Source of the DNA: Bacteroidaceae bacterium
GTDB taxonomy: Bacteria; Bacteroidota; Bacteroidia; Bacteroidales; Bacteroidaceae
Direction: 5' to 3'
Assembly: GCA_017547165.1 (NCBI GenBank)
Contig: JAFYQK010000005.1
Coordinates: forward strand, 1 to 64,000
DNA: 64,000 nt
Shown here: positions 1-64,000 of the stretch, piece after piece
Layout: each line of letters starts with the position of its first letter
How positions within the stretch are numbered: position 1 is the stretch's first letter
The notes under the pieces: model-generated
What the model was told of the DNA's origin: nothing
The model's database searches: none
Seen by the model: only the letters and a program-made list of their open reading frames with translations
Position numbers and translations under genes: made by a program

Positions 1-404
1 ATTTACCACTTTGCATGTACTCGATGCAAATACTGCGCTTCAAGGAGCGGCTGAATTTTTGTTTTCCCATAATTCTTAAATGAATTTGATAATTTAACAT
101 TTAAGCCTATCTGGGAGTCAACCTATTTCAGTACAAGACACTTTGGGAATCTGCATTGTGGCGTAATTCTTTGAATGTCAGTTTAATCGCTGATTGCCAA
201 CCATAACAAATCGCTTACTTGCAGATTTTAATTTTACTCTCTTGACCATTGTCCCTTGACCCAAAACACCGTTTGACTATACTGAAAACCTTGACCACCA
301 CACCCATAAATGTTGACCCTTTTACTGAAAAGGATGACTCACTGGGGTGGAATGCCAAGAAAAAGCACTATCTTTGGCAGAAGAAATACTGAAAAAACAC
401 TATT
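1..404 (+). other. Gene-free left edge with TTGAC boxes and promoter of the Fic gene
   Basis: I see no convincing gene here. Five copies of TTGAC(C/T) begin at 242, 256, 273, 291 and 313, which may be operator-like or chance. A Bacteroidetes -7 element TATCTTTG lies at 369-376, about 29 bases before the Fic start codon at 405; no good -33 TTTG is visible. Bases 1-240 are AT-rich without recognisable structure. Confidence 0.4.
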
Positions 405-1289
405 ATGGCAAAATACAACAAAAAGTCTATACGTTTTTTCAACAATCGTGAGGTGAGAGCCGTGTGGGACGAAGAACAATCCAAATGGTGGTTCTCCGCC
501 ACTGACGTTGTGCGCGCCATAAACGATGAGGATGATTATACCAAAAGCAGAAACTATTGGAAGTATCTCAAAGGTAAACTGATGAAAGCCGGAATCGAAG
601 TGGTTAGTGCCACTAACCAGTTCAAGTTCGAAGCACCTGATGGCAAGATGAGAACCGCAGATGTATTGGATGCTGATAGCGTACAGATTATAGCCAAACA
701 TTATCCAAACAACCGCGCAAGCGCCTTCCTTGATTGGTTTGTGTATAGCGACAATAGCATTGATGGACAGAGCAAGAAGAAGGCCTACACTCTCATAGAA
801 AGCGGTCTGCTCGACAATATGGAAGTCGGTACTCTGAATTCACTCCAACAAATACATGCCTATCTCTTTGGCGGATTATATGACTTTGCCGGCAAGATAC
901 GCACCAAGACTATATGGAAGGATGGAACATTGTTTTGTAGAGCAGAGTATCTACAAGAAAATTTGCGTCTAATAGAACAGATGCCAGAAAATTCGTTCGA
1001 CGAAATTGTGGACAAATATGTTGAAATGAATGTTGCCCATCCTTTTATGGAAGGCAACGGACGCTCTACCCGCATCTGGTTAGACCTCATTTTCAAGAAA
1101 CAATTGAAATTGTGTGTCGATTGGAGTCAGATAGATAAAAAGGAGTATTTGGAGGCTATGAGACAGAGCACCACAAACGCCCTGCCCATCAAAAAACTAC
1201 TAAAAGGTGCAATGACCGACCAGATTGAAGACCGCGAAATCTTCATGAAGGGAATAGATTACTCTTACTATTACGAGCAACAAGATTGA
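405..1289 (+). CDS. BRO-N / Fic domain protein (putative AMP transferase)
   Basis: Fic proteins usually transfer AMP (or other nucleotide phosphates) from NTP to a hydroxyl side chain of a target protein. Residues about 1-115 resemble a BRO-N/phage-antirepressor-like DNA-binding domain (WWFSATDVV, then a segment of the form D-A-D-S-V-Q). Residues about 125-285 are the Fic fold: QQIHAYLFGGLYDFAGKIRT matches the family's upstream helix, and HPFMEGNGRSTR (212-223) carries the catalytic His212 and the nucleotide-binding GNGR loop. The catalytic motif is intact, so activity is plausible. No (S/T)xxxE(G/N) inhibitory helix is obvious. It is the first gene of the accessory block; the leucine-rich-repeat gene follows closely. 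Target and role (toxin, defence or host-directed) are unknown. Confidence 0.85.
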   Translation: MAKYNKKSIRFFNNREVRAVWDEEQSKWWFSATDVVRAINDEDDYTKSRNYWKYLKGKLMKAGIEVVSATNQFKFEAPDGKMRTADVLDADSVQIIAKHYPNNRASAFLDWFVYSDNSIDGQSKKKAYTLIESGLLDNMEVGTLNSLQQIHAYLFGGLYDFAGKIRTKTIWKDGTLFCRAEYLQENLRLIEQMPENSFDEIVDKYVEMNVAHPFMEGNGRSTRIWLDLIFKKQLKLCVDWSQIDKKEYLEAMRQSTTNALPIKKLLKGAMTDQIEDREIFMKGIDYSYYYEQQD

Positions 1290-1324
1290 CAGGTGCAAAG
1301 AAAATTTTAAAGAAGTTTCATTAT

Positions 1325-2374
1325 ATGGCAAGATACAAAGAATACGGCTACGATATCCAGGATGGCAAGGCCATCATACCCGAATGGGAGACAGAGATAA
1401 AGGAGGGGGCGTTCGTGGTTTGCAAAGAACTAACAAGCGTAGAATTACCCCAGTGGATAAAGAAGATTGGAAAGGAGGCTTTCTATGGTTGCGAGAACCT
1501 CACGGACATCACTCTTCCCGAATGGGTGGAGGAGATTGAGAATTGGGCTTTCTCTGGTTGCTCCAGCCTCACGAACATCACCATCCCCCCATCGGTGACG
1601 GAGATTGGGTACTTTGCTTTCTCTGGTTGCGAGAGCCTCACGAGCATCACCATCCCAGAATCGGTGACGAAGATTGGGGGCTGTGCTTTCCGTGGTTGCT
1701 CCAGTCTCACGAGCATCACCATCCCAGAATCGGTGACGAAGATTGGGGGCTATGCTTTCGCATGGTGCTCCAGCCTCACCGGCATCTCCATCCCAGATTC
1801 GGTCACGAAGATTGAGGAGTGGGCTTTCAGTTGTTGTTCCAGCCTCACGGGCATCACCATCCCAGAATCGGTCACGAAGATTGAGGAGTGGGCTTTCTGT
1901 GCTTGCTCCAGCCTCACGAGCATCTCCATTCCTGAATCGGTGACAGAGATCGGGTACTGGGCTTTCTCTGGTTGCTCCAGCCTCACGAGCATCTCCGTTT
2001 CCAAGGACAACAAGGTCTATGATTCGCGAGAGGATTGCAATGCCATAATCCATACGGAGAGTAATACGCTGATAAGTGGATGTAAGAATACCACAATCCC
2101 CCCATCGGTGACGGAGATAGGGGGCTGGGCTTTCTTTGGTTGCAAGAGTCTTACGAGCATCACCATCCCCCCATCAGTGACGGAGATTGGGAAATATGCT
2201 TTCAAAGATTGCTCCAGTCTCACGAGCATCACCATCCCAGAATCGGTGACGGAGATTTGTGGTGGGGCTTTCTCTTATTGCTCCAGCCTCACCGAAGTAC
2301 GCATCCCTAAGGGGTGCAATGTGGATGAAGACGCCTTCAGCAACTGCCCCAACGTCCAGATCATCCGCTACTGA
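1325..2374 (+). CDS. BspA-like leucine-rich repeat protein (LRR_5)
   Basis: About 349 residues made almost entirely of 23-residue LRR_5 repeats of the form AFxxCSSLTSITIPxSVTxI. I count about eleven units, starting near residue 52, with one irregular island (roughly 220-255) between repeats. Such repeats mediate protein-protein adhesion in BspA-type surface proteins, but no signal peptide, lipobox or type IX sorting tail is visible, so this copy looks cytosolic or exported by an unrecognised route. I chose ATG at 1325 because the in-frame upstream start is a TTG overlapping the Fic stop; the MARYKEYGYD start resembles the MAKYNKK start of the Fic protein. The two genes are 35 bases apart and may be co-transcribed. 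Function beyond binding is unknown. Confidence 0.85.
   Translation: MARYKEYGYDIQDGKAIIPEWETEIKEGAFVVCKELTSVELPQWIKKIGKEAFYGCENLTDITLPEWVEEIENWAFSGCSSLTNITIPPSVTEIGYFAFSGCESLTSITIPESVTKIGGCAFRGCSSLTSITIPESVTKIGGYAFAWCSSLTGISIPDSVTKIEEWAFSCCSSLTGITIPESVTKIEEWAFCACSSLTSISIPESVTEIGYWAFSGCSSLTSISVSKDNKVYDSREDCNAIIHTESNTLISGCKNTTIPPSVTEIGGWAFFGCKSLTSITIPPSVTEIGKYAFKDCSSLTSITIPESVTEICGGAFSYCSSLTEVRIPKGCNVDEDAFSNCPNVQIIRY
1478..2340 (+). repeat. Tandem 69-base coding repeats of the LRR gene
   Basis: Successive 69-base units code for the LRR_5 repeats. Neighbouring units are nearly identical at the nucleotide level (for example the stretches around 1650-1720 and 1720-1790), so slippage or unequal recombination can change repeat number. 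The units also create long open frames on the opposite strand that are not genes. Confidence 0.85.
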
Positions 2375-2409
2375 TCCTATCTCCCTCATTATCAAACACC
2401 ACTGAAATT

Positions 2410-2434
2410 TGCCCCGGAAAGGGGCATTTTTTTT
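2410..2434 (+). terminator. Intrinsic terminator after the LRR gene
   Basis: A 6-bp GC-rich stem (TGCCCC 2410-2415 with GGGGCA 2421-2426) is followed directly by eight T residues, 36 bases after the LRR stop codon. Confidence 0.75.
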
Positions 2435-2444
2435 GCTTGGAAAG

Positions 2445-2478
2445 TTTGGAGGAATACGGGTATTTTTCGTTATCTTTG
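2445..2478 (+). promoter_or_regulatory. Promoter of the S24 peptidase gene
   Basis: TATCTTTG at 2471-2478 fits the Bacteroidetes -7 consensus; TTTGG at 2445-2449 is a possible -33 with a slightly long spacer. The start codon is 30 bases downstream. Confidence 0.55.
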
Positions 2479-2507
2479 TTGAGACAAATCATTAACCAAC
2501 CCTTACC

Positions 2508-3362
2508 ATGAACGAATACGAAAAAGAAATCTTCCAATGGCTGGAGGATGCGGGGCTGAACCCCGTGCATCACAATATGGCGGTGCCGCACCTGGAGGTG
2601 TCGGCACAGTGCGGTCTGCCCACGGAACTGGGCGACGTGGACCCCACACGATATAGGGCAATACCAGTGGAACTCCTGCGCATGGGCACGATACTGAGCG
2701 TGGACGTGAGGGGCGACTCCATGGAGGATGCGGGCATCTACGAGGGAAACCGCATAGAGGTGCTGCTCACTGATAACGAGAGCGGTGTGCGCGATGGCGA
2801 TGTGGTGGTGGCAGATGTGGACGGCGGTGTGACGGTGAAGACCTTCTACCGCGACGAGGAGGGCGACTGCTGGCTCTTGCCGCATAACGAGAAGTACGCT
2901 CCTATACAACTGACCAACGACATACCCTGGCGCATAGTGGGCAAGGTGATTGCCGTACGCACGGACAATCCGCATACCAGCACGGCGGGCATGCTAAAGA
3001 TAATGAAGCGTGCCAAGAAGAAGAACGTGGAGGTGGTGCCGCCTTCGGAACGTGCCGTAAGGAAAGCAATATGCAGGGTGGCGGAGCGCATAGTGAACAA
3101 GCGCCTGTGGTTTGCCGTGTACAGGTCACTGGCCGACCTGGGGGCGGTGCAGAACGGCGACTATGCCGCCTTCGTGAAACTGGTGGCACTGGCCGTGCCA
3201 GAGCATACGCCTCAACCCACGGTGGACCAGTTGCAACGCATGTGCGTGCAGAGTTTCAGGAAGCCTCTGCCCTTGTGGGACAGGTGCAATGCTCCCGTGC
3301 AGGGCACGCGCTTCGACGAATACTATAGCATAGCGCTGGAGGTTAAGGATTACCTGGAATAG
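2508..3362 (+). CDS. UmuD/LexA-type S24 peptidase with a C-terminal extension
   Basis: Residues about 30-150 form an S24 serine peptidase domain: nucleophile Ser71 in VRGDSMED, general base Lys111 in VTVKTFYR, and a Cys35-Gly36 pair in QCGLPTE that resembles the Cys-Gly self-cleavage site of UmuD. There is no helix-turn-helix in the short N-terminus, so this is more like UmuD than LexA or a phage repressor. Residues about 165-284 are an extra alpha-helical basic domain of unknown function (AVRKAICRVAERIVNKRLWF and beyond). Known family members self-cleave in response to RecA filaments; whether this one does is inference. It lies upstream of the DUF3127/VirE unit, separated by a repeat tract and terminator, and may report DNA damage to that element. 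Confidence 0.75.
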   Translation: MNEYEKEIFQWLEDAGLNPVHHNMAVPHLEVSAQCGLPTELGDVDPTRYRAIPVELLRMGTILSVDVRGDSMEDAGIYEGNRIEVLLTDNESGVRDGDVVVADVDGGVTVKTFYRDEEGDCWLLPHNEKYAPIQLTNDIPWRIVGKVIAVRTDNPHTSTAGMLKIMKRAKKKNVEVVPPSERAVRKAICRVAERIVNKRLWFAVYRSLADLGAVQNGDYAAFVKLVALAVPEHTPQPTVDQLQRMCVQSFRKPLPLWDRCNAPVQGTRFDEYYSIALEVKDYLE

Positions 3363-3382
3363 CGCATAGAAGGGGGCGGGAA

Positions 3383-3486
3383 AACTTTACGTAAAACTTT
3401 ACGAAACTTTACGCGAAACGCCCAAAATCGCCCTAAAACTTTACGAAACGGTCATAACTTTACGAAGAACTTTACGAAACTTTACG
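3383..3486 (+). repeat. Seven direct copies of AACTTTACG
   Basis: AACTTTACG occurs at 3383, 3395, 3405, 3437, 3456, 3468 and 3478, all on the same strand, with spacings of 12, 10, 32, 19, 12 and 10 bases. The near-helical 10-12 base spacing in two clusters looks like a protein-binding array (iterons or operators) just downstream of the S24 gene. Confidence 0.75.
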
Positions 3487-3518
3487 CCGAGTGGAATTCA
3501 CTTCCATTCGGCTTTTTT
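3486..3518 (+). terminator. Intrinsic terminator after the S24 gene
   Basis: An 11-bp stem with one G-T pair (3486-3496 with 3502-3512), a 5-base loop and six T residues. It directly abuts the last AACTTTACG copy. A -7-like TACCTTTG follows at 3525-3532 and may serve the DUF3127 gene. Confidence 0.7.
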
Positions 3519-3617
3519 GTGTCGTACCTTTGCGTTTGAAAACGCGATGATACTCACGCTCGGGATACTCAAAACACTTTTTGGTCTCCACTCGCTTAAC
3601 CGTATCATTGCATCAGC

Positions 3618-3650
3618 GAACGGAAAGGTGAAAACGGAAAACGGAAAACT
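3618..3650 (+). repeat. GGAAAAC-type dispersed repeat, single arm
   Basis: The tract CGGAAAGGTGAAAACGG and following GGAAAAC copies recur as inverted pairs at 55148-55287 and 58150-58274, and as a fragment inside the VirE-like gene near 7202. Here only one arm is present, upstream of the DUF3127 start codon. Confidence 0.7.
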
Positions 3651-3667
3651 AATAGCATAAACAACCT

Positions 3668-3943
3668 ATGAAATCAATCTTCAAAGTTATCAAACAAGGC
3701 GAGCCCCAGCAGGTGGCAAGCCAGAAGGCCGAAGGAGGCCAATTGAGCAAATGCCAGATAGTTCTTCAGGAATGGGGCGGCAAGTATGGCGACACTTTTG
3801 TATGCACCTTGTTGGGCAATAGTGCCCTGTGCAAGTGGTCGGCCGGGGATATTGTCCTTGCCAGTTTGCGATTCTCTGCCCGAGAGTACAACGGGCAGTG
3901 GTATCAGGACATCACGGTGAACGACATTCTGACGGCGAACTAA
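3668..3943 (+). CDS. DUF3127 protein (predicted OB-fold, single-strand-binding-like)
   Basis: A 91-residue protein. The core from SKCQIVLQEWGG through GNSALCKWSAGDIVLASL to SAREYNGQWYQDI matches the Bacteroidetes DUF3127 pattern, where a small beta-rich OB-like domain ends in a conserved F/Y-NG-W-Y-D stretch. Its place ahead of a VirE-N/DUF3987 ATPase suggests a role in DNA handling for the mobile unit, but no direct function is known. Start ATG at 3668 is preceded by a repeat arm and an AT-rich leader. The repeat-laden 300-base gap after it separates it from the next gene. Confidence 0.7.
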   Translation: MKSIFKVIKQGEPQQVASQKAEGGQLSKCQIVLQEWGGKYGDTFVCTLLGNSALCKWSAGDIVLASLRFSAREYNGQWYQDITVNDILTAN

Positions 3944-3950
3944 TAATAGG

Positions 3951-4066
3951 GGACCCTCCCCCTTACCCAGTCCTCGCGTCGCAATGGGGATTGCTCCCCT
4001 CATGGAGCACAGATTGACATTCAGTCAATCATCCAGGGACTCCATTCGCCACAAGGGAGGGGAGTG
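3951..4066 (+). repeat. CCCTCCCCCTT-type dispersed element, plus orientation
   Basis: This stretch shares an ordered series of blocks with the reverse complement of 54635-54748: ACCCTCCCCCTT, CAGTCCTCGCGTCG, CTCCCCTCA, TTCGCCACA and GGGAGGGGAGT, with unrelated sequence between some of them. A small dispersed element in opposite orientations at two distant loci is the simplest reading. The rest of the gap (4067-4246) contains a G/C-rich hairpin-like tract at 4122-4160 and no gene. Confidence 0.7.
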
Positions 4067-4246
4067 GTTACAACCGACTAATCAATGATATAACAATGAC
4101 CCACATACCCCAGTACATTATACTCCCTCCCCTTGCGGGAGGGTATGGGGAGGGGTCCTAACCTCGAGATGAAAAGTGAGGGAACTCCAGGAGTTCTGAA
4201 AGGTGGCCACCTTCCCAATGCTTTCTCTCACAAAACATCTTAAACT

Positions 4247-4555
4247 ATGACAATCAAACTTCAAATCTCCGATGCGGTATATGCATCACTTATGAAAGGC
4301 AACGCCCGAGTACAAGGCACCATAGCACTGGTATCGCCCAGAGAGGGAAATTTCAATGTGCACAACAGAAGCCGAAACCATCCAAAGCGTGAGTACCGCA
4401 AACTGCCTCACGGCCGTGTGTCGATGAACGAGGAGTCGGTGCGCCTGACGCTGAACATCAACCTGGACGAGAGAGGCATCCGCCCCAGCGATGTCATCGT
4501 TTGCGAGAGCGCCGTGGCAAGCAACTTCGTGGAAAAGCTAACTATTGGAGAATAG
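4247..4555 (+). CDS. Conserved hypothetical protein of the VirE-type unit
   Basis: A 102-residue protein that I do not recognise by family name. It has no signal peptide or membrane segment. A basic stretch (NRSRNHPKREYRKLPHGR, about 39-56) is followed by a beta-rich half (VRLTLNINLDERGI) that could be a small nucleic-acid-binding fold. It lies between the DUF3127 gene and the VirE/DUF3987 gene, all in one direction, so it probably belongs to the same accessory unit. ATG at 4247 is the only good start. Function unknown. Confidence 0.6.
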   Translation: MTIKLQISDAVYASLMKGNARVQGTIALVSPREGNFNVHNRSRNHPKREYRKLPHGRVSMNEESVRLTLNINLDERGIRPSDVIVCESAVASNFVEKLTIGE

Positions 4556-4589
4556 AGAAATATATCTCACATATATAAGACTTTTTAAT

Positions 4590-4824
4590 TCTCACGCAGA
4601 TTACGCAAAGAACACAAAGTTATTGCAATTACTCATCTTAAAGCAATTCATTGTCCTATCACGCTGGCGCTTGAGGAGCACAGCTGACGCGTGCGAAGGA
4701 CGCAGAGATTGATAGAATGGCCTTTGCGCCCTCTGTCGTGCAAGGCTACGACAACTCCAGCGCTGAGCGTAAAAAGTAAATGATAAATATAAAACTTTGC
4801 GCTCTCTGCGCTCTTTGCGTGAGA
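4590..4824. repeat. Inverted-ended intergenic element (TCTCACGCA ends)
   Basis: The left end (from TCTCACGCAG at 4590) and right end (TTTGCGTGAGA to 4824) are imperfect inverted repeats of about 30 bases, both rich in ACGCAAAG/CTTTGCGC units. The 235-base body contains a GC-rich hairpin-prone core (4660-4770) and no convincing gene. It looks like a MITE-like element inserted between the 102-residue gene and the VirE-like gene. Confidence 0.6.
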
Positions 4825-4875
4825 CAAAATAATTATCATGAGACACCAGAATCAAATACATAACCATTCAATACT

Positions 4876-7275
4876 ATGAAATTTGGAATAAGCAATAGCG
4901 TAAAGTCTCAGGTGGTGCGGGAGTGCACCCCTGAACTGCTCAACCAAGCACTGGATTCGCCACAGGTGGGCCGTGTCTGCGCAGAGATTAAGGATGCCTT
5001 GGAGCAGAAGCAACGAGGCGAGTTGCTGGCCGACGAGTTTGAAACCCTAAAGGCTTCGCTGAAGAAGCAGCTACCTATCCTCACACCGCATGCCACATTC
5101 AAGAATGGCCGTAGACGCAATGCCGATGCCGTGCCATCGGGACTGAGCATGTACGACCTCGACCACATTCCCGATCCCGAGGGCCGTTGGCGCGAGATAG
5201 AGCCTCGCAAGGAAGAGTTGGGCATTGTGATGGCGCACATCACGCCAAGCACCGAAGGTCTGCGACTTATCTTCATCATCCCCCAAGGCATGAACCTTGC
5301 CCAGGCACAACGCTGGATGGCGGAGCAGTTGGGAGACACCAAGTACGACGAGTGCGTGAAGGACTATGCGAGGAGCTCGTTCGTGGTGCCGAGAGAGTAT
5401 GTGCTCTTTCTCTCTGATAAACTATGGGAGGAGACCCCCTCTACCCTGCGGGCATCTCCCCCTCTATGGGGAGAAACAGACCCCTCCGAAAACTCCGAGT
5501 ACTCCGAGTATTCCGAGAAATCCGAGAAATCCGAAAACTCCGAAAACTCCGAGAACTCCGAAAATCCGCTCACCCCTCACCGCTCACCCCTCACCGCTCC
5601 AGCCCCCCTGCCCTACCCCGACCTTATAGATGTCCTCGAGGAGCAGATGGGCGGCATCCCTGCCCATGGCTCGCGCAACAACTTCATCTTCTCCATGGCG
5701 TGCCATCTCAGATATGTGTGCAACGATGATCCCGAGTGGATAGCGAGGGTGTTGCCCACTTATGGCGAGAACCGTGAGAAGTGGATGGCGACGATACGGA
5801 GTGCGTGCAACCGTAGTCAGACACCGCGCATGCCTCGCTTAATGCAGAGGGTGCTGGACATCTGCCGTGAGCGACAGGAGTGGAACGAGAGTGAGGCGGA
5901 GAACCCCGACTCTCCGCCACGGATGCCAAGGGTATTGCCTCCGCTGATAAGGCTCTTGATCAGCAAGACTCCCGACATCTACAAACCAGCCGTGGCGCAT
6001 GCCGTGTTCCCTGCCTTGGCTTCGCACCTGTGGCAGACACGCTTCCGCTACATCGACAATGTGGAGCACGAGGCAACCTTGATGAATGTGCTGATGGCGG
6101 GTACTGGTGCTGGTAAGAACTGCATCAGCGAACCAATAAACCACATTCTGAGGGACATCCGCCAGCGCGACATGGAGAACCTCCGTCGTGAGCGTGAGTG
6201 GAAGAAGGAGGTGCAGAGCAAGGGTGCCAACAAGGACAAGCGTCAGCGTCCCGATGGGCTGGTCATCCAGGAGATAGACCCCGACATGACAAACGCTGCT
6301 TTCGTGCAACGACTGGCCGATGCCGAAGACCGTTTCCTATATGCCCGAATGAACGAGATAGACCAGTTCGATGCCTTGAAAGGCTCAGCCAGGAGCAAGG
6401 CGCAGTTTCAGATAATGTGCCTGGCATTTGACCCAAATAACACCTATGGCCAGACGCGCATTGGTACTGGTTCAGTAAGCGAGCGAGTGAGCATCCGCTT
6501 CAACTGGAACGCTTCGACAACGGTCAGCAAGGGCCGTAGGTACTTCAGTCAAGTGCTTACCGACGGTCCCATAAGCAGAATCAATTTCTGCACGATTCCA
6601 GAGCGTGAGATAGGTGCTGAGATGCCCATCTACGGCACTTACGACGAGGCTTTCGATGAGGAGCTGAAGCCCTACATAGATAATCTGAACAATGCCCGAG
6701 GCCTCATAGATTGCCCCAAGGCGAGGACACTGGCAAAGAAACTCGTTGAGGAGTGTGCGGATTTCGCAAGGCTGTCGCAAAACCGTGTGTACGAGAACCT
6801 CTCATACCGTGCCAATGTAATCGCCTACCTGAAGGCCATGGTGCTCTATGTGGCAAGCGGAGGAAAGTGGGACAAGACGGTGGAGAACTTCATCCGCTGG
6901 TCCTTGAACTACGATCTGTGGTGCAAGATGCACTTCTTTGGCCGAGAGATAGAGATGGCGGAAAGTGCCATGAATAGCGAGAAGAGGAGTGGTCCGCAGA
7001 ACCTTCTGGAACTTCTGCCGGATGTGTTCACCAGAGAGGAACTACAACGCCTGAGGCAGAAGATGGGTGTGAACAAGGGCCGAATATCAAATATGCTGAA
7101 TGCGTGGAAGAGTCGCGGATACATTGAAACCTATGGTGCAGATGTGCCAACAAGCGAGATAGACCGCCAGCAGTTTGCGAAGACGCAGTGGTACCTTTGT
7201 AAACGGAAAGGTGAACTTGCGACAGTCCACAGTCCACAGTCCACAGTTAATCCAGCGAACTATATAGCTTCATAG
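4876..7275 (+). CDS. VirE N-terminal / DUF3987 primase-helicase-like protein
   Basis: Residues about 1-180 match the BT4734/VirE N-terminal domain, a primase-like fold (SGLSMYDLDHIPD, then ITPSTEGLRLIFI). Residues about 248-345 are a linker domain with a helical segment, and about 350-720 correspond to DUF3987, a P-loop ATPase with Walker A GTGAGKN near 409-415. A C-terminal winged-helix-like segment (MGVNKGRISNMLNAWKSRGY) follows. In Bacteroidetes this pair sits in integrated elements and is thought to act in DNA replication, which is inference. Residues about 185-247 are a low-complexity insert whose DNA resembles intergenic repeats, and the last 25 codons are also repeat-like (cagtccaca units). 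DUF4248 follows downstream, as is usual for this unit. Confidence 0.8.
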   Translation: MKFGISNSVKSQVVRECTPELLNQALDSPQVGRVCAEIKDALEQKQRGELLADEFETLKASLKKQLPILTPHATFKNGRRRNADAVPSGLSMYDLDHIPDPEGRWREIEPRKEELGIVMAHITPSTEGLRLIFIIPQGMNLAQAQRWMAEQLGDTKYDECVKDYARSSFVVPREYVLFLSDKLWEETPSTLRASPPLWGETDPSENSEYSEYSEKSEKSENSENSENSENPLTPHRSPLTAPAPLPYPDLIDVLEEQMGGIPAHGSRNNFIFSMACHLRYVCNDDPEWIARVLPTYGENREKWMATIRSACNRSQTPRMPRLMQRVLDICRERQEWNESEAENPDSPPRMPRVLPPLIRLLISKTPDIYKPAVAHAVFPALASHLWQTRFRYIDNVEHEATLMNVLMAGTGAGKNCISEPINHILRDIRQRDMENLRREREWKKEVQSKGANKDKRQRPDGLVIQEIDPDMTNAAFVQRLADAEDRFLYARMNEIDQFDALKGSARSKAQFQIMCLAFDPNNTYGQTRIGTGSVSERVSIRFNWNASTTVSKGRRYFSQVLTDGPISRINFCTIPEREIGAEMPIYGTYDEAFDEELKPYIDNLNNARGLIDCPKARTLAKKLVEECADFARLSQNRVYENLSYRANVIAYLKAMVLYVASGGKWDKTVENFIRWSLNYDLWCKMHFFGREIEMAESAMNSEKRSGPQNLLELLPDVFTREELQRLRQKMGVNKGRISNMLNAWKSRGYIETYGADVPTSEIDRQQFAKTQWYLCKRKGELATVHSPQSTVNPANYIAS
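5428..5625 (+). repeat. In-frame repeat tract inside the VirE-like gene
   Basis: Three kinds of simple repeat lie in series: a CCCCCTCT/GGGGAG tract (5430-5480), about thirteen 6- to 9-base units built on (T)CCGA(G/A)AA(C)(T/A) from 5488 to 5568, and CTCACCCCTCACCGCT units to about 5602. They code for NSE/YSE/KSE units and a Pro-rich tail between the two conserved domains. No stop codon interrupts the frame. Confidence 0.75.
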
Positions 7276-7456
7276 GAAGACCTAGGAAGACCTAGGAAAC
7301 TCTAGGAAGGCCTAGGAAACTCTAGGGGGGCTAGGAAGCCCTAGGAGGGCCAAGCGGCTGGGTACAAACCGTGGGCAGGTAAAAAGCATTGTATTATAAA
7401 GTCCAAGGACCCTAAAGACCCTAAAGACCCTAAAGACTCTAAAGCCCTAAACTACT
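7276..7456 (+). repeat. CCTAGG-rich and CTAAAGACC-rich direct repeats
   Basis: From 7276 to 7350 variants of CCTAGGAA(G/A)(A/C)(C/T) are repeated about eight times with CCTAGG palindromes. From 7405 to 7450 the decamer CCCTAAAGAC is repeated several times. A related CTCTAAAGTCT tract occurs after gcvT (54542-54584). No gene is present; this fills the gap before the DUF4248 gene. Confidence 0.75.
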
Positions 7457-7463
7457 AAACTAA

Positions 7464-7685
7464 ATGGAAATTATGAACAGAAAACGAGGAATGGCCTTTG
7501 GCCGCGCCGCCATGCGCTACTATCCCGACCTTGGTTATCAGGCCGCCTTGCGCCGCTTCCGAAGGGAGATATGCGAAACCCCAGGTCTGCTCGATGCCTT
7601 GACGCCACTGGGCTACGAGGAGCACCACCGCTACCTCACGCCACAAGAGATGCAGGTGATAGAAGAACGACTTGGCGAGCCATGA
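7464..7685 (+). CDS. DUF4248 protein
   Basis: A 73-residue protein with the DUF4248 pattern: MAFGRAAMRYYPD, then a helix with paired aromatic and basic residues, and a C-terminal LTPQEMQVIEERLGEP. Members are small, helical, and found next to VirE/DUF3987 genes in Bacteroidetes; they resemble a compact HTH-like DNA-binding protein, but function is unproven. ATG at 7464 is used; ATG at 7473 is an equally possible start. It is the last gene of the left accessory unit before convergent core sequence. Confidence 0.75.
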   Translation: MEIMNRKRGMAFGRAAMRYYPDLGYQAALRRFRREICETPGLLDALTPLGYEEHHRYLTPQEMQVIEERLGEP

Positions 7686-7760
7686 TGCACACACTGAAGA
7701 CTTGCAAGAATACCAGTGAATAACACTATCTTTAGCACAAGAAGGTGGCTCAAAAAGGCT

Positions 7761-7799
7761 AAAAAAAAGAGTGTGCCACAAGTGATGTGACACACTCTT
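7761..7799 (-). terminator. Intrinsic terminator of the GH109-type gene
   Basis: Read on the minus strand, a stem of AAGAGTGTG with CACACTCTT (7767-7775 and 7791-7799, with further partial pairing inside) is followed by eight T residues (the A-run at 7761-7768). It lies 61 bases beyond the stop codon at 7861. Confidence 0.8.
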
Positions 7800-7860
7800 A
7801 TATAAGGTAGTTACCTACCAAAAAATGTATTATGCCTTTTTATTTTGCTTTTTAGCAAGA

Positions 7861-9495
7861 TTACTTTGCTGACAAAGCCTTTGCCATTGCCCTCTCTGCC
7901 TTAACTACAGCAGCGTTGTACTTCTTCTGAGCAGCAGCGGGGTTCTTGGCAGTCTTGATAGCATCGTAGAGCTCCCAAAGCTTGAAGTCTACAGTAACCT
8001 TCTTCTGAGCAGCGGTGTAAGCATCAGCAGCAGCCTCGGTCTTAGCCTCCTCCTCAGCAGGAGCATAAGCATGCTTGTAACCAATCTGCTTGTTCCAGTA
8101 ACCACGAGTGAAATCGGGGAAGGTTACAGCAGCACAGTTGTTGTCCATAGAGATAGTACCCAACTCGGCAAGTGAACACCACTCAGCCATGTCGTATACG
8201 TCCATATCGAGAGGAAGACCATTCTGCAAGCAGTAAACCAAACGAGCGTCCATGATGTAGTCCATACCTCCGTGGCCCATCTCACGACCCTTCTCGCCAT
8301 ACTTGGTGAGGATGGGGTGATAGTACTTCTTCTCGAGAGCCTTCTTCTGCTCAGCGTTGATGAAACCGTGAGCATTCAGATTGTCCATCTGAGGAGCATC
8401 GGTACCCTTGAGAGCGTCGCCAGAAAGAGCATACTCGGGAGTGGGATACTTGGTTGCATAACCCTTGGTACCAGTGAGCTTGAACAAACGGTTATAGGGC
8501 TGAGGAGTCATAACGTTGTGCTGAATCTCAACAACCTTACCCTTTGCTGTACGCATAAGAGTTGTGGTGTGGTCACCATTGCGGAACTCCTTGCACTCCT
8601 TGCCAGTCTTCTTCTCTACAAACTCCTTACCGAAGAAGCTCTCGGTGTCCATAGCAGTGAGAGTGGTGAAGCGGTCGCCACGGTGAATATCAAGACACTG
8701 AGCAACGGGGCCAAGGCCGTGAGTAGCGTATACGTCGCCACGGTTCTCCTTGTTGTACTTCAAACGCCAGTGAAGATTGTCTGTGTCGTTGTCAGCAGGA
8801 TCCTGCCAGTATGCACCCCAGAATCCGTCCAAAGCATGGATGTAAGCACCCTCGGCACGGATAATCTCACCAAAGATACCATCCTGAGCCATTGCAAGAG
8901 CGTTCATCTCGTAGTAGTCGTAGCAGCAGTTCTCGAGAATGAAGCAGTGGAGACGAGTCTTCTCAGAGAGATCGATAAGGCTCCAGCACTGCTCGAGGTT
9001 CATTGCGCTGGGCACCTCGATAGCGGCGTGCTTGCCATTCTCCATAGCGAATTTAGCAACGGGATAGTGGTGATTCCAGTCGGTAGCGATGTAAACGAGA
9101 TCTACATCTTCGCGCTTGCAAATCTCCTCATAACCTTTCTCGCCAGAGTAGATATCAGCGGGCTTGAGACCAGCCTTGCGGAGGAAATCCTGACACTTCT
9201 CGGCACGAGCTTCCTCGTAGTCGCACAATGCAACGATTTCTACACCAGGAATGTGGCAGAAACGCATAACAGCCCAGGGACCACGCATACCAAGACCAAC
9301 GAAAGCTACGCGTACGGTCTGCAATTTGGGAGCAGTAAGACCAAGAACATGCTCCTGGCCAGCAGGACGCTCGGGAGTCTCAATAACAATAGTACCCTTG
9401 TCCCAAGACCACTTGGTGCTGGGTGAAAGAGACTGAGCACTTGCAACCATAGTGATGGCAGCAAGAACAAGAGTTAGAAAGCTTTTCAGTTTCAT
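7861..9495 (-). CDS. GH109-type glycosidase (Gfo/Idh/MocA fold, exported)
   Basis: A 544-residue protein with a Sec signal peptide (MKLKSFLTLVLAAITMVASA). The Rossmann NAD site follows (VAFVGLGMRG, about 64-72), then the GH109 signatures DWNHHYP, ENCCYDYYEMN and ATHGLGPVAQ, where the His is the presumed catalytic residue. GH109 enzymes use tightly bound NAD for redox-assisted hydrolysis of alpha-N-acetylgalactosaminides, so a role in mucin or glycoprotein glycan trimming is plausible; substrate is inferred. Residues about 475-544 form an Ala/Lys/Glu-rich helical tail not expected in the core fold. It is a single-gene unit with its own promoter and terminator, divergent from rlmN. A 384-codon open frame on the other strand is a shadow. 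Confidence 0.85.
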   Translation of the reverse strand: MKLKSFLTLVLAAITMVASAQSLSPSTKWSWDKGTIVIETPERPAGQEHVLGLTAPKLQTVRVAFVGLGMRGPWAVMRFCHIPGVEIVALCDYEEARAEKCQDFLRKAGLKPADIYSGEKGYEEICKREDVDLVYIATDWNHHYPVAKFAMENGKHAAIEVPSAMNLEQCWSLIDLSEKTRLHCFILENCCYDYYEMNALAMAQDGIFGEIIRAEGAYIHALDGFWGAYWQDPADNDTDNLHWRLKYNKENRGDVYATHGLGPVAQCLDIHRGDRFTTLTAMDTESFFGKEFVEKKTGKECKEFRNGDHTTTLMRTAKGKVVEIQHNVMTPQPYNRLFKLTGTKGYATKYPTPEYALSGDALKGTDAPQMDNLNAHGFINAEQKKALEKKYYHPILTKYGEKGREMGHGGMDYIMDARLVYCLQNGLPLDMDVYDMAEWCSLAELGTISMDNNCAAVTFPDFTRGYWNKQIGYKHAYAPAEEEAKTEAAADAYTAAQKKVTVDFKLWELYDAIKTAKNPAAAQKKYNAAVVKAERAMAKALSAK

Positions 9496-9549
9496 TCTTT
9501 TGTTTTCTTTTATAAGTTAATAATTATTTAGGTGTATATTTTGCGATTA

Positions 9550-9580
9550 CAAAGTTACGGAATAAATCTTTAACTTCCAA
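9550..9580 (-). promoter_or_regulatory. Promoter of the GH109-type gene
   Basis: On the minus strand TTGG (9577-9580) precedes TAACTTTG (9550-9557) by 19 bases, matching the Bacteroidetes housekeeping consensus. Confidence 0.75.
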
Positions 9581-9586
9581 GAATAT

Positions 9587-9617
9587 TTTGGTGTTAGGGG
9601 AAAAAAGTGTAACTTTG
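9587..9617 (+). promoter_or_regulatory. Promoter of the rlmN operon
   Basis: TTTG (9587-9590), a 19-base spacer and TAACTTTG (9610-9617) match the consensus exactly. This places the transcript start near 9624, so the rlmN start must be the ATG at 9654 rather than any upstream in-frame codon. Confidence 0.85.
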
Positions 9618-9653
9618 CAAACGAGTATAAGACCGTTTTTATTGCCCCAAAAC

Positions 9654-10736
9654 ATGGACATAGTGACCAAGATACCCCTAATGGGAATGGATCTGCAGGA
9701 GTTAAAGCAAGTGGCAGAGAAAGTGAAATTGCCCGCCTTTGCCGCCAAGCAGATTTTTGCATGGCTATACCAAAAGCATGTTGACGACATAAACCAGATG
9801 ACAAATATCTCGCAAAAGGGTCGCCAAATGCTTGCACAAGAGTATTGTGTGGGCATGATGCCAGCGGTGGAAACGAAACGCAGTGTGGACGGCACGGTAA
9901 AATACCTGTTCCCCACCCTGTCGGGCCATACGGTCGAGAGTGTATATATCCCAGACAAGGAGCGCGGCACACTATGTGTGAGTTGCCAAGTGGGATGCCG
10001 CATGGGATGCAAGTTCTGCATGACAGGACGCCAAGGTTTTCAGGGACACTTAACGGTGACCGACATACTGAATCAGATTTACGCCTTGCCAGAGAGGGAA
10101 CAACTCACAAACATTGTTTTCATGGGTCAGGGCGAGCCTTTTGATAATCTGGACACTGTACTTAAGGTGACACAACTGCTCATGCATCCCGATGCCTGGG
10201 CATGGAGCCCCAAACGAATTACGGTGAGTACCGTGGGAGTAAAGAAGGGGATGCTGAGATTTCTGGATGAGAGTCCATGCCATTTAGCAGTATCGCTACA
10301 CAACCCATTTGCTCCGGAACGAAAGGAAATGATGCCAGCCGAGAATGCCTTCTCTCTGGAGGAGTTCATACCGATGCTGGCCGAGCGCGACTGGTCGCAC
10401 CAACGCCGTCTGTCGTTTGAATATATTGTTTTCGGCGGACAGAACGACACCCCCAGGCATGCCAAGGAACTGGTGAGACTTTTGGCTCCCATAGAGTGCA
10501 GGGTGAACCTGATAAGATTCCATGAGATTCCCGACTCTCCGTATCAGGGCACAAAGGAGGAAAGCATAGTATGGTTGCGCGACTACCTGACACAGCATGG
10601 TGTGACCACAACAATAAGAGCCTCGAGAGGACAGGACATTTGGGCTGCCTGTGGATTGCTTAACACAAAACACAAGGAAGCGAAACTCACATCTGCCACA
10701 ACTGACCTAGACCAAACAAACCTTCTAAATACATAA
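9654..10736 (+). CDS. rlmN: RlmN, dual-specificity RNA (adenine-C2) methyltransferase
   Basis: A 360-residue radical-SAM enzyme that methylates C2 of A2503 in 23S rRNA and A37 of some tRNAs. The radical-SAM cysteines are Cys115, Cys119 and Cys122 in CRMGCKFC; FMGQGEP and HNPFAPERKEMMP are further family signatures. The resolving cysteine near the C-terminus is in WAACGLL. Length and motifs are normal. It is the first gene of a long co-directional run: the DUF4837 gene starts four bases after its stop, then the PdxA-like gene and beyond. Confidence 0.95.
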   Translation: MDIVTKIPLMGMDLQELKQVAEKVKLPAFAAKQIFAWLYQKHVDDINQMTNISQKGRQMLAQEYCVGMMPAVETKRSVDGTVKYLFPTLSGHTVESVYIPDKERGTLCVSCQVGCRMGCKFCMTGRQGFQGHLTVTDILNQIYALPEREQLTNIVFMGQGEPFDNLDTVLKVTQLLMHPDAWAWSPKRITVSTVGVKKGMLRFLDESPCHLAVSLHNPFAPERKEMMPAENAFSLEEFIPMLAERDWSHQRRLSFEYIVFGGQNDTPRHAKELVRLLAPIECRVNLIRFHEIPDSPYQGTKEESIVWLRDYLTQHGVTTTIRASRGQDIWAACGLLNTKHKEAKLTSATTDLDQTNLLNT

Positions 10737-10740
10737 ACAG

Positions 10741-11796
10741 ATGAAAAAGATAATATACTGCTTTGCACTGATTACAAGCTTTTTACTTTGCAGTTGCGAA
10801 AAATCTCATTTCTTGCCTATGGCAAGCGGCAGACCTTATGAGGTGATGGTGGTGATGGACTCTATGGAGTGGAAAGCACCTCACGGCAGAGCCTTGTTTG
10901 ACATACTAGACACGGATGTCCCCATGTTGCCCCAGAGCGAGCGTTCGTTCCGCATTTCACAATGTGAGCGCAAGAATTTCGACCGCATGCTCAACATCTT
11001 CCGCAATATCATCATCGTGAACATCGACCCAACACAATACACCAGAACAAGGATGAAGTTCACCCGTGACAAATATGCCATGGAGCAGATTGTGCTGACA
11101 ATAAACTCTCCCTCTAATGAGGAATTCAGGAACTTCTGTGTGGAGAACCGCCAGAATATTGTGGATTTCCTGACAAAGATGGAGATGAACCGATTGGTAA
11201 AGGAACTGAAGACGACAAACTCGAAGGTGACAAAGGAACTGGCAAAGCAGATTTTCCAATGTGATGTTGATGCACCCAAGGAACTGACCTCGTACAAGAA
11301 AGGAAAGGACTTCCTGTGGACTTCGAACAACACTCCCAGCGGTATGATGAGCATAGTGATGTATTCCTTCCCCTACGAAGGTCCGCACATCTTTAATAAA
11401 GAGTACCTGATTCAGAAGCGCGACTCTGCAATGAAGGCAAACATCCCTGGCGAGAAACCCGGCATGTACATGACTACCGACACATTGTGCACAGTGGTGA
11501 AACCCATTGTAGTGCACAAGAATTATGCTATGGAAATGCGTGGACTATGGTATATGGAGAACGATTGCATGGGTGGTCCGTATGTGAGCCACCATCGCGT
11601 TGACACCGAAGCCAACAGAGTGGTAGTGATAGAGGGCTTTGTGTATGCTCCAGAGAAAATGAAGCGCGGTTTGATACGCCGACTAGAAGGTTCGCTATAC
11701 ACTTTGAAACTACCAGAAGAACAATATGCGGCAGAGATAACCCCTGGCATTGAAGAGGAGGTGGTAAAAGAAGAGCCAAGCGAACAAAAACTGTAA
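10741..11796 (+). CDS. DUF4837 family lipoprotein
   Basis: A 351-residue protein with a lipoprotein signal peptide (lipid-bearing Cys in LLCSCEK, about residues 17-19). The body fits DUF4837: GRPYEVMVVMD near the start, a DVPMLPQSERSFRISQ stretch, and GLWYMENDCMGGPYVSH in the C-terminal half. These proteins are widespread in Bacteroidetes, sit in the cell envelope and have no known function. The gene follows rlmN by four bases and precedes the PdxA-like gene by nine, so it is part of the rlmN operon. The C-terminus (EEEVVKEEPSEQKL) is an acidic tail. Confidence 0.85.
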   Translation: MKKIIYCFALITSFLLCSCEKSHFLPMASGRPYEVMVVMDSMEWKAPHGRALFDILDTDVPMLPQSERSFRISQCERKNFDRMLNIFRNIIIVNIDPTQYTRTRMKFTRDKYAMEQIVLTINSPSNEEFRNFCVENRQNIVDFLTKMEMNRLVKELKTTNSKVTKELAKQIFQCDVDAPKELTSYKKGKDFLWTSNNTPSGMMSIVMYSFPYEGPHIFNKEYLIQKRDSAMKANIPGEKPGMYMTTDTLCTVVKPIVVHKNYAMEMRGLWYMENDCMGGPYVSHHRVDTEANRVVVIEGFVYAPEKMKRGLIRRLEGSLYTLKLPEEQYAAEITPGIEEEVVKEEPSEQKL

Positions 11797-11805
11797 TACA
11801 TATAT

Positions 11806-12471
11806 ATGAATAGATTAAATATTGGAATTACTGCCTTTGACCAATCTGGCAAGGACAAGATAAGTGCGGCTTTTGAGGAGCCCATGCTGGATGAGATTTG
11901 CAACCAGAGTTTGTACGAGACCTTTGGCGAAGAGGCCATAGACGAGGCTCTGAAAGATTGGGAGGAGGGCAACACAGATGCCATAATGGTGGTGCCTGCC
12001 GAGGGTGAAACAAAACTGAATCCCGCCGCTTTAAATGGTATGGACATGATAGTGTGGCATAATCTGCGCATGGCCTTTACAAATGGGGACGAAGACATAC
12101 AGAGCCAGATCATTATGCTCGAAGATGCATTGCGCCGCGACTTTGACATTGACAAGCCACGCATCTCCCCATTTTGGGACGCAGAACATCTGGAGGCTTT
12201 TGACGTTGTAATGATGAACGAAAGGGAACAAGGACTGAAGGAGTTCCTGAATTACACAAACGGCAATGGCATAGCCTTCACAACAGGTAGAGAACTGGTA
12301 TGCACCAGTCCATTCTCGGAGGAATCGTTCTTTGAGAGCATATTCCTGGCAAAAGATATTCTTGCCGCCAGAGAACGCTACGACGAGGCACGCAAGAATC
12401 CTCTGCCAAAACTCTTTGCTGACAAAAAAGACGAGAACAGAAAACACCATGAGTCTGATAAACAAGGTTAG
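11806..12471 (+). CDS. Degenerate PdxA-like protein
   Basis: A 221-residue protein that looks like a shrunken 4-hydroxythreonine-4-phosphate dehydrogenase (PdxA, normally about 330-360 residues). The start LNIGITAFDQSGKD parallels the PdxA start (GIT-GD-xGIG), LRRDFDIDKPRI parallels the central strand, and the last 70 residues follow PdxA closely (REQGLKEF, FTTGRELVCTSP, then AKDILAARERYDEA and NPLPKLF). The metal-binding histidines are gone: the expected YHDQG reads NEREQG, and the HGTA region reads SEES. It cannot be a normal PdxA. The frame is open and the spacing to neighbours is tight, so it may have been kept for another role, or it is decaying. Its 3' end overlaps the next gene by 23 bases. 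Confidence 0.7.
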   Translation: MNRLNIGITAFDQSGKDKISAAFEEPMLDEICNQSLYETFGEEAIDEALKDWEEGNTDAIMVVPAEGETKLNPAALNGMDMIVWHNLRMAFTNGDEDIQSQIIMLEDALRRDFDIDKPRISPFWDAEHLEAFDVVMMNEREQGLKEFLNYTNGNGIAFTTGRELVCTSPFSEESFFESIFLAKDILAARERYDEARKNPLPKLFADKKDENRKHHESDKQG

Positions 12472-13381
12472 GGCAACACTGAAGAGCCAAGACACGGAAG
12501 GCCCCTTCGAACTGTATGTCACCCGAACTCCAGGATACCTGTGGGCATGCCTGTTTGAATGGTTGGGGGTGCATCCCGTGGTGGTTACCCTGATGAGCAT
12601 TGCCATCGGAGCCGCAAGCGGGTGGTTCTTCTATAGCGAGAGCCTGCAAATGAACATCATTGGCATGGCTCTACTGGTGTGGGCAAACTGGTATGATTGC
12701 GCCGACGGGCAATTGGCGCGCATGACAGGCAAAAGAACTTTGATAGGGCGTATCCTTGATGGGTTCTGCGGCGATGTGTGGTTCTTCTCGATATACTTTT
12801 TCCTTTGCCTGAGAATGCAAAGCCAACCGATTCCAGGCACCAACATTGAGTGGGGCGTATGGATTTGGCTCTTGGGAGCATGGGCTGGACTGAGATGCCA
12901 CGGCAGACAGTGTGCTATAGGAGATTATTACCGCAACATACATCTGTATTTCCTTCTGGGAGCGAATAAAGCCGAACTGGATTCGTCAAAAAAGATTAAA
13001 GAGGAGATGAGACAGATGAAGTGGTGCAGTGCCGACTGGTTCCACAAACTCTACCTATACTTCTATGCAAGATACACAGGTTCGCAAGAGGATCAGGTGA
13101 AGGTGTTCCATAAGATGATGGCATTATTAGACCAGAAATATGGTGGCAATATACCAGAGGAGTTGCGCCGCAACTTCTGCAAGGAGAGCAAACCACTGAT
13201 GCCTCTGACCAACATTATAACCTTCGACACCAGAGTGATAGTGCTCTTCGTCTGCATTGGTTTTGGTGTGCCCTGGGTCTACTTCCTTTTCGAATCCATA
13301 ATACTGGAGGCTGTTAGGTTCTATATGATAAACAGGCACGAAAGACTCTGCCAAAAGGTGATAGATGAAGTGAGCGGATAA
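12449..13381 (+). CDS. CDP-alcohol phosphotransferase, membrane
   Basis: A 310-residue multi-spanning membrane enzyme of the CDP-alcohol phosphotransferase class, which moves a phospho-group from a CDP-alcohol to an acceptor hydroxyl in phospholipid or inositol-lipid synthesis. The signature begins with Asp83-x2-Asp86-Gly87-x2-Ala90-Arg91, then Gly100 and Asp104. The fourth acidic residue is at 109, one position later than in the usual D-x3-D ending (position 108 is Gly). Hydrophobic segments flank the motif and recur near the C-terminus (VIVLFVCIGFGVPWVYFLF). ATG at 12449 is chosen because the family start follows it; upstream in-frame codons lie inside the PdxA-like gene. The IspD-like cytidylyltransferase downstream may supply the CDP-activated partner. 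Confidence 0.75.
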   Translation: MSLINKVRATLKSQDTEGPFELYVTRTPGYLWACLFEWLGVHPVVVTLMSIAIGAASGWFFYSESLQMNIIGMALLVWANWYDCADGQLARMTGKRTLIGRILDGFCGDVWFFSIYFFLCLRMQSQPIPGTNIEWGVWIWLLGAWAGLRCHGRQCAIGDYYRNIHLYFLLGANKAELDSSKKIKEEMRQMKWCSADWFHKLYLYFYARYTGSQEDQVKVFHKMMALLDQKYGGNIPEELRRNFCKESKPLMPLTNIITFDTRVIVLFVCIGFGVPWVYFLFESIILEAVRFYMINRHERLCQKVIDEVSG

Positions 13382-13495
13382 TAGATGCTGAAGTTATATC
13401 GCATGTATAGGAACATAGAAGAACTATAGCAACTAAATTTGATAAGATATAGAAGATAAATCATAGAAGCCATAAGCGAACACGATAATACATAA

Positions 13496-14209
13496 ATGAT
13501 GAACAAAAGCATAGCACTGATTTTGGCTGGAGGCATAGGTAGCAGAATGCAACTCTCTATGCCTAAGCAATTTGTTGCTGTAGATGGACTCACCATTCTG
13601 CAACACACGATGCTTGCATTTCAGCAGCATCAGCTCATCAGTGACATATATGTAGTGACCTCGCCACAATGGCACGAGGATGTCTGCCAACAGGCTCAAG
13701 AGGCCGGAATAAGCAAATTTGCCGCTTGCATAGAGGCTGGCGAAAATAGTTTTAAGTCAGCAAAAAATGGCATCAGGCATCTGCAACAAATAGATGAGGG
13801 AGACACTGTGGTGCTGATACATGATGCCGTGCGACCTTTGGTATCACAAGACATCATAAGCCGAAACATTGCCGTGTGCCTATCAAGAGGCAATGCTATC
13901 ACAGCAATGCCAAGCCAAGAGAGCTATATGGTGATTGGCCCCAACCAGAACAACAGTAATGAGTACATAGCAAGAGAGCAGTTGCTAAGAGCACAAACTC
14001 CTCACACATTCAGACTGAAAGAACTGGTAGAAATGATGGGAGAAGCAGAAGAAAAGGGCATTAGTTACTCGCAATCGATTTTCACCCTGGCAAACGAATT
14101 GGGGCATACCCCACTCCACCCTGCCGAAGGAGAAATCATAAACTTCAAGATAACATTGCCCTCGGACATTGCTATTTTCCAGGCCATTCTGCGCGAAATT
14201 AGAGGATAA
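13496..14209 (+). CDS. IspD/TarI-family cytidylyltransferase
   Basis: A 237-residue nucleotidyltransferase. The N-terminal loop LILAGGIGSRM with MPKQF binds CTP, IHDAVRP is the second signature, and NFKITLPSDIAIF closes the fold. IspD makes CDP-methylerythritol for isoprenoid synthesis; TarI-type relatives make CDP-ribitol and related polyols. The LAGG start (rather than AAGxGxR) leaves the choice open, so no gene symbol is given. It follows the CDP-alcohol phosphotransferase by 114 bases, with a -7-like TAAATTTG at 13434-13441 between them. The pairing suggests either the sole IspD of the genome or a CDP-polyol supply for the neighbouring membrane enzyme. Confidence 0.7.
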   Translation: MMNKSIALILAGGIGSRMQLSMPKQFVAVDGLTILQHTMLAFQQHQLISDIYVVTSPQWHEDVCQQAQEAGISKFAACIEAGENSFKSAKNGIRHLQQIDEGDTVVLIHDAVRPLVSQDIISRNIAVCLSRGNAITAMPSQESYMVIGPNQNNSNEYIAREQLLRAQTPHTFRLKELVEMMGEAEEKGISYSQSIFTLANELGHTPLHPAEGEIINFKITLPSDIAIFQAILREIRG

Positions 14210-14232
14210 TAGATTGTGCTGGTGGGCACAAA

Positions 14233-14264
14233 ATTGTATTTTTCAATAAAATTTAATAACTTTG
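14233..14264 (+). promoter_or_regulatory. Promoter of the sigma-54 activator gene
   Basis: ATTG at 14233-14236 and TAACTTTG at 14257-14264, spaced by 20 bases, fit the Bacteroidetes consensus. This supports ATG at 14288 as the start of the activator. Confidence 0.65.
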
Positions 14265-14287
14265 CGCACTCTCCCTTTATACAGGTT

Positions 14288-15556
14288 ATGGAAACAACAT
14301 TCTTACAAGACATTAAGGCTCGGTACAACATCGTTGGTCGCGATGAGAAACTGAATGTAGCGCTTGATACAGCTCTTCAAGTAGCACGAACCGACTTGAG
14401 TGTGCTGATTCAGGGCGAGAGCGGTGTGGGCAAGGAGATAATTCCACGTATCATACACGACAACAGTCTTAGAAAAACCAAGAAATATATAGCCATTAAC
14501 TGTGGCAGTATCCCCGAAGGCACTATCGATTCTGAACTATTTGGACACGAGAAAGGTTCGTACACAGGAGCCATCGGAGAAAGAGAGGGTTATTTTGGTG
14601 CTGCCGATGGCGGAACACTCTTTTTGGACGAGGTAGGAGAACTTCCTCTGACAACCCAGGCACGATTGTTAAGAGTGCTGGAAACCGGCGAATATCTGAG
14701 AGTTGGTAGCGACACTCCAAGGCGCACCAATGTACGCATAGTGGCGGCAACAAATGTTGACATACCAAATGCCATACGCGAGGGGCGTTTCAGAGAAGAT
14801 CTATACTACCGACTTTGCACCATAAACATACAAATGCCAGCCTTGCGCGACAGGGGCATAGATAGCGTACTGCTATTTAAATTGTTTGCAATGAACACGG
14901 CAAGCAAATATCACATTCCGGAACCAATACGCTTAAGTGCGGAAGGTGAACAGACAGTGATGGCGTACAAGTGGCCTGGCAATATCCGCCAACTGAAGAA
15001 TGTGGTGGAACAAATGAGCATACTGGAAAAGGGTATGCAAATCACGCCGGAAGTGCTTTACAGATATGGCATTGTGGCAGGCCAGGGCGAGAGCTATGCT
15101 ATTTCCCGCATAGGCAAGACATCGAGCGAGGGAGGCCGACACGACTGGGAGAATGAGATAAAATGGTTGGCTAATGCCGTGATGAAATTGCGCTCGGAGG
15201 TTGACGAACTGAAAAAGCACATCATCAGTGAGCATACTACACCACAAACTCCAGCTCCACTACAGTTGGAGGGACAAAGTATCATGGAAGTGCCGACAAT
15301 GCCGGTGGTGGCACAGGAGACTGTGCAGCCATTGTATATCCCGACAGCTTCGATGAGCACTACCCCACGCCACCAGTTCGACGACATTGAGGAGGTGAAG
15401 GAAGTAGAGAGTTTGAATCTTGAAGAACTTGAAAAAAGAAATATAATAAGGGCTCTGCAACAGAGTCACAACAGGCGCAGAGTGGCCGCTCAGCAATTGG
15501 GAATAAGCGAACGCACATTGTACAGAAAAATCAAAGACTATGGATTGGAAGAATAA
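14288..15556 (+). CDS. Sigma-54-dependent transcriptional activator without receiver domain
   Basis: A 422-residue protein. The AAA+ domain starts almost at the N-terminus: Walker A GESGVGKE (43-50), Walker B GGTLFLDEVGELP (108-120), and arginine-finger-type sequences beyond. The loop that contacts sigma-54 is GSYTGA (90-95) instead of the usual GAFTGA. A linker of about 110 residues precedes a Fis-type HTH (RRVAAQQLGISERTLYRKI) at the C-terminus. With no receiver or PAS domain, signal input is unclear. It lies immediately ahead of lptE, a placement I believe is common in Bacteroidetes, and may act globally rather than on its own operon. Confidence 0.85.
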   Translation: METTFLQDIKARYNIVGRDEKLNVALDTALQVARTDLSVLIQGESGVGKEIIPRIIHDNSLRKTKKYIAINCGSIPEGTIDSELFGHEKGSYTGAIGEREGYFGAADGGTLFLDEVGELPLTTQARLLRVLETGEYLRVGSDTPRRTNVRIVAATNVDIPNAIREGRFREDLYYRLCTINIQMPALRDRGIDSVLLFKLFAMNTASKYHIPEPIRLSAEGEQTVMAYKWPGNIRQLKNVVEQMSILEKGMQITPEVLYRYGIVAGQGESYAISRIGKTSSEGGRHDWENEIKWLANAVMKLRSEVDELKKHIISEHTTPQTPAPLQLEGQSIMEVPTMPVVAQETVQPLYIPTASMSTTPRHQFDDIEEVKEVESLNLEELEKRNIIRALQQSHNRRRVAAQQLGISERTLYRKIKDYGLEE

Positions 15557-15596
15557 TCCTAGCCCCACAAGAAAAACAAAAACTGATAAAGCAAGC

Positions 15597-16145
15597 ATGA
15601 AGGAGAGAATGAAAAGATACAGATGCAAACTATTGGCAAGCCTGATGGCTATATTGTTATTTAGCAGTGCCGCCTTGTTGGTTTCGTCGTGCTCTATCAG
15701 CTATAAGTTCAATGGCGCCAGCATAGACTATAACACCATAAAAAGCATACAGATAGGAACCTTCCCCATACGAAGTGTTTATGTGTGGGCACCAATGCAG
15801 TCTATCTTCCAAAACCAGCTCACCGACATCTATGCGCGACAAACCCGTTTGAAACAGGTAAAAAGAAATGGTGACCTCATCCTGGAAGGTGAAATTGTGG
15901 GTTTCGACCAATTTAACAAAGGTGTTTCAAATAGCGGTTATTCTAACCAGGTGCAGTTGAAAATTACAGTTAATGTAAGATTCACAAATAATAAGAATCA
16001 TAAGGAGGATTTTGAGCAGAAATTCACGGCTACATCAACATACGATGCCACACAACAACTTGTAAACGTACAGGAAGAATTGGTAACACAGATGTGCAAG
16101 GATATCACCGACCAAATCTTCAATGCCACAGTAGCAAACTGGTAG
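15597..16145 (+). CDS. lptE: LptE-family LPS-assembly lipoprotein
   Basis: A 182-residue lipoprotein: signal peptide with lipobox ending in LLVSSCS, then SYKFNGASIDYNTIKSIQI, the Bacteroidetes LptE pattern. LptE plugs the LptD beta-barrel and helps place LPS in the outer leaflet of the outer membrane. ATG at 15597 is chosen over an upstream ATG inside the activator gene, because it gives a compact signal peptide; ATG at 15609 is also possible. A conserved GDLILEGEIVGFD strand and a C-terminal helix (EELVTQMCKDITDQIF) support the fold. Confidence 0.8.
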   Translation: MKERMKRYRCKLLASLMAILLFSSAALLVSSCSISYKFNGASIDYNTIKSIQIGTFPIRSVYVWAPMQSIFQNQLTDIYARQTRLKQVKRNGDLILEGEIVGFDQFNKGVSNSGYSNQVQLKITVNVRFTNNKNHKEDFEQKFTATSTYDATQQLVNVQEELVTQMCKDITDQIFNATVANW

Positions 16146-16186
16146 AGTTATAAGGTCGGGCAAGAAGAAAGAAGAAAAGAGCATAT

Positions 16187-16909
16187 ATGGGAAAGCAAGT
16201 AATAGATTATATTCGCCAACCTGAAAGTTTGGACGGACAGGCTTTGGAACACTTGCGTGGTATTGTGGAGAAATATCCATACTACCATGGGGCTCGCATA
16301 TTAATGCTTAAAGCCTTGTACCAAATGCATGACCCTGGATTTGACGAGCAATTGAGAAAGGCTGCCATCTATGTGCCTTCGCGCAAGACTTTATTCCAAC
16401 TTTTCCAAGCTCCGTCACTCATACCAGAATCGCCGTCGAAAAGAACTTCGCGTGCAGAAAACAGCGAAACGGCAATGCGTACAGAAACGCTGATTGACAC
16501 CTTTTTAGACAATATACCGCAAACAAAGCAGAACACTCCGCGAATAGTTGATGCCACAGTAGATTACATGGCTTATCTTATGCAGGTGGAAACTGCTGAT
16601 TCGAGTTTAGAAACGCCTCGAATGCCAGGCGAGGATTATATCGACGACTTCTTGACAAAGAATGAGGGAAAATTCGACCTTGAGGATTTGTCAGCAGAGG
16701 AAACACCACACACCAATCTGGATCAAAAAGTAGAACCAACCAACGGTATATTGACAGAAGCAATGGCCCGCATTTACATAAAACAAGGCAAATATGACAA
16801 GGCTATCGAAATTATTCGTCGTATTTCTTTGAAATATCCGAAAAAAAATCGTTACTTTGCAGACCAAATACGCTTCTTAGAGAAATTAATCATAAATCAA
16901 CAATCGTAA
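16187..16909 (+). CDS. TPR-containing protein upstream of secG
   Basis: A 240-residue soluble protein. The N-terminal helical pair (QALEHLRGIVEKYPYYHGARILMLKAL) and the C-terminal TPR-like unit (TEAMARIYIKQGKYDKAIEI) bracket an acidic, low-complexity middle (about 80-180). No signal peptide. It lies one base before secG and 41 bases after lptE. I regard it as a scaffold protein of unknown partner; the conserved neighbourhood suggests an envelope-biogenesis role. Confidence 0.65.
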   Translation: MGKQVIDYIRQPESLDGQALEHLRGIVEKYPYYHGARILMLKALYQMHDPGFDEQLRKAAIYVPSRKTLFQLFQAPSLIPESPSKRTSRAENSETAMRTETLIDTFLDNIPQTKQNTPRIVDATVDYMAYLMQVETADSSLETPRMPGEDYIDDFLTKNEGKFDLEDLSAEETPHTNLDQKVEPTNGILTEAMARIYIKQGKYDKAIEIIRRISLKYPKKNRYFADQIRFLEKLIINQQS

Positions 16910-16910
16910 T

Positions 16911-17270
16911 ATGTACACAATTATCTTAATCCTAATTGTTTTGGCAAGTGTTCTGATGTGCCTGACAGTTCTTATTCAGGAGAGCAAGGGTGGCGGTTTG
17001 GCTGCTTCTTATGCCAGCGGCAACACTTTACTTGGTGCGCCCAAAACAACTCAAATTATTGAAAAGATCACAGCAGGTCTTGCAATTGCAATTTTGGTTC
17101 TTTGCATCGCTAGCACAGCATTTATGCCTCAGGCCACTCAAGTGGACAGCGTAATGGATTTGCAGCAGCCAACAACAACAGCTCCTGCATTGCCAACCTT
17201 GCCCGAAGCTCCCGCTGCCGAGACTGCTCCTGCAGCTACAGAGGCTCCCGCTGAAACTCCTGCAAACTAA
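16911..17270 (+). CDS. secG: SecG, preprotein translocase subunit
   Basis: A 119-residue membrane protein with two transmembrane helices (about 2-21 and 50-70) and the SecG loop QESKGGGLAASY followed by a GNTLLGA turn. SecG assists the SecYE channel in protein export. The tail (85-119) is rich in Ala, Pro, Thr and Glu, which is common in Bacteroidetes SecG. One base separates it from the TPR gene and 20 from the next kinase gene. Confidence 0.9.
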   Translation: MYTIILILIVLASVLMCLTVLIQESKGGGLAASYASGNTLLGAPKTTQIIEKITAGLAIAILVLCIASTAFMPQATQVDSVMDLQQPTTTAPALPTLPEAPAAETAPAATEAPAETPAN

Positions 17271-17290
17271 TTCATATTCCAAAAGCCCAC

Positions 17291-18133
17291 ATGATACTTG
17301 TAGCAGATAGTGGCTCAACAAAAACCGAGTGGGTTTCTGAAAACAAGATTGTTAGAACAAAGGGCATCAACCCTGTGCGTGACACCAAGGAAGAGATTCT
17401 GGAGGTGATCAGGACAGAGTTGATGCCCTTGCTTGTTGATAACCAGACACGCCAGCAAGCCCAAAAGGTAAGTGAGATTCACTTCTATGGAGCAGGATGC
17501 ATTCCACCATTTGCAGACTCAGTTAGAGAGGTGATAGAAAGATGCTTTCCTACAGCCAAAATACAAATATATTCCGACCTGCTTGGCGCGGCAAGAGCTC
17601 TATGCGGGAAACAGGAGGGTATCGCCTGTATTTTGGGCACTGGAAGCAACTCGTGCTTGTGCAAAAACGGAAAGATTATCACCAACACCTCACCAATGGG
17701 CTATATCCTGGGCGACGAGGGTAGCGGAGCAGTGTTGGGCAGGAATTTGCTTTCGGAAATGCTGAAAGGAAATCTGAAATTCCTGTGGCAAGACTTTTCG
17801 CAACAGTACGAGATGACCGTTACTGATATTATAAATAAGGTATACAGGCAACCGCAAGCAAACAAGTTTCTGGCTTCGCTGACCCCTTTCATTAAAAAAC
17901 ATATCGAAAGAGACGAGGTGAGAGAAATGGTTGTGAAAGAATTTGAAAGGTTCCTGCAGAGAAATGTCTTACCATATGGCAGGCCAGACCTGGTTGTAAA
18001 CTTCGTTGGTGGCATCGCAAGCAATTTTGCAGAGGAAATAAAACAAGCATGCTTGCAATGTGACATGAAAATAGGCCAAATCAATGCTAGTCCAGCAGCA
18101 GATATGTACAAATACCATATTTCTGCTCATTAA
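17291..18133 (+). CDS. BadF/BadG-type ATPase, N-acetylglucosamine-kinase-like
   Basis: A 280-residue sugar-kinase-fold protein (ASKHA superfamily). ADSGSTKTEW is the first phosphate loop, SDLLGAARA the sugar/hinge region, ILGTGSNSCL the second phosphate loop and GYILGDEGSGA a BadF-family signature. Members phosphorylate N-acetylglucosamine or related amino sugars; in this phylum a role in cell-wall sugar recycling is likely but unproven. It closes the rlmN-secG run, 20 bases after secG. Confidence 0.8.
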   Translation: MILVADSGSTKTEWVSENKIVRTKGINPVRDTKEEILEVIRTELMPLLVDNQTRQQAQKVSEIHFYGAGCIPPFADSVREVIERCFPTAKIQIYSDLLGAARALCGKQEGIACILGTGSNSCLCKNGKIITNTSPMGYILGDEGSGAVLGRNLLSEMLKGNLKFLWQDFSQQYEMTVTDIINKVYRQPQANKFLASLTPFIKKHIERDEVREMVVKEFERFLQRNVLPYGRPDLVVNFVGGIASNFAEEIKQACLQCDMKIGQINASPAADMYKYHISAH

Positions 18134-18170
18134 AAATGGACATTTTGTTGGAACATAAACAAAATATAAC

Positions 18171-18270
18171 TATCTTTGTTATGAGATTTTCCTGAAAACA
18201 ATCTTTTTACCTTAAACAAACTAATACCTAATGGATATAGGGTCGCTGTGATAGCGACCCTATATTATTT
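18171..18270 (+). ncRNA. Candidate small RNA or orphan leader transcript
   Basis: A -7-like TATCTTTG (18171-18178) with TTG 20 bases upstream (18148-18150) is followed, about 60 bases on, by a strong intrinsic terminator (18237-18270). A transcript of roughly 80 bases would result. It starts with a four-codon mini-frame (ATGAGATTTTCCTGA at 18181-18195) and a pyrimidine/A-rich stretch that resembles leaders of outer-membrane-protein genes in this phylum, but no gene follows. Function unknown. Confidence 0.4.
18237..18270. terminator. Terminator between the kinase and engB genes
   Basis: A perfect 11-bp stem (18237-18247 with 18253-18263) around a GTGAT loop, followed by ATTATTT. It can end rightward transcripts; the leftward engB transcript may also use it. 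Confidence 0.8.
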
Positions 18271-18314
18271 GCTTGCATTTAGTTTGTATGAGGAATTAGA
18301 CTTAGGCGAAAGGA

Positions 18315-18953
18315 CTACTCGGTTACAGACTGGTTAATAGCTGCTATATAGTTGAGCACTTCTTCCTTGCCTGTACGGTTCTCACTGCTGGTGACGAAAT
18401 ATGGTGGCAACTCCTCCCATTGTTTGGAGAGTACCTTCATATAATGTTTAACACTCCCACCTACCTTGCCCTTGCTTACCTTGTCGGCTTTTGTGAAAAT
18501 TATTGCAAAGGGTATTCCATTCTCGCCCAACCACTCAATAAACTCAAGGTCTATCTTCTGAGGCTCAAGACGGACATCGATAAGCAGGAATAGCAAAGTC
18601 ATCTGTTCTCGCTCAAGGATGTAGGAGGTTATCATATGCTCAAAAGCCTCCTGATCCTTCTTACTACGCTTGGCATAGCCGTAGCCTGGCAAATCGACCA
18701 AAAACCATGGAGCATCGGCAGGTGATGTCATCTTACCCTCGGGAGCACAATTGATAAGGAAGTGATTGATCAACACTGTCTTACCAGGCTTTGCAGATGT
18801 TTTTGCCAACTTATTATTGTCGGCAAGCATATTGATGAGCGAGCTCTTACCTACATTACTTCTGCCTATAAAAGCATATTCCGGAATGTCTGACTTAGGA
18901 CACTGCTCCACCTTTGCACTGGAAATGATGTATTCTGCTGTTTTGATAGTCAT
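18315..18953 (-). CDS. engB: EngB/YihA, ribosome-biogenesis GTPase
   Basis: A 212-residue TrmE-Era-EngA-EngB-Septin-like GTPase needed for large-subunit assembly. G1 is GRSNVGKS (30-37), G3 DLPGYGYA, G4 TKAD, and the family's [11 protein letters not shown] switch segment is present. Length is normal. It starts seven bases after the DUF3078 stop, so the two are co-transcribed on the minus strand. Confidence 0.95.
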
Positions 18954-18960
18954 AGCGATA

Positions 18961-20322
18961 TTACCATTTATAACTCAAACCGAGAGAAAGCCATTCGCGC
19001 ATCATAAAGTAGCCATTCTCACCCTTGTAGTTTTTACTACTGTCATCAAACTTGGGGTAGACAAAGAGTTTGGCAGACATGTATTTGTTGATGTCGAAAC
19101 TGAAAGTATTCTCCCACTCAATATTGGTGTATTTGAAGTTACTTATCCAATAGGCACGACTATTCCAAGAAATATTCTTGGCAATCTGCCAATAACAGTT
19201 GATAGTGGCACTGGGACCAAAGTTGTGATAGGCATGATGATCTTTCTGGATACCATGTTTCTCGGCCACCTCTTTCTTTAGTACATAACGCATATTGTAC
19301 GAACAGGGAGCGAGGTAGATATTTCCTCTGAATTTCTTATTTTTAGTCTCAAACTTATAATCCATACCTACAGATATGGTAAGATTAAGGGGAGACAAGA
19401 AATTAGAAATAAGGGTATTTGAATTATTCTCGTATAGCGGCACTATCTGAGTCTGTCCCTGAACCTGAGCGGTATAGTATAAGGTTTTGTAGGCCTTATG
19501 ACCAAGTTTGGTGGTAATGCGCAAGAGGTTGTTGGTGGGTTTCATAGAGTGGTGAGTGTCGGATTCGCCTGTTGTTTGGAAACCGAGTTGTGCCTCAAGA
19601 CGATTCTCCCACTGAATGTTCTTCTTATTATCGTAATTAAGATTGAGAGTTAGCAAGCCTAATACCGCATAATTGTTCTCACCACCTTGGAACCAGTTGT
19701 CGGAGAAATAGTTTTGAGTGAATTGCAACGAACCTGAACCAGAGAACTTCCAAAAGTTTGGTTTACGGGTAACAAGTTCCACTTCCTGTGTAATCTTAGG
19801 ATCGATTTCGGCATGAATCACATTGTCGGCAAGTTTGGTCTCAACCTTAAGCGAGGTATTGACATCCTCTCTGATGGTACCTGATTGCTTAACCTGCTCG
19901 TCGGTTTGCTGGACAATACTGGGCGAGTTCACATACATATTTGCCAAAGCGTTGTTTACCAACATCATACGAACAAGATTGGGGTCACCGTAGATAGTAG
20001 GATCTTCAACAGAAAACTGCTGCAAAATGGAGGAAGAATAAAAGGTTGGAGGAAGACCCATACGCAAACTATAGACATCAAAACCCTTCTTATTCTTAAT
20101 GTTCAGCAAAGATTTATTGCGCTCTGCAACTACGCGCATTAGCGCCTTTTGATATATGTTGGCTATGGAATCAGTATGATTAGAGACCATAGGTTTATGT
20201 GCTGTAATACTCGCATTTGGCACCAACAGAAGAGAATCCGTGCTGATGGTGTCTGACTTGGCAAAAACAATGGTCGGAGCAAATAATAAGCACAGAAAGA
20301 AAAATGTTATTCTTTTACACAT
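18961..20322 (-). CDS. DUF3078 protein, predicted outer-membrane beta-barrel
   Basis: A 453-residue exported protein. The signal peptide is about 1-21 ([17 protein letters not shown]). The C-terminal two-thirds is a series of amphipathic strands with alternating aromatic and polar residues, containing [25 protein letters not shown] in pieces, which is the DUF3078 signature, and ending in an aromatic residue (LSLGLSYKW) as barrel proteins do. It likely sits in the outer membrane; function is unknown. A -7 element TAACTTTG on the minus strand (20348-20355) lies 26 bases upstream. engB follows in the same operon. Confidence 0.8.
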
Positions 20323-20406
20323 AGATATTCTAAGAAAATATATAACGCAAAGTTACAACATTATTTTAACTTTCGTTATGAGTTAATAAATTAAAACTTC
20401 TTTTAC

Positions 20407-20437
20407 TTGCTTTTTATAGCGCTTATTCGTAACTTTG
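20407..20437 (+). promoter_or_regulatory. Promoter of yidC
   Basis: TTGC (20407-20410), a 19-base spacer and TAACTTTG (20430-20437) fit the Bacteroidetes consensus. The transcript would start about 25 bases before the yidC ATG. Confidence 0.75.
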
Positions 20438-20468
20438 CCCGCGTTTTATAAGTTTTTCAATAATATTT

Positions 20469-22328
20469 ATGGATAAGAACACTATTATAGGTTTAACACT
20501 TATCGTATTGGTTTTTGTTGGTTTCGGCATCTATAGTCGTCCTTCGGAAGAAGAGATTGCCCAGCAAATTGAACTTGCACGCCAGGATAGCATTGCACAA
20601 GCTAAACAAGTGGAAGAGCAGAAGTTGGCAGAGCAGAAAAAGTTTGAGGAATTGGCCCTCAAGGCACAAGACAGCACATCGCTTTTCTTTGAGGCTCGCA
20701 ATATGGCTGGTGAAGAGGTAACACTGAGCAATGGTTTGGTAAACCTGACACTGAACACAAAGGGTGGTAGCATACAGAATGCAACTTTGAGCAATTTCAA
20801 GAACCAACAGAAGGAAGATGTCAAGATCTTACGTAAAGATTTGAACAATTTGACATACACCTTTGTTGGCAAGGATGAAAACATCTATACTGGCGACTAC
20901 ACATTCACGGCGATAAACAAGACTGATAGCACCGTTACCATGCGTTTGGGTAACGAAGTCTCACACCTTGATATCAACTATCAGCTTGTTAAGGACAGTT
21001 ATTTGGTGAAGATAAGCATGCAAGCTATTGGTATGGGTAGCCTATTGCATCCTGGCACCCAAAGCATGAGCATCAACTGGCAGGATGTCGCAGCTCAGCA
21101 GGAGAAGGGTTTCGATTTTGAGCAACAGTTCTCTTCCTTGACATACAAGGAAAAGAATGGCGATACAGATAATTTATCGGAGACAAGTGAAGACAGCGAG
21201 AATATGGAGATGCCACTCGAGTGGGTTGCATTCAAGAACCAGTTCTTCAGTTGCGTATTGATTGCTCCTGAGCAATTTGATGGAGCAGTATTAAAGAGTT
21301 CTCCCTGCCAGAAAGGTTCTGGCGACTTGAAGAAATATTCAGCACAGATGAACTGCGCATTTGACCCCAGTGGTGCCAAGGCGACAGAATTGAACCTTTA
21401 TGTAGGTCCTAATGATTTCCATATTTTGAAGGACCACGACAATTTAATCAATTCTGGCAAGGATCTGGAGATGGAAAAGTTGGTTTACCTGGGTTGGCCA
21501 TTGTTCCGCATTATCAATCGCTGGATTATCCTACCCTTGTTTGATTTCCTTTCTGGATTTGGAATGAATATGGGCATTGTGCTCCTGCTTCTCACACTTA
21601 TTGTGAAGGCATTTGTATATCCCACCACCAAGAAGAGCTATTTGAGCAGCGCTCGCATGCGAGTTTTAAAACCCAAGGTTGATGCACTTAACGCCAAGTA
21701 CCCCAAGGCAGAGGATGCAATGAAGAAGCAAACTGAGATGATGCAGCTTTACCGCGAATATGGTGTTAGTCCTATGGGTGGTTGCTTGCCAATGTTGATT
21801 CAGATGCCCATATGGATTGCCTTGTTCAACTTCGTTCCCAATGCCATCGCTTTGCGTGGTGAGAGTTTCTTGTGGGCTGAAGATCTTTCTGCCTACGACT
21901 CTTTGTTGAGTTGGGATGCAGACTTGTGGCTCATTGGCGATCACCTGAGCATATTCTGCATATTGTTCTGTGCAACAAACATCATTAACACATGGATTTC
22001 TATGCGCCAGCAAAAGGACCAGATGTCAAGCGAACAGGCTCAGCAGATGAAAATGATGCAGTACATGATGTATATCATGCCCCTGATGTTCTTCTTTATG
22101 TTTAACAACTACTCAAGTGGTTTGTGCTACTACTACTTCCTTTCAGGTTTCACAAGCATATTGATTATGTGGTACTTACGCAAGACTACCGACGACAAGA
22201 AACTGTTGGCAAAACTTGAGGAATACCGCGAGAAGCACAAGAATGATCCCAAGAAAACTTCTGGCATGGCTGCACGCCTTCAGGCTCTGCAAAAGCAGAT
22301 GGAAGAGCAGCAGAAGAACAGATCTTAA
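20469..22328 (+). CDS. yidC: YidC membrane protein insertase
   Basis: A 619-residue inner-membrane insertase that works alone or with SecYEG. The N-terminal helix (about 4-20) anchors a charged coiled segment (EEEIAQQIELARQDSIAQ) and a large periplasmic beta domain (about 70-350). The C-terminal insertase region has several helices and the family signatures LPMLIQMPIWIALF and GLCYYYFLSGF. The basic tail (KKLLAKLEEYREKHK onward) may bind ribosomes. Length is typical for Bacteroidetes. Confidence 0.95.
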   Translation: MDKNTIIGLTLIVLVFVGFGIYSRPSEEEIAQQIELARQDSIAQAKQVEEQKLAEQKKFEELALKAQDSTSLFFEARNMAGEEVTLSNGLVNLTLNTKGGSIQNATLSNFKNQQKEDVKILRKDLNNLTYTFVGKDENIYTGDYTFTAINKTDSTVTMRLGNEVSHLDINYQLVKDSYLVKISMQAIGMGSLLHPGTQSMSINWQDVAAQQEKGFDFEQQFSSLTYKEKNGDTDNLSETSEDSENMEMPLEWVAFKNQFFSCVLIAPEQFDGAVLKSSPCQKGSGDLKKYSAQMNCAFDPSGAKATELNLYVGPNDFHILKDHDNLINSGKDLEMEKLVYLGWPLFRIINRWIILPLFDFLSGFGMNMGIVLLLLTLIVKAFVYPTTKKSYLSSARMRVLKPKVDALNAKYPKAEDAMKKQTEMMQLYREYGVSPMGGCLPMLIQMPIWIALFNFVPNAIALRGESFLWAEDLSAYDSLLSWDADLWLIGDHLSIFCILFCATNIINTWISMRQQKDQMSSEQAQQMKMMQYMMYIMPLMFFFMFNNYSSGLCYYYFLSGFTSILIMWYLRKTTDDKKLLAKLEEYREKHKNDPKKTSGMAARLQALQKQMEEQQKNRS

Positions 22329-22356
22329 TTGACAATAGACAAACAACTTATTCATA

Positions 22357-22404
22357 AATTAGGAATTAGAGGATCGTTGGTTCAGTGGACTCTAATTCCT
22401 AATT
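22357..22404. terminator. Hairpin after yidC
   Basis: A perfect 15-bp inverted repeat (22357-22371 with 22390-22404) built on AATTAGGAATTAGAG, with an 18-base loop and CTTGATTT after it. A terminator or a small dispersed palindrome. Confidence 0.55.
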
Positions 22405-22443
22405 CTTGATTTAGCGAATACTATTATTATTTATATACAGACA

Positions 22444-24621
22444 ATGAACAAACTTTTAACCACAAGCATTATGTCGCTTTCGTTAGTGGCGTGTGCACCA
22501 ATGCAAGACTCCGGTTCAGATGAAGCACAAATTGGGCGCACCACCGAGTTTTCTGACTCAACAAAGCAGTTCACTCCAGAAGTGATGTGGAAAATGGGTC
22601 GTATCGGAGCTTATCATCTATCTGCAGACACAGAAAAGTCGGTTTACGGAGTAACCTACTATAGTGTTGAAAAGAATGCAAGTCGCTCTGTTATCTATGC
22701 AAGTACGCCAAAGGCAGGAGACGAAGCAAAGTTATTGACAACAAAGGGCTCGGATTATGCGCCATCGTTCATCCCAGGAACAGATAAGGTTGCGTTCTTA
22801 GCTGCCTCAGAAGATGGCACAATGCAACTTTGGATGATGAACGCCGACGGCACAGAGCGCCAACAGATTTCAGCAGAGAGAAACGGAGTTGACGATTACC
22901 TGTTCTCGCCCTGTGGCACCAAGGTTGTATTAGTAGAAACCGTTGCTCACGAGGCAAGTGTGCAGAAGAATGACGAAGATTTGAGTCTGTCTACAGGAAT
23001 CGTTGCCAACGACCTCATGTACAAGCATTGGGATCATTATACAAAGTCAGCCCCCCATCCCTTCATTGCTTCATTCGATGGCAACAATATTGGAGAGAGC
23101 AAAGATTTGCTTGAAGGCACTCCCTTTGAGAGTCCAATGCTTCCCTTTGGCGGCGTAGAGCAGTTTGCATGGAGTCCCGACGGCAAGCAGTTGGCCTACA
23201 CCTGTCGCAAGCTCTCTGGCATTGATTATGCAATAAGCACAGATAGTGACATATACCTATATAATCTTGAAAGCGGAGAAACAAAGAACCTCTGCAAGCC
23301 CGAAGGCTATGTACGTCCTGCTTGCGACCCCACTCGTTCACTCAAGCATCAAGCCGTAAATCAGTTTAAGGAGGATGTTAATGCTGGTTACGACCAGAAT
23401 CCTCAATTCTCTCCTGATGGCAAGTACATAGCATGGAGCAGCATGGAGCGCGACGGATATGAGAGCGATCGTACTCGCCTTTGCATCTATGAGTTTGCTA
23501 CTAGCAAGAAGAGTTATGTCACCGAAACATTCGAAAGCGGCGTGAATGAATTCTCTTGGGCCCAGGACAACTATACACTATACTTCTCTGGTGTATGGCA
23601 TGGCAAGACCAACCTGTATAGCACCAATCTGCAGGGCGAGGTTAAGCAGATTACCAATGAGGAGGCAGACTTCGTTCTGCTTGGCATTCATCCCAATGGC
23701 GAGCAGTTGTTGGCAAAGCGTCACTCTATGACCCGCCCCGACGAGGTGTTCTTTGTTGGTATCGCTGACGGTAAGGCAGAGCAGATTACCCACGAGAACA
23801 ACCCCTTCTATGCTCACTTCGAATTTGGCAAGGTCGTAGAGCGCTGGATAGAAACCACCGACAAGAAGCAGATGCATGCCTGGGTTATCCTTCCTCCCAA
23901 CTTTGATGCCACCAAGAAGTACCCCACCCTGCTCTTCTGCGAGGGCGGTCCACAATCACCCGTAAGCCAGTTCTGGAGCTATCGTTGGAACTTCCAGGTT
24001 ATGGCATCGCAAGGTTATGTAGTCATCGCCCCCAACCGTCGTGGTCTTCCCGGCTTCGGAATGGAGTGGCTTGAGCAAATCAGTGGCGACTACTCCGGTC
24101 AGTGCATGAAGGACTACCTTTCTGCCATCGACGACATAGCCAAGGAGCCTTGGGTTGATGCCGAGCGCCTTGGTGCCGTGGGTGCAAGTTTCGGCGGATA
24201 TAGCGTATATTGGTTGGCGGGCAATCACGAGAAACGTTTCAAGGCATTCATTGCCCACGATGGTATTTTCAACACCCAGCAACAATATATGGAAACAGAG
24301 GAATTGTGGTTCCCCAACTGGGATATGGGCCAGGCTCCATGGTACAAGGATGCACAAGGCAAACGCGCCAAGGTGTTTGAGACATCTCCCCACCTCTATG
24401 TTGACCGTTGGGACACTCCCATCCTCTGCATACATGGCCAAAAGGACTTCCGCATCGAGTACACCCAGGCAGAGAGTGCCTTCACCGCAGCCCGTGTGCG
24501 TGGTATTCCCGCTCAGTTACTCCTATTCCCTGACGAAAACCATTGGGTACTCAAACCCCAGAATGGCATCCTCTGGCAACGCACCTTCTTCCGTTGGCTT
24601 GACAAGTGGCTGAAGAATTAA
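22444..24621 (+). CDS. S9 family peptidase, dipeptidyl-peptidase-5-like lipoprotein
   Basis: A 725-residue prolyl-oligopeptidase-family enzyme. The N-terminus is a lipoprotein signal (SLSLVACAP). A seven-bladed propeller with TolB-like repeats (FSPCGTKVV, WSPDGKQLAY, FSPDGKYIAWSS) is followed by the alpha/beta-hydrolase domain, with nucleophile Ser582 in GASFGGYS, Asp668 in HGQKDFR and His700 in DENHWV. The whole triad is present. Relatives such as Porphyromonas DPP5 release dipeptides in the periplasm from peptide N-termini. The MFS gene downstream, related to peptide or sugar-acid porters, suggests coupled dipeptide release and uptake. Confidence 0.85.
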   Translation: MNKLLTTSIMSLSLVACAPMQDSGSDEAQIGRTTEFSDSTKQFTPEVMWKMGRIGAYHLSADTEKSVYGVTYYSVEKNASRSVIYASTPKAGDEAKLLTTKGSDYAPSFIPGTDKVAFLAASEDGTMQLWMMNADGTERQQISAERNGVDDYLFSPCGTKVVLVETVAHEASVQKNDEDLSLSTGIVANDLMYKHWDHYTKSAPHPFIASFDGNNIGESKDLLEGTPFESPMLPFGGVEQFAWSPDGKQLAYTCRKLSGIDYAISTDSDIYLYNLESGETKNLCKPEGYVRPACDPTRSLKHQAVNQFKEDVNAGYDQNPQFSPDGKYIAWSSMERDGYESDRTRLCIYEFATSKKSYVTETFESGVNEFSWAQDNYTLYFSGVWHGKTNLYSTNLQGEVKQITNEEADFVLLGIHPNGEQLLAKRHSMTRPDEVFFVGIADGKAEQITHENNPFYAHFEFGKVVERWIETTDKKQMHAWVILPPNFDATKKYPTLLFCEGGPQSPVSQFWSYRWNFQVMASQGYVVIAPNRRGLPGFGMEWLEQISGDYSGQCMKDYLSAIDDIAKEPWVDAERLGAVGASFGGYSVYWLAGNHEKRFKAFIAHDGIFNTQQQYMETEELWFPNWDMGQAPWYKDAQGKRAKVFETSPHLYVDRWDTPILCIHGQKDFRIEYTQAESAFTAARVRGIPAQLLLFPDENHWVLKPQNGILWQRTFFRWLDKWLKN

Positions 24622-24661
24622 AGATACAATTCGTCATTTGACAAGGCCAACTACTTAGAAA

Positions 24662-24747
24662 AAGACAATACGATGTCTGAGCTCAAACAAAGTATTCTTT
24701 AGACAAAACAATACTACGATTAAGGCAAGACACTACAATGTCTTAAA
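24662..24747 (+). repeat. Degenerate four-unit tandem repeat upstream of the MFS gene
   Basis: Four related units starting AA(G/A)ACA(A/C) follow each other with a 20-23 base period. Units 1 and 4 each contain an inverted pair AGACA-N6-TGTCT (24663-24678 and 24728-24743). This may be an operator array for the MFS transporter gene. Confidence 0.45.
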
Positions 24748-24778
24748 TGAACGAAAATAATAATACAAATAAATATTT

Positions 24779-26170
24779 ATGACAACACAACTAAAACAAA
24801 CTCTTCGCGATTCAAGAGTTGCCCGTTGGACGGCGCTCATCATCGTAAGCTTCACCATGATGTGGGGCTATTTCCTGACCGATGCCATGTCTCCCCTGAT
24901 GGACATGCTTGGTATCTCCATCGAACAAGGGGGTATGGGTTGGAGTGCCAGCGACTTTGGCAACTTCAACTGGGCATACATGTGGTTCAATGTATTCTTC
25001 TTCGCACTCTTGTTCGGTGGTATAATCCTGGACAAGATTGGTGTACGCCTCACTGGTATTGCAACCTGCCTGTTCATGGTTGCAGGTGCAGGTATCAAAT
25101 ACTATGCCATTGAGTATATCCAGCCTGGTGGCGAGGTAATCTTCCTTGGCCTCAACAAGCAGGTTTTGGTGGCATGCATTGGCTATGCACTCTTTGCCGT
25201 AGGTACCGAGAACTGTGGTATCACCGTAACAAAGGTAATCGCACGCTGGTTCCGTGGCTATGAAACTGCTCTGGCTATGGGTATTCAGGTTGCCGTAGCT
25301 CGTTTAGGCACAGCCCTCGCATTGGCAGTAAGTCCTATTCTTGCTAAGAACTTTGAGGTTTCAACTCCCCTGCTCATGGCATGGGTTCTGTTAGTAATTG
25401 GTCTCATAGCATACCTCGTATTCTGTGTTATGGATAACCGTTTGGACAAGCAAGAAGGTGCCTTCGTTGCTGATGATGCCGACGACGAGACCTTCAAGAT
25501 TGGCGACCTCACCATCATTCTCAAGAGCAAGGGTTTCTGGCTAATAGCATTGCTTTGCCTCTGCTTCTACTCTGCCGTGTTCCCATTCCTGAAGTATGCT
25601 ACCTCGCTGATGATTAACAAGTACAATGTGGATCCCACTCTTGCTGGTTTACTGCCCTCTATCCTACCCTTCGGCAACCTGCTCATGACACCCATCTTCG
25701 GTGGCATTTATGACAAATATGGCAAGGGTGCAACCATCATGGTAATCGGTTCTGTACTGCTCATCATCGTACACCTCTTGTTCGCCATGCCATTGCTCAA
25801 CTATTGGTGGTTTGCAGCCTTAATTATGGTGTTGCTTGGTGTTGCCTTCTCTCTAGTCCCTAGTGCAATGTGGCCTAGCGTGCCCAAGATTATCCCATTG
25901 CGCCTTTTGGGGTCAGCCTATGCACTCATCTTCTGGGTGCAGAACATTGGTTTGGGTAGCGTTCCTTTGCTTATTGGTAATGTACTGAGCGACTACTGCA
26001 TCGTTGGCAAGGTTGTTCGCGATGGCAACGAGGTTATTCAGTACGACTATACCATCCCTATGCTCATCTTCGCTGTATTCGGTGTTATTGCCCTTGGACT
26101 TGCTCTTTGGCTGAAGTATGAAGACGGCAAAAAGGGTTATGGTCTTGAGAAACCTAACATCACAAAGTAA
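24779..26170 (+). CDS. MFS transporter, MFSD1-like
   Basis: A 463-residue major-facilitator protein with about twelve transmembrane helices. The first helix (ALIIVSFTMMWGYFLTDAM) and GGIILDKIGVRLTG (the loop 2-3 motif) are clear, as is GGIYDKYGKGA at the start of the second half. The overall pattern reminds me of animal lysosomal MFSD1, a dipeptide carrier, and of its bacterial relatives; this is a recognition-level statement, not an alignment. Together with the dipeptidyl-peptidase upstream it suggests dipeptide uptake. Confidence 0.7.
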   Translation: MTTQLKQTLRDSRVARWTALIIVSFTMMWGYFLTDAMSPLMDMLGISIEQGGMGWSASDFGNFNWAYMWFNVFFFALLFGGIILDKIGVRLTGIATCLFMVAGAGIKYYAIEYIQPGGEVIFLGLNKQVLVACIGYALFAVGTENCGITVTKVIARWFRGYETALAMGIQVAVARLGTALALAVSPILAKNFEVSTPLLMAWVLLVIGLIAYLVFCVMDNRLDKQEGAFVADDADDETFKIGDLTIILKSKGFWLIALLCLCFYSAVFPFLKYATSLMINKYNVDPTLAGLLPSILPFGNLLMTPIFGGIYDKYGKGATIMVIGSVLLIIVHLLFAMPLLNYWWFAALIMVLLGVAFSLVPSAMWPSVPKIIPLRLLGSAYALIFWVQNIGLGSVPLLIGNVLSDYCIVGKVVRDGNEVIQYDYTIPMLIFAVFGVIALGLALWLKYEDGKKGYGLEKPNITK

Positions 26171-26221
26171 AACAAGCGATCATCTGCTTTGAATAGTAAA
26201 CAAATATTAATGAATAAAAAC

Positions 26222-26258
26222 AGAGAGTTGGACAGTCTGTCCAACTCTCTGATATTTT
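26222..26258. terminator. Bidirectional terminator between the MFS gene and pyrD
   Basis: A perfect 13-bp stem (26222-26234 with 26238-26250) with a GTC loop, followed by GATATTTTTG. It lies between convergent genes. Confidence 0.85.
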
Positions 26259-26296
26259 TGTAACAATTTGTGCTATGTTTGCTTTCAGTATAGTAA

Positions 26297-27205
26297 TTAC
26301 TCTGCTACACCTATGATATCCCTCACAGAGGCTATGTTATGTGCATCAAGCCATTCGTTTATACCCTGGGCCACCTTGGCTGTGATGGAAGGATCAACAA
26401 AATTTGCTGTTCCTATCTCGATAGCACTGGCACCAGCCATAATAAACTCTATAGCGTCTGTTGCACTGGAGATACCACCAAGTCCAATAACAGGAATGCT
26501 TACCGCCTTGGCTACTTGATAGACCATACGCAAGGCAACAGGTTTTACACATGGACCAGACAAGCCTCCAGTACCGATAGAGAGCATGCGACGGCGCTTT
26601 TCGATATCAATGGCAGTACCCATCAATGTGTTTATCAAACTAACCGAATCTGCACCTTCAGTTTCAACAGCCTTGGCGATACTAACAATATCAGTTACAT
26701 TTGGAGAGAGCTTTACTATCAAAGTTTTATTATAGGCCTTGCGTACAGCTCTAACTACGCTGGCAGCCCCTTCAGTAGTAACTCCGAAAGCCATACCACC
26801 ATCATGAACATTAGGGCATGAGATATTCAACTCTATAGCATGAATATCTTCCAAATCGTTAATGCATGAAGCACAACGTGCATAATCCTCAGGAGAAGAA
26901 CCAGAAACATTGACTATCATCTCAGTGTCAATATTACGAATCTTGGGATATATTGTTTCGCAAAAATATTGCACACCCTTGTTTTGAAGACCAACACAAT
27001 TAAGCATTCCACTTGGCGTTTCAACCATACGGGGATAATCGTTACCCTGACGTGGTTGGAAGGTAGTTCCCTTAACTATGATGCCTCCAATGGCAGAAAG
27101 GTCGACCACATCTTCAAACTCTATTCCATAGCCAAAAGTGCCACTCGCCGTCATTACAGGATTCTTCAGTTGCAAAGAACCTATATTTGTATTTAGATTT
27201 GCCAT
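26297..27205 (-). CDS. pyrD: PyrD type 1B, dihydroorotate dehydrogenase catalytic subunit
   Basis: A 302-residue FMN-dependent TIM-barrel enzyme that oxidises dihydroorotate to orotate in pyrimidine synthesis. [12 protein letters not shown] near the N-terminus, the catalytic-loop [11 protein letters not shown] with its Cys, and the phosphate-binding [11 protein letters not shown] are present. The start ATG at 27205 (MANLNTNIG) is preferred over an upstream in-frame codon that overlaps the pyrK end. pyrK precedes it by eight bases, forming the usual PyrK-PyrD 1B complex. Confidence 0.93.
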
Positions 27206-27213
27206 AAATATTA

Positions 27214-27996
27214 TTATTCCCAAGTAAGTTCGTTAACATCAAATACTGGACCTTCGGTGCAGACACACACATTGCCTCTTACAGTCTTCTCTACACAACA
27301 CAGGCATGCACCTAATCCACATGCCATCATATTCTCTAACGACACCTCACAAGGAACAGAATTTTGGCGTGCAAAACGAGCAACAGCCTTCATCATGGGT
27401 GAGGGACCACATACAGAAATACGATCAAAGCGCTGCTTAAACAAAATTGAATGTTGTGTAACAAAACCCTTCTCACCCATAGAACCGTCTTCAGTAGTTA
27501 CATAAACATCACCAACGCGTTCAAAATCCTCTAACTGGAGCAACATATCAGCAGTACGAGCTCCGAGCAAGAATGTAGGTTTAATACCCATCATACTCAT
27601 CTGTGCACCCATATAAAGAAGAGGAGCTGTACCAACACCTCCACCAACGAGCAAATGTTTCTTATCTGAACTGACAGGCATTGAGAATCCGTTACCAAGA
27701 GGCAAGAGAGCATTTAGAAGATCCCCTTGCTGCAAACGGCCAAGAGCACGACTTCCCGGACCAACAAGCTGTACCAAGAACCAAATCTCGTTCTTTGTCA
27801 TATCCACATAGTTAATACTAATAGGACGACGCAAATAAGTTTCCTTACTACCATCTACACGCAATTGAGCAAACTGGCCTGGCATCATTGGGGGAAGAGA
27901 TGCCATTGGGTCTGTACATTTTAGCAAGACAAAGCGGTTGCCTAAGACTTCCTTGGCAACAACCTTCAGGTCGATAATATGCTTCTTCAGAGCCAT
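27214..27996 (-). CDS. pyrK: PyrK, dihydroorotate dehydrogenase electron-transfer subunit
   Basis: A 260-residue FAD and 2Fe-2S protein that passes electrons from PyrD to NAD. The FAD site is LRRPISI, the NAD site [11 protein letters not shown], and the C-terminal cluster ligands lie in CGLGACLCC and CVCTEGP. It is the upstream gene of the pyrK-pyrD operon. Confidence 0.93.
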
Positions 27997-28041
27997 AAAC
28001 TATACCTTATTTATATATACTGATATATTATTAACTAAACG

Positions 28042-28073
28042 TAAAGGTACGAATAAATCAAAGATTTACCAAA
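28042..28073 (-). promoter_or_regulatory. Promoter of pyrK-pyrD
   Basis: On the minus strand TTTG (28070-28073), a 20-base spacer and TACCTTTA (28042-28049) give a near-consensus promoter, 46 bases before the pyrK start. Confidence 0.6.
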
Positions 28074-28287
28074 TTTGGAAACGGATGAGAATCAAAAAAA
28101 ACTCAGTTTTTGTATCTGAGAATTCGAAATTCCAAAGTTAAATCAATCTCAAATGGGAAAATCTGTAAAAAATAGCCTATGAAAAGGAAGACCCATTATA
28201 TATTAATACATGATTTGTAACAAAAATTGGGTAGCTTTTTAATATATAAACAATAGATATCATCCTCAACAAATGACCATACAGACA

Positions 28288-28806
28288 TTATGCAGTAAAG
28301 GTTTCGTATGTTCCGTCGTCAAAAAATATCCGGATTTCTGTAATTTTACGCTGCGGTTTGTCAATAATTTTCTCTATAATCTGAGGTTGTATCATCTGAT
28401 GAGGATATGTGCACTGAGAAACATGTTGCACAGGAGGTATTGAAAACAAGTCACCTTGAAAAGTTTGCTCATGTACATCAGATGGAGAGGTAGGGACTCC
28501 TAAAGAAGATAGTATAGGGTTGTTGATATCTGTTTCCGAGGAATTGGAATCGGTGCCATTTTTCGATGCATCATTATCTCTATACTGACAATTGGAAGAT
28601 GAATACATTTCGCCTTCACCATACATCAGCCAGTACATGTTCACCTCTGGAAAGAATTGATGAAAGGCATCAATGATGTTTACAGTGGGACGAGTACGAC
28701 CAGTAAAAATTCCAGTCAATGTTGACTCAGAAATACACAACTCTGCAGCAAGAGCTTTTTGCGTCATGTTCCTGTCCAACATGAATTGTTTTATACGATC
28801 CTTCAT
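28288..28806 (-). CDS. XRE-family helix-turn-helix protein
   Basis: A 172-residue regulator. The XRE HTH is at residues about 1-60 (RNMTQKALAAELCISESTLTG). The remainder is a polar linker and a short C-terminal strand pair (RKITEIRIFFDDGTYETF) that I recognise as a recurring tail of Bacteroidetes XRE proteins. It has no catalytic domain. A minus-strand -7 TACCTTTG lies at 28884-28891. It stands alone, flanked by AT-rich gaps, so its targets are not evident. Confidence 0.8.
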   Translation of the reverse strand: MKDRIKQFMLDRNMTQKALAAELCISESTLTGIFTGRTRPTVNIIDAFHQFFPEVNMYWLMYGEGEMYSSSNCQYRDNDASKNGTDSNSSETDINNPILSSLGVPTSPSDVHEQTFQGDLFSIPPVQHVSQCTYPHQMIQPQIIEKIIDKPQRKITEIRIFFDDGTYETFTA

Positions 28807-29645
28807 ATCGAATAACTTTTGATGTTATATTTTTTATAGGGTATAGTCAAATATACCCCAATTTCTATTGATAAATACGCATACAAAGGTATAAATTCCT
28901 ATTTATATTTCCAAATTTACAATACACAAATCTAAATTAACACAAAAATTGACTCATGACAATAGTAAATTTGCAAACCGAAGGCACTCAATTTACATAT
29001 CAAAAGACGTGTTTACAACATATAAACCAGCAACTTATACTCGTTTAAAGCATCTATAATTACGTTCCCATGCACATACACCTCATTTTAAGGCACTTAA
29101 GTCCATTCAAACACTATTATATGTCAATAATTAGCACTTTTCCCATATTCTGGCAAGATAAGTATCAAGCATATCTTCACAAACACAAGAAAAATTACGT
29201 TATTCACTGATTTACAACATTTTAAAAAGAGACTATTACTCAAAATAATTATGCATAGCATTTATGCGAAAGTCAAAATTTAAACTTGCACATAAATTAT
29301 ACTTTGCGAATTATATTTTGTAAACACAATAGGATTCCTATTCCCTGTACTCACATACAAGAATTTACATTTGCAACACAAACCTACCTATTCGTTATTG
29401 TAAATGTTTTCAAATGTTAACAGAGAATTCTCTCTCCATTAAACAAATCAAAATTGTCAATTTTTTCTTATTCCTGACAAATGGAAAGAACTTGAATTTT
29501 ACGCGATTCTCAGCGAGCACAAAACATGGTTAAGTGCTTAATGCAAAAGCAAATGAGGCAAAAAATACACCTATCCTCCACTGGGACATATAGAAAAAAA
29601 ATGCCCCATAAAAGGGAAACTTTCATATTAAAAATAGCAAATCTG
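28807..29645. other. AT-rich 839-base gap without a recognisable gene
   Basis: Apart from the promoter of the XRE gene (28884-28891) I see no coding frame, RNA gene or clear repeat. Short frames (for example 19 codons from 29265) lack any support. It is one of the longest gaps in the window and is notably more AT-rich than its surroundings. Confidence 0.5.
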
Positions 29646-30653
29646 TTAGTCTAAAATTCGAAAAATAAGCTCTAAGAGCAAATCACCATGCGAAGTTTTA
29701 CATCCTCCTACCCCTTTTGATGCAGCATCAGTTTCTCGGATGTACGAAAGAATCTCCATTACTTTGCGACCGGTGTACTTTTTCATAGCAGGGAGAATTT
29801 CATTGCGAACCTTCCAATCAGGTTTGCCCAACCACTGAGCAATACCATGTTCACTTTTATCTGGACTATAATAGGACTGCATCAGATCAGAAAAAAAGGT
29901 AAACATCACCGAAAGAGTAGAAGGCAATGCAAACGACCTCGGATTACTGCCAAAATATTTTACTATTTTTACCGCCTGAGATTTTTGTTTTTGAGAAATC
30001 GCGGCTATTAACTCGAAATTATTAAAATCCTTGCTCATACCAGTTTGCCCCTCAACAAGGGTTGCAGACACCCGACTCTCCCCCTCCGGCATTGCAACGA
30101 GAAGTTTATCCAATTCGCTAGACATGCGCATTAGATCGGTTCCGACAAACTCCACCAACATCTCTATTGCTTTTGGTTCGATATTCTTGCCAAAAGACTT
30201 AAGATAGTTTTGTACAAAGGATGGTAATGACTTTTCATAAACACGTTTGCTTTCAAAAACAACACCCAGTTTATCTATATTTTTACCAAGAACCTTACGT
30301 TTATCAATACTACCATTTTTGTGACACAACACTAAGATTGTTGTAGAGGACGGATTCTTTACATATGTAGCAAGAGCATCTTGCGAAGAACGCATCTGCT
30401 GAAACTCTCTCACTACAACCAACCGCTTTTCGCCAAGCATTGGAAACTGACTGCAAGATTCTACGATTCTTACAGAGTCAACATCGCTGCCATAAAGAAG
30501 CTCCATGTCAAAATCACGATTCTCATGAGGCATCACCTTTTCAGTAATAAGACTCTCAAGTTTATCTATATAGTATGGTTCTTCACCCATCAAGCAATAT
30601 ACTGATGCGATATCTCCTTTTTTTATACTCTTGGCAATTTCCTCGTATGTCAT
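29646..30653 (-). CDS. holA: HolA, DNA polymerase III delta subunit
   Basis: A 335-residue clamp-loader subunit. The N-terminal IASVYCLMGEEPYYIDKL and FPMLGEKRLVVVREFQQ match the family's degenerate ATPase domain, followed by the helical lid and collar (DLMRMSSELDKL, then MSKDFNNFELIAAI). Delta opens the sliding clamp during loading. AMP nucleosidase lies upstream on the same strand, 46 bases away. Confidence 0.9.
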   Translation of the reverse strand: MTYEEIAKSIKKGDIASVYCLMGEEPYYIDKLESLITEKVMPHENRDFDMELLYGSDVDSVRIVESCSQFPMLGEKRLVVVREFQQMRSSQDALATYVKNPSSTTILVLCHKNGSIDKRKVLGKNIDKLGVVFESKRVYEKSLPSFVQNYLKSFGKNIEPKAIEMLVEFVGTDLMRMSSELDKLLVAMPEGESRVSATLVEGQTGMSKDFNNFELIAAISQKQKSQAVKIVKYFGSNPRSFALPSTLSVMFTFFSDLMQSYYSPDKSEHGIAQWLGKPDWKVRNEILPAMKKYTGRKVMEILSYIRETDAASKGVGGCKTSHGDLLLELIFRILD

Positions 30654-30699
30654 CCTTATTTATATATAATATCGAAAAGATTATTTTTATAGTTTCTTT

Positions 30700-31476
30700 T
30701 TAATAATCAAACTTAAGATGGCGAACAGTCTTCTTGTCGCTCATTATCATTTCAAGAGCTTCGATACCTATAAGTACATGAGTACGCACAAATTTTTTCG
30801 TGACCTCATTATCGCTTTCTGATGTCTTTACACCTTCCGGTGTCATTGGGTTATCGGAAACAAGAAGCAAAGCACCTGTAGGAATGCGGTTGGCAAATCC
30901 ACAAGTGAACAAGGTTGCCGTCTCCATATCTACAGCCATAGCCCTTGTTGTTCGCAAATACTGCTTAAAATTCTCGTCATGCTCCCAAACACGCCTGTTG
31001 GTTGTATACACAGTACCTGTCCAATAGTCCAGTCCCATATCTCGAACAGTTGAAGAAACGGCGCGCTGCAACATAAAGGCAGGAAGTGCAGGCACCTCGG
31101 GAGGAAAGTAGTCGTTGCTTGTACCTTCACCTCTGATTCCAGCTATTGGAAGAATCAAATCGCCACGCTTGCTCTTATGGCTCAAGCCACCACACTTACC
31201 CAAAAAAAGACATGCCTTGGGGCGTATGGCAGAAAGCAAATCCATGATGATAGCAGCATTAGGACTGCCCATTCCAAAATTTATGATGGACACATTGCCA
31301 GATGTTGCCATTCGCATATTTGACGAATAATCTGGAAGAGGCAATCCAAAATGCTCACAAAATATATCCACATAATTATTGAAATTGGTAAGCAGTATAT
31401 ACTCGCCAAATTCATCCAGAGAATGATTGGTATATCTTGGCAACCAATTTTCTACTATTTCCTGTTTGCTTTTCAT
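30700..31476 (-). CDS. amn: AMP nucleosidase
   Basis: A 258-residue nucleoside-phosphorylase-fold protein, matching the short Bacteroidetes AMP nucleosidase. NFGMGSPNAAIIMDLL (phosphate and base region), FLGKCGGLSHKSKRGD and AVDMETATLFTCGF are visible, as is LLVSDNPMTPEGVKT near the C-terminus. It splits AMP into adenine and ribose 5-phosphate. ATG at 31476 (MKSKQEIVEN) is chosen over an upstream in-frame codon because the family starts there. A minus-strand -7 TATCTTTG lies at 31515-31522. Confidence 0.85.
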   Translation of the reverse strand: MKSKQEIVENWLPRYTNHSLDEFGEYILLTNFNNYVDIFCEHFGLPLPDYSSNMRMATSGNVSIINFGMGSPNAAIIMDLLSAIRPKACLFLGKCGGLSHKSKRGDLILPIAGIRGEGTSNDYFPPEVPALPAFMLQRAVSSTVRDMGLDYWTGTVYTTNRRVWEHDENFKQYLRTTRAMAVDMETATLFTCGFANRIPTGALLLVSDNPMTPEGVKTSESDNEVTKKFVRTHVLIGIEALEMIMSDKKTVRHLKFDY

Positions 31477-31627
31477 TGTTCTAAAACTAATATGCAATAA
31501 ATCGTTTTGAATTGCAAAGATACATTATTATCCATGTAAGATGAACCTACACCCTCGGCAATAAAAAGAAATATCTGTCTAAAACTAAAAAATGTTACTA
31601 TATGGCAGATTATTAGATCAAATTTAT

Positions 31628-31635
31628 TAAATTTG
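31628..31635 (+). promoter_or_regulatory. Possible -7 element of the NRPS operon
   Basis: TAAATTTG fits the -7 consensus 30 bases before the NRPS start. No clear TTTG is seen at the -33 position, which would fit a regulated or alternative-sigma promoter but is weak evidence. Confidence 0.4.
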
Positions 31636-31664
31636 TTCTTCATAAGAATTCAATTTATATCAAT

Positions 31665-34600
31665 ATGAAAAACATGTTTCCTTTATCAAAATCACAATAT
31701 GGTCTGTATGTAGACTGCATGAACAATATAGGCAAAGTTTGCTATAACTGCTCGTTCTGCTACCAACTTGACTCTAGCCTGGACGGAGACAGGCTAGCCC
31801 GAGCAATAGAAACAGCTTTTATCGCTCACCCGGCCCTATTTACCAGAATCAAAGTTAATGACGATGGAGAACCGGTGCAATATATTGAAATTTCGGATAT
31901 AGCATTGAATGTTACTATTGAGACAACAGTTGATATTGAAAAAGAAACAGCTAATTTTGTCCAGCCGTACAACCTCCATGAAGACAGACTGTTTAGAGTT
32001 CGGCTTTTAGAGGATAAGAATTACATCTATTTTCTGCTTGACATCCATCATATTGTCAGCGACGGCACCTCTTTCCAATTGTTACTGGAAGATATTGACA
32101 AAGCTTACAATGAAGAACCCATAGAGCAAGAGTTGGTCTCGCTGGGAGAGCATGCTAATTCAGAGACAGAGAAACGTGCCACTTCAGTGTTTGATGAGGG
32201 AAAGAAATGGTACGCTGAGAACTTCGAGAATTCGGACACTTACTCACAACTCATTCCTGATTTGGAACTTCCAGGAAGAAAAGAAGGTTTATTTACCAGG
32301 CCTTTGAATATACAAGTAGAAGAGATTGAGAGTTTTTGCAAAAAGAACGGAATTTACAAGAACAATCTGTTCACTACAGCATATGCCTTTTTATTGGCCA
32401 AGTACAATAACGAACAAGAAGTATTCTTTCCGACAGCATATAACGGACGTGCCGACAAACGACTGGCGCACACCGTAGGTATGTTTGTAAAAACTTTGCC
32501 AGTTCAGGTAAAATTCGACAATGACACCTCTTGCCTAGATCTACTAAAAAAGACCCAAGATCAAATGAGCGGATGTCGCAAGAATGACATTTACTCTTTT
32601 GTCGATTTTATGCAGGACATTGCTCCGCAGTACAATACCATGTTTGGCTGGCATGGCATGCTTTTTGAAAAAGACACCATGGGGGGCAAACCAATGATAA
32701 CAAAGTGGCTGGTGAATTCTACTTTGGGAGTATCGCTTTATGTGAGAGGTTGCATTGAAAACAACCAGTGTTTGATGACTGCCGAATATAATGAGAACGA
32801 ATATTCAAAAGAACTCATTGCCCAGTTCCTTGAAAGCTACGAGGCTGTTATAAATGGATTCCTGACACAAGAGTATTTGCGCAACATTTGTATCTCAACG
32901 CCTCAGCAGATAGATTTATTAGACACATTTAATCAGACTGAAAAAGATTACGATAACTCCCAAACCATTGTTTCCCTGTTCAAGAAGCAAGCAAGAGAAA
33001 CTCCAGAAAATGCAGCAGTTGTATTTAAAGACAAACAATACACCTATTTGCAGGTAGACGAAATAAGCAACCGCATTGCATCCTTCATCAACTCCAAAGG
33101 ACTGGACAAGGAGGATGTCGTATCAATACTTATCCCACGCAGCGAATGGATGGTAATAGCTCCCCTGGGGGTACTGAAAGCCGGGTGTGCATACCAACCG
33201 CTTGATCCGACATATCCGAAAGAACGTCTTAATTTCATGATGCAAGATGCTAATGTAAAATTACTTATTGCAAGCGAGGATTTATGCCAGTTGGCGACAG
33301 AATACACAGGCGACGTATTGCTGACAAAAGACATTTTAGATTTGCCTGAATTGCAAGTGGCAAATACAAAGTCCGTCACCCCCAACGATTTGTTTATACT
33401 CCTCTACACAAGCGGTTCAACCGGAGTGCCCAAAGGTTGTCAGTTGGAGCACCGCAACATTGTTGCTTTCTGCCATTGGTATCAATCATACTACGATTTG
33501 AAGAACGGTGACAAAGTAGCCACTTATGCAAGTTTTGGGTTTGATGCCAGCATGATGGATACCTATCCGACAATTACCAGTGGAGCTACTCTGTATATTA
33601 TTCCGGAAGAGATACGTTTGGACCTTGTTGCATTAAACGATTATTTTGAACAAAACGGAATCAGCCATTCCTTCATGACAACACAAGTTGGTTACCAGTT
33701 TGCCACAAGTATAGAAAACAAGACATTGAAACACCTTTCAGTTGGCGGCGAGAAACTGGCCTCACTGACTCCCCCCGAAGGTTTTAGTCTGCATAATCTT
33801 TATGGACCAACAGAAACCACCGTACTGACTACTGCGCATTGTGTCAATAAAAAACAGAAAGAAATACCCATTGGCAAAGCTATTGACAATATGCATCTAT
33901 ATATTGTTGACACAAACGGTCACCGTTTGCCAATAGGTGCTCCTGGAGAATTATGGATTGCAGGCCCGCAGGTATCGCGCGGTTATCTAAACCGCCCCGA
34001 AAAAACACAAGAAGTGTATCTGGACAATCCTTTTGAAAAAAAAACACAATACAATAGAGTTTATCGCTCGGGAGACATCGTTCGCTATTTGCCTTCTGGC
34101 GAAATACAGTTCATCGGACGAAGAGACGGACAGGTAAAAGTACGAGGTTTCCGCATAGAGCTTAAAGAGGTGGAGGCCATAATCAGAGAATTCCCAGGAA
34201 TTAAGGATGCTACGGTGCAGGCCTTCGACGAAGATGGTGGAGGCAAGTTTATTGCCGCATACATTGTCAGCAACCAACAGATTGACATTGATGCACTTAA
34301 CAACTTCATCATGAATGAAAAGCCACCATACATGGTACCTGCTGTCACGATGCAGATAGACAAGATTCCTCTCAACCAAAACCAAAAGGTGAACAAAAAG
34401 GCTTTGCCCAAACCAGAGAAAAAGTGCACAACAATCGAGGAAAGCAATGTTCCAATGAATGTTCTTGAGACTGAACTGCATGAACTTATTGCATCTACTA
34501 TCAACAACCGGGATTTTGGAATCACAACAATATTAGGCTATGCAGGAATGACCTCCATCACTGCCATAAAACTTGCAGTACAGATAAAGAAACTCTATGG

Positions 34601-37600
34601 AGTGACTATTGATTCTAAGACACTTGTAAAGACCGGAACACTGCAATCAATTGAAAATGACATTCTCCGCAAGATGCTGGCAAGCGGCAATGAAACCGAG
34701 AATACCACTGGCAGAAAGACAGAAGCATTCACCTCTGCCCCATTGTCGTACGCACAAACTGGTGTTTATTTTGAATGCTTAAAAAATCCGCTTTCAACAA
34801 TATACAATATTCCATGCCTACTAACCTACCCTAACGGCACTAATGCAAGCAGGCTGTCAGATGCAGTCAAAAGGGTCATTGCATGCCATCCGGAAATGAG
34901 TGTGTATTTCACTACTCATGAGAACGAAATAGTTCAAGCAATTGCAGATAACTCTTGGATGGATGTTGCTGTCAAGGCTATGGATGAAGAACAACTTGCT
35001 ACATACAAGCAAGAATTTGTTAAACCATTCAACATACAGAAAGCTCCCCTATATCGGTTCGAGGTGATAGAGACACCAAGTGCTGTTCATTTGCTAATGG
35101 ACGTACACCACCTTATTTTCGACGGAAGTTCTGCGGATTTACTCATACGCCAAATAAGTGAAGTCCTGGAAGAGAAACCGGTTAATGCTGAAACATATAC
35201 TTATCTTGACTTTGTACATGACCAAATAGAGAATGAAAAGACAGAAAGTTTCAAGAAAGCAGAAGAGTTCTTTGCTGAAAAACTGAAAAATTGTGAAAAC
35301 TCCAGCGAGATTCCTGCAGAACTACCGAAGAGTGACCGACAGGGATTCATCGGCGAGGCATCATGCGCTGTAGACCACGAGACCATTGCCCAATTCTGTC
35401 GTGAGCACGAAATAACTCCTGCACATCTCTTCTATGCTGCAACGGCATATGTTGTATCTAGATACACCAACAACAGAGATGTATATCTGTGCACCATAAG
35501 TAGCGGACGAAGCAACCTGAATATCGCAGAAACAGTAGGAATGTTTGTAAACACCTTGGCACTTGGCATTTCTATAGATGACATCACGGTTGAAGAATTT
35601 CTGCAATCGGCAAGCCACACCTTCACAGAAACACAAAACAACGAGAATTATCCCTTTGCCCGCATCGCTTCGGATTATGCATTCCAACCATCTATTGCCT
35701 ATGCATATCAGGTGGGCGTCTTGTCGGACTACGAACTGAATGGCGAAAAAATCCGTCAGGAAGTTTTGGAACTGAATGTGCCAAAGTTCAAAATAAACAT
35801 ACAAATACAATCAAATGGTGTTGTAGTTGAATACGACAACTCTTTATACACCCATGAATTGGCAGAATCAATGGCAGAAAGTATTGTTGCCGTTGCCGGA
35901 CAGATGATGAGATGCACATCGGAGAGAGTGCGCTTGCTGTCTATAATGGGACCTAAGCAGAAAAAGGCATTAGAAGGAATACAGACTGCAGCTGTAGGCG
36001 AGGCTCCATTTAAACTTTTCCATGAGTGCATCAGTCACTTTGCTGAAATACAACCAGAGACAACAGCCTTGATTGCTTGTGATGCAACATACACTTATGC
36101 CGATTTTGAAGATGCCACCGACAGAATAGCGACAGCTCTTTACAAGAGAGGTGTTCGCTCTTGCGACAGAGTCGCCTTGCTCCTGCCTCGTACAAGCCAT
36201 CTTATTTTGTCGCTGTTCGGTGTTTTGAAAGCAGGAGCCACTTATATCCCATGCGACCCAGAATATCCTTCTGACCGCGTCAAACTGATTCTGGAAGATT
36301 CGGAAGCAGCATACATCATCACCGATAGAGAACATGCTTCAGACCTGCCTGAAAACAAGATTATTTATTGTGACGACTTGATGATTGTTAAAGCAGAAAA
36401 AATACCTGTTTCAGTGACCCCTGACGACTTGGCATACATTATTTATACCAGCGGTTCCACTGGTCGCCCCAAAGGTGTTATGCTTCACCACGAAGGCATA
36501 TGCAACTATCTGTATGGTCATCCGGCAAATGTTTTTGCCAATGCCGTTGCAAAAGAGACAGAACGTATTTTAAGTGTTACAACCATCTCTTTTGACGCTG
36601 CACTCCAGGACATAGGCACATCCTTCTTTAATGGCAAGACTCTGATCTTGGCCACAGAAGAGCAGGCCAACAATCCCTTGGATTTAGCTTCACTTATAGA
36701 AACACACCATATTAACATGGTGTCCGGAACCCCATCACGATGGCAAGCATGGCTTGGCAGTGACGATTTCATAAATGCTATCAAAAACATACGCATTGCG
36801 CGTGCTGGCGGCGAGAAATTCTCAAACCAGCTACTTCAGCAGTTGCAATCCATCACAAAGGCCAGAATCTTCAATTGCTATGGCCCCACAGAAATAACCG
36901 TTGCCTCAAATAATAAGGAACTGACAAATGCATCGGCAGTGACTGTAGGCAAGCCTCAGCTAAATGTGAAGGAATACATTGTTGACCAAGATGGCAACGA
37001 GCTTCCTATTGGAGTTGTGGGCGAGTTGTATATTGGCGGTCGAGGAGTAGCTCGGGGTTATAATAATCTGGAAGATATGACCAAGGAACGCTTTGTCCAG
37101 TATCAAGGCGAACGAATTTACAAGTCGGGTGACTATGCCAAATGGACTCCCGATGGCGATGTCGTCATTTTGGGAAGAACTGACAACCAGATTAAGTTGA
37201 GAGGTTTACGCATTGAACTGAGCGAGATAGAAAATGTAATCTTGAAAGTCGATGGAATTGAAAAAGTTGTTATCCAGATTAGAAAGATTAACGAAAAGGA
37301 GCATCTATGCGCCTACTATACTGCCTCTCGCGAAATAACTCCAGATTCTCTGAAGGCAGAAATTTCCAAGCATCTCACCCAATATATGGTACCCACGGCA
37401 TATCTGCAATTAGCAAAAATGCCAATGACCCCCAACGGAAAGACCGATACAAAGGCCTTGCTAGAACCAGTACTGGCAATAACATCTGCCTATGAGGCTC
37501 CAAGCGACAAGGTGGAGCAGACATTCTGCGATATCTTTGCTGACATTCTGCAAATGGATAAGGTAGGAGCTACAGATAATTTCTTCGAACTCGGAGGCAC

Positions 37601-38921
37601 TTCACTCATTGTGACACGAGTGATTATTGATGCAGACAAAGCCGGTTACCGAATAACATATGGTGATGTGTTCAATCACTCCACTCCCCGACTGTTGGCC
37701 CGACTTGTAAAAGGTGACCAACAGACTGAAGAAGATGCCGTTGTTAGCGAATACAACTATGCTGACATCAACAATTTATTGAAAAAGAATACTCTTGACG
37801 CATTCCGCCAAGGAGAAAAACAGACTCTCGGCAATGTGCTTCTGACAGGAGCCACTGGCTATTTAGGCATACATATACTGAAGAAACTGCTTTCGTCTGC
37901 TGCGGATAAGATATATTGCCTTGTACGAGACAACACTTTAGAGGCAGCTGAGCAACGACTGAAGACACTGTTCTTCTACTATTTCAGCAACGATTACAGC
38001 CAACATTTCGGGGACAAGGTGAACATTGTTTTGGGCGATGTCACACACCCAATTGACGAGCACTTGCCAATAAATACGATATTCAACTGTGCAGCTGTAG
38101 TGAAGCACTTCTCTGAGGGAACTCTCATCGAGGATGTTAACATTGGAGGGGCACAACATTGTGTGGATTTCTGTTTGAAGAATGACGCCCAACTCATACA
38201 CATCTCTACCGCAAGTACACGAGGACTTAGCGTAAATGGCATACCTGCCAGCAACGAGGTGTTCACCGAGCAAAGTCTCTACATGGGACAATTCCTTGGC
38301 AACAAGTATATCTATTCGAAATTCATGGCCGAAAGACTCATCCTTGATGCAATCGCAACACAAGGACTTCGTGCAAAAATCATGCGTGTAGGCAACCTTG
38401 CAGCCCGTTCTACAGACGGAGAATTCCAGATCAATTTCTCCACCAACTCCTTCATGGGTCGCATAAAGGTATACAATATGCTTGGATGTTTCCCGCATGA
38501 TATGCGAACCTCACAAGTTGAATTCTCTCCAATCAACGAGGTTGCCGAAGCTATCATATGCTTGTCAAGCACTCCCAAAGAGTGCTGCGTGTTCCATCCA
38601 TACAATATTCACACACAATTCCTTGGAGATGTACTTAAGGGCCTGGAGTCTATTACAAAGCGTATAGATTTTGTAGAGATGGAGGAATTTGACGAGGTGA
38701 TGGAGCAAGCCAAAAATGATCCTGTGAAAGCAAGGATTCTTTCAAGTTTGCTTGCTTACCAGAATATGGCTCACGGGCAGAAGACAGGTGATGTTAAGCG
38801 AAGCAACGACTATACTACTCAAGTGCTCTTCCGTCTGGGATTCAGTTGGTCTCCCACATCATGGGATTATGTGGAACGCATGCTAAAAGCTATTGGAGGA
38901 CTTGGGTTCTTCGACCTATAA
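31665..38921 (+). CDS. Two-module NRPS with terminal reductase (C-A-T-C-A-T-R)
   Basis: A 2418-residue synthetase. C1 (about 1-430) has HHIVSDG at 128-134. A1 (about 440-940) has YTSGSTGVPKG near 581, LYGPTETT, and YRSGD. T1 carries Ser964 in GMTSITAIKL. C2 (about 1030-1440) has HHLIFDG at 1148-1154. A2 (about 1460-1940) has YTSGSTGRPKG near 1594 and NCYGPTEIT. T2 carries Ser1980 in LGGTSL. The reductase (about 2055-2418) has TGATGYLG at 2061-2068 and Tyr2215-x3-Lys2219. This order joins two amino acids and releases an aldehyde (or alcohol) with NAD(P)H. An N-terminal C domain often adds an acyl group. Dipeptide aldehydes from such gut NRPSs can cyclise to pyrazinones or inhibit proteases (known for the class). 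Substrates cannot be read with confidence. No PPTase or MbtH gene is nearby. Confidence 0.93.
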   Translation: MKNMFPLSKSQYGLYVDCMNNIGKVCYNCSFCYQLDSSLDGDRLARAIETAFIAHPALFTRIKVNDDGEPVQYIEISDIALNVTIETTVDIEKETANFVQPYNLHEDRLFRVRLLEDKNYIYFLLDIHHIVSDGTSFQLLLEDIDKAYNEEPIEQELVSLGEHANSETEKRATSVFDEGKKWYAENFENSDTYSQLIPDLELPGRKEGLFTRPLNIQVEEIESFCKKNGIYKNNLFTTAYAFLLAKYNNEQEVFFPTAYNGRADKRLAHTVGMFVKTLPVQVKFDNDTSCLDLLKKTQDQMSGCRKNDIYSFVDFMQDIAPQYNTMFGWHGMLFEKDTMGGKPMITKWLVNSTLGVSLYVRGCIENNQCLMTAEYNENEYSKELIAQFLESYEAVINGFLTQEYLRNICISTPQQIDLLDTFNQTEKDYDNSQTIVSLFKKQARETPENAAVVFKDKQYTYLQVDEISNRIASFINSKGLDKEDVVSILIPRSEWMVIAPLGVLKAGCAYQPLDPTYPKERLNFMMQDANVKLLIASEDLCQLATEYTGDVLLTKDILDLPELQVANTKSVTPNDLFILLYTSGSTGVPKGCQLEHRNIVAFCHWYQSYYDLKNGDKVATYASFGFDASMMDTYPTITSGATLYIIPEEIRLDLVALNDYFEQNGISHSFMTTQVGYQFATSIENKTLKHLSVGGEKLASLTPPEGFSLHNLYGPTETTVLTTAHCVNKKQKEIPIGKAIDNMHLYIVDTNGHRLPIGAPGELWIAGPQVSRGYLNRPEKTQEVYLDNPFEKKTQYNRVYRSGDIVRYLPSGEIQFIGRRDGQVKVRGFRIELKEVEAIIREFPGIKDATVQAFDEDGGGKFIAAYIVSNQQIDIDALNNFIMNEKPPYMVPAVTMQIDKIPLNQNQKVNKKALPKPEKKCTTIEESNVPMNVLETELHELIASTINNRDFGITTILGYAGMTSITAIKLAVQIKKLYGVTIDSKTLVKTGTLQSIENDILRKMLASGNETENTTGRKTEAFTSAPLSYAQTGVYFECLKNPLSTIYNIPCLLTYPNGTNASRLSDAVKRVIACHPEMSVYFTTHENEIVQAIADNSWMDVAVKAMDEEQLATYKQEFVKPFNIQKAPLYRFEVIETPSAVHLLMDVHHLIFDGSSADLLIRQISEVLEEKPVNAETYTYLDFVHDQIENEKTESFKKAEEFFAEKLKNCENSSEIPAELPKSDRQGFIGEASCAVDHETIAQFCREHEITPAHLFYAATAYVVSRYTNNRDVYLCTISSGRSNLNIAETVGMFVNTLALGISIDDITVEEFLQSASHTFTETQNNENYPFARIASDYAFQPSIAYAYQVGVLSDYELNGEKIRQEVLELNVPKFKINIQIQSNGVVVEYDNSLYTHELAESMAESIVAVAGQMMRCTSERVRLLSIMGPKQKKALEGIQTAAVGEAPFKLFHECISHFAEIQPETTALIACDATYTYADFEDATDRIATALYKRGVRSCDRVALLLPRTSHLILSLFGVLKAGATYIPCDPEYPSDRVKLILEDSEAAYIITDREHASDLPENKIIYCDDLMIVKAEKIPVSVTPDDLAYIIYTSGSTGRPKGVMLHHEGICNYLYGHPANVFANAVAKETERILSVTTISFDAALQDIGTSFFNGKTLILATEEQANNPLDLASLIETHHINMVSGTPSRWQAWLGSDDFINAIKNIRIARAGGEKFSNQLLQQLQSITKARIFNCYGPTEITVASNNKELTNASAVTVGKPQLNVKEYIVDQDGNELPIGVVGELYIGGRGVARGYNNLEDMTKERFVQYQGERIYKSGDYAKWTPDGDVVILGRTDNQIKLRGLRIELSEIENVILKVDGIEKVVIQIRKINEKEHLCAYYTASREITPDSLKAEISKHLTQYMVPTAYLQLAKMPMTPNGKTDTKALLEPVLAITSAYEAPSDKVEQTFCDIFADILQMDKVGATDNFFELGGTSLIVTRVIIDADKAGYRITYGDVFNHSTPRLLARLVKGDQQTEEDAVVSEYNYADINNLLKKNTLDAFRQGEKQTLGNVLLTGATGYLGIHILKKLLSSAADKIYCLVRDNTLEAAEQRLKTLFFYYFSNDYSQHFGDKVNIVLGDVTHPIDEHLPINTIFNCAAVVKHFSEGTLIEDVNIGGAQHCVDFCLKNDAQLIHISTASTRGLSVNGIPASNEVFTEQSLYMGQFLGNKYIYSKFMAERLILDAIATQGLRAKIMRVGNLAARSTDGEFQINFSTNSFMGRIKVYNMLGCFPHDMRTSQVEFSPINEVAEAIICLSSTPKECCVFHPYNIHTQFLGDVLKGLESITKRIDFVEMEEFDEVMEQAKNDPVKARILSSLLAYQNMAHGQKTGDVKRSNDYTTQVLFRLGFSWSPTSWDYVERMLKAIGGLGFFDL

Positions 38922-38970
38922 CAAACCAAGCAATTATACAGTAATACACAATACAGAAGAATAAATAATA

Positions 38971-40329
38971 ATGAAAACAATAGAATTAAGTCTGGCCCAG
39001 CAACTTGTGGCAGAAGGCATGCTCCTTTCAGAGGCAGCGCGTCAGGAGGTGCAGCAGAAACGATTGCGAGAATTGGTAGCATATGCCCGCCAACATTCGC
39101 CTTACTTCTCTAAACTATATGCAGGTCTGCCTGAAGATTTCAGTCTTACAGATATACCGTTTACCGAGAAATCCGTACTTTTGGAAAACTACGACGAATG
39201 GGTTACAGACCGCGACCTGCATTTGCAGGACGTACTTGATTATGTTGGTAGGGAGGAATCGAGAAGCGGAGAATTACTATTGGGCAAATACACCGCTTTG
39301 CGAACATCAGGTTCGTCAGGAAATCCTCTGCCAATGGTCAGAGACGACCATAGAAACAAAATACATGGCCAACTCATAGGGCAACGTCTGTGCGGACAGA
39401 TGGATCCTGATTTTCTTAACATCCGAAAGAACAAAGTGGCAACAGTGATTCATACATCCAACGGAGCATCAAGTTACGAAGCCGCCAAACGAATGGTAAG
39501 AGCGAATCCCGGATATGAGCACAACTTCTTATGCTTATCAGTCCTTGATAGTATTGAACATATTGTAGAAGAGTTGAATCGCTTCCAACCTGATAGCATG
39601 ACTGGATATCCATCTGTGTTGATTCAGTTGGCGCTCGAACAGCAAAAAGGAAACCTGAATATAAATTTAAAGGCATTGGCAAGTTCAGCAGAAATGCTTT
39701 CCGAAGAGAACTTCCACTTGATACAAAATACGTTTAATTGTCCGGTTGCAAATAATTACTGCATGACAGAGGGTGGAGAAATCGCCATGACCCACAATTG
39801 CCCACATCTTCACCTGAACGAAGATTGGATTATAGTTGAACCTGTTGACAAAGACAAGAATCCAATGGGAGAAACAGAAGAATGGTCAGAAGGCATCCTG
39901 GTGACAGATTTAAGCAATTTTGTGCAACCAATAATCCGCTACTATGTCAATGATGTCGTTCGCATCAGACGAAAGGTATTTGAATGCTGTCCTTTGCCTC
40001 AACTTGAAATCCGTGGTCGCGTTTTCCCAACTTACACCCTGGCAGGAAAAACATTCACGGCAGCCGCATTGGTGACAAAGGCCGAGGTTTGGGAAGGACT
40101 TACACAATATCAATTTGTACAAACAGATGATTGTACATTGGAACTTCGCGGAAAATGCCAGGTTGGATATGAACAGGAACTTGTATTAGGAGGTCTGGGC
40201 AAACAAATTCAGGCATTCTTTTTAGAAAACAATGCCCCTAACGCTCGCATCATATGGTCAGACAAACCATTTGTCCCCAACAAGCAAGGTGGCAAGACAC
40301 CTGTTTATATCCGATTGGATGCAGAGTAA
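38971..40329 (+). CDS. PaaK / coenzyme-F390-synthetase-like acyl-adenylating enzyme
   Basis: A 452-residue member of the adenylate-forming superfamily, closest in pattern to phenylacetate-CoA ligase and CapK/F390 synthetase. The P-loop is RTSGSSGNPLPM (111-122), TGYPSVLIQLA and YCMTEGGEIAMTHNC follow, and LEIRGRVFPTYTLAG marks the C-terminal hinge. It activates a carboxylic acid with ATP and may pass it to CoA or to another acceptor. It lies 49 bases after the NRPS and 35 before the MATE gene, so one operon is likely. Supplying the acyl starter for the C1 domain, or modifying the peptide, are the two obvious roles; neither is shown. Confidence 0.8.
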   Translation: MKTIELSLAQQLVAEGMLLSEAARQEVQQKRLRELVAYARQHSPYFSKLYAGLPEDFSLTDIPFTEKSVLLENYDEWVTDRDLHLQDVLDYVGREESRSGELLLGKYTALRTSGSSGNPLPMVRDDHRNKIHGQLIGQRLCGQMDPDFLNIRKNKVATVIHTSNGASSYEAAKRMVRANPGYEHNFLCLSVLDSIEHIVEELNRFQPDSMTGYPSVLIQLALEQQKGNLNINLKALASSAEMLSEENFHLIQNTFNCPVANNYCMTEGGEIAMTHNCPHLHLNEDWIIVEPVDKDKNPMGETEEWSEGILVTDLSNFVQPIIRYYVNDVVRIRRKVFECCPLPQLEIRGRVFPTYTLAGKTFTAAALVTKAEVWEGLTQYQFVQTDDCTLELRGKCQVGYEQELVLGGLGKQIQAFFLENNAPNARIIWSDKPFVPNKQGGKTPVYIRLDAE

Positions 40330-40364
40330 ACCTACTATAAGTTAAACCTTCTACCTTATTCAAT

Positions 40365-41690
40365 ATGGATTTACAGGAACAGCACAAACTGCAGACAACA
40401 TTTTGGCGTTATCTGTGGTCATCGATACTAATATCTTTATCTGCCAGCATAGGAACTATTGTGGATGGCATTATCGTGGGCAACCTGATTGGAGAAAAGG
40501 GTGTAAGCGCTATCAACCTAACAACACCAGTACTTCAGTTCATGGCAACCATCAGTCTTGTATTGGCGGCTGGAGCAGGAATACTATTAGGCTACACCTT
40601 GGGAAAGGGAGATATGCAACGCGTTCGAAAAATTTTCAGCATGTCTATGGAGGGAAGTTTGGTGGTTGGTGTGGTGTTTACCCTATTAGGGTTGTTTTAC
40701 AATGACACAATAGCAAGTGCCCTTTGCCAAAACCAGGAACTGCTGGCATACACCCAGGATTATCTCCAGGTGATGCTGTTAGGCGCACCCGCTTACATGC
40801 TGATGTGGGCCATATCCACTTTGATCGGAGTGGATGGCAGTCCACGCCTGGCTTCCGTTGCCCTGGTTATAGACAATGTCGTGAATCTGTGCCTGGATGT
40901 TGTATTCATGAAAGTATTCAGCTGGGGAATATCTGGTTCATCCTTGGCCAGTGTGATAGGCCACATTGTAGGTATCGGCATCATGTGTTATCACTTCTGC
41001 AAGAAAGAAAACAACCTATTCCTAACCTGGAAAAACGATATTTCTGAATGGAAAAACATTATTTCTCAAGGCGCTCCGCTTGCCATTGCTTCGATATGTT
41101 TGACCTTCCTGTTGCTATCGGCCAACCATATCTTTCTAAAAACACAAGGTGAGGGTGGTTTGTTCATCTTTGCCATCTGCATGAATCTTTTGCAGATATA
41201 CAATCTTTTTCTGGCTGGAACATGCCGAACCCTACAATCATTAGGCGCAATTCAAATAGGCAAACGAAACAGCGAAGGGTTTAAACTTGTACTTAACAAA
41301 TCCTTGATGTTCATAACCATTTCCATGGTGACAACATGCTTGCTGATTAGTTTCTTCCCAGAGGTAATCATACAAATGTTTGGTGGCAACGACCAGTCTC
41401 TTTTAACTGAAAGCAAACATGTTTTACGCATATTTGCCATCAGTTTCATCCCATTCTGCTACATTTATCTAATAATGATTGTGTATAAGTTGTACAATCA
41501 AAACAAGATGTCGCTGTTCATCTCATTCGCTTTGTCACTAACAGTGATTCCTGTGTTGTGGCTTGTATCACATTTTGCGACAGAATATGTTTGGTACAGC
41601 TATCTTATAGCCTATATCATAGAAATAGCCATGATTGCCTTTATACACAAGGCATCAAATGCGAGTTTTCAGTTAGCAGCTAACGACTAA
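40365..41690 (+). CDS. MATE-family efflux transporter
   Basis: A 441-residue protein with about twelve transmembrane helices in two homologous halves. The first half begins LWSSILISLSASIGTIVDGIIVGNLIGEKG in pieces, matching the MATE start, and VDGSPRLASVALVIDNVVN is the conserved helix 5-6 region. MATE pumps export organic cations and natural products in exchange for H+ or Na+. As third gene of the NRPS operon it probably exports the NRPS product or gives self-protection. Confidence 0.88.
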   Translation: MDLQEQHKLQTTFWRYLWSSILISLSASIGTIVDGIIVGNLIGEKGVSAINLTTPVLQFMATISLVLAAGAGILLGYTLGKGDMQRVRKIFSMSMEGSLVVGVVFTLLGLFYNDTIASALCQNQELLAYTQDYLQVMLLGAPAYMLMWAISTLIGVDGSPRLASVALVIDNVVNLCLDVVFMKVFSWGISGSSLASVIGHIVGIGIMCYHFCKKENNLFLTWKNDISEWKNIISQGAPLAIASICLTFLLLSANHIFLKTQGEGGLFIFAICMNLLQIYNLFLAGTCRTLQSLGAIQIGKRNSEGFKLVLNKSLMFITISMVTTCLLISFFPEVIIQMFGGNDQSLLTESKHVLRIFAISFIPFCYIYLIMIVYKLYNQNKMSLFISFALSLTVIPVLWLVSHFATEYVWYSYLIAYIIEIAMIAFIHKASNASFQLAAND

Positions 41691-41692
41691 AT

Positions 41693-41743
41693 GAAATTCC
41701 ATTGTATTGCCTGAGTTGTTTACAGGCAATACAATGGAATTTC
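41693..41743. terminator. Long bidirectional terminator ending the NRPS operon
   Basis: A perfect 21-bp inverted repeat (41693-41713 with 41723-41743) around a 9-base loop, located between the convergent MATE and STAS genes. Its length and perfection suggest strong insulation of the two transcripts. Confidence 0.85.
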
Positions 41744-41759
41744 AGCTCTAAGTTTTCTA

Positions 41760-42062
41760 TTATTCAATAGAAAGTATACGAGAAAAACCTGTCAAATCAA
41801 TAACCGCACGCACTTCACGAGTAAGGTTGCGCACAATGAACTTTCCGCCATTGGCGCTAACCTGCTTGTGTGCAGTCAGAATAACACGCAAACCAGAACT
41901 GCTCAAGTACTCTAACTTTTCACAATCAAAAACTAAGGTTATACCAGATTGTGTCCAAAGAGTGGATGCTACATTTTCTAATTCCATTGCTGTAATGGTA
42001 TCCACTCTTCCCTCTATAACAACGATTTTCTCGTTATCCTGTTCTAAAATCCTTGCTTCCAT
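41760..42062 (-). CDS. STAS-domain anti-sigma-factor antagonist (RsbV-like)
   Basis: A 100-residue single-domain STAS protein. VIEGRVDTITAMELEN, LVFDCEKLEYLSSSGLRVIL and the C-terminal VIDLTGFSRIL match RsbV/SpoIIAA. One of Ser54-Ser56 should be the phospho-acceptor. It is expected to bind the RsbW-like kinase when unphosphorylated. It is the last gene of a three-gene minus-strand operon with the kinase 15 bases upstream. Confidence 0.88.
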   Translation of the reverse strand: MEARILEQDNEKIVVIEGRVDTITAMELENVASTLWTQSGITLVFDCEKLEYLSSSGLRVILTAHKQVSANGGKFIVRNLTREVRAVIDLTGFSRILSIE

Positions 42063-42077
42063 TTTATTTTCGTATAA

Positions 42078-42488
42078 TTAGTTCATATGTTTTGTCATTA
42101 TCAAAATATTGGCTCCATCGGTGCGACTATATTCTACTGTATCCATAAGCTGACGCATCAGAAATATACCTAAACCGCCTATTTCTCTTTCTTCTGCAGG
42201 TAAAGTTATGTCTGCAATCTGAGCTTGGGTTGGATCAAATTCTTGTCCATAATCCTTCAACTCAAACCAAAGCATATTATCCTTCAGTCTTGCTGTCAAT
42301 AAAATCTCTTTCTCAATCTTGTCAGGATAAGCATATAGTATCACATTGGAAACAGCCTCCTCCAAAGCGAGATTAATATTGAACATCAAATCCTTTGGCA
42401 GATTTAATTCCTCACTCAAATCCTCTATAAAAACAGCGAGTTTAGCGATTTCAGAAGTTTCGCTTGTAAGAATCAGTTTCTTTTCCAT
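42078..42488 (-). CDS. RsbW-like anti-sigma serine kinase
   Basis: A 136-residue HATPase_c_2 protein. The N box is NLALEEAVSNVILYAY (Glu and Asn ligands), the G1 box KDYGQEFDP and the G2 box GGLGIFLMRQLMD. Relatives phosphorylate the STAS antagonist and hold a sigma factor or another regulator. The gene lies between the phosphatase and the STAS gene. No sigma factor is encoded next to it, so the target is unknown. Confidence 0.88.
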   Translation of the reverse strand: MEKKLILTSETSEIAKLAVFIEDLSEELNLPKDLMFNINLALEEAVSNVILYAYPDKIEKEILLTARLKDNMLWFELKDYGQEFDPTQAQIADITLPAEEREIGGLGIFLMRQLMDTVEYSRTDGANILIMTKHMN

Positions 42489-42505
42489 ATTTCACCCATT
42501 CTGTT

Positions 42506-44425
42506 TTATTTATATTGGACACACAAAACTGTAATGTCATCACTCTGCTCTGCACCATCCACAAACATACTCAAATCATTTAACACTGCCTCCACTATTG
42601 TGCGAGGATGGTGGTCATGTTTTGTCTGAAGCAAATTCATAAGCCGTTGGTCAGAGAAAAGGACTTTATCCTTATTTTCTGCCTCTGTCACGCCATCGGT
42701 ATATAAGAACAGCGAACTTCCCTTGGCTATATAACATTGCTGACCTACATAAGGAAAGTCAGTATACAGACCTAATGGCAAATTGGTTTCTATGTCCAAA
42801 CGCTTTATCTCTCCTTGCGAGTTTCTCACCAGCGGAGCGTTATGTCCTGCATTACAATACAGCAAATAGCCATTATCCAGGTTCAGCACTCCTATAAAAA
42901 AAGTACAGAACATGTTAGTTTCGTTTGACTCAGCCAAGACATTGTTAAGTGCCATGACTATCTCAGCTGGCGTTTCCATATGCAAAGATACCACGCGGAA
43001 CAAACGACAAATCACTGCCATAAACAAAGAAGCAGGAACCCCTTTACCAGAGACATCACCAATAATGAAATATAGCTTGCTTTCTCTTAAAAAGAAGTCA
43101 TATAAATCGCCTCCAACTTCTTTCGCAGGAATCAATTGTGCATAGAGGTCAACATCCTCTCTGTTCGGAAATGGGAGGAACACTTTTGGTATCATTCCCA
43201 TTTGGATATTACGGGCAATCCGCAATTCACTATCTATACGCTCCTTTTTGGCAGTTGCAACCTTCAGTTCGTCAATATATCTCACCAAAGATTCCTGCAT
43301 TGACAAAAAAGAGTTATGAAGCGTCTTCAACTCGTCCTTATTCTCTATATCAGGGAGGACAAAATCAAAATTACCATTTGCTATTTCGTTGGCAGAATTT
43401 GCAAACTGCTCTAAAGGTTTTGTCAAACGACGAATAGTCAGATAGCAGAAAGCTGATATCAAAAGCAGTCCTGACACAAACACGACAAGCACCGAGTTTC
43501 TCAATCCATTTATCCTGGCAAAGACCTCATTATAAGGACACACCACACAAATGCTCCACCCTGTAGTTTTAACCGGTGCATAAAACAAATAATATTCTTT
43601 GTCGTCAAAGGTTAATGAGGCCATTCCGCTTTCGCCATTCCTCATACGAACTCCAATATCCGGCAAAACCTCTTTTTCTTCTTGTTTCAAATGTGCAAAG
43701 AAGTTTTCCTTTAAGATGGTTTCCTTTCTGTTGTTTATCAAAAAAGTACCACTTCGCCCTATCATGAAATTACGCGAATTGGGGTACAGTTTTATATCGC
43801 TCACCGCTTTATCAAACTTTTCAATAGAGATGTCTGCCGTGAGTACAGCATACATAACACCCTCTTTGTCAAACAGAGGCATAGAATAGGTTGTCAACAC
43901 CAAATCACTGCCACCATAATCCCCATATGGCTCTGACCAATATGACTTGCCTTGCTGCTTTGGAGACATGTACCATTCCATATTGTGGTATTCATAATCC
44001 TTTGTACCCAATTGCTTATTACAAATTTCATTATCCTTCCTGTATGAGTATGGAGCGTATAATCTTCCTTTACTTGGAAAATAATTTGGTTCAAAAGCAA
44101 TGGCACTACCAACAATATAGGGGTTGGCTGCCACAATTTGTTTGGTCAGCTCATACATGTGATTAGGAGAGTCAAGATTATCTTCTACTACCCAAGAAAT
44201 GTTTTTAACTGCCGTTTCCACTGAAAAAAGGACCTTATCGATTTGCAACACAGTGTTATCCAGTTTGGCATAAGCTTGCTCCACCGCATATTCGTTTACC
44301 GATTCCCTTGCCTCTTCAAAATATATTCCGAATACAAAAACAAATACAGAAAAAATTACAATGAGAATTGACAAAGACATTCTCAAAGAGAATGACCGCT
44401 CCACTATCTGTCTTAATTTATTCAT
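42506..44425 (-). CDS. Membrane PP2C/SpoIIE phosphatase with sensor domain (RsbU-like)
   Basis: A 639-residue protein. Transmembrane helix 1 is about 17-35, the extracytoplasmic dCache-like sensor about 40-305, helix 2 about 310-330, HAMP about 330-385, a short coiled coil, then the PP2C_SIG/SpoIIE domain (about 410-639). The catalytic signatures GGDLYDFF, GDVSGKGVPASLFMA, NAGHNAPL and LYTDGVTEA with QSDDITVL carry the metal-binding Asp residues. It should sense an external signal and dephosphorylate the STAS protein, releasing the partner of the RsbW-like kinase. It heads the operon transcribed towards the NRPS cluster. Confidence 0.9.
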   Translation of the reverse strand: MNKLRQIVERSFSLRMSLSILIVIFSVFVFVFGIYFEEARESVNEYAVEQAYAKLDNTVLQIDKVLFSVETAVKNISWVVEDNLDSPNHMYELTKQIVAANPYIVGSAIAFEPNYFPSKGRLYAPYSYRKDNEICNKQLGTKDYEYHNMEWYMSPKQQGKSYWSEPYGDYGGSDLVLTTYSMPLFDKEGVMYAVLTADISIEKFDKAVSDIKLYPNSRNFMIGRSGTFLINNRKETILKENFFAHLKQEEKEVLPDIGVRMRNGESGMASLTFDDKEYYLFYAPVKTTGWSICVVCPYNEVFARINGLRNSVLVVFVSGLLLISAFCYLTIRRLTKPLEQFANSANEIANGNFDFVLPDIENKDELKTLHNSFLSMQESLVRYIDELKVATAKKERIDSELRIARNIQMGMIPKVFLPFPNREDVDLYAQLIPAKEVGGDLYDFFLRESKLYFIIGDVSGKGVPASLFMAVICRLFRVVSLHMETPAEIVMALNNVLAESNETNMFCTFFIGVLNLDNGYLLYCNAGHNAPLVRNSQGEIKRLDIETNLPLGLYTDFPYVGQQCYIAKGSSLFLYTDGVTEAENKDKVLFSDQRLMNLLQTKHDHHPRTIVEAVLNDLSMFVDGAEQSDDITVLCVQYK

Positions 44426-44788
44426 TGTTTCTCTTGATAGATCTTACTTTATTAGCATTTCTTGATTATACATGTTTTAAGTGACATCCACAAAACAACC
44501 AGTTCCGTTATAAATAAATGCTTATAGGTTAGCATATCTTTTCACTGCTTTTCCCATTAGTTTGGCAACCAACTTCATAAAGAAAATTCAATCAAAATAC
44601 AATTAAAACTGATGCATCATATTATCTTCACATCACTAAACAAATTCACTTTTATTTTTTGAAATGTATAAACAAGTCCATACTACAAAGTTATAAATAA
44701 TCCACCAAATAGTACATCTTCATTCACACTTTTTACTTATATTTGCAACATTATTGATGCTCCAAACAATTATTTTACAGAAAAAAAG
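44426..44788. other. AT-rich divergent intergenic region
   Basis: A 363-base gap between the divergent phosphatase and HsdR-N genes. TATATTTG at 44738-44745 is a -7-like element for the rightward gene. I see no gene, RNA or repeat in the remainder. Confidence 0.5.
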
Positions 44789-45247
44789 ATGCTGAAACTA
44801 AATCTTCCCGCTGCAAAACTTAAAATTGAGCGTCGCAAAGACAAACTCTTTGTGTGGGACTATATCCGTTTGCGTTGGATCGCTTTGACTCCAGAGGAGT
44901 GGGTAAGACAGCATTTTTCTCTTTGGCTTACACAGTATCTTGGTTATCCACAGCAGTGTTTAGGGCACGAGATAAGCTTGCAACTGAATGGTATGAAACG
45001 AAGGGCTGATGCTGTCCTCTTCACTCCTGAAGGCAGACCTACCATGATATTGGAATTCAAGGCTCCTCACATAAACATCACCCAAAAGACCTTTGACCAG
45101 ATTGGTCGCTACAACATGGTTATGCAAGTGCCATATCTCATTGTAAGCAACGGTATGCAACATTATTGTTGCAAGGTAAATGATGAAGGAATTGATTTTC
45201 TAAAGGATATTCCCCACTACACCCAACTCATGGACAAAAACAGATAA
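44789..45247 (+). CDS. HsdR N-terminal-domain protein (orphan nuclease-like)
   Basis: A 152-residue protein with the type I restriction R-subunit N-terminal fold: TPEEWVRQHFSLWLTQYLGY, then MKRRADAVLFTPEGRPTMILEFKAP, in which the Asp and E-x-K residues form a PD-(D/E)XK-type site. There is no helicase domain, methylase or specificity subunit nearby, so it is not a restriction system by itself. In Bacteroidetes this small protein is often found near holA; here the NRPS block separates them. Possibly a housekeeping nuclease; function unknown. Confidence 0.8.
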   Translation: MLKLNLPAAKLKIERRKDKLFVWDYIRLRWIALTPEEWVRQHFSLWLTQYLGYPQQCLGHEISLQLNGMKRRADAVLFTPEGRPTMILEFKAPHINITQKTFDQIGRYNMVMQVPYLIVSNGMQHYCCKVNDEGIDFLKDIPHYTQLMDKNR

Positions 45248-45290
45248 AAAGGCACTCCTTTTCAAAATATTCTCTCCTACCCTCCAATAA

Positions 45291-45338
45291 AAGAAAAGTC
45301 CCAAATACAAGACATAGTTTTGTCATTGCATTTGGGAC
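45291..45338 (-). terminator. Terminator of the zinc-ribbon gene
   Basis: A 13-bp stem with one mismatch (45298-45310 with 45326-45338) and, on the minus strand, a T-rich tract beyond it. It lies 37 bases after the stop codon at 45375. Confidence 0.7.
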
Positions 45339-45374
45339 ATTTTGGCTCATTTGCCAGTCTACAGCAAACAGTTG

Positions 45375-46196
45375 TTAATCTTCCTCGCGGCGACGAGTCA
45401 CGCGGCGACGGCGTGGTTTGTCCTCCAACTCCTTCTTTGCTGTCTGAACACCTGCCAATTCTGGGTCAACAAGAATACGGCCACAATATTCACATACGAT
45501 AATCTTCTTGCGAGTACGAATATCAAGCTGACGCTGAGGTGGAACCTTGTTGAAGCAACCACCACAAGAGTCACGCTGAACATATACTACAGCCAAACCA
45601 TTGCGTGAATTCTTACGGATACGCTTGAAAGCACTCAACAGACGGGGTTCAATTGTTGCCTCAACATTGTGAGCCTTCTCCTTAAGTTTCTCCTCCTCTG
45701 CCTTTGTCTCGCTAACAATTTCCTCCAACTCTGAACGCTTGATATCCAAGTCGGTACGACGGTCAGCAATAATCTGGTTTGATTTGATTAACTCATCACC
45801 TCTACGTTCCAAAGCATCTTTAGCCTCACCTATTCTCTTTTGGTTCAGCTCGTTATCCAAACGTAAAAATTCAATCTGCTTTGAGAAGTTCTCATACTCA
45901 CGGTTGTTGCGAACATTCTGCATCTGGTTCTCGAAACGCTCGATATCCATCTTGTTTTTCTCGATAACACCCTGACGCTCGGTAATCTCCTTCTTTGCAG
46001 ATGCAATGTCATCGTTAATCTTCTCTATACGAGTCTCTAAACCTGCAATCTCGTCTTCCAAATCCTTTACCTCCAAAGGCAATTCACCGCGCAAGGTCTT
46101 AATCTGGTCAATCTCTGTCATCAGAGTCTGCAACTGATAGAGATTCTTAAGTTTGTCCTCTACATTCAGTTCTGCTGGATCTTTTACTTTTGCCAT
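45375..46196 (-). CDS. Coiled-coil C4-type zinc-ribbon protein
   Basis: A 273-residue protein: a long coiled coil (about 10-190, heptad-rich EIDQIKTLRGELPLEVKDLEDE and on) ends in a C4 zinc ribbon with Cys pairs in SCGGCF and CEYCGRIL. The tail is strongly basic and acidic (RRRRVTRRREED). This is the DUF164-type family, which has been linked to translation or secretion accessory roles in other bacteria. Nif3 follows upstream on the same strand with a 110-base gap. Confidence 0.85.
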   Translation of the reverse strand: MAKVKDPAELNVEDKLKNLYQLQTLMTEIDQIKTLRGELPLEVKDLEDEIAGLETRIEKINDDIASAKKEITERQGVIEKNKMDIERFENQMQNVRNNREYENFSKQIEFLRLDNELNQKRIGEAKDALERRGDELIKSNQIIADRRTDLDIKRSELEEIVSETKAEEEKLKEKAHNVEATIEPRLLSAFKRIRKNSRNGLAVVYVQRDSCGGCFNKVPPQRQLDIRTRKKIIVCEYCGRILVDPELAGVQTAKKELEDKPRRRRVTRRREED

Positions 46197-46306
46197 TATT
46201 ATATAGTATATTATAAAAATTGTTTTTTTGTTTTTGTTTAGGTTGTCTTCAAACTTTGCTTATGCAATTATTACAAATTAAGTCAATAAGTTTTACCCAA
46301 ATCATC

Positions 46307-47074
46307 CTAAATCAGATATTGTATAGGGTTAGTGTTTACTTCGGTTTGATAGAGTGGCAAGTGTGGAAATTCGTCAGAAAGTATCTTCTCCAACAAATCT
46401 ATGGTATACTGCTCGCTCTCGTAATGCCCCATCACACAAATCTGTATTTCCTGTTCATGTCCCATAAAGAAATGATATCGCATCTCGCCTGTAAGGAAGG
46501 CATCAGCCTCTTGAAGCAAGGCCTCATCCAGGAGAAATTCGCCAGAACCGCCACATATCACAACACTTTGTATCGGTCTAAATAAAACTTCATTATGCAT
46601 CAAGCACTGACACTTGAACACATCCTTCAGTCTGTCAAGAAAGAATCGCGCATCCATTGGTGCCGATAAATAACCGATAACCCCACAATCGCCAACTGGT
46701 GACACATCTATTAGTCCCAAACGTTCTGCCATTTGGTAGTTCACACCATCCTCGGTCTTATCTAGGTTTGTGTGTGAACTGTATATGGCAATATCGTTCT
46801 GTATTGCCATGCGCACCACACGCTGCACCTGTGTAGCATCACTCACCTGCTTAAGACTTTTGAACAAGACAGGATGATGACTAACAATAAGATTACATCC
46901 CAACTCTACAGCCTCTTGCACCACCTTTTCAGTGACATCAAGACACAACAATGCCCCTGAAACCTCCGCCTCTGTCAATCCAACTTGCAAGCCAGCATTA
47001 TCATAGCTCTCCTGTAAGGGCAGAGGCGCGAATCGTTCAAGGGCGCTGATTACTTCCTTAACCTTCACGCTCAT
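46307..47074 (-). CDS. Nif3-like dinuclear metal-centre protein
   Basis: A 255-residue Nif3/YbgI-family protein. Metal-binding residues are visible in LIVSHHPVLF, YSSHTNLD and MGHYESEQ. The short form, without the central PII-like insert of longer homologues, is common. ATG at 47074 is chosen over upstream in-frame codons because MSVKVKEVISALERFAP is the family start. A minus-strand TAACTTTG lies at 47107-47114. The molecular activity of Nif3 proteins is still unclear; some have been reported as GTP cyclohydrolase-like or metallohydrolases. Confidence 0.88.
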   Translation of the reverse strand: MSVKVKEVISALERFAPLPLQESYDNAGLQVGLTEAEVSGALLCLDVTEKVVQEAVELGCNLIVSHHPVLFKSLKQVSDATQVQRVVRMAIQNDIAIYSSHTNLDKTEDGVNYQMAERLGLIDVSPVGDCGVIGYLSAPMDARFFLDRLKDVFKCQCLMHNEVLFRPIQSVVICGGSGEFLLDEALLQEADAFLTGEMRYHFFMGHEQEIQICVMGHYESEQYTIDLLEKILSDEFPHLPLYQTEVNTNPIQYLI

Positions 47075-47288
47075 ATATGTATGTGTGTGTGGATAAATTC
47101 CAAGTGCAAAGTTACAAAAATATTCAACATAGAGATGCTTACAACACTTCTTTTTCATAGAAAACATTAGTTTTTTAACAGTTTGCTTCTCAAAATATTC
47201 TTTTTTATTACCTTTGGAGACTATTAGTGGTACTAACTACTGATTTTTGAACAAAAACACATTCTTCAACTTCATTAACCACTCTAAT

Positions 47289-48299
47289 ATGAACAGATAC
47301 TTGCCAGCAGAATGGCATCCTCAAGAAGCCGTACAACTGACATGGCCACACAGCGAAACAGACTGGGCAGACACACTACAAGAGGTGACCGAATGCTACA
47401 TCAACATAGCACGCGAGATTGCCATACGCCAACGGCTTTGGATTGTAACTCCACACCCCCAACGAGTACGTACTATACTCGAGGGAGTTCTCCCCAGAAA
47501 GGCATTGGCCAACATCGAATACTTCCGCATTGCCAGCAACGACACCTGGGCTCGCGACCATGCCTTCATCAGTTTGCTTCGGGAAGATGGCGTGCGAGAA
47601 CTTCTTGACTTTAATTTCAATGCATGGGGAGGCAAATTTGAAGCCAGTCTAGACAACGCCATCAACCGAGAGTTCTTTATGCAGAACTTTCAAGCAGATG
47701 ACAAAAACGTATATGTTGACAACCTTGACTTTGAACTCGAGGGCGGTTCTATTGAAAGTGATGGCAAAGGCACAATACTAACCACAGCACAATGCAACCT
47801 TAATGAAAATAGACGCACGAAATCCAAGCAGAGTCAAACACGGGTGAATAATACTGAACAAGAAGAAGAAAAAACAATTGCGAATGAACTATGCAACCGC
47901 CTCGGTGCCAAGCGCGTTCTTTGGCTACACCATGGAGGTCTTGAGCGCGACGACACCGATGCACACATTGACACGCTGGCTCGCTTTGCTCCCAACAACA
48001 CCATTGTCTATGGTGAGGGGTGCCCCGAAATGTATGAAGAACTTAAAACTTTCCGCACATTGCAAGGAGAACCATACCGCTTGATTGCCGTACCACCATA
48101 TTATGCCAACTTCCTGATTATAAACGGAGCAATACTACTCCCATTCTACGAAAACGAGGACGAGAACCAACGTGCCAAAGAAGCTCTCAAGATAGCGTTT
48201 CCTGACCGCGAAGTCATCGGCATAAATTGTAGCATACTTCTTACTCAAAACGGAAGCTTGCATTGTTGTACCATGCAGTATCCTTGCCTTAACTGTTAA
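47289..48299 (+). CDS. aguA: Agmatine deiminase
   Basis: A 336-residue guanidine-modifying enzyme that converts agmatine to N-carbamoylputrescine. MNRYLPAEWHPQEAVQLTWPH in parts, ARDHAF, LEGGSIESDG and the HGGLERDDTDAHIDT loop (catalytic Asp and His) are present, with the nucleophile Cys326 in SLHCCT. The segment after LTTAQCNLNENR is somewhat divergent (KSKQSQTRVNNTEQ), but the active site is intact. ATG at 47289 is used. TACCTTTG at 47210-47217 is a probable -7 element. The amidase aguB follows, completing a putrescine route. Confidence 0.9.
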   Translation: MNRYLPAEWHPQEAVQLTWPHSETDWADTLQEVTECYINIAREIAIRQRLWIVTPHPQRVRTILEGVLPRKALANIEYFRIASNDTWARDHAFISLLREDGVRELLDFNFNAWGGKFEASLDNAINREFFMQNFQADDKNVYVDNLDFELEGGSIESDGKGTILTTAQCNLNENRRTKSKQSQTRVNNTEQEEEKTIANELCNRLGAKRVLWLHHGGLERDDTDAHIDTLARFAPNNTIVYGEGCPEMYEELKTFRTLQGEPYRLIAVPPYYANFLIINGAILLPFYENEDENQRAKEALKIAFPDREVIGINCSILLTQNGSLHCCTMQYPCLNC

Positions 48300-48402
48300 A
48301 GATGAGCGGTGAGCAAAAAGTCATATAGAATCTCAGTTCTATTATTAAAGAATCTATCGAACCCACAACATCTATCCTCCTTAAACTCCAATTCTCTCTA
48401 AA

Positions 48403-49278
48403 ATGAAAATCGGAATCATACAACAAACCTGCTCTGACAACATTGAGAGCAACAAGCAAAAACTTGCCAAAAACATCCGCATAGCCGCTCAAAAAGGAGC
48501 TGAACTGATTGTTTTGCAAGAGTTGCACAATTCTCTATATTTTTGCCAAACAGAAAATGTCGAACTATGCTCGTTGGCAGAACCTATTCCTGGCCCAAGC
48601 ACCGATTTTTACGGAGCCTTGGCAAAGGAACTAAATATAGTTATTGTTACCAGTCTATTTGAGCGCCGTGCTCCTGGCCTCTACCACAATACGGCAGTTG
48701 TGATTGAACGCGATGGTAGCATTGCTGGCAAGTATCGCAAAATGCACATCCCCGACGACCCTGCCTATTACGAAAAGTTCTATTTCACTCCTGGCGATTT
48801 GGGGTTCCACCCAATCGACACTAGTATTGGCCGTCTAGGTGTACAGGTTTGCTGGGACCAGTGGTATCCCGAGGGAGCACGCCTTATGGCTTTGCAAGGA
48901 GCAGAGTTGCTCATCTACCCTACTGCTATCGGCTACGAGAGTAGCGATACACCCGAAGAGCAGGAACGCCAACGAGAGGCATGGACAACAGTTCAACGTG
49001 GTCATGCCGTTGCCAATGGTTTACCTGTAATCGCCGTTAATCGCACTGGTCACGAACCTGATCCCTCTGGCCAAACCAACGGCATACAATTCTGGGGAAG
49101 CAGTTTCATTTGCGGTCCACAGGGCGAATTCCTTTATCGTGCACCCAAAGACGAGGAGATAGTTGAAGTAATAGAAGTTAACATGCAACGATGCGAGAAT
49201 GTACGCCGTTGGTGGCCTTTCTTACGCGACCGCCGTATCGAAGAATTCTCTCCACTCACCCGAAGATTTATTGATTAG
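48403..49278 (+). CDS. aguB: N-carbamoylputrescine amidase
   Basis: A 291-residue nitrilase-superfamily enzyme that hydrolyses N-carbamoylputrescine to putrescine, ammonia and CO2. The catalytic triad Glu40 (VLQELH), Lys113 (YRKMHIP) and Cys150 (QVCWDQWYPE) is complete. The gap to aguA is 103 bases, and both run rightward, so co-transcription is likely. Length and motif order are normal. Confidence 0.93.
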   Translation: MKIGIIQQTCSDNIESNKQKLAKNIRIAAQKGAELIVLQELHNSLYFCQTENVELCSLAEPIPGPSTDFYGALAKELNIVIVTSLFERRAPGLYHNTAVVIERDGSIAGKYRKMHIPDDPAYYEKFYFTPGDLGFHPIDTSIGRLGVQVCWDQWYPEGARLMALQGAELLIYPTAIGYESSDTPEEQERQREAWTTVQRGHAVANGLPVIAVNRTGHEPDPSGQTNGIQFWGSSFICGPQGEFLYRAPKDEEIVEVIEVNMQRCENVRRWWPFLRDRRIEEFSPLTRRFID

Positions 49279-49308
49279 ACCATAATATTTAATTCTTTAT
49301 GTCGGGGT

Positions 49309-49380
49309 ATAAAAGCTTTGTTGACGCATCATAAAAACATTGTTGTCATATCATAAAAGTTTTTATATCCCGATATAAAT
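49309..49380 (+). repeat. 22-base tandem array (ATAAAA units)
   Basis: ATAAAA starts at 49309, 49331 and 49353, and ATAAAT at 49375, an exact 22-base period. Between units, TTGTTG(A/T)C(G/A)(C/T)ATC is repeated. The outer flanks TCGGGGTATAAAA and TTTTATATCCCGA form a near-perfect inverted pair (49303-49315 with 49360-49372). It lies in the gap between the ends of aguB and the DUF2807-like gene. Confidence 0.65.
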
Positions 49381-49536
49381 TTGCTAACCACCCATACGTT
49401 ACAAAAGAAGAGGACTATTGCCCTCTCCTATGGACATGTTTATTTGAGACGATACTCTAAATAACATGACAACCTAAAAACTAAACAAATCAATATTTAC
49501 CCTAACATTTTATTTTCTCTTACTGATTCTTCTTTT

Positions 49537-49911
49537 TCAATTCATTTTTCTATTGTTATAACTGACATCATCGCCCAATTTTATTGATGTTTGATGATTA
49601 GGAGTGAATATATATATTATTGTACCACGACCTGAGGATTTCAACATTTCAAGCGATTCAGTACTGATATATAAGATGTCGTTTCTAACCTCATAATCCA
49701 ACATTTGCATAAACTCGGAAGATGTTGTGCTAATTACGATACCATAATTTTCACCCTCAACCAACCTTATTCGTGCAGGTACATTTACATTCACCTCGCT
49801 AAAAGAGTCTAACACATTTGGAGTTTGTAACATTTCATCTGAACCGACATCCATAGCATTAGTTACAAATGCAAACATCATCATCACCATTGAAATCAAT
49901 ATCTTCTTCAT
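49537..49911 (-). CDS. Small secreted DUF2807/GIN-domain-like protein
   Basis: A 124-residue protein with a signal peptide (MKKILISMVMMMFAFVTNA). FSEVNVNVPARIRLVEGENYGIVI matches the start of the DUF2807 head-GIN adhesin-like beta domain; the protein is only about half the usual length, so it is either a short variant or C-terminally truncated. Minus-strand TACCTTTG at 50041-50048 would give a leader of about 120 bases. Function unknown; probably periplasmic or surface. Confidence 0.6.
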   Translation of the reverse strand: MKKILISMVMMMFAFVTNAMDVGSDEMLQTPNVLDSFSEVNVNVPARIRLVEGENYGIVISTTSSEFMQMLDYEVRNDILYISTESLEMLKSSGRGTIIYIFTPNHQTSIKLGDDVSYNNRKMN

Positions 49912-50256
49912 AAATCTTTTCCTTTTTATTTTAATTCTTAATTTATCGTCTAATCTCTGACATTCATTATTGAGAACAAACCATTAGAATACTTATCATT
50001 CTAAAGCATTATTTTTTAGACTGTTCAGTTTTTACAGTTGCAAAGGTAAGACGTTCGAGAAAGATATTTCTGGGTAAATCTCTAATTCGGAGAGGGAAAT
50101 CCCCTTAGAAAGACACAAGTCCTCCGACCGTCAACAAAATCAAAAACCAAAAGACGACATCAACTAAATAATACATATAATATATAAGGTGGAGACAGGC
50201 TTTTCAAAAGTGAAAACAAATAAATTTAAATATTTTTTAAATAAAGAGGCATAATA

Positions 50257-50288
50257 TTTGGTCAGTATAATAAAAAAGCGTACCTTTG
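50257..50288 (+). promoter_or_regulatory. Promoter of the tRNA array
   Basis: TTTG (50257-50260), a 20-base spacer and TACCTTTG (50281-50288) match the consensus, 61 bases before the first tRNA. The rest of the 49912-50349 gap holds the opposing promoter of the DUF2807-like gene and nothing else I can identify. Confidence 0.75.
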
Positions 50289-50349
50289 CACTCGCAAAAC
50301 AGAGATAAGTTCTAGTGAGGACTTGAAAACAACATCTCAAACTGCAAAT

Positions 50350-50424
50350 GGGTGATTAGCTCAGCTGGTTCAGAGCATCTGCCTTACAAGCAGAGGGTCG
50401 GCGGTTCGAATCCGTCATCACCCA
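50350..50424 (+). tRNA. tRNA-Val (anticodon TAC)
   Basis: A 75-base cloverleaf: acceptor GGGTGAT/ATCACCC, anticodon loop with TTACAAG, T arm GGTTCGAATCC, discriminator A. First gene of the array; identical in the mature region to the copy at 50908. Confidence 0.95.
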
Positions 50425-50437
50425 CCCACACAAGGAT

Positions 50438-50511
50438 GGCTCCTTAGCTCAACTGAATAGAGCATTTGACTACGGATCAAAAGGTTGCAGGTTTGAATCC
50501 TGCAGGAGTCA
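50438..50511 (+). tRNA. tRNA-Arg (anticodon ACG)
   Basis: A 74-base cloverleaf: acceptor GGCTCCT/AGGAGTC with one G-T pair, anticodon loop CTACGGA, T arm GCAGGTTTGAATCCTGC. A second copy lies at 50996. Confidence 0.93.
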
Positions 50512-50528
50512 CACCAAGTAAAGATATT

Positions 50529-50611
50529 GGGTAGGTAGGTAAGTGGTTAAAACGGGCAGACTGTAAATCTGTTGGCTTGCGCCTTCGGCGGTTCGAATCC
50601 GTCCCTGCCCA
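50529..50611 (+). tRNA. tRNA-Tyr (anticodon GTA)
   Basis: An 83-base tRNA with a long variable arm (GGCTTGCGCCTTCGGC region), anticodon loop CTGTAAA, and acceptor GGGTAGG/CCTGCCC. Confidence 0.93.
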
Positions 50612-50646
50612 CTCACACAAGCCAAAGTGTGAGACAAAACAAAAAT

Positions 50647-50719
50647 GCGGAAATAGCTCAGTTGGTAGAGCACAACCTTGCCAAGGTTGGGGTCGCGAGT
50701 TCGAGCCTCGTTTTCCGCT
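50647..50719 (+). tRNA. tRNA-Gly (anticodon GCC)
   Basis: A 73-base cloverleaf: acceptor GCGGAAA/TTTCCGC, anticodon loop TTGCCAA, T arm with GTTCGAGCC, discriminator T as usual for Gly. Confidence 0.93.
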
Positions 50720-50737
50720 CTAAACAAAACCAACAAT

Positions 50738-50811
50738 GGTGCGGTAGTTCAGTTGGTTAGAATACTAGCCTGTCACGCTAGGGGTCGCGGGTTCGAGCCC
50801 CGTCCGCACCG
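50738..50811 (+). tRNA. tRNA-Asp (anticodon GTC)
   Basis: A 74-base cloverleaf: acceptor GGTGCGG/CCGCACC, anticodon loop CTGTCAC, T arm GGGTTCGAGCCCC, discriminator G as expected for Asp. Confidence 0.94.
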
Positions 50812-50907
50812 CAAAAGAAAATAATGAGAATCGAGCGGAACATTCTCCTCTTATTTAAAGTTGAAAAACTTTATTAACAAAGTCTAACAAAGACAGATTC
50901 CGCAAAT

Positions 50908-50982
50908 GGGTGATTAGCTCAGCTGGTTCAGAGCATCTGCCTTACAAGCAGAGGGTCGGCGGTTCGAATCCGTCATCACCCA
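50908..50982 (+). tRNA. tRNA-Val (anticodon TAC), second copy
   Basis: Same 75-base sequence as the tRNA at 50350, including the TTACAAG anticodon loop and the ATCACCC acceptor strand. Confidence 0.95.
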
Positions 50983-50995
50983 CTCACACAAGGAT

Positions 50996-51069
50996 GGCTC
51001 CTTAGCTCAACTGAATAGAGCATTTGACTACGGATCAAAAGGTTGCAGGTTTGAATCCTGCAGGAGTCA
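50996..51069 (+). tRNA. tRNA-Arg (anticodon ACG), second copy
   Basis: Same 74-base sequence as the tRNA at 50438. It ends seven bases before the terminator stem of the array. Confidence 0.93.
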
Positions 51070-51075
51070 CTAAGA

Positions 51076-51119
51076 CAAATGGTGAACATTCTAAAAGATT
51101 GTTCACCATTTGTTTTTTT
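51076..51119 (+). terminator. Terminator of the tRNA array
   Basis: A perfect 13-bp stem (51076-51088 with 51100-51112) followed by seven T residues. Confidence 0.88.
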
Positions 51120-51273
51120 AGGACAACACTTCCTTATTTCTTACCTCGCATTGCAAAGCAGAAAATACATTTTCACCCAATTAAATATATTTTTCAGCAA
51201 ACTATCTATCTCATGTTTTTCTTTTTGCGAAATTTGCTATGCAACAAACAATGAACCCCTAATACCCACACTT

Positions 51274-51993
51274 ATGAAAAAAATTATTTTCATCTCAATT
51301 GTATTACTGATGAGTACCATCTCAGGCATGGCTCAGTTGAAATGCAGTTTGTACAAACAAACTAGTTATAAAACCCCAGAAGGTAAGTGTATAGCATGCA
51401 CCAACGACACCTATCTGATGATTAAAGAAGGAAAAACATATGAGATACAAACATATAAAGTAGAGGGGGTAAGCAGAGTTTATGCAATAGAAAAGGATAT
51501 GAAGAATATCCAAGCCAACGGCAAAGAAATCAACTACACCTGGACATATGATCCAAGCGGATATCCCGGTGGGCAAAACACCATAAAAATAACCAATGTT
51601 TATATTCCCGCAAAAAAAGTTATGTCCCGGGAGATGAAGACATTCCTGTCACTCATTAAAAAAATCAGCAATAAGACTTCAAAGAAAAACAAACTCTTTG
51701 GCGTTTGGCAAGAGAATGACAATTCTGCCTCTCTCTATTATAAATCATATAACAAAAAAGTGCGCACCACAGTACGTATCGCCAAGGTGAATAATAACAA
51801 TTCCATCCTCTTCACCATGGAAGATGTAGAATACACAAAGGAAGGCAACACAAAGGAAGGAGGCAACCCTTGCACCATCAAATGGCAAGACAATAACACA
51901 CACATTCTCTCCTATGTATACAACGGCTATACAAATTCAGAAAAATGGAGTCGCACCTCCCTACCAAGTTATGTAACAGAGATTTTCAAATAA
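51274..51993 (+). CDS. Secreted hypothetical protein
   Basis: A 239-residue protein with a signal peptide (MKKIIFISIVLLMSTISGMA, cut before QLKCSLY). I do not recognise a family. The body is rich in Lys, Thr and Asn with alternating strand-like segments (YEIQTYKVEGVSRVY; ITNVYIPAKKVMS), which suggests a soluble beta-rich periplasmic or extracellular protein. ATG at 51274 is chosen because the upstream in-frame region runs through the tRNA terminator. It is a single gene with its own terminator (52035-52078). Confidence 0.65.
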   Translation: MKKIIFISIVLLMSTISGMAQLKCSLYKQTSYKTPEGKCIACTNDTYLMIKEGKTYEIQTYKVEGVSRVYAIEKDMKNIQANGKEINYTWTYDPSGYPGGQNTIKITNVYIPAKKVMSREMKTFLSLIKKISNKTSKKNKLFGVWQENDNSASLYYKSYNKKVRTTVRIAKVNNNNSILFTMEDVEYTKEGNTKEGGNPCTIKWQDNNTHILSYVYNGYTNSEKWSRTSLPSYVTEIFK

Positions 51994-52034
51994 GAGTACT
52001 TTTACATATTATTTAACCGAAACTTTTCATAAGC

Positions 52035-52078
52035 AGACGAGGCAAGTTGTTAAGAGGCAACAACCTCGTCTTTTTTTC
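52035..52078 (+). terminator. Terminator after the secreted protein gene
   Basis: AGACGAGG (52035-52042) pairs with CCTCGTCT (52064-52071), with inner pairing of GTTGTT and AACAAC, followed by a T-run. Bases 52079-52340 contain no gene that I can identify. Confidence 0.75.
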
Positions 52079-52341
52079 TTCAAATACCCATTTCTCATTT
52101 ATTAAATGACATAAAATAATAAGTTGCATATCAGTTTTAGATTGTATTTTAGATCGTTTTTCCTTATGAAAAAGGAGCATAGGGACCTATATAGAAAAAG
52201 TGCCGAAAAGACATTCTAACTTATAAAAACATATTTCTTTAAAACGGAGCAAGTTATTTTTTGATTGTCACAAAACTCCGTGACATAGTTGAAACAAACA
52301 GAATTTAGTGTGTTCTTTTTAACAAAATTAAATACTGATAA

Positions 52342-52373
52342 TTTGCCCAAGCAAGAAGCTTTCACTAAATTTG
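52342..52373 (+). promoter_or_regulatory. Promoter of the lplA-gcv locus
   Basis: TTTG (52342-52345), a 20-base spacer and TAAATTTG (52366-52373) match the consensus. Transcription would start near 52380, so the in-frame ATG at 52374 is too early and ATG at 52401 is the likely lplA start. Confidence 0.75.
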
Positions 52374-52400
52374 ATGCACGAAAAGGCACAAAATAGCATG

Positions 52401-53417
52401 AAAAATCCACTCTTCCCTGCCACTTTTGTCGCTCTTCCTCAGGGTTATGAGGAGGAAAGGGCACCTTTTTATCTGGCGACGGAAGAGTATTTGGCAATGC
52501 ATTTCCCAGAAAGCAACTATCTGTTCACCTGGCAACTGTCGCCCACCGTGGTGATGGGCAGACATCAGGATGCGCAATTGGAAATCGACCAGAACTTCTG
52601 CCGCACCGAGGGAATCGACATCATCCGAAGGAAAAGCGGAGGAGGTAGCGTATATGCCGACAAGGGCAATATCATGACCAGCCTCATCACCGGAGAAGGC
52701 AGCGTGGAGCAACTTTTCAAGGAATATGCCCAAGGTATGGCGTTGTGCCTCAATGCTCTGGGTGCAAAGGTGGAGGTTTCGGGACGGAATGACATAGTAC
52801 TCGCTGGTGGAGGAAAGATATGCGGAAATGCCTTCTATCATCTTGCCAACCGCAAAATAGTACATGGCACTATGCTCTACGACACCGACACCCGACTGAT
52901 GAGCGGTGCACTTACCCCCGAACGTGCCAAACTGCTTTCCAAGGGTGTAAAGAGCGTGCAAAGCAGAGTGTCGTTGCTGAAGGACACACTGACCGGCATT
53001 GGCATTGAAGAACTTCGTCATCACATACGCACATATCTCACAGACAACACTCTCGTCCTCAACGAGACAGATATCCGTGCCATCAGAGAAATAGAGGCAA
53101 CATACTACGATGAGCAGTTCCTCCGCGGCAAGTCCACTTGCCACACCTCTGCCCATATGTGCCAAGCAAGGATAGAGGGATGCGGCACACTGACATTAAG
53201 ATTCGAACTGGAAGGTGGCACGATAAAACAGGTGATGCTCAATGGCGACTACTTCGAACTGGGCGATGCTCGTGCCATGTTCAACAATGCCCTTGCAGGC
53301 TGCCCGTTCACTAAAGAAGCCCTGAGAAGGCATGCCGCAGAGCACACCCCCAACGAATCCATCAGAGGACTGGGGACGGCAGAACTCTGCTCGCTATTGG
53401 AAAAACTTTTTGAATAA
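52401..53417 (+). CDS. lplA: Lipoate-protein ligase A
   Basis: A 338-residue ligase that attaches lipoate to lipoyl domains such as GcvH. The LplA/LipB fold shows TWQLSPTVVMGRHQDAQ, the lipoyl-AMP loop RRKSGGGSVYADKGN and the catalytic Lys in AGGGKICGNAF. The C-terminal accessory domain follows (about 240-338). It opens the glycine cleavage locus, 29 bases before gcvT, which supports GcvH as its main substrate. Confidence 0.92.
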   Translation, partial: KNPLFPATFVALPQGYEEERAPFYLATEEYLAMHFPESNYLFTWQLSPTVVMGRHQDAQLEIDQNFCRTEGIDIIRRKSGGGSVYADKGNIMTSLITGEGSVEQLFKEYAQGMALCLNALGAKVEVSGRNDIVLAGGGKICGNAFYHLANRKIVHGTMLYDTDTRLMSGALTPERAKLLSKGVKSVQSRVSLLKDTLTGIGIEELRHHIRTYLTDNTLVLNETDIRAIREIEATYYDEQFLRGKSTCHTSAHMCQARIEGCGTLTLRFELEGGTIKQVMLNGDYFELGDARAMFNNALAGCPFTKEALRRHAAEHTPNESIRGLGTAELCSLLEKLFE

Positions 53418-53446
53418 ACAAACCTTAAATAAATACACACACTACT

Positions 53447-54535
53447 ATGACTGATAAAAGAACATGTCTTTACGACAAGCACATTGCTCTGGGTGCCAAG
53501 ATGGTGCCCTTTGGAGGTTTTGAGATGCCCATCCAGTACACCGACATCGTGGACGAACACAATGCCGTGCGCAAGGCATGCGGCGTGTTCGACGTGAGCC
53601 ACATGGGCGAAGTGCTGGTAAGCGGCGCGGAGGCAGAGAAGTTCGTGCAATACATCTTCACCAACGACATTGCCGGTGCTCCCATTGGCAAGATATACTA
53701 TGGTATGATGCTACACGAGAATGGTGGCACCGTAGACGATCTGCTTGTCTACAAGATGGCCGACGACAAGTTCTTCCTCGTTATCAATGCCGCCAACATC
53801 GACAAGGACTATGCCTGGATAGAGGCTCAGGCAAAGGCATTCAATGTGGAAACCGTTAACCAGAGCGACATCTACGGACAGATTGCCGTGCAGGGTCCCG
53901 ACTCTGAGAAGGTGGTGGCAGAATGCCTAGGACTGGCTTGTGAGGAACTTGCCTTCTACACTTTCAAGACCATCGACACAGAGGGCGAAATCCTTATAGT
54001 GAGCCGCACAGGCTATACCGGCGAGGATGGTTTTGAGATTTACGGTAGTCATGCCTACATACAGAATGCTTGGGACAAACTCATTGCCTATGGTGTGAAA
54101 CCTTGTGCCCTTGGATGCCGCGACACACTGAGATTCGAGGTTGGTCTGCCTCTCTATGGCGATGAACTGACCGACGAGATTACTCCCTTGGAGGCTGGTC
54201 TTGGCATGTTCGTAAAATTGGACAAGGAAAACTTCATAGGCAAGGAGGCTCTTGCCAAGCAGAAGGCTGAGGGACTGACACGCAAGATTGTGGGCATAGA
54301 ACTGGCAGGTCGTGCCATTCCACGCCACGGATATGATGTGGTGGTAGAGGACAAGGTGGTGGGTACCGTCACCACAGGTTACAACTCCATCTCCACAGGT
54401 AAGAGCGTGTGCATGGCTATGGTGGACATTGAGTACGCCAAGCTCGACACCCCTGTGCAAATCCGCATCCACAAGAAATTGCAGGATGGCGTAGTGTGCA
54501 AGAAGCGCTTCTACGAGAAGAATTACAAGAAGTAA
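53447..54535 (+). CDS. gcvT: GcvT, aminomethyltransferase of the glycine cleavage system
   Basis: A 362-residue tetrahydrofolate-dependent T-protein. GGFEMPIQYTDIVDEHNAVRKACGVFDVSHMGE (in parts), GYTGEDGFEIY and the conserved LRFEVGLPLYG with the C-terminal beta-barrel are present; catalytic Asp lies in the FDVSHMG region. It releases ammonia and methylene-THF from the H-protein-bound intermediate. A hairpin repeat and a dispersed element separate it from gcvH. Confidence 0.95.
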   Translation: MTDKRTCLYDKHIALGAKMVPFGGFEMPIQYTDIVDEHNAVRKACGVFDVSHMGEVLVSGAEAEKFVQYIFTNDIAGAPIGKIYYGMMLHENGGTVDDLLVYKMADDKFFLVINAANIDKDYAWIEAQAKAFNVETVNQSDIYGQIAVQGPDSEKVVAECLGLACEELAFYTFKTIDTEGEILIVSRTGYTGEDGFEIYGSHAYIQNAWDKLIAYGVKPCALGCRDTLRFEVGLPLYGDELTDEITPLEAGLGMFVKLDKENFIGKEALAKQKAEGLTRKIVGIELAGRAIPRHGYDVVVEDKVVGTVTTGYNSISTGKSVCMAMVDIEYAKLDTPVQIRIHKKLQDGVVCKKRFYEKNYKK

Positions 54536-54541
54536 TATCAT

Positions 54542-54584
54542 TATAAAGTCTCTAAAGTCTCTAAGGACCTTAAGGACTTTATGC
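54542..54584 (+). repeat. CTCTAAAGTCT hairpin after gcvT
   Basis: ATAAAGTC and GACTTTAT at the ends form an inverted pair, with AAGGACCTT inside, and eight A residues follow. The units resemble the CTAAAGACC tract at 7405-7450. It could act as an attenuator or RNA-stability element inside the gcv locus. Confidence 0.6.
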
Positions 54585-54634
54585 AAAAAAAAGAAAAAAA
54601 CAAATCATTAACCTACCCTATCCCTATACACTTT

Positions 54635-54748
54635 ACTCCCCTCCCCTGTGGCGAGCAAGGTCTTCAGAAGAAGCACCACATGTGCTTCTGTAGCTTGTGA
54701 GGGGAGAACTTCCCAGTTCGACGCGAGGACTGTGCAAGGGGGAGGGTT
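54635..54748 (-). repeat. CCCTCCCCCTT-type dispersed element, minus orientation
   Basis: Reverse complement of the block series seen at 3951-4066: CGACGCGAGGACTG, AAGGGGGAGGGT and ACTCCCCTCCCCTGTGGCGA. An inner hairpin (GAAGCACCACATGTGCTTC region, 54672-54690) is specific to this copy. It fills the gcvT-gcvH gap. Confidence 0.7.
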
Positions 54749-54763
54749 CAAACTAATATCATT

Positions 54764-55141
54764 ATGGCAAAAGTTATTGAAGGTCTCTACTACAGTGAGA
54801 GCCACGAGTATGTGAAAGTTGAAGGCGAGTACGGTTATGTTGGTATCACCGACTATGCTCAGGAGCAGTTGGGCAACGTGGTATATGTGGATATGCCCGA
54901 GGTGGACGACGAGGTAACAGCAGGCGAGGACTTCGGCGCCGTAGAGAGCGTGAAGGCAGCCAGCGACCTTATCTCTCCCGTTAGCGGTGTGGTTGTGGAA
55001 ATCAACGAGGACCTGGAAGACCAGCCCGAACTCATCAACCAGGATGCTTTCGGCACATGGATCATGAAGGTGAAACTCTCCGACCCCTCCGAGGTGGACA
55101 ACCTGCTCAGCGCTGCTGATTACGAGAACTGTTGCAAGTAA
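54764..55141 (+). CDS. gcvH: GcvH, lipoyl carrier of the glycine cleavage system
   Basis: A 125-residue lipoyl-domain protein. The lipoylated residue is Lys64 in GAVESVKAASDL. SHEYVKVEG and ITDYAQEQLGNVVYVDMPE are typical. It shuttles the aminomethyl group between GcvPA/PB, GcvT and Lpd. Confidence 0.97.
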   Translation: MAKVIEGLYYSESHEYVKVEGEYGYVGITDYAQEQLGNVVYVDMPEVDDEVTAGEDFGAVESVKAASDLISPVSGVVVEINEDLEDQPELINQDAFGTWIMKVKLSDPSEVDNLLSAADYENCCK

Positions 55142-55147
55142 TTATTG

Positions 55148-55287
55148 AACGGAAAAGTGAAAACGGAAAGCGGAAAACTGATTTGCGAAAAATTCTGTTA
55201 TTGAGAAAAAGTTTTCACCTTTGACTTGACGCCTAACGTCGACCTTTGGTCCAGTTCTCCGTTTTCACCTTTCCGTTTTCCGTTTTT
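55148..55287. repeat. GGAAAAC-type inverted element between gcvH and gcvPA
   Basis: Left arm 55148-55180 (CGGAAAAGTGAAAACGG and on) and right arm 55250-55287 (reverse complement of CGGAAAGGTGAAAACGG) face each other around a 70-base core that holds the palindrome-like TTGACGCCTAACGTCGAC. It fills nearly the whole gap. The same arms occur before lpd. Confidence 0.75.
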
Positions 55288-55295
55288 TAAAGCCT

Positions 55296-56645
55296 ATGAA
55301 ATACTTCCCACATACCGCCGATGACCTTCAGGAGATGCTGAAGGTTGTCGGCGTGAGTTCTTTAGAGGAACTATATTCCGAGATTCCCGAAGAACTTAAG
55401 TTCAACAAGGAACTTGCCTTGCCCTCTGCCATGTCGGAAATAGAGGTGAGAAGGGTTATAGGTGCTCTGGAGCAATCCAATGAGCAACTCATCTCCTTTG
55501 CCGGTGCTGGTGTCTATGACCACTACACACCCAGTGTGGTGCCATATATTGCATCGCGCTCGGAGTTCTCCACCTCGTACACTCCCTACCAGGCAGAGAT
55601 TTCGCAAGGTACATTGCAATACATCTTTGAATACCAGAGCATGATGGCCGACCTAACCGGTATGGACATCTCCAATGCTTCGATGTATGACGGTTCCACC
55701 GCTACCGCCGAGGCAATGATGATGTGTGTGGCTGCCGCCAAGAAGCGCAACCGTGTGCTCATCTCCGAGACATTCAACCCTGCCGTGATGCGAGTGGTGG
55801 AGACGTATGCCAAGTTCCATGGCGTGGACCTCGTTAAGGTTCCTGCCAAGGATGGTGTTACAGACATGTGTGCCATACAGACATTGCTCGAGGCCGACGA
55901 TGTGGCTGGAGTGCTGGTGGCACAGCCCAACTACTACGGCATCATTGAGGACTTCACCGGACTTGCCGACATGTGCCATGCCCACAAGGCTCTGCTGGCC
56001 ATCAACACTATGGCATCTGCCCTTGGTGTGCTGAAGTCGCCCGGTCAGTGGGGTGCCGACATCGCTTGTGGCGAGGCACAGAGTCTGGGCATACCCATGT
56101 GCTATGGTGGTCCCTACATCGGTTACCTCTGTACCACCAATGCCTTGGTGAGAAAGATGCCAGGCCGACTGGTTGGCGCTACCACCGATGCCGATGGCAA
56201 GCGTTGCTTCGTATTGACCATGCAGGCACGCGAACAGCACATCCGCCGCGAGAAGGCAACTTCCAACATCTGCACCGCCCAGGGCATCATGTGCCTGTAC
56301 GTGGCTTCATACCTTGCACTGATGGGTAAAAAAGGTCTGCGCGAGGTTAACGAGCAGTCCTATGGCGCCGCACACGAATTGCACAAACGTCTGCTTGCCC
56401 TACCCTGCTTCTCCGAGGCATACCCCGGCAAACCCTTCCTCAACGAGTTCACACTGAAATGCTCTCTGGACATCACCGCACTTCGAGACTATGCCTACAT
56501 TGAAAGTTTCATTGCTGGTGTGAAGGCCGAAGGAAAGGAAGACGAGATTATCTTTGCCGCCACCGAGCAGCGTTCACCTGAAGAAGTAGAGGCCCTGGTG
56601 GAAACCATAGCTGCCTTCTGCGAAGAGAATGGACTACAGTACTAA
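55296..56645 (+). CDS. gcvPA: GcvPA, glycine dehydrogenase subunit 1
   Basis: A 449-residue N-terminal half of the split P-protein. Start MKYFPHTADDLQEMLKVVGV and the family signatures FAGAGVYDHYTPSVV, SMYDGSTATAEA and GVLKSPGQWGADI are present. With GcvPB it decarboxylates glycine using PLP. GcvPB follows by 22 bases. Confidence 0.96.
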   Translation: MKYFPHTADDLQEMLKVVGVSSLEELYSEIPEELKFNKELALPSAMSEIEVRRVIGALEQSNEQLISFAGAGVYDHYTPSVVPYIASRSEFSTSYTPYQAEISQGTLQYIFEYQSMMADLTGMDISNASMYDGSTATAEAMMMCVAAAKKRNRVLISETFNPAVMRVVETYAKFHGVDLVKVPAKDGVTDMCAIQTLLEADDVAGVLVAQPNYYGIIEDFTGLADMCHAHKALLAINTMASALGVLKSPGQWGADIACGEAQSLGIPMCYGGPYIGYLCTTNALVRKMPGRLVGATTDADGKRCFVLTMQAREQHIRREKATSNICTAQGIMCLYVASYLALMGKKGLREVNEQSYGAAHELHKRLLALPCFSEAYPGKPFLNEFTLKCSLDITALRDYAYIESFIAGVKAEGKEDEIIFAATEQRSPEEVEALVETIAAFCEENGLQY

Positions 56646-56667
56646 CCAATAAAATATCCGAAACATT

Positions 56668-58149
56668 ATGAACAACACATATTACGGAAAACTCATATTC
56701 GAACTTTCCACCCCCGGATGTATTGGTTATTCTCTGCCCGAGAACCAGTGGAGCGGTCACACATTGGAGGACCTTCCTGCAAGCCTTCTCCGCGAGGGTG
56801 ATACGATATTGCCCGAGGTGGACGAACTTACCGCCGTGCGCCATTATACCAATATGTCCAACAACAACTTCGGCGTGGACACTGGTTTCTATCCTCTGGG
56901 TAGCTGTACCATGAAGTACAACCCCAAGATCAACGAGGAAATGGCAGCCCTGCCAGGTTTCACGACCTTGCATCCCCACCAGCCAGAGTACACCACACAG
57001 GGTGCATTGGAACTGTATTATAACGTACAGAAATCACTCTCCGAGATAGCCGGTCTTCACGAGTTCACCCTGAATCCCTTTGCCGGTGCTCATGGAGAAT
57101 TGACCGGTCTGATGGTAATCCGCACCTATCACGAGAAGCGTGGCGACCTGAAGCGTACAAAGATTATCGTTCCCGACTCTGCCCATGGCACTAATCCAGC
57201 TTCGGCTGCGGTGTGCGGTTTGCAGATTGTGGAGGTGAAGAGTACTGCCGATGGTACGGTGGATGTTGAGGACCTGAAACCATTGCTTGGCGATGATATT
57301 GCCGGCATGATGATGACCAACCCCAACACCCTGGGTATCTTCGAAACCAAGATTCCAGAGATAGCACGACTGGTGCACGAATGTGGCGGTCTGATGTACT
57401 ACGACGGAGCCAACCTCAACCCCATGCTCGGCGTGTGCCGTCCTGGCGACATGGGCTTCGATGTCATGCACATCAATCTGCACAAGACCTTCTCCACACC
57501 TCATGGCGGTGGAGGTCCTGGAAGCGGTCCTGTTGGCGTGAGAAAAGGATTGGAGGACTATCTGCCCAACCCACAGGTTAAACTTCAGGAGGATGGTGAC
57601 TTCACCCTGGTAAACAACCCCGAATCGCTGGGTAGCGTCAGCGCCTTCCTTGGCAACTATGGCATCGTCATCCGTGCCTATGCCTATCTGTTGTCTCTTG
57701 GCAAGGAGTATGTTCCCATGGCAGGCAAACTCTCCGTACTGAATGCCAACTACATCAAGGAGCATCTGAAGGAATACTACAAACTGCCCATTGATGTGCT
57801 CTGCAAGCATGAGTTTGTATTCGACGGTCTGCGCGAGGAATATGGTGGCGACCATCACGACCCAGGGCATGTCACCACACTTGATGTGGCAAAGCGTCTG
57901 CTCGACTATGGTTATCATGCACCAACCATCTACTTCCCCCTGCTCTTCCACGAGGCTATGATGATAGAGCCCACGGAGACAGAGAGCAAGAGGACATTGG
58001 ATGAGTTCATCGACGTGATGAAGAAGATAGCCATCGAGGCTCGCGACCAGCGCGAACTTCTGAAGACTGCCCCACACCACACTCCAGTAAGAAGACTGGA
58101 CGATGTCAAGGCGGTGAAGGAACCGAAGTTTACGTACAAAACTTTATAA
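56668..58149 (+). CDS. gcvPB: GcvPB, glycine dehydrogenase subunit 2
   Basis: A 493-residue PLP-bearing half of the split P-protein. The Schiff-base Lys273 is in HINLHKTFSTPHGGGG. SCTMKYNPKINEEMAALPGF and AGAHGELTGLMVI are typical. Length is normal. A GGAAAAC-type element begins directly at its stop codon. Confidence 0.96.
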   Translation: MNNTYYGKLIFELSTPGCIGYSLPENQWSGHTLEDLPASLLREGDTILPEVDELTAVRHYTNMSNNNFGVDTGFYPLGSCTMKYNPKINEEMAALPGFTTLHPHQPEYTTQGALELYYNVQKSLSEIAGLHEFTLNPFAGAHGELTGLMVIRTYHEKRGDLKRTKIIVPDSAHGTNPASAAVCGLQIVEVKSTADGTVDVEDLKPLLGDDIAGMMMTNPNTLGIFETKIPEIARLVHECGGLMYYDGANLNPMLGVCRPGDMGFDVMHINLHKTFSTPHGGGGPGSGPVGVRKGLEDYLPNPQVKLQEDGDFTLVNNPESLGSVSAFLGNYGIVIRAYAYLLSLGKEYVPMAGKLSVLNANYIKEHLKEYYKLPIDVLCKHEFVFDGLREEYGGDHHDPGHVTTLDVAKRLLDYGYHAPTIYFPLLFHEAMMIEPTETESKRTLDEFIDVMKKIAIEARDQRELLKTAPHHTPVRRLDDVKAVKEPKFTYKTL

Positions 58150-58274
58150 AACGGAAAGGTGAAAACGGAAAACGGGAAACTCAAAGTAATCCAAGTATTC
58201 TGAGCATATGAATATTCTGAGCGCTCCCAGTTAAAGAGCAGTTTTCCGTTTTCACATTTCACTTTTCCGTTCGT
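58150..58274. repeat. GGAAAAC-type inverted element between gcvPB and lpd
   Basis: Left arm 58150-58180 (CGGAAAGGTGAAAACGG) and right arm 58239-58274 (reverse complement of CGGAAAAGTGAAATGTG and following) flank a 58-base core with two TATTCTGAGC copies (58196 and 58213). It ends eight bases before the lpd start codon. Confidence 0.75.
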
Positions 58275-58281
58275 TAAAACT

Positions 58282-59622
58282 ATGACACATCAACTCATAA
58301 TCATTGGTGCCGGCCCCGGAGGTTACGAGGTCGGCGTCAAAGCCGCCAAGGCCGGGTTGCAGGTATTGGTGGTCGAGGCACGCAAGGTTGGTGGCACCTG
58401 CCTGAACGAAGGTTGCATTCCCACAAAATGCCTTTGCAAGAACGCATCCTTGTTGCAAGAACTAAAGGAGAGCAGCGCATTCGGAATAGAAGCAGGAGAG
58501 GTACATTTCGACATCTCCAAAGCCATAGCACGCAAGGATGGTATCGTGGAGCAACTGGCCAATGGCATTGCCACACTGATGAAGACACCAGGCATTACCT
58601 TCGTACAAGGCAAGGCACAGTTCGTAGACCAACATACCATCGAGGTGGAAGGCACACAATACTCTGCCCCCAACATCATCATTGCCACAGGTTCGGTAAC
58701 CAAGTTCCTTCCCATCGAAGGAGCACACTCCGAGGGAGTGGTGACATCCACCGAGATGCTCAACCTCACCCAAGTGCCCCAGCGCCTGTGCATCATAGGT
58801 GGCGGTGTGATAGGACTGGAGTTCGCCAGCATCTTCAATGCCTTTGGCAGTAAGGTTACGGTAATTGAATATTGCAAGGAGATACTCCCTGCCTTCGACC
58901 GCGACATAGCCAAGCGTCTGCGCACCTCGCTAAAGAAACAGGGTATCAACTTCAAGACCGGTTGTGCCGTTAGTGCCATCAAGTCCGAGGCTGATGGCAA
59001 GGTGGTGGAATACATCGAGAAGGATGCCACGAAGCAAGAAGCTGCCGACCTTGTGCTAATGGCCGTAGGCCGCGCCGCCAACCTCGCTTCGCTCAACCTT
59101 GACGACATTGGCATTGCCTACACCCCCAAGGGCATCACCGTGAACGAGAATATGCAAACCTCCCTGCCCCACATCTATGCCGTGGGCGACATCAACGGTC
59201 TGTGCCAATTGGCTCATGCCGCCACATTCCAGTCATACCGTGCACTGAACCATATCCTTGGCAAGGAGGACAACATAGACTTCAACATCATCCCTGCCGC
59301 GGTGTTCACCACACCCGAGGTTGCCACGGTGGGTCTGTCCGAAGAAGCCGCCGAGGCACAGGGCATAGCCTACTCCACCCACAAGGCCTTCTACCGTGCC
59401 AATGGCAAAGCCCTGGCAATGGGTGCCGACGAGGGTTTGGCAAAGTTCCTCACCGATGCAGATGGCAAGATAATAGGTTGCCACATCCTTGGCGAGCATG
59501 CCGCCGACCTCATCCATGAGGCAGCCACACTGATGAAGAACGGTGCCACCTTGCACCAACTCGAGGACTGCATCCATGCCCACCCATCACTGAGCGAAAT
59601 ACTGCTCAGTGCGGCAGAGTGA
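58282..59622 (+). CDS. lpd: Dihydrolipoyl dehydrogenase (L-protein)
   Basis: A 446-residue FAD enzyme that reoxidises lipoyl groups with NAD. FAD site IIGAGPGGYEVGVKAAKAG, redox pair Cys40/Cys45 in GGTCLNEGCIPTKC, NAD site GGGVIGLEFAS, second FAD site YAVGDINGLCQLAHAA, and the catalytic His in HAHPSLSE are all present. It closes the glycine cleavage locus and very likely serves it. Confidence 0.95.
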   Translation: MTHQLIIIGAGPGGYEVGVKAAKAGLQVLVVEARKVGGTCLNEGCIPTKCLCKNASLLQELKESSAFGIEAGEVHFDISKAIARKDGIVEQLANGIATLMKTPGITFVQGKAQFVDQHTIEVEGTQYSAPNIIIATGSVTKFLPIEGAHSEGVVTSTEMLNLTQVPQRLCIIGGGVIGLEFASIFNAFGSKVTVIEYCKEILPAFDRDIAKRLRTSLKKQGINFKTGCAVSAIKSEADGKVVEYIEKDATKQEAADLVLMAVGRAANLASLNLDDIGIAYTPKGITVNENMQTSLPHIYAVGDINGLCQLAHAATFQSYRALNHILGKEDNIDFNIIPAAVFTTPEVATVGLSEEAAEAQGIAYSTHKAFYRANGKALAMGADEGLAKFLTDADGKIIGCHILGEHAADLIHEAATLMKNGATLHQLEDCIHAHPSLSEILLSAAE

Positions 59623-59693
59623 GGAACTATGACAGATAAAAAGTCAGTAGAATGAACAAAAACATCCCTCTTGATTAAAGCATAATTACAAAC

Positions 59694-59728
59694 AAGGTCG
59701 GGCTCCAACAAAATGTTGTCCCGACCTT
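59694..59728 (+). terminator. Hairpin after lpd
   Basis: A perfect 9-bp stem AAGGTCGGG with CCCGACCTT and inner pairing of CAACA with TGTTG. The T-run is weak, so it may be a terminator or processing hairpin. Confidence 0.5.
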
Positions 59729-59856
59729 TACTCCCCCCGCCCACACCTTCCACATAGAGAAAGTATGCACGCATTAGAATTGCGCGACATCATCTCGCAC
59801 TAAACACCATTACATAAACCGCTAACAATCAACATTCTGCATTTACACCATTTTGC

Positions 59857-59913
59857 ATTACAATGTAAAAGGTTTTATATTACAATGTAAATGAGTTTAC
59901 ATCACGATGTAAA
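59857..59913 (+). repeat. 22-base tandem array (ATTACAATGTAAA units)
   Basis: ATTACAATGTAAA starts at 59857 and 59879, and the variant ATCACGATGTAAA at 59901, an exact 22-base period. Each unit is a near palindrome (TTACA/TGTAA); TTTACATCACGATGTAAA (59896-59913) is an inverted pair TTTACA-N6-TGTAAA. It lies in the gap after lpd and 69 bases before the secreted-protein gene at 59982. Confidence 0.7.
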
Positions 59914-59981
59914 AACTAAGAGGGCTGTATGAAACTAAAAAAGGCAGACGAAGCCAAGACCCTTTTATTCAAGAGAAAAAC

Positions 59982-60770
59982 ATGAAGAAATTTATATGTC
60001 TGACCACATTGTTACTGATATTCTGTACATCAAATGCAAATGCCAAGAAACGACAAAATGAAAAATATGTCTTTGGCGTAACCATGTTTTACGACCATGC
60101 AAGAGGCGATAGCCTTGTGCCATTGGATTCCATAAAACATCTCATTGACACCAAGCAAATAGACTATCTCTTCTTGCCAAACAATCCGTTAGTCGGGTTA
60201 CATTTCAATGCATTGGTACAAGGAGGAGATAGCAATGCACCAACAGAAGCGAGTTGGTTTGGCGTACCTTTGGATGGCGGACACGGTTGTATCAATGACA
60301 CCGATGGGATAGGAAAACTTCTGGCATACATCAGCGAACAGAACTGTTTGGGCAAGACAAATATTCAGGTGCGTGGCTTTGACTTTTCATTTACAGATGG
60401 CACTTATTTTGCGTTCACATGCCATACCACGCAATATGACCAAACCACTATACCAGATTCATTGGAGCTGTATCATGACGTCCATATGCACGAATCTCAC
60501 GAACGCGCCACACAGATTGCCGTTCGTACAGCAACACTGATACGCAAGAATAAAAAAAAGATGAAGGGTATACTGAAGGACGAGTATGAAATTTGGGAGA
60601 AATATATAAACGAATTAGCTCGCTTGGCACCGAATTATATGGAAAAAATGACAGATAAGAAAAGAGACAGCTTGTTGTTTCAAGATTTCTTATGGATGGA
60701 TAAGCGACACCCTGGTAACAAGATCGTAATATGCTCCCAAACTTTAAGAGAACAAATAATCAAACATTAA
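59982..60770 (+). CDS. Secreted protein, distantly erythromycin-esterase-like
   Basis: A 262-residue protein with a signal peptide (MKKFICLTTLLLIFCTSNANA). I do not recognise it firmly. The VRGFDFSF strand and the end DKRHPGNKIVICSQ recall the erythromycin-esterase/EreA fold, in which a G-x-D strand and a HPGxKIVxWAHN strand carry active-site residues, but the terminal AHN is replaced (VICSQTL) and the protein ends there, where EreA proteins continue. It could be a truncated relative, or only a chance similarity. The 22-base array upstream may regulate it. Confidence 0.5.
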   Translation: MKKFICLTTLLLIFCTSNANAKKRQNEKYVFGVTMFYDHARGDSLVPLDSIKHLIDTKQIDYLFLPNNPLVGLHFNALVQGGDSNAPTEASWFGVPLDGGHGCINDTDGIGKLLAYISEQNCLGKTNIQVRGFDFSFTDGTYFAFTCHTTQYDQTTIPDSLELYHDVHMHESHERATQIAVRTATLIRKNKKKMKGILKDEYEIWEKYINELARLAPNYMEKMTDKKRDSLLFQDFLWMDKRHPGNKIVICSQTLREQIIKH

Positions 60771-61016
60771 TTCAAGTTTCGCAAGTTGTTACCATTTTAG
60801 TAAATCAGACCGTCTTGAACAAATATACCAAGTATTGATACTCAATGCATCATTTGTAACTGTCAACTTAAATAAGTATGTAAAAACTGATAGTTACGAA
60901 CTCAATAGAACTCAATGTTTTTAATCAACAGCTATATTTTAACTAATCAGAATTGCGATACTTGCATAAATAATAGTTGATGCTACAGGCTACTATGTAA
61001 TCTACCACTAAATCTT

Positions 61017-61112
61017 ATGAACAAGATTCATTTATTTATATCACTTCCCTTGCTGTTCTCTATACTGTCTTGCACAAGCAACGGAGTAACCAAACATATA
61101 TGGCACACCTGA
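61017..61112 (+). pseudogene. Severed lipoprotein leader (31 codons)
   Basis: ATG at 61017 opens a 31-residue frame that is a good lipoprotein signal peptide (LFISLPLLFSILSCTSNG) and then stops at TGA 61110-61112, overlapping the WYL gene by 13 bases. It looks like the 5' remnant of a lipoprotein gene joined to the WYL gene. The preceding gap (60771-61016) has an imperfect inverted pair AACTGTCA/TGATAGTT around 60859-60896 and no other gene. Confidence 0.5.
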
Positions 61113-62005
61113 CCTTGAATCGGTACATATGGATACTGAACACACTGATTAAACATCGCGAACTAACATTCGAGGAGATTGCAGAACGGTGGTCGGAGAG
61201 CGAATTGTGCAATGGCAAACCTATGGCATTGCGTACTTTCCACGATCATCGCAAAGCCATACTTGAGTTGTTTGGAGTGGAAATAAAATGCAACACCTCC
61301 AATGGATACCGCTATTATGTGGGGTCGCTCGATAGTTTGCGCCAGGACAAGTTCCGCAATTGGTTGTTCAACTCGTTCTCGCTATCCAATATGCTTCAGA
61401 CCAGTCAGAACCTAAAAGACCGTATCCTGTTTGAGAACCTCCCAAAGGGAACGGAATATCTGCCCACCATCATCGAGGCAATGCGCGAAGGCAAGGCCCT
61501 GGAACTCGATTACCAACGCTTTGGTGGCGAGAGCAGAGAGACATTCCACATCGAGGTATACGCCCTGAAGATGTATCATCTGCGTTGGTACATTCTGGGC
61601 AATATCCGCGAACGGGAGGGGCTGCGCCATCTCTCGCTCGACAGAATCCTGGAGGTGAAGCTCACCAAGGAGAAGTACACCATCCCCGAGAACTTCGATG
61701 CCGAGAAATATTACGCCAACAGCATTGGCATTTATGTCGACCCCAACCTTGCCCCCCAGAAGGTCCGCATCCGCGCATACGGCAACCAGGTGGAATACCT
61801 CCGCACCCTACCCCTTCACAAGAGTCAGGAAGAGGTCCTCACCAAGCACCACCAATACAGCGAATTCCAATACCGGCTTTGCCTTACCCCCGAACTCACC
61901 ACCCAAATCCTCTCTATGGGCAACAATGCCGAGGTTCTGGAACCACAGGAGTTGAGAGAGAAGATACACGAAGAGATACAAAATATGTTTAACCGTTATA
62001 ATTGA
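61100..62005 (+). CDS. WYL-domain transcriptional regulator
   Basis: A 301-residue regulator. The N-terminal winged helix (LTFEEIAERWSESELC with GKPMALRTFHDHRKAIL) is followed by a central WYL domain (ALELDYQRF, YALKMYHLRWYILGNI, HLSLDRILEV) and a WCX-like C-terminal part. WYL domains bind nucleic-acid or nucleotide ligands, and such regulators often control phage-defence loci. ATG at 61100 is the likely start. The nuclease gene follows after six bases, so the two form one operon. Confidence 0.88.
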   Translation: MAHLTLNRYIWILNTLIKHRELTFEEIAERWSESELCNGKPMALRTFHDHRKAILELFGVEIKCNTSNGYRYYVGSLDSLRQDKFRNWLFNSFSLSNMLQTSQNLKDRILFENLPKGTEYLPTIIEAMREGKALELDYQRFGGESRETFHIEVYALKMYHLRWYILGNIREREGLRHLSLDRILEVKLTKEKYTIPENFDAEKYYANSIGIYVDPNLAPQKVRIRAYGNQVEYLRTLPLHKSQEEVLTKHHQYSEFQYRLCLTPELTTQILSMGNNAEVLEPQELREKIHEEIQNMFNRYN

Positions 62006-62011
62006 AATGGT

Positions 62012-62941
62012 ATGGCAGACGCAAGAGAAAAATTACGCAAAAAAATGAGTGAGCATCTCGTTAACACTTTGGATGATAATACGCGATTCTCCGATACACA
62101 TCGCTTCTATTACCAAGACTACAATTCAAACATATATAAGGAAATGTCTGATAAATTTCAAAATATGTTTGGAAAAGGAAGTGGAGGAGAACTTGTAGAC
62201 ACTCCGGCTAAAGCCAAAGCTATTGATTCTTCATCAATGCTCGCCTATAACTTCTTCTGTTGGATTGATGAAAACAACACCTTTACATATGATGGAATTG
62301 AATACGACAAGGTGTTTTTTGAAGTCAAATTAAGGACATTATCTTGTCGTAGTACACCAGCAAACCTGGATATAGTATTAGTAAGTAAAGATAACAAAAC
62401 AGCGTGGTTCATTGAATCTAAATTTACAGAATTTTATAAAACAGGCAAAGAGGAACTATCAGATTCATATACTAATGAGGAAAACCATTATACAAAAGGC
62501 TTGTCGGAGTTAGCAAATTTGTATAGAGAGAATTTTAATGCTAAAAAGCATTATAGTGCAGGAATCAAACAGAACGTATGCCATTTAATAAGCCTTATCA
62601 ACTTTATTAAATCAGAAGAAACTCGAAAAGCCTTTGAGAAAAATTACAAAAAAAGTTGCTACGAATGTTTTCAAAAGGTCGAAAAAGTCAAATTTTCGAA
62701 TCTCTTATTTGAACCAAACATAGACGAGGCGAACGAGTTGTATAAAGATTACCAAAAGTATTTAGACGAATTTAAAACATCTATAAAAGAAATAGACATA
62801 TTGAAACAATATATCGAAAATATAGTCCCCAATGATTTCGTAATAACCTATCGCGAAATTTTTGATTCTATGAAAAAACAGATGAAGGAAAAAGCCCACA
62901 TAGATTATCTTAAAAATAGATATATGTCATTGCACAAGTAA
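62012..62941 (+). CDS. PGN_0703-like putative restriction endonuclease
   Basis: A 309-residue protein. The SSSMLAYNFFCWI region and the strand pair ANLDIVLVSKDN with AWFIESKF give the Asp...Glu-x-Lys of a PD-(D/E)XK nuclease; the layout agrees with the PGN_0703 family of putative restriction endonucleases as I recall it. The remainder is helical and Lys-rich. No methylase is nearby, so it is not an ordinary restriction-modification pair. Codon use is more AT-rich than in its upstream neighbour, which fits recent transfer. Coupled to the WYL regulator by a six-base gap. Confidence 0.7.
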   Translation: MADAREKLRKKMSEHLVNTLDDNTRFSDTHRFYYQDYNSNIYKEMSDKFQNMFGKGSGGELVDTPAKAKAIDSSSMLAYNFFCWIDENNTFTYDGIEYDKVFFEVKLRTLSCRSTPANLDIVLVSKDNKTAWFIESKFTEFYKTGKEELSDSYTNEENHYTKGLSELANLYRENFNAKKHYSAGIKQNVCHLISLINFIKSEETRKAFEKNYKKSCYECFQKVEKVKFSNLLFEPNIDEANELYKDYQKYLDEFKTSIKEIDILKQYIENIVPNDFVITYREIFDSMKKQMKEKAHIDYLKNRYMSLHK

Positions 62942-62964
62942 TAACTAATCTTCTCCCCCCTATC

Positions 62965-62994
62965 CGCAGCACCCCAAGTGTTGCGTTTTTTTTT
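62965..62994 (+). terminator. Terminator of the WYL-nuclease operon
   Basis: An 8-bp stem with one G-T pair (62965-62972 with 62978-62985) and nine T residues. Confidence 0.8.
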
Positions 62995-63132
62995 GCCCTC
63001 ACACAAAAAAACACAAAAAGCGACCATGCTATGCAATGTTTTCGCATAGGGTTTGCCCGAAATGCCCGAAATGAGTGGTTTTCCTTCGTATAAATATATA
63101 TAGAGGGGCATCCCAAATTAACATCAACAACT

Positions 63133-63609
63133 ATGAAGAAAATCACCTTACACGAGAACATGACACTGAAGGAGTTTATAACCTTTGCGAAAGCCCAGCC
63201 CTTGGGACTATTTACCGAGGAAGTGCGGGACATGCTGGATGTGGTTCGCAGTGGAGGTAGCGAGTCCCAGGCCACCTACCGCAAACTTGTGGATGCGTAC
63301 CTGCATGTTGTCCTCATCATTGTCAAACACCATCGTGGTCATGGTCTTGATATTGTGGATTTGATAAACGCCGGCATCCAAGGGCTTCACCGCGCTCTGG
63401 AATTGTATGACAGGTCTAATAAAATCCTTTTCTTTCCCTACTCTGTCTATTGGATACGCAAGTACATCATGGTGGCCATTGCCGAGAACAACGGTATTGC
63501 CGCCGCCGTACGCTCGGGACAAACCGATACAGAGGAGTTCAAGGCGCTCATAGGTTCCTTCAACGAGAACAATCAAAGGATACTGCACCGAATCTATGAT
63601 TTGCAGTAA
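63133..63609 (+). CDS. Sigma-70 region-2 protein lacking region 4
   Basis: A 158-residue protein. From about 50 to 120 it follows sigma-70 region 2: a helix around VVLIIVKHHRGHGLDIVDL, GIQGLHRALELYD (core-binding), and FPYSVYWIRKYIMVAIAE (the -10 recognition helix, cf. FSTYAxWWIRQAI). It ends at LIGSFNENNQRILHRIYDLQ, where region 4 would begin, so the HTH that contacts -35 is missing. It may be a truncated sigma factor or a natural small type. A DnaE-like gene starts 49 bases downstream. Confidence 0.7.
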   Translation: MKKITLHENMTLKEFITFAKAQPLGLFTEEVRDMLDVVRSGGSESQATYRKLVDAYLHVVLIIVKHHRGHGLDIVDLINAGIQGLHRALELYDRSNKILFFPYSVYWIRKYIMVAIAENNGIAAAVRSGQTDTEEFKALIGSFNENNQRILHRIYDLQ

Positions 63610-63658
63610 TGAGGGACATTCGATATAATCACCTTAAAAAACAACCAAACGAAACAAC

Positions 63659-64000
63659 ATGAAGAAGAAGAACGCAAAACGAAACGTTGCTCTCAGCAAG
63701 AAGTGTAAAGAGGAGACATTGAGGTTCCTAGTGCAATGGGGACGAAAACAAAAGGCAACTGACATCCCCGAGGACAGCCCATTTCTTGAGTATGAGATTG
63801 GCACGGTATGCTCGTTGGGACTTACCGAGAGTATACTCCATCTGCGCAACATCATTTCGCAGGTGGAACAGGAACTTGGTTTCAGGGTAATTGGTGGCAG
63901 AGGAAGCCTGAAAGGGTCGCTGATGGCCTATCTGTTGGGGATAGAGCCAGAGAATCCACATCAGTTAGGTTGTTTGGACTTCTGCCTTGCCGAACCAACC
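63659..64000 (+). CDS. DnaE-like DNA polymerase alpha fragment, cut by window edge
   Basis: An open frame from ATG 63659 runs off the right edge (114 codons seen). After a basic start (KKKNAKRNVALSKK) residues about 43-114 match the segment of bacterial DNA polymerase III alpha that enters the palm: LEYEIGTVCSLGL (cf. the YELxVIxxMGF helix) and GGRGSLKGSLMAYLLGI (cf. GRGSAAGSLVAYxLGI), then ENPHQLG. Only about 42 residues precede this, so the N-terminal PHP domain of normal DnaE is absent. The catalytic aspartates lie beyond the window. It is probably an accessory or mobile-element protein rather than the replicative polymerase. Confidence 0.6.
   Translation, partial: MKKKNAKRNVALSKKCKEETLRFLVQWGRKQKATDIPEDSPFLEYEIGTVCSLGLTESILHLRNIISQVEQELGFRVIGGRGSLKGSLMAYLLGIEPENPHQLGCLDFCLAEPT

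What the first reader, a model, noticed from the sequence alone, without database searches (positions are those of the whole stretch)
31665..41743. Two-module NRPS operon predicted to make a dipeptide aldehyde or pyrazinone
The 2418-residue protein shows a complete C-A-T-C-A-T-R order with intact HHxxxDG motifs, carrier serines (964, 1980) and reductase residues (TGATGYLG, Tyr2215/Lys2219). It is followed by an acyl-adenylating enzyme and a MATE pump in one operon ended by a 21-bp perfect hairpin. Reductive NRPSs of this size from gut anaerobes are known to give dipeptide aldehydes that inhibit host proteases or cyclise to pyrazinones; a Bacteroidales example with this partner set may be undescribed.
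Basis: partly seen in the sequence, partly recalled or inferred. Interest (0 to 1): 0.85.

Follow-up and report, generated by a model that had tools for sequence, protein, structure and literature searches.

The report
Bacteroidales peptide-aldehyde synthetase beside sensor switch
An intact two-amino-acid peptide-making enzyme with a reductase ending, of a family found in ruminant gut Bacteroidales, lies beside a membrane sensor switch of a kind that most of its relatives also carry nearby, which hints that the small peptide belongs to a regulated, perhaps sensing, circuit.

Summary
Frame 31665-38921 is an intact C-A-T-C-A-T-R synthetase with every named residue in place, then a PaaK-like adenylating enzyme, a MATE pump and a perfect hairpin (22-nt arms, not 21). 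A reductively released dipeptide is likely. A pyrazinone is less likely: the family keeps an intact leading condensation domain of its own clade, as expected if the first amine is capped, though it does not resemble known starter domains. Of 71 related loci, 59 carry ruminant labels; no title shown names a human source. In 48 of 54 relatives with at least 5 kb upstream, a SpoIIE gene stands upstream of the synthetase. In 201 family genomes, 22 of 22 with a strong synthetase match carry SpoIIE (64 of 179 others), 18 of 22 within 6 kb. Against a dedicated switch here: SpoIIE is common in the order (218 of 294), and the window's copy groups with switches that have no synthetase beside them, so its link is a separate recruitment or coincidence. 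Product, signal and output are unknown.

The parts
31665..38921 (+). two-module NRPS, C-A-T-C-A-T-R, 2418 aa
31665..32954 (+). C1, leading condensation domain (own clade in the family; HHIVSDG)
32955..34424 (+). A1 adenylation domain; code DAMFSGLVLK (aliphatic-like, by inference)
34440..34694 (+). T1 carrier, Ser964 in GYAGMTSI
34695..35999 (+). C2, elongation condensation domain (HHLIFDG)
36000..37484 (+). A2 adenylation domain; code DAQ?RGCVAK (position 278: W by MAFFT, S by the PS anchor); substrate not assignable
37500..37754 (+). T2 carrier, Ser1980 in LGGTSL
37755..38918 (+). R, terminal thioester reductase (TGATGYLG, Y2215, K2219)
38971..40329 (+). PaaK/F390-synthetase-like adenylating enzyme, rare NRPS-associated accessory
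40365..41690 (+). MATE exporter
41692..41744 (.). perfect inverted repeat, 22-nt arms, 9-nt loop, between convergent units
41760..42062 (-). STAS (RsbV-like) protein, 100 aa
42078..42488 (-). HATPase_c_2 (RsbW-like) kinase, 136 aa
42506..44425 (-). dCache-HAMP-SpoIIE (PP2C) sensor phosphatase, 639 aa; the only SpoIIE match found in this genome (84.5% complete)

Best explanation
The operon makes and exports a small, reductively released dipeptide, and it belongs to a Bacteroidales gene family whose expression or action is tied to a partner switch. Proposed course: a phosphopantetheinyl transferase arms both carriers; A1 loads an aliphatic-type residue and A2 a second residue of unknown type; C1 caps the first amine with an acyl group (source unknown; the PaaK-like enzyme may activate it); C2 joins the two; R releases the chain as an aldehyde (or alcohol); the MATE pump exports it. 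Next door, a periplasmic dCache sensor sets the activity of the SpoIIE phosphatase, which with the HATPase kinase sets the phosphorylation of the STAS protein; STAS then acts on an unknown target that affects this pathway. Shown here: the genes, intact motifs, conserved domain order and the statistical link to SpoIIE switches in the family. Inferred: acyl cap, substrates, aldehyde, export, and any effect of the switch.
For: Intact motifs; full order in 60 frames; the T-R part matches the solved T-R pair 6vtj (335 bits) and the AusA reductase 4f6l (175 bits). Leading C1: HHxxxD in 60 of 60, HHxxxDG in 57 of 60; one clade of 60 C1 apart from 60 C2 and 8 C domains of three-module relatives without a leading C (FastTree, midpoint root). 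One ACPS-family match in the genome, in a 205-aa frame. Switch: of 54 loci with at least 5 kb upstream, 48 have a SpoIIE match upstream of the synthetase (one of them, L071, only a 109-aa piece) and 46 a STAS gene in the locus. Of 201 family genomes, 22 of 22 with a synthetase match of at least 695 bits have SpoIIE against 64 of 179 others, 18 of 22 within 6 kb on one contig. In the window's genus 7 of 7 against 2 of 6. In the family of G238 (4 genomes, one genus) only G238 has the synthetase and only G238 has SpoIIE, beside it. Linked phosphatases are not one clade: starred branches force at least 4 label changes, and gene orders differ.
Against: SpoIIE is common and often multi-copy in the order sample: 218 of 294 genomes, while 28 of 294 have a condensation domain of any kind. 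The window's phosphatase nests (96, starred) among free switches of relatives without a strong synthetase match, where a 314-348-aa gene lies directly upstream (the copy in G448 reads NMT1-type binding protein), so here the linkage may be coincidence. The closest synthetase (G448, 74% over the second module and R) has that switch on another contig and only a STAS gene beside its synthetase. Six of 54 loci have no SpoIIE upstream. SpoIIE-STAS modules also sit beside unrelated genes such as transporters. C1 is not nearest to known starter structures: 7c1k (recalled as a starter C) scores 23.5 bits with C1 and 54.3 with C2; both C1 and C2 are nearest to elongation domains. The outer-membrane barrel of many relatives gave no match in this genome. 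No product, no expression data.
Confidence: 0.5

Rival explanations
1. An ordinary reductive dipeptide NRPS with an exporter; the switch beside it in this window is an unrelated neighbour, and the product is a protease-inhibiting peptide aldehyde used against competitors or protozoa.
For: The window's switch belongs to a clade of free switches and SpoIIE is common in the order. MATE is found in 38 of 55 loci with at least 1.5 kb downstream. Protease inhibition is ascribed to the dipeptide aldehyde form in gut anaerobes (passages of PMC12153313).
Against: Family-wide linkage of SpoIIE modules to these synthetases by several separate routes.
Confidence: 0.3
2. The leading C domain takes no acyl group; the product is a free-amine dipeptide aldehyde that closes to a dihydropyrazinone or pyrazinone.
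For: NCBIfam's best-scoring model is AusA; C1 resembles elongation C domains in the comparison with solved structures.
Against: The leading C keeps HHxxxD in 60 of 60 frames, although the 4 three-module relatives do without a leading C.
Confidence: 0.12
3. The switch senses an outside cue (for example AI-2 or another dCache ligand) and turns production on; the peptide is not its ligand. (This can hold together with the best explanation.)
For: dCache_1 proteins, serine phosphatases among them, were reported as AI-2 receptors in rumen bacteria (abstract and passages of PMC9540692). Sensor parts vary, and two of the linked phosphatases scanned match no Cache model (L019, L092).
Against: The window's sensor reads NMEWY where that paper asks for R126 and W128 (my reading by eye of the sequence printed, not aligned to PctA).
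Confidence: 0.3

Closest known systems
AusA (aureusimine synthetase, Staphylococcus aureus; NF047350)
   Same: two modules, terminal R, R domains alignable (4f6l, 175 bits)
   Different: AusA is described with one C domain (passages), so no leading C; profile score 1164 against a cut-off of 2500; no partner switch known to me beside it
Human-gut dipeptide-aldehyde NRPS clusters and ruminopeptin of Ruminococcus bromii
   Same: dipeptide aldehydes as products (review passages of PMC12327764); a leading C domain and N-acyl cap in ruminopeptin are from recall
   Different: R. bromii is a Firmicute (recall); sequences were not compared here; no partner switch known to me beside them
Methanobrevibacter ruminantium NRPS mru_0068
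   Same: two modules with a leading C, a MatE gene, two serine phosphatases and an anti-sigma antagonist around it (passages of PMC2812497); 6vtj is, by recall, a T-R structure of an M. ruminantium NRPS
   Different: an archaeon; the paper's text gives a thioesterase at its end while a supplementary figure legend names a thioester reductase; sequence not compared here
RsbU/RsbW/RsbV and SypE/SypA partner switches
   Same: SpoIIE phosphatase, HATPase kinase, STAS protein; SypA acts on an unknown target (passages of PMC8256260)
   Different: in most relatives phosphatase and kinase are fused (52 of 61 linked rows have a kinase match in the same frame); the neighbour is a peptide synthetase

Membership tests
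Reductive (R-terminated) dimodular NRPS | two A-T pairs with an intervening C and a terminal R domain with TGxxGxxG and YxxxK | tested here: met
Aureusimine synthetase AusA (NF047350) | profile score at or over the curated cut-off | tested here: not met
   1164 of 2500 bits
Aureusimine synthetase AusA (NF047350) | starts with A, no leading C | tested here: not met
   leading C1 in the window; AusA's order from passages
Acyl-initiating (starter C) lipopeptide NRPS | leading C domain, intact HHxxxDG, of a type distinct from elongation C | tested here: met
   own clade (FastTree, midpoint root, supports 1.0 and 0.996 on the two sides), HHxxxD 60 of 60, HHxxxDG 57 of 60
Acyl-initiating (starter C) lipopeptide NRPS | sequence kinship with known starter C domains | tested here: inconclusive
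   CDA C1 (4jn3) 25.5 bits with C1, 22.2 with C2; 7c1k 23.5 and 54.3; best hits of both are elongation domains; which structures are starters is recall
Acyl-initiating (starter C) lipopeptide NRPS | acylated product | not testable with these tools
   no chemistry
Partner switch (RsbU/W/V type) | SpoIIE phosphatase, HATPase_c_2 kinase and STAS protein encoded together | tested here: met
Partner switch (RsbU/W/V type) | target sigma factor or other output | not tested
   no sigma gene was looked for
PaaK / F390-synthetase-related adenylating enzymes | score over a curated cut-off | tested here: not met
   TIGR02304 111 of 251.9; TIGR02155 20.9 of 646.3; Pfam AMP-binding 22 of 29.9
CahR-type dCache AI-2 receptor | five pocket residues R126, W128, Y144, D146, D173 of PctA | not tested
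   no PctA alignment made; by eye the first pair is not R-x-W

The most novel reading that the evidence does not exclude
The synthetase, pump and dCache-SpoIIE switch form one chemical signalling circuit: the capped peptide aldehyde (or a product of it) is sensed in the periplasm by the linked dCache phosphatase, which resets the STAS output, with each lineage pairing its own peptide with its own sensor; the similar gene set described in a rumen methanogen would make it a circuit shared between Bacteria and Archaea.
Probability: 0.12. Interest if true: 0.8.

Novelty: new variant of a known kind. Interest (0 to 1): 0.5.

Why it matters
If the linkage means what it suggests, Bacteroidales of the ruminant gut control peptide-aldehyde production through a partner switch with an extracytoplasmic sensor. 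Five searches of the held library aimed at this coupling (listings seen, and passages only of the papers named here) showed no description of it beyond the 2010 note on a rumen methanogen. It gives a concrete route to a signal (the sensor domain) and an output (the STAS target) for a synthetase family present in 22 of 201 genomes of its family sample.

Tried and rejected
Viral contigs: no stretch matched the six peptide patterns, which find close relatives only. Plasmids: only distant NRPSs (best row 28.5% identity). Nothing points to a phage or plasmid origin. Pyrazinone as the main reading was demoted (see rivals). Assigning A-domain substrates was given up: the codes match nothing I can cite, the ten positions follow GrsA numbering from recall, and position 278 of A2 depends on the alignment.

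Sensor-product matching was tested by partial Mantel on 36 of 71 loci (those with a full-order synthetase, a SpoIIE protein of 650-800 aa and an A2 code). Sensor distance against A2-code distance given the phosphatase domain: r 0.30, p 0.001; phosphatase given the sensor: -0.06. With kinase and R as further controls: 0.23 in all 36 and 0.34 in 27 dereplicated loci, but 0.10 (p 0.26) in the 16 loci without the dominant DAQ code. There the sensor went with C1 instead (0.35, p 0.0015). Nine pairs were tried and eight in each of three sets, without correction; the strongest was sensor with the barrel protein (0.46). The A2 signal rests on one main split and is taken as no more than a hint.

The 695-bit line for 'synthetase present' was set after seeing the table; at 600 bits it is 25 of 26 against 61 of 175, with 19 of 26 linked. 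Fisher values (about 1e-9) ignore kinship. That searches drew the same 201 genomes is judged from their shared handles. Genomes reached by loci and by group overlap: identical coordinates show that L022, L006, L063 and L069 lie in G446, G477, G351 and G465, so the counts by locus and by genome are not independent. The phosphatase tree holds 91 rows, 61 linked and 30 free; I picked the free stretches by hand; L090 and L095 repeat L006 and L039; four long branches, L085 and L092 (linked) and L098 and L101 (free), are placed unsurely.

PMC12918008 (cattle epithelium MAGs, passages) counts NRPS clusters but describes none like this in what I saw. Protein folding was not used.
Full report
What is there. 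The frame at 31665-38921 (+) is intact and 2418 aa long. A PaaK-like adenylating enzyme (38971-40329) and a MATE exporter (40365-41690) follow with short gaps. The hairpin has 22-nt arms and stands between two convergent units. The window lies in a 2.26-Mb, 84.5% complete genome of 26 contigs in which both condensation matches are in this frame and one ACPS-family match was found. G446, of the same genus, has the coordinates of the genome of L022, titled Bacteroidaceae bacterium Tb.RUG.375.

The family. The single scan of named genomes gave 72 loci; one remote hit (L074, 24%) was dropped, leaving 71 in Bacteroidales MAGs, 39-72% identical in their best segments. By my count 59 of 71 titles are ruminant. 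Of 87 frames examined, window included, 60 (in 56 loci and the window) show the complete C-A-T-C-A-T-R order, 4 a three-module order without a leading C, and 23 are shorter: contig ends, split or partial frames, three stand-alone A or A-T frames beside a synthetase, and the two of L074. In the 201-genome family sample 22 genomes have a match of at least 695 bits to the second half of the synthetase. A1 codes begin DAMFSG in 39 of 60 frames; A2 codes are more varied, DAQ-type in 26 of 60, DAEGTGVDDK in 8, DAMFSGGIFK in 7, and nine further codes. Products should therefore differ, most of all in the second residue (inference).

The leading condensation domain. All 60 C1 domains fall on one side of the tree; all 60 C2 domains and the 8 C domains of three-module enzymes fall on the other. 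HHxxxD is kept in 60 of 60. This argues for a working leading domain and so for a capped amine. Against it, profile comparison with solved structures puts C1 nearest to elongation domains, and 7c1k, which I recall as a starter domain, is nearer to C2 (54.3 bits) than to C1 (23.5 bits). The donor is open.

The PaaK-like enzyme. At E <= 1e-20 it is in 2 of 201 family genomes, both directly behind the synthetase, and in 3 of 71 loci, one of them the same genome as. It misses the curated cut-offs; its nearest solved kin are phenylacetate-CoA ligases (41.5 bits). It looks like an accessory of this pathway, of unknown substrate.

The neighbour that was missed. On the other strand, 41760-44425 encodes STAS, an RsbW-like kinase and a dCache-HAMP-SpoIIE phosphatase, the only SpoIIE match in the genome. 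Of 54 loci with at least 5 kb upstream, 48 have a SpoIIE match upstream of the synthetase (one only a 109-aa piece), 46 a STAS gene in the locus; the six without SpoIIE are L021, L027, L031, L034, L043 and L063; MATE is in 38 of 55 loci with at least 1.5 kb downstream. Relatives of an outer-membrane barrel gene (Alginate_exp over its cut-off in L004, under it in L055) were found in 26 of the 36 loci; it stands between STAS and synthetase in several loci printed; no match was found in the window's genome, an empty answer without a positive control. All 45 synthetase genomes searched by handle have SpoIIE, eight of them exactly one, others up to 24. In the family sample SpoIIE is in 22 of 22 synthetase genomes and 64 of 179 others, within 6 kb in 18 of 22; the four others are G448, G351, G521, and G401, whose frame starts near the contig's start. 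In the window's genus it is 7 of 7 against 2 of 6. In the family of G238 (4 genomes, one genus) the synthetase bearer alone has SpoIIE, beside it. Gene orders differ: upstream, downstream on the same strand, or convergent. Against specificity, SpoIIE occurs in 218 of 294 genomes of the order sample, in many of them in several copies, while any condensation domain occurs in 28 of 294.

How far this bears on the window. In a tree of 91 phosphatase domains (61 linked, 30 free) one group holds 49 linked rows and 2 free ones; linked rows need 7 changes in all, at least 4 forced by starred branches. The window's phosphatase lies in a starred group of five with four free switches. In those four (G473, G487, G515, G470) the phosphatase and kinase, with STAS in two of them, stand with a 314-348-aa gene directly upstream and no synthetase in the stretch fetched. 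In the window that upstream gene is not there. So here the switch was either recruited separately or landed by chance. Free modules elsewhere stand beside a Na+/H+ exchanger (L099), a citrate-type transporter (L102) or other genes: the switch is a general device, and these synthetases are one frequent partner.

What it probably does. I take it as a capped dipeptide aldehyde (or alcohol) pathway with export, in a family under a sensor-driven partner switch. That the peptide is itself the signal is the boldest reading the data allow; the only direct hint, a sensor-product correlation, disappears outside the dominant code class. Leahy et al. 2010 describe phosphatases, an anti-sigma antagonist and MatE around an M. 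ruminantium NRPS gene (passages), which suggests that the coupling is wider; I could not compare those sequences. Archaea have no bacterial sigma factors (general knowledge), so the output there cannot be one.

Novelty. Rumen NRPS clusters are known in bulk (passages of PMC8241843), one rumen paper counts dimodular pyrazinone-type NRPSs in 13 of 981 genomes and files them under quorum sensing (passages of PMC9540692), and reductive dipeptide synthetases are a known kind. This Bacteroidales family, its leading-C form and its link to partner switches were not seen described in nine literature searches (listings, and passages of seven papers), apart from the methanogen note. Most subscription papers are not in that library, and the two papers I sought by DOI were not held.

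Noticed in passing
L021:15408-18581, L032:3551-6661, L047:17084-20194: Frames of about 1040-1060 aa with an A (or A-T) domain and no C found stand directly beside the synthetase in three loci; possible in-trans loading partners.
   Followed up: no
L016, L026, L036, L044, L046: Two reductive synthetase genes stand in tandem or close together; in each of the five pairs the A2 codes differ.
   Followed up: no
L099:2318-8531 and L102:4829-9159: SpoIIE-kinase fusion plus STAS beside a Na+/H+ exchanger with TrkA_C (L099) and a citrate-type transporter with TrkA_C (L102): switches without a synthetase in the stretch.
   Followed up: partly
L087 (G448): The closest synthetase found (74% over its second half) is split into two frames and has a STAS gene but no phosphatase beside it.
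   Followed up: partly
window 47247-49278: Agmatine-deiminase-type (PAD_porph) and carbon-nitrogen hydrolase genes side by side, as in putrescine synthesis (recall).
   Followed up: no
window 50349-51070: tRNA cluster with the Val(tac)-Arg(acg) pair twice.
   Followed up: no
window 44789-45247: A 152-aa protein with a type I restriction R-subunit N-terminal domain alone, beside the switch.
   Followed up: no
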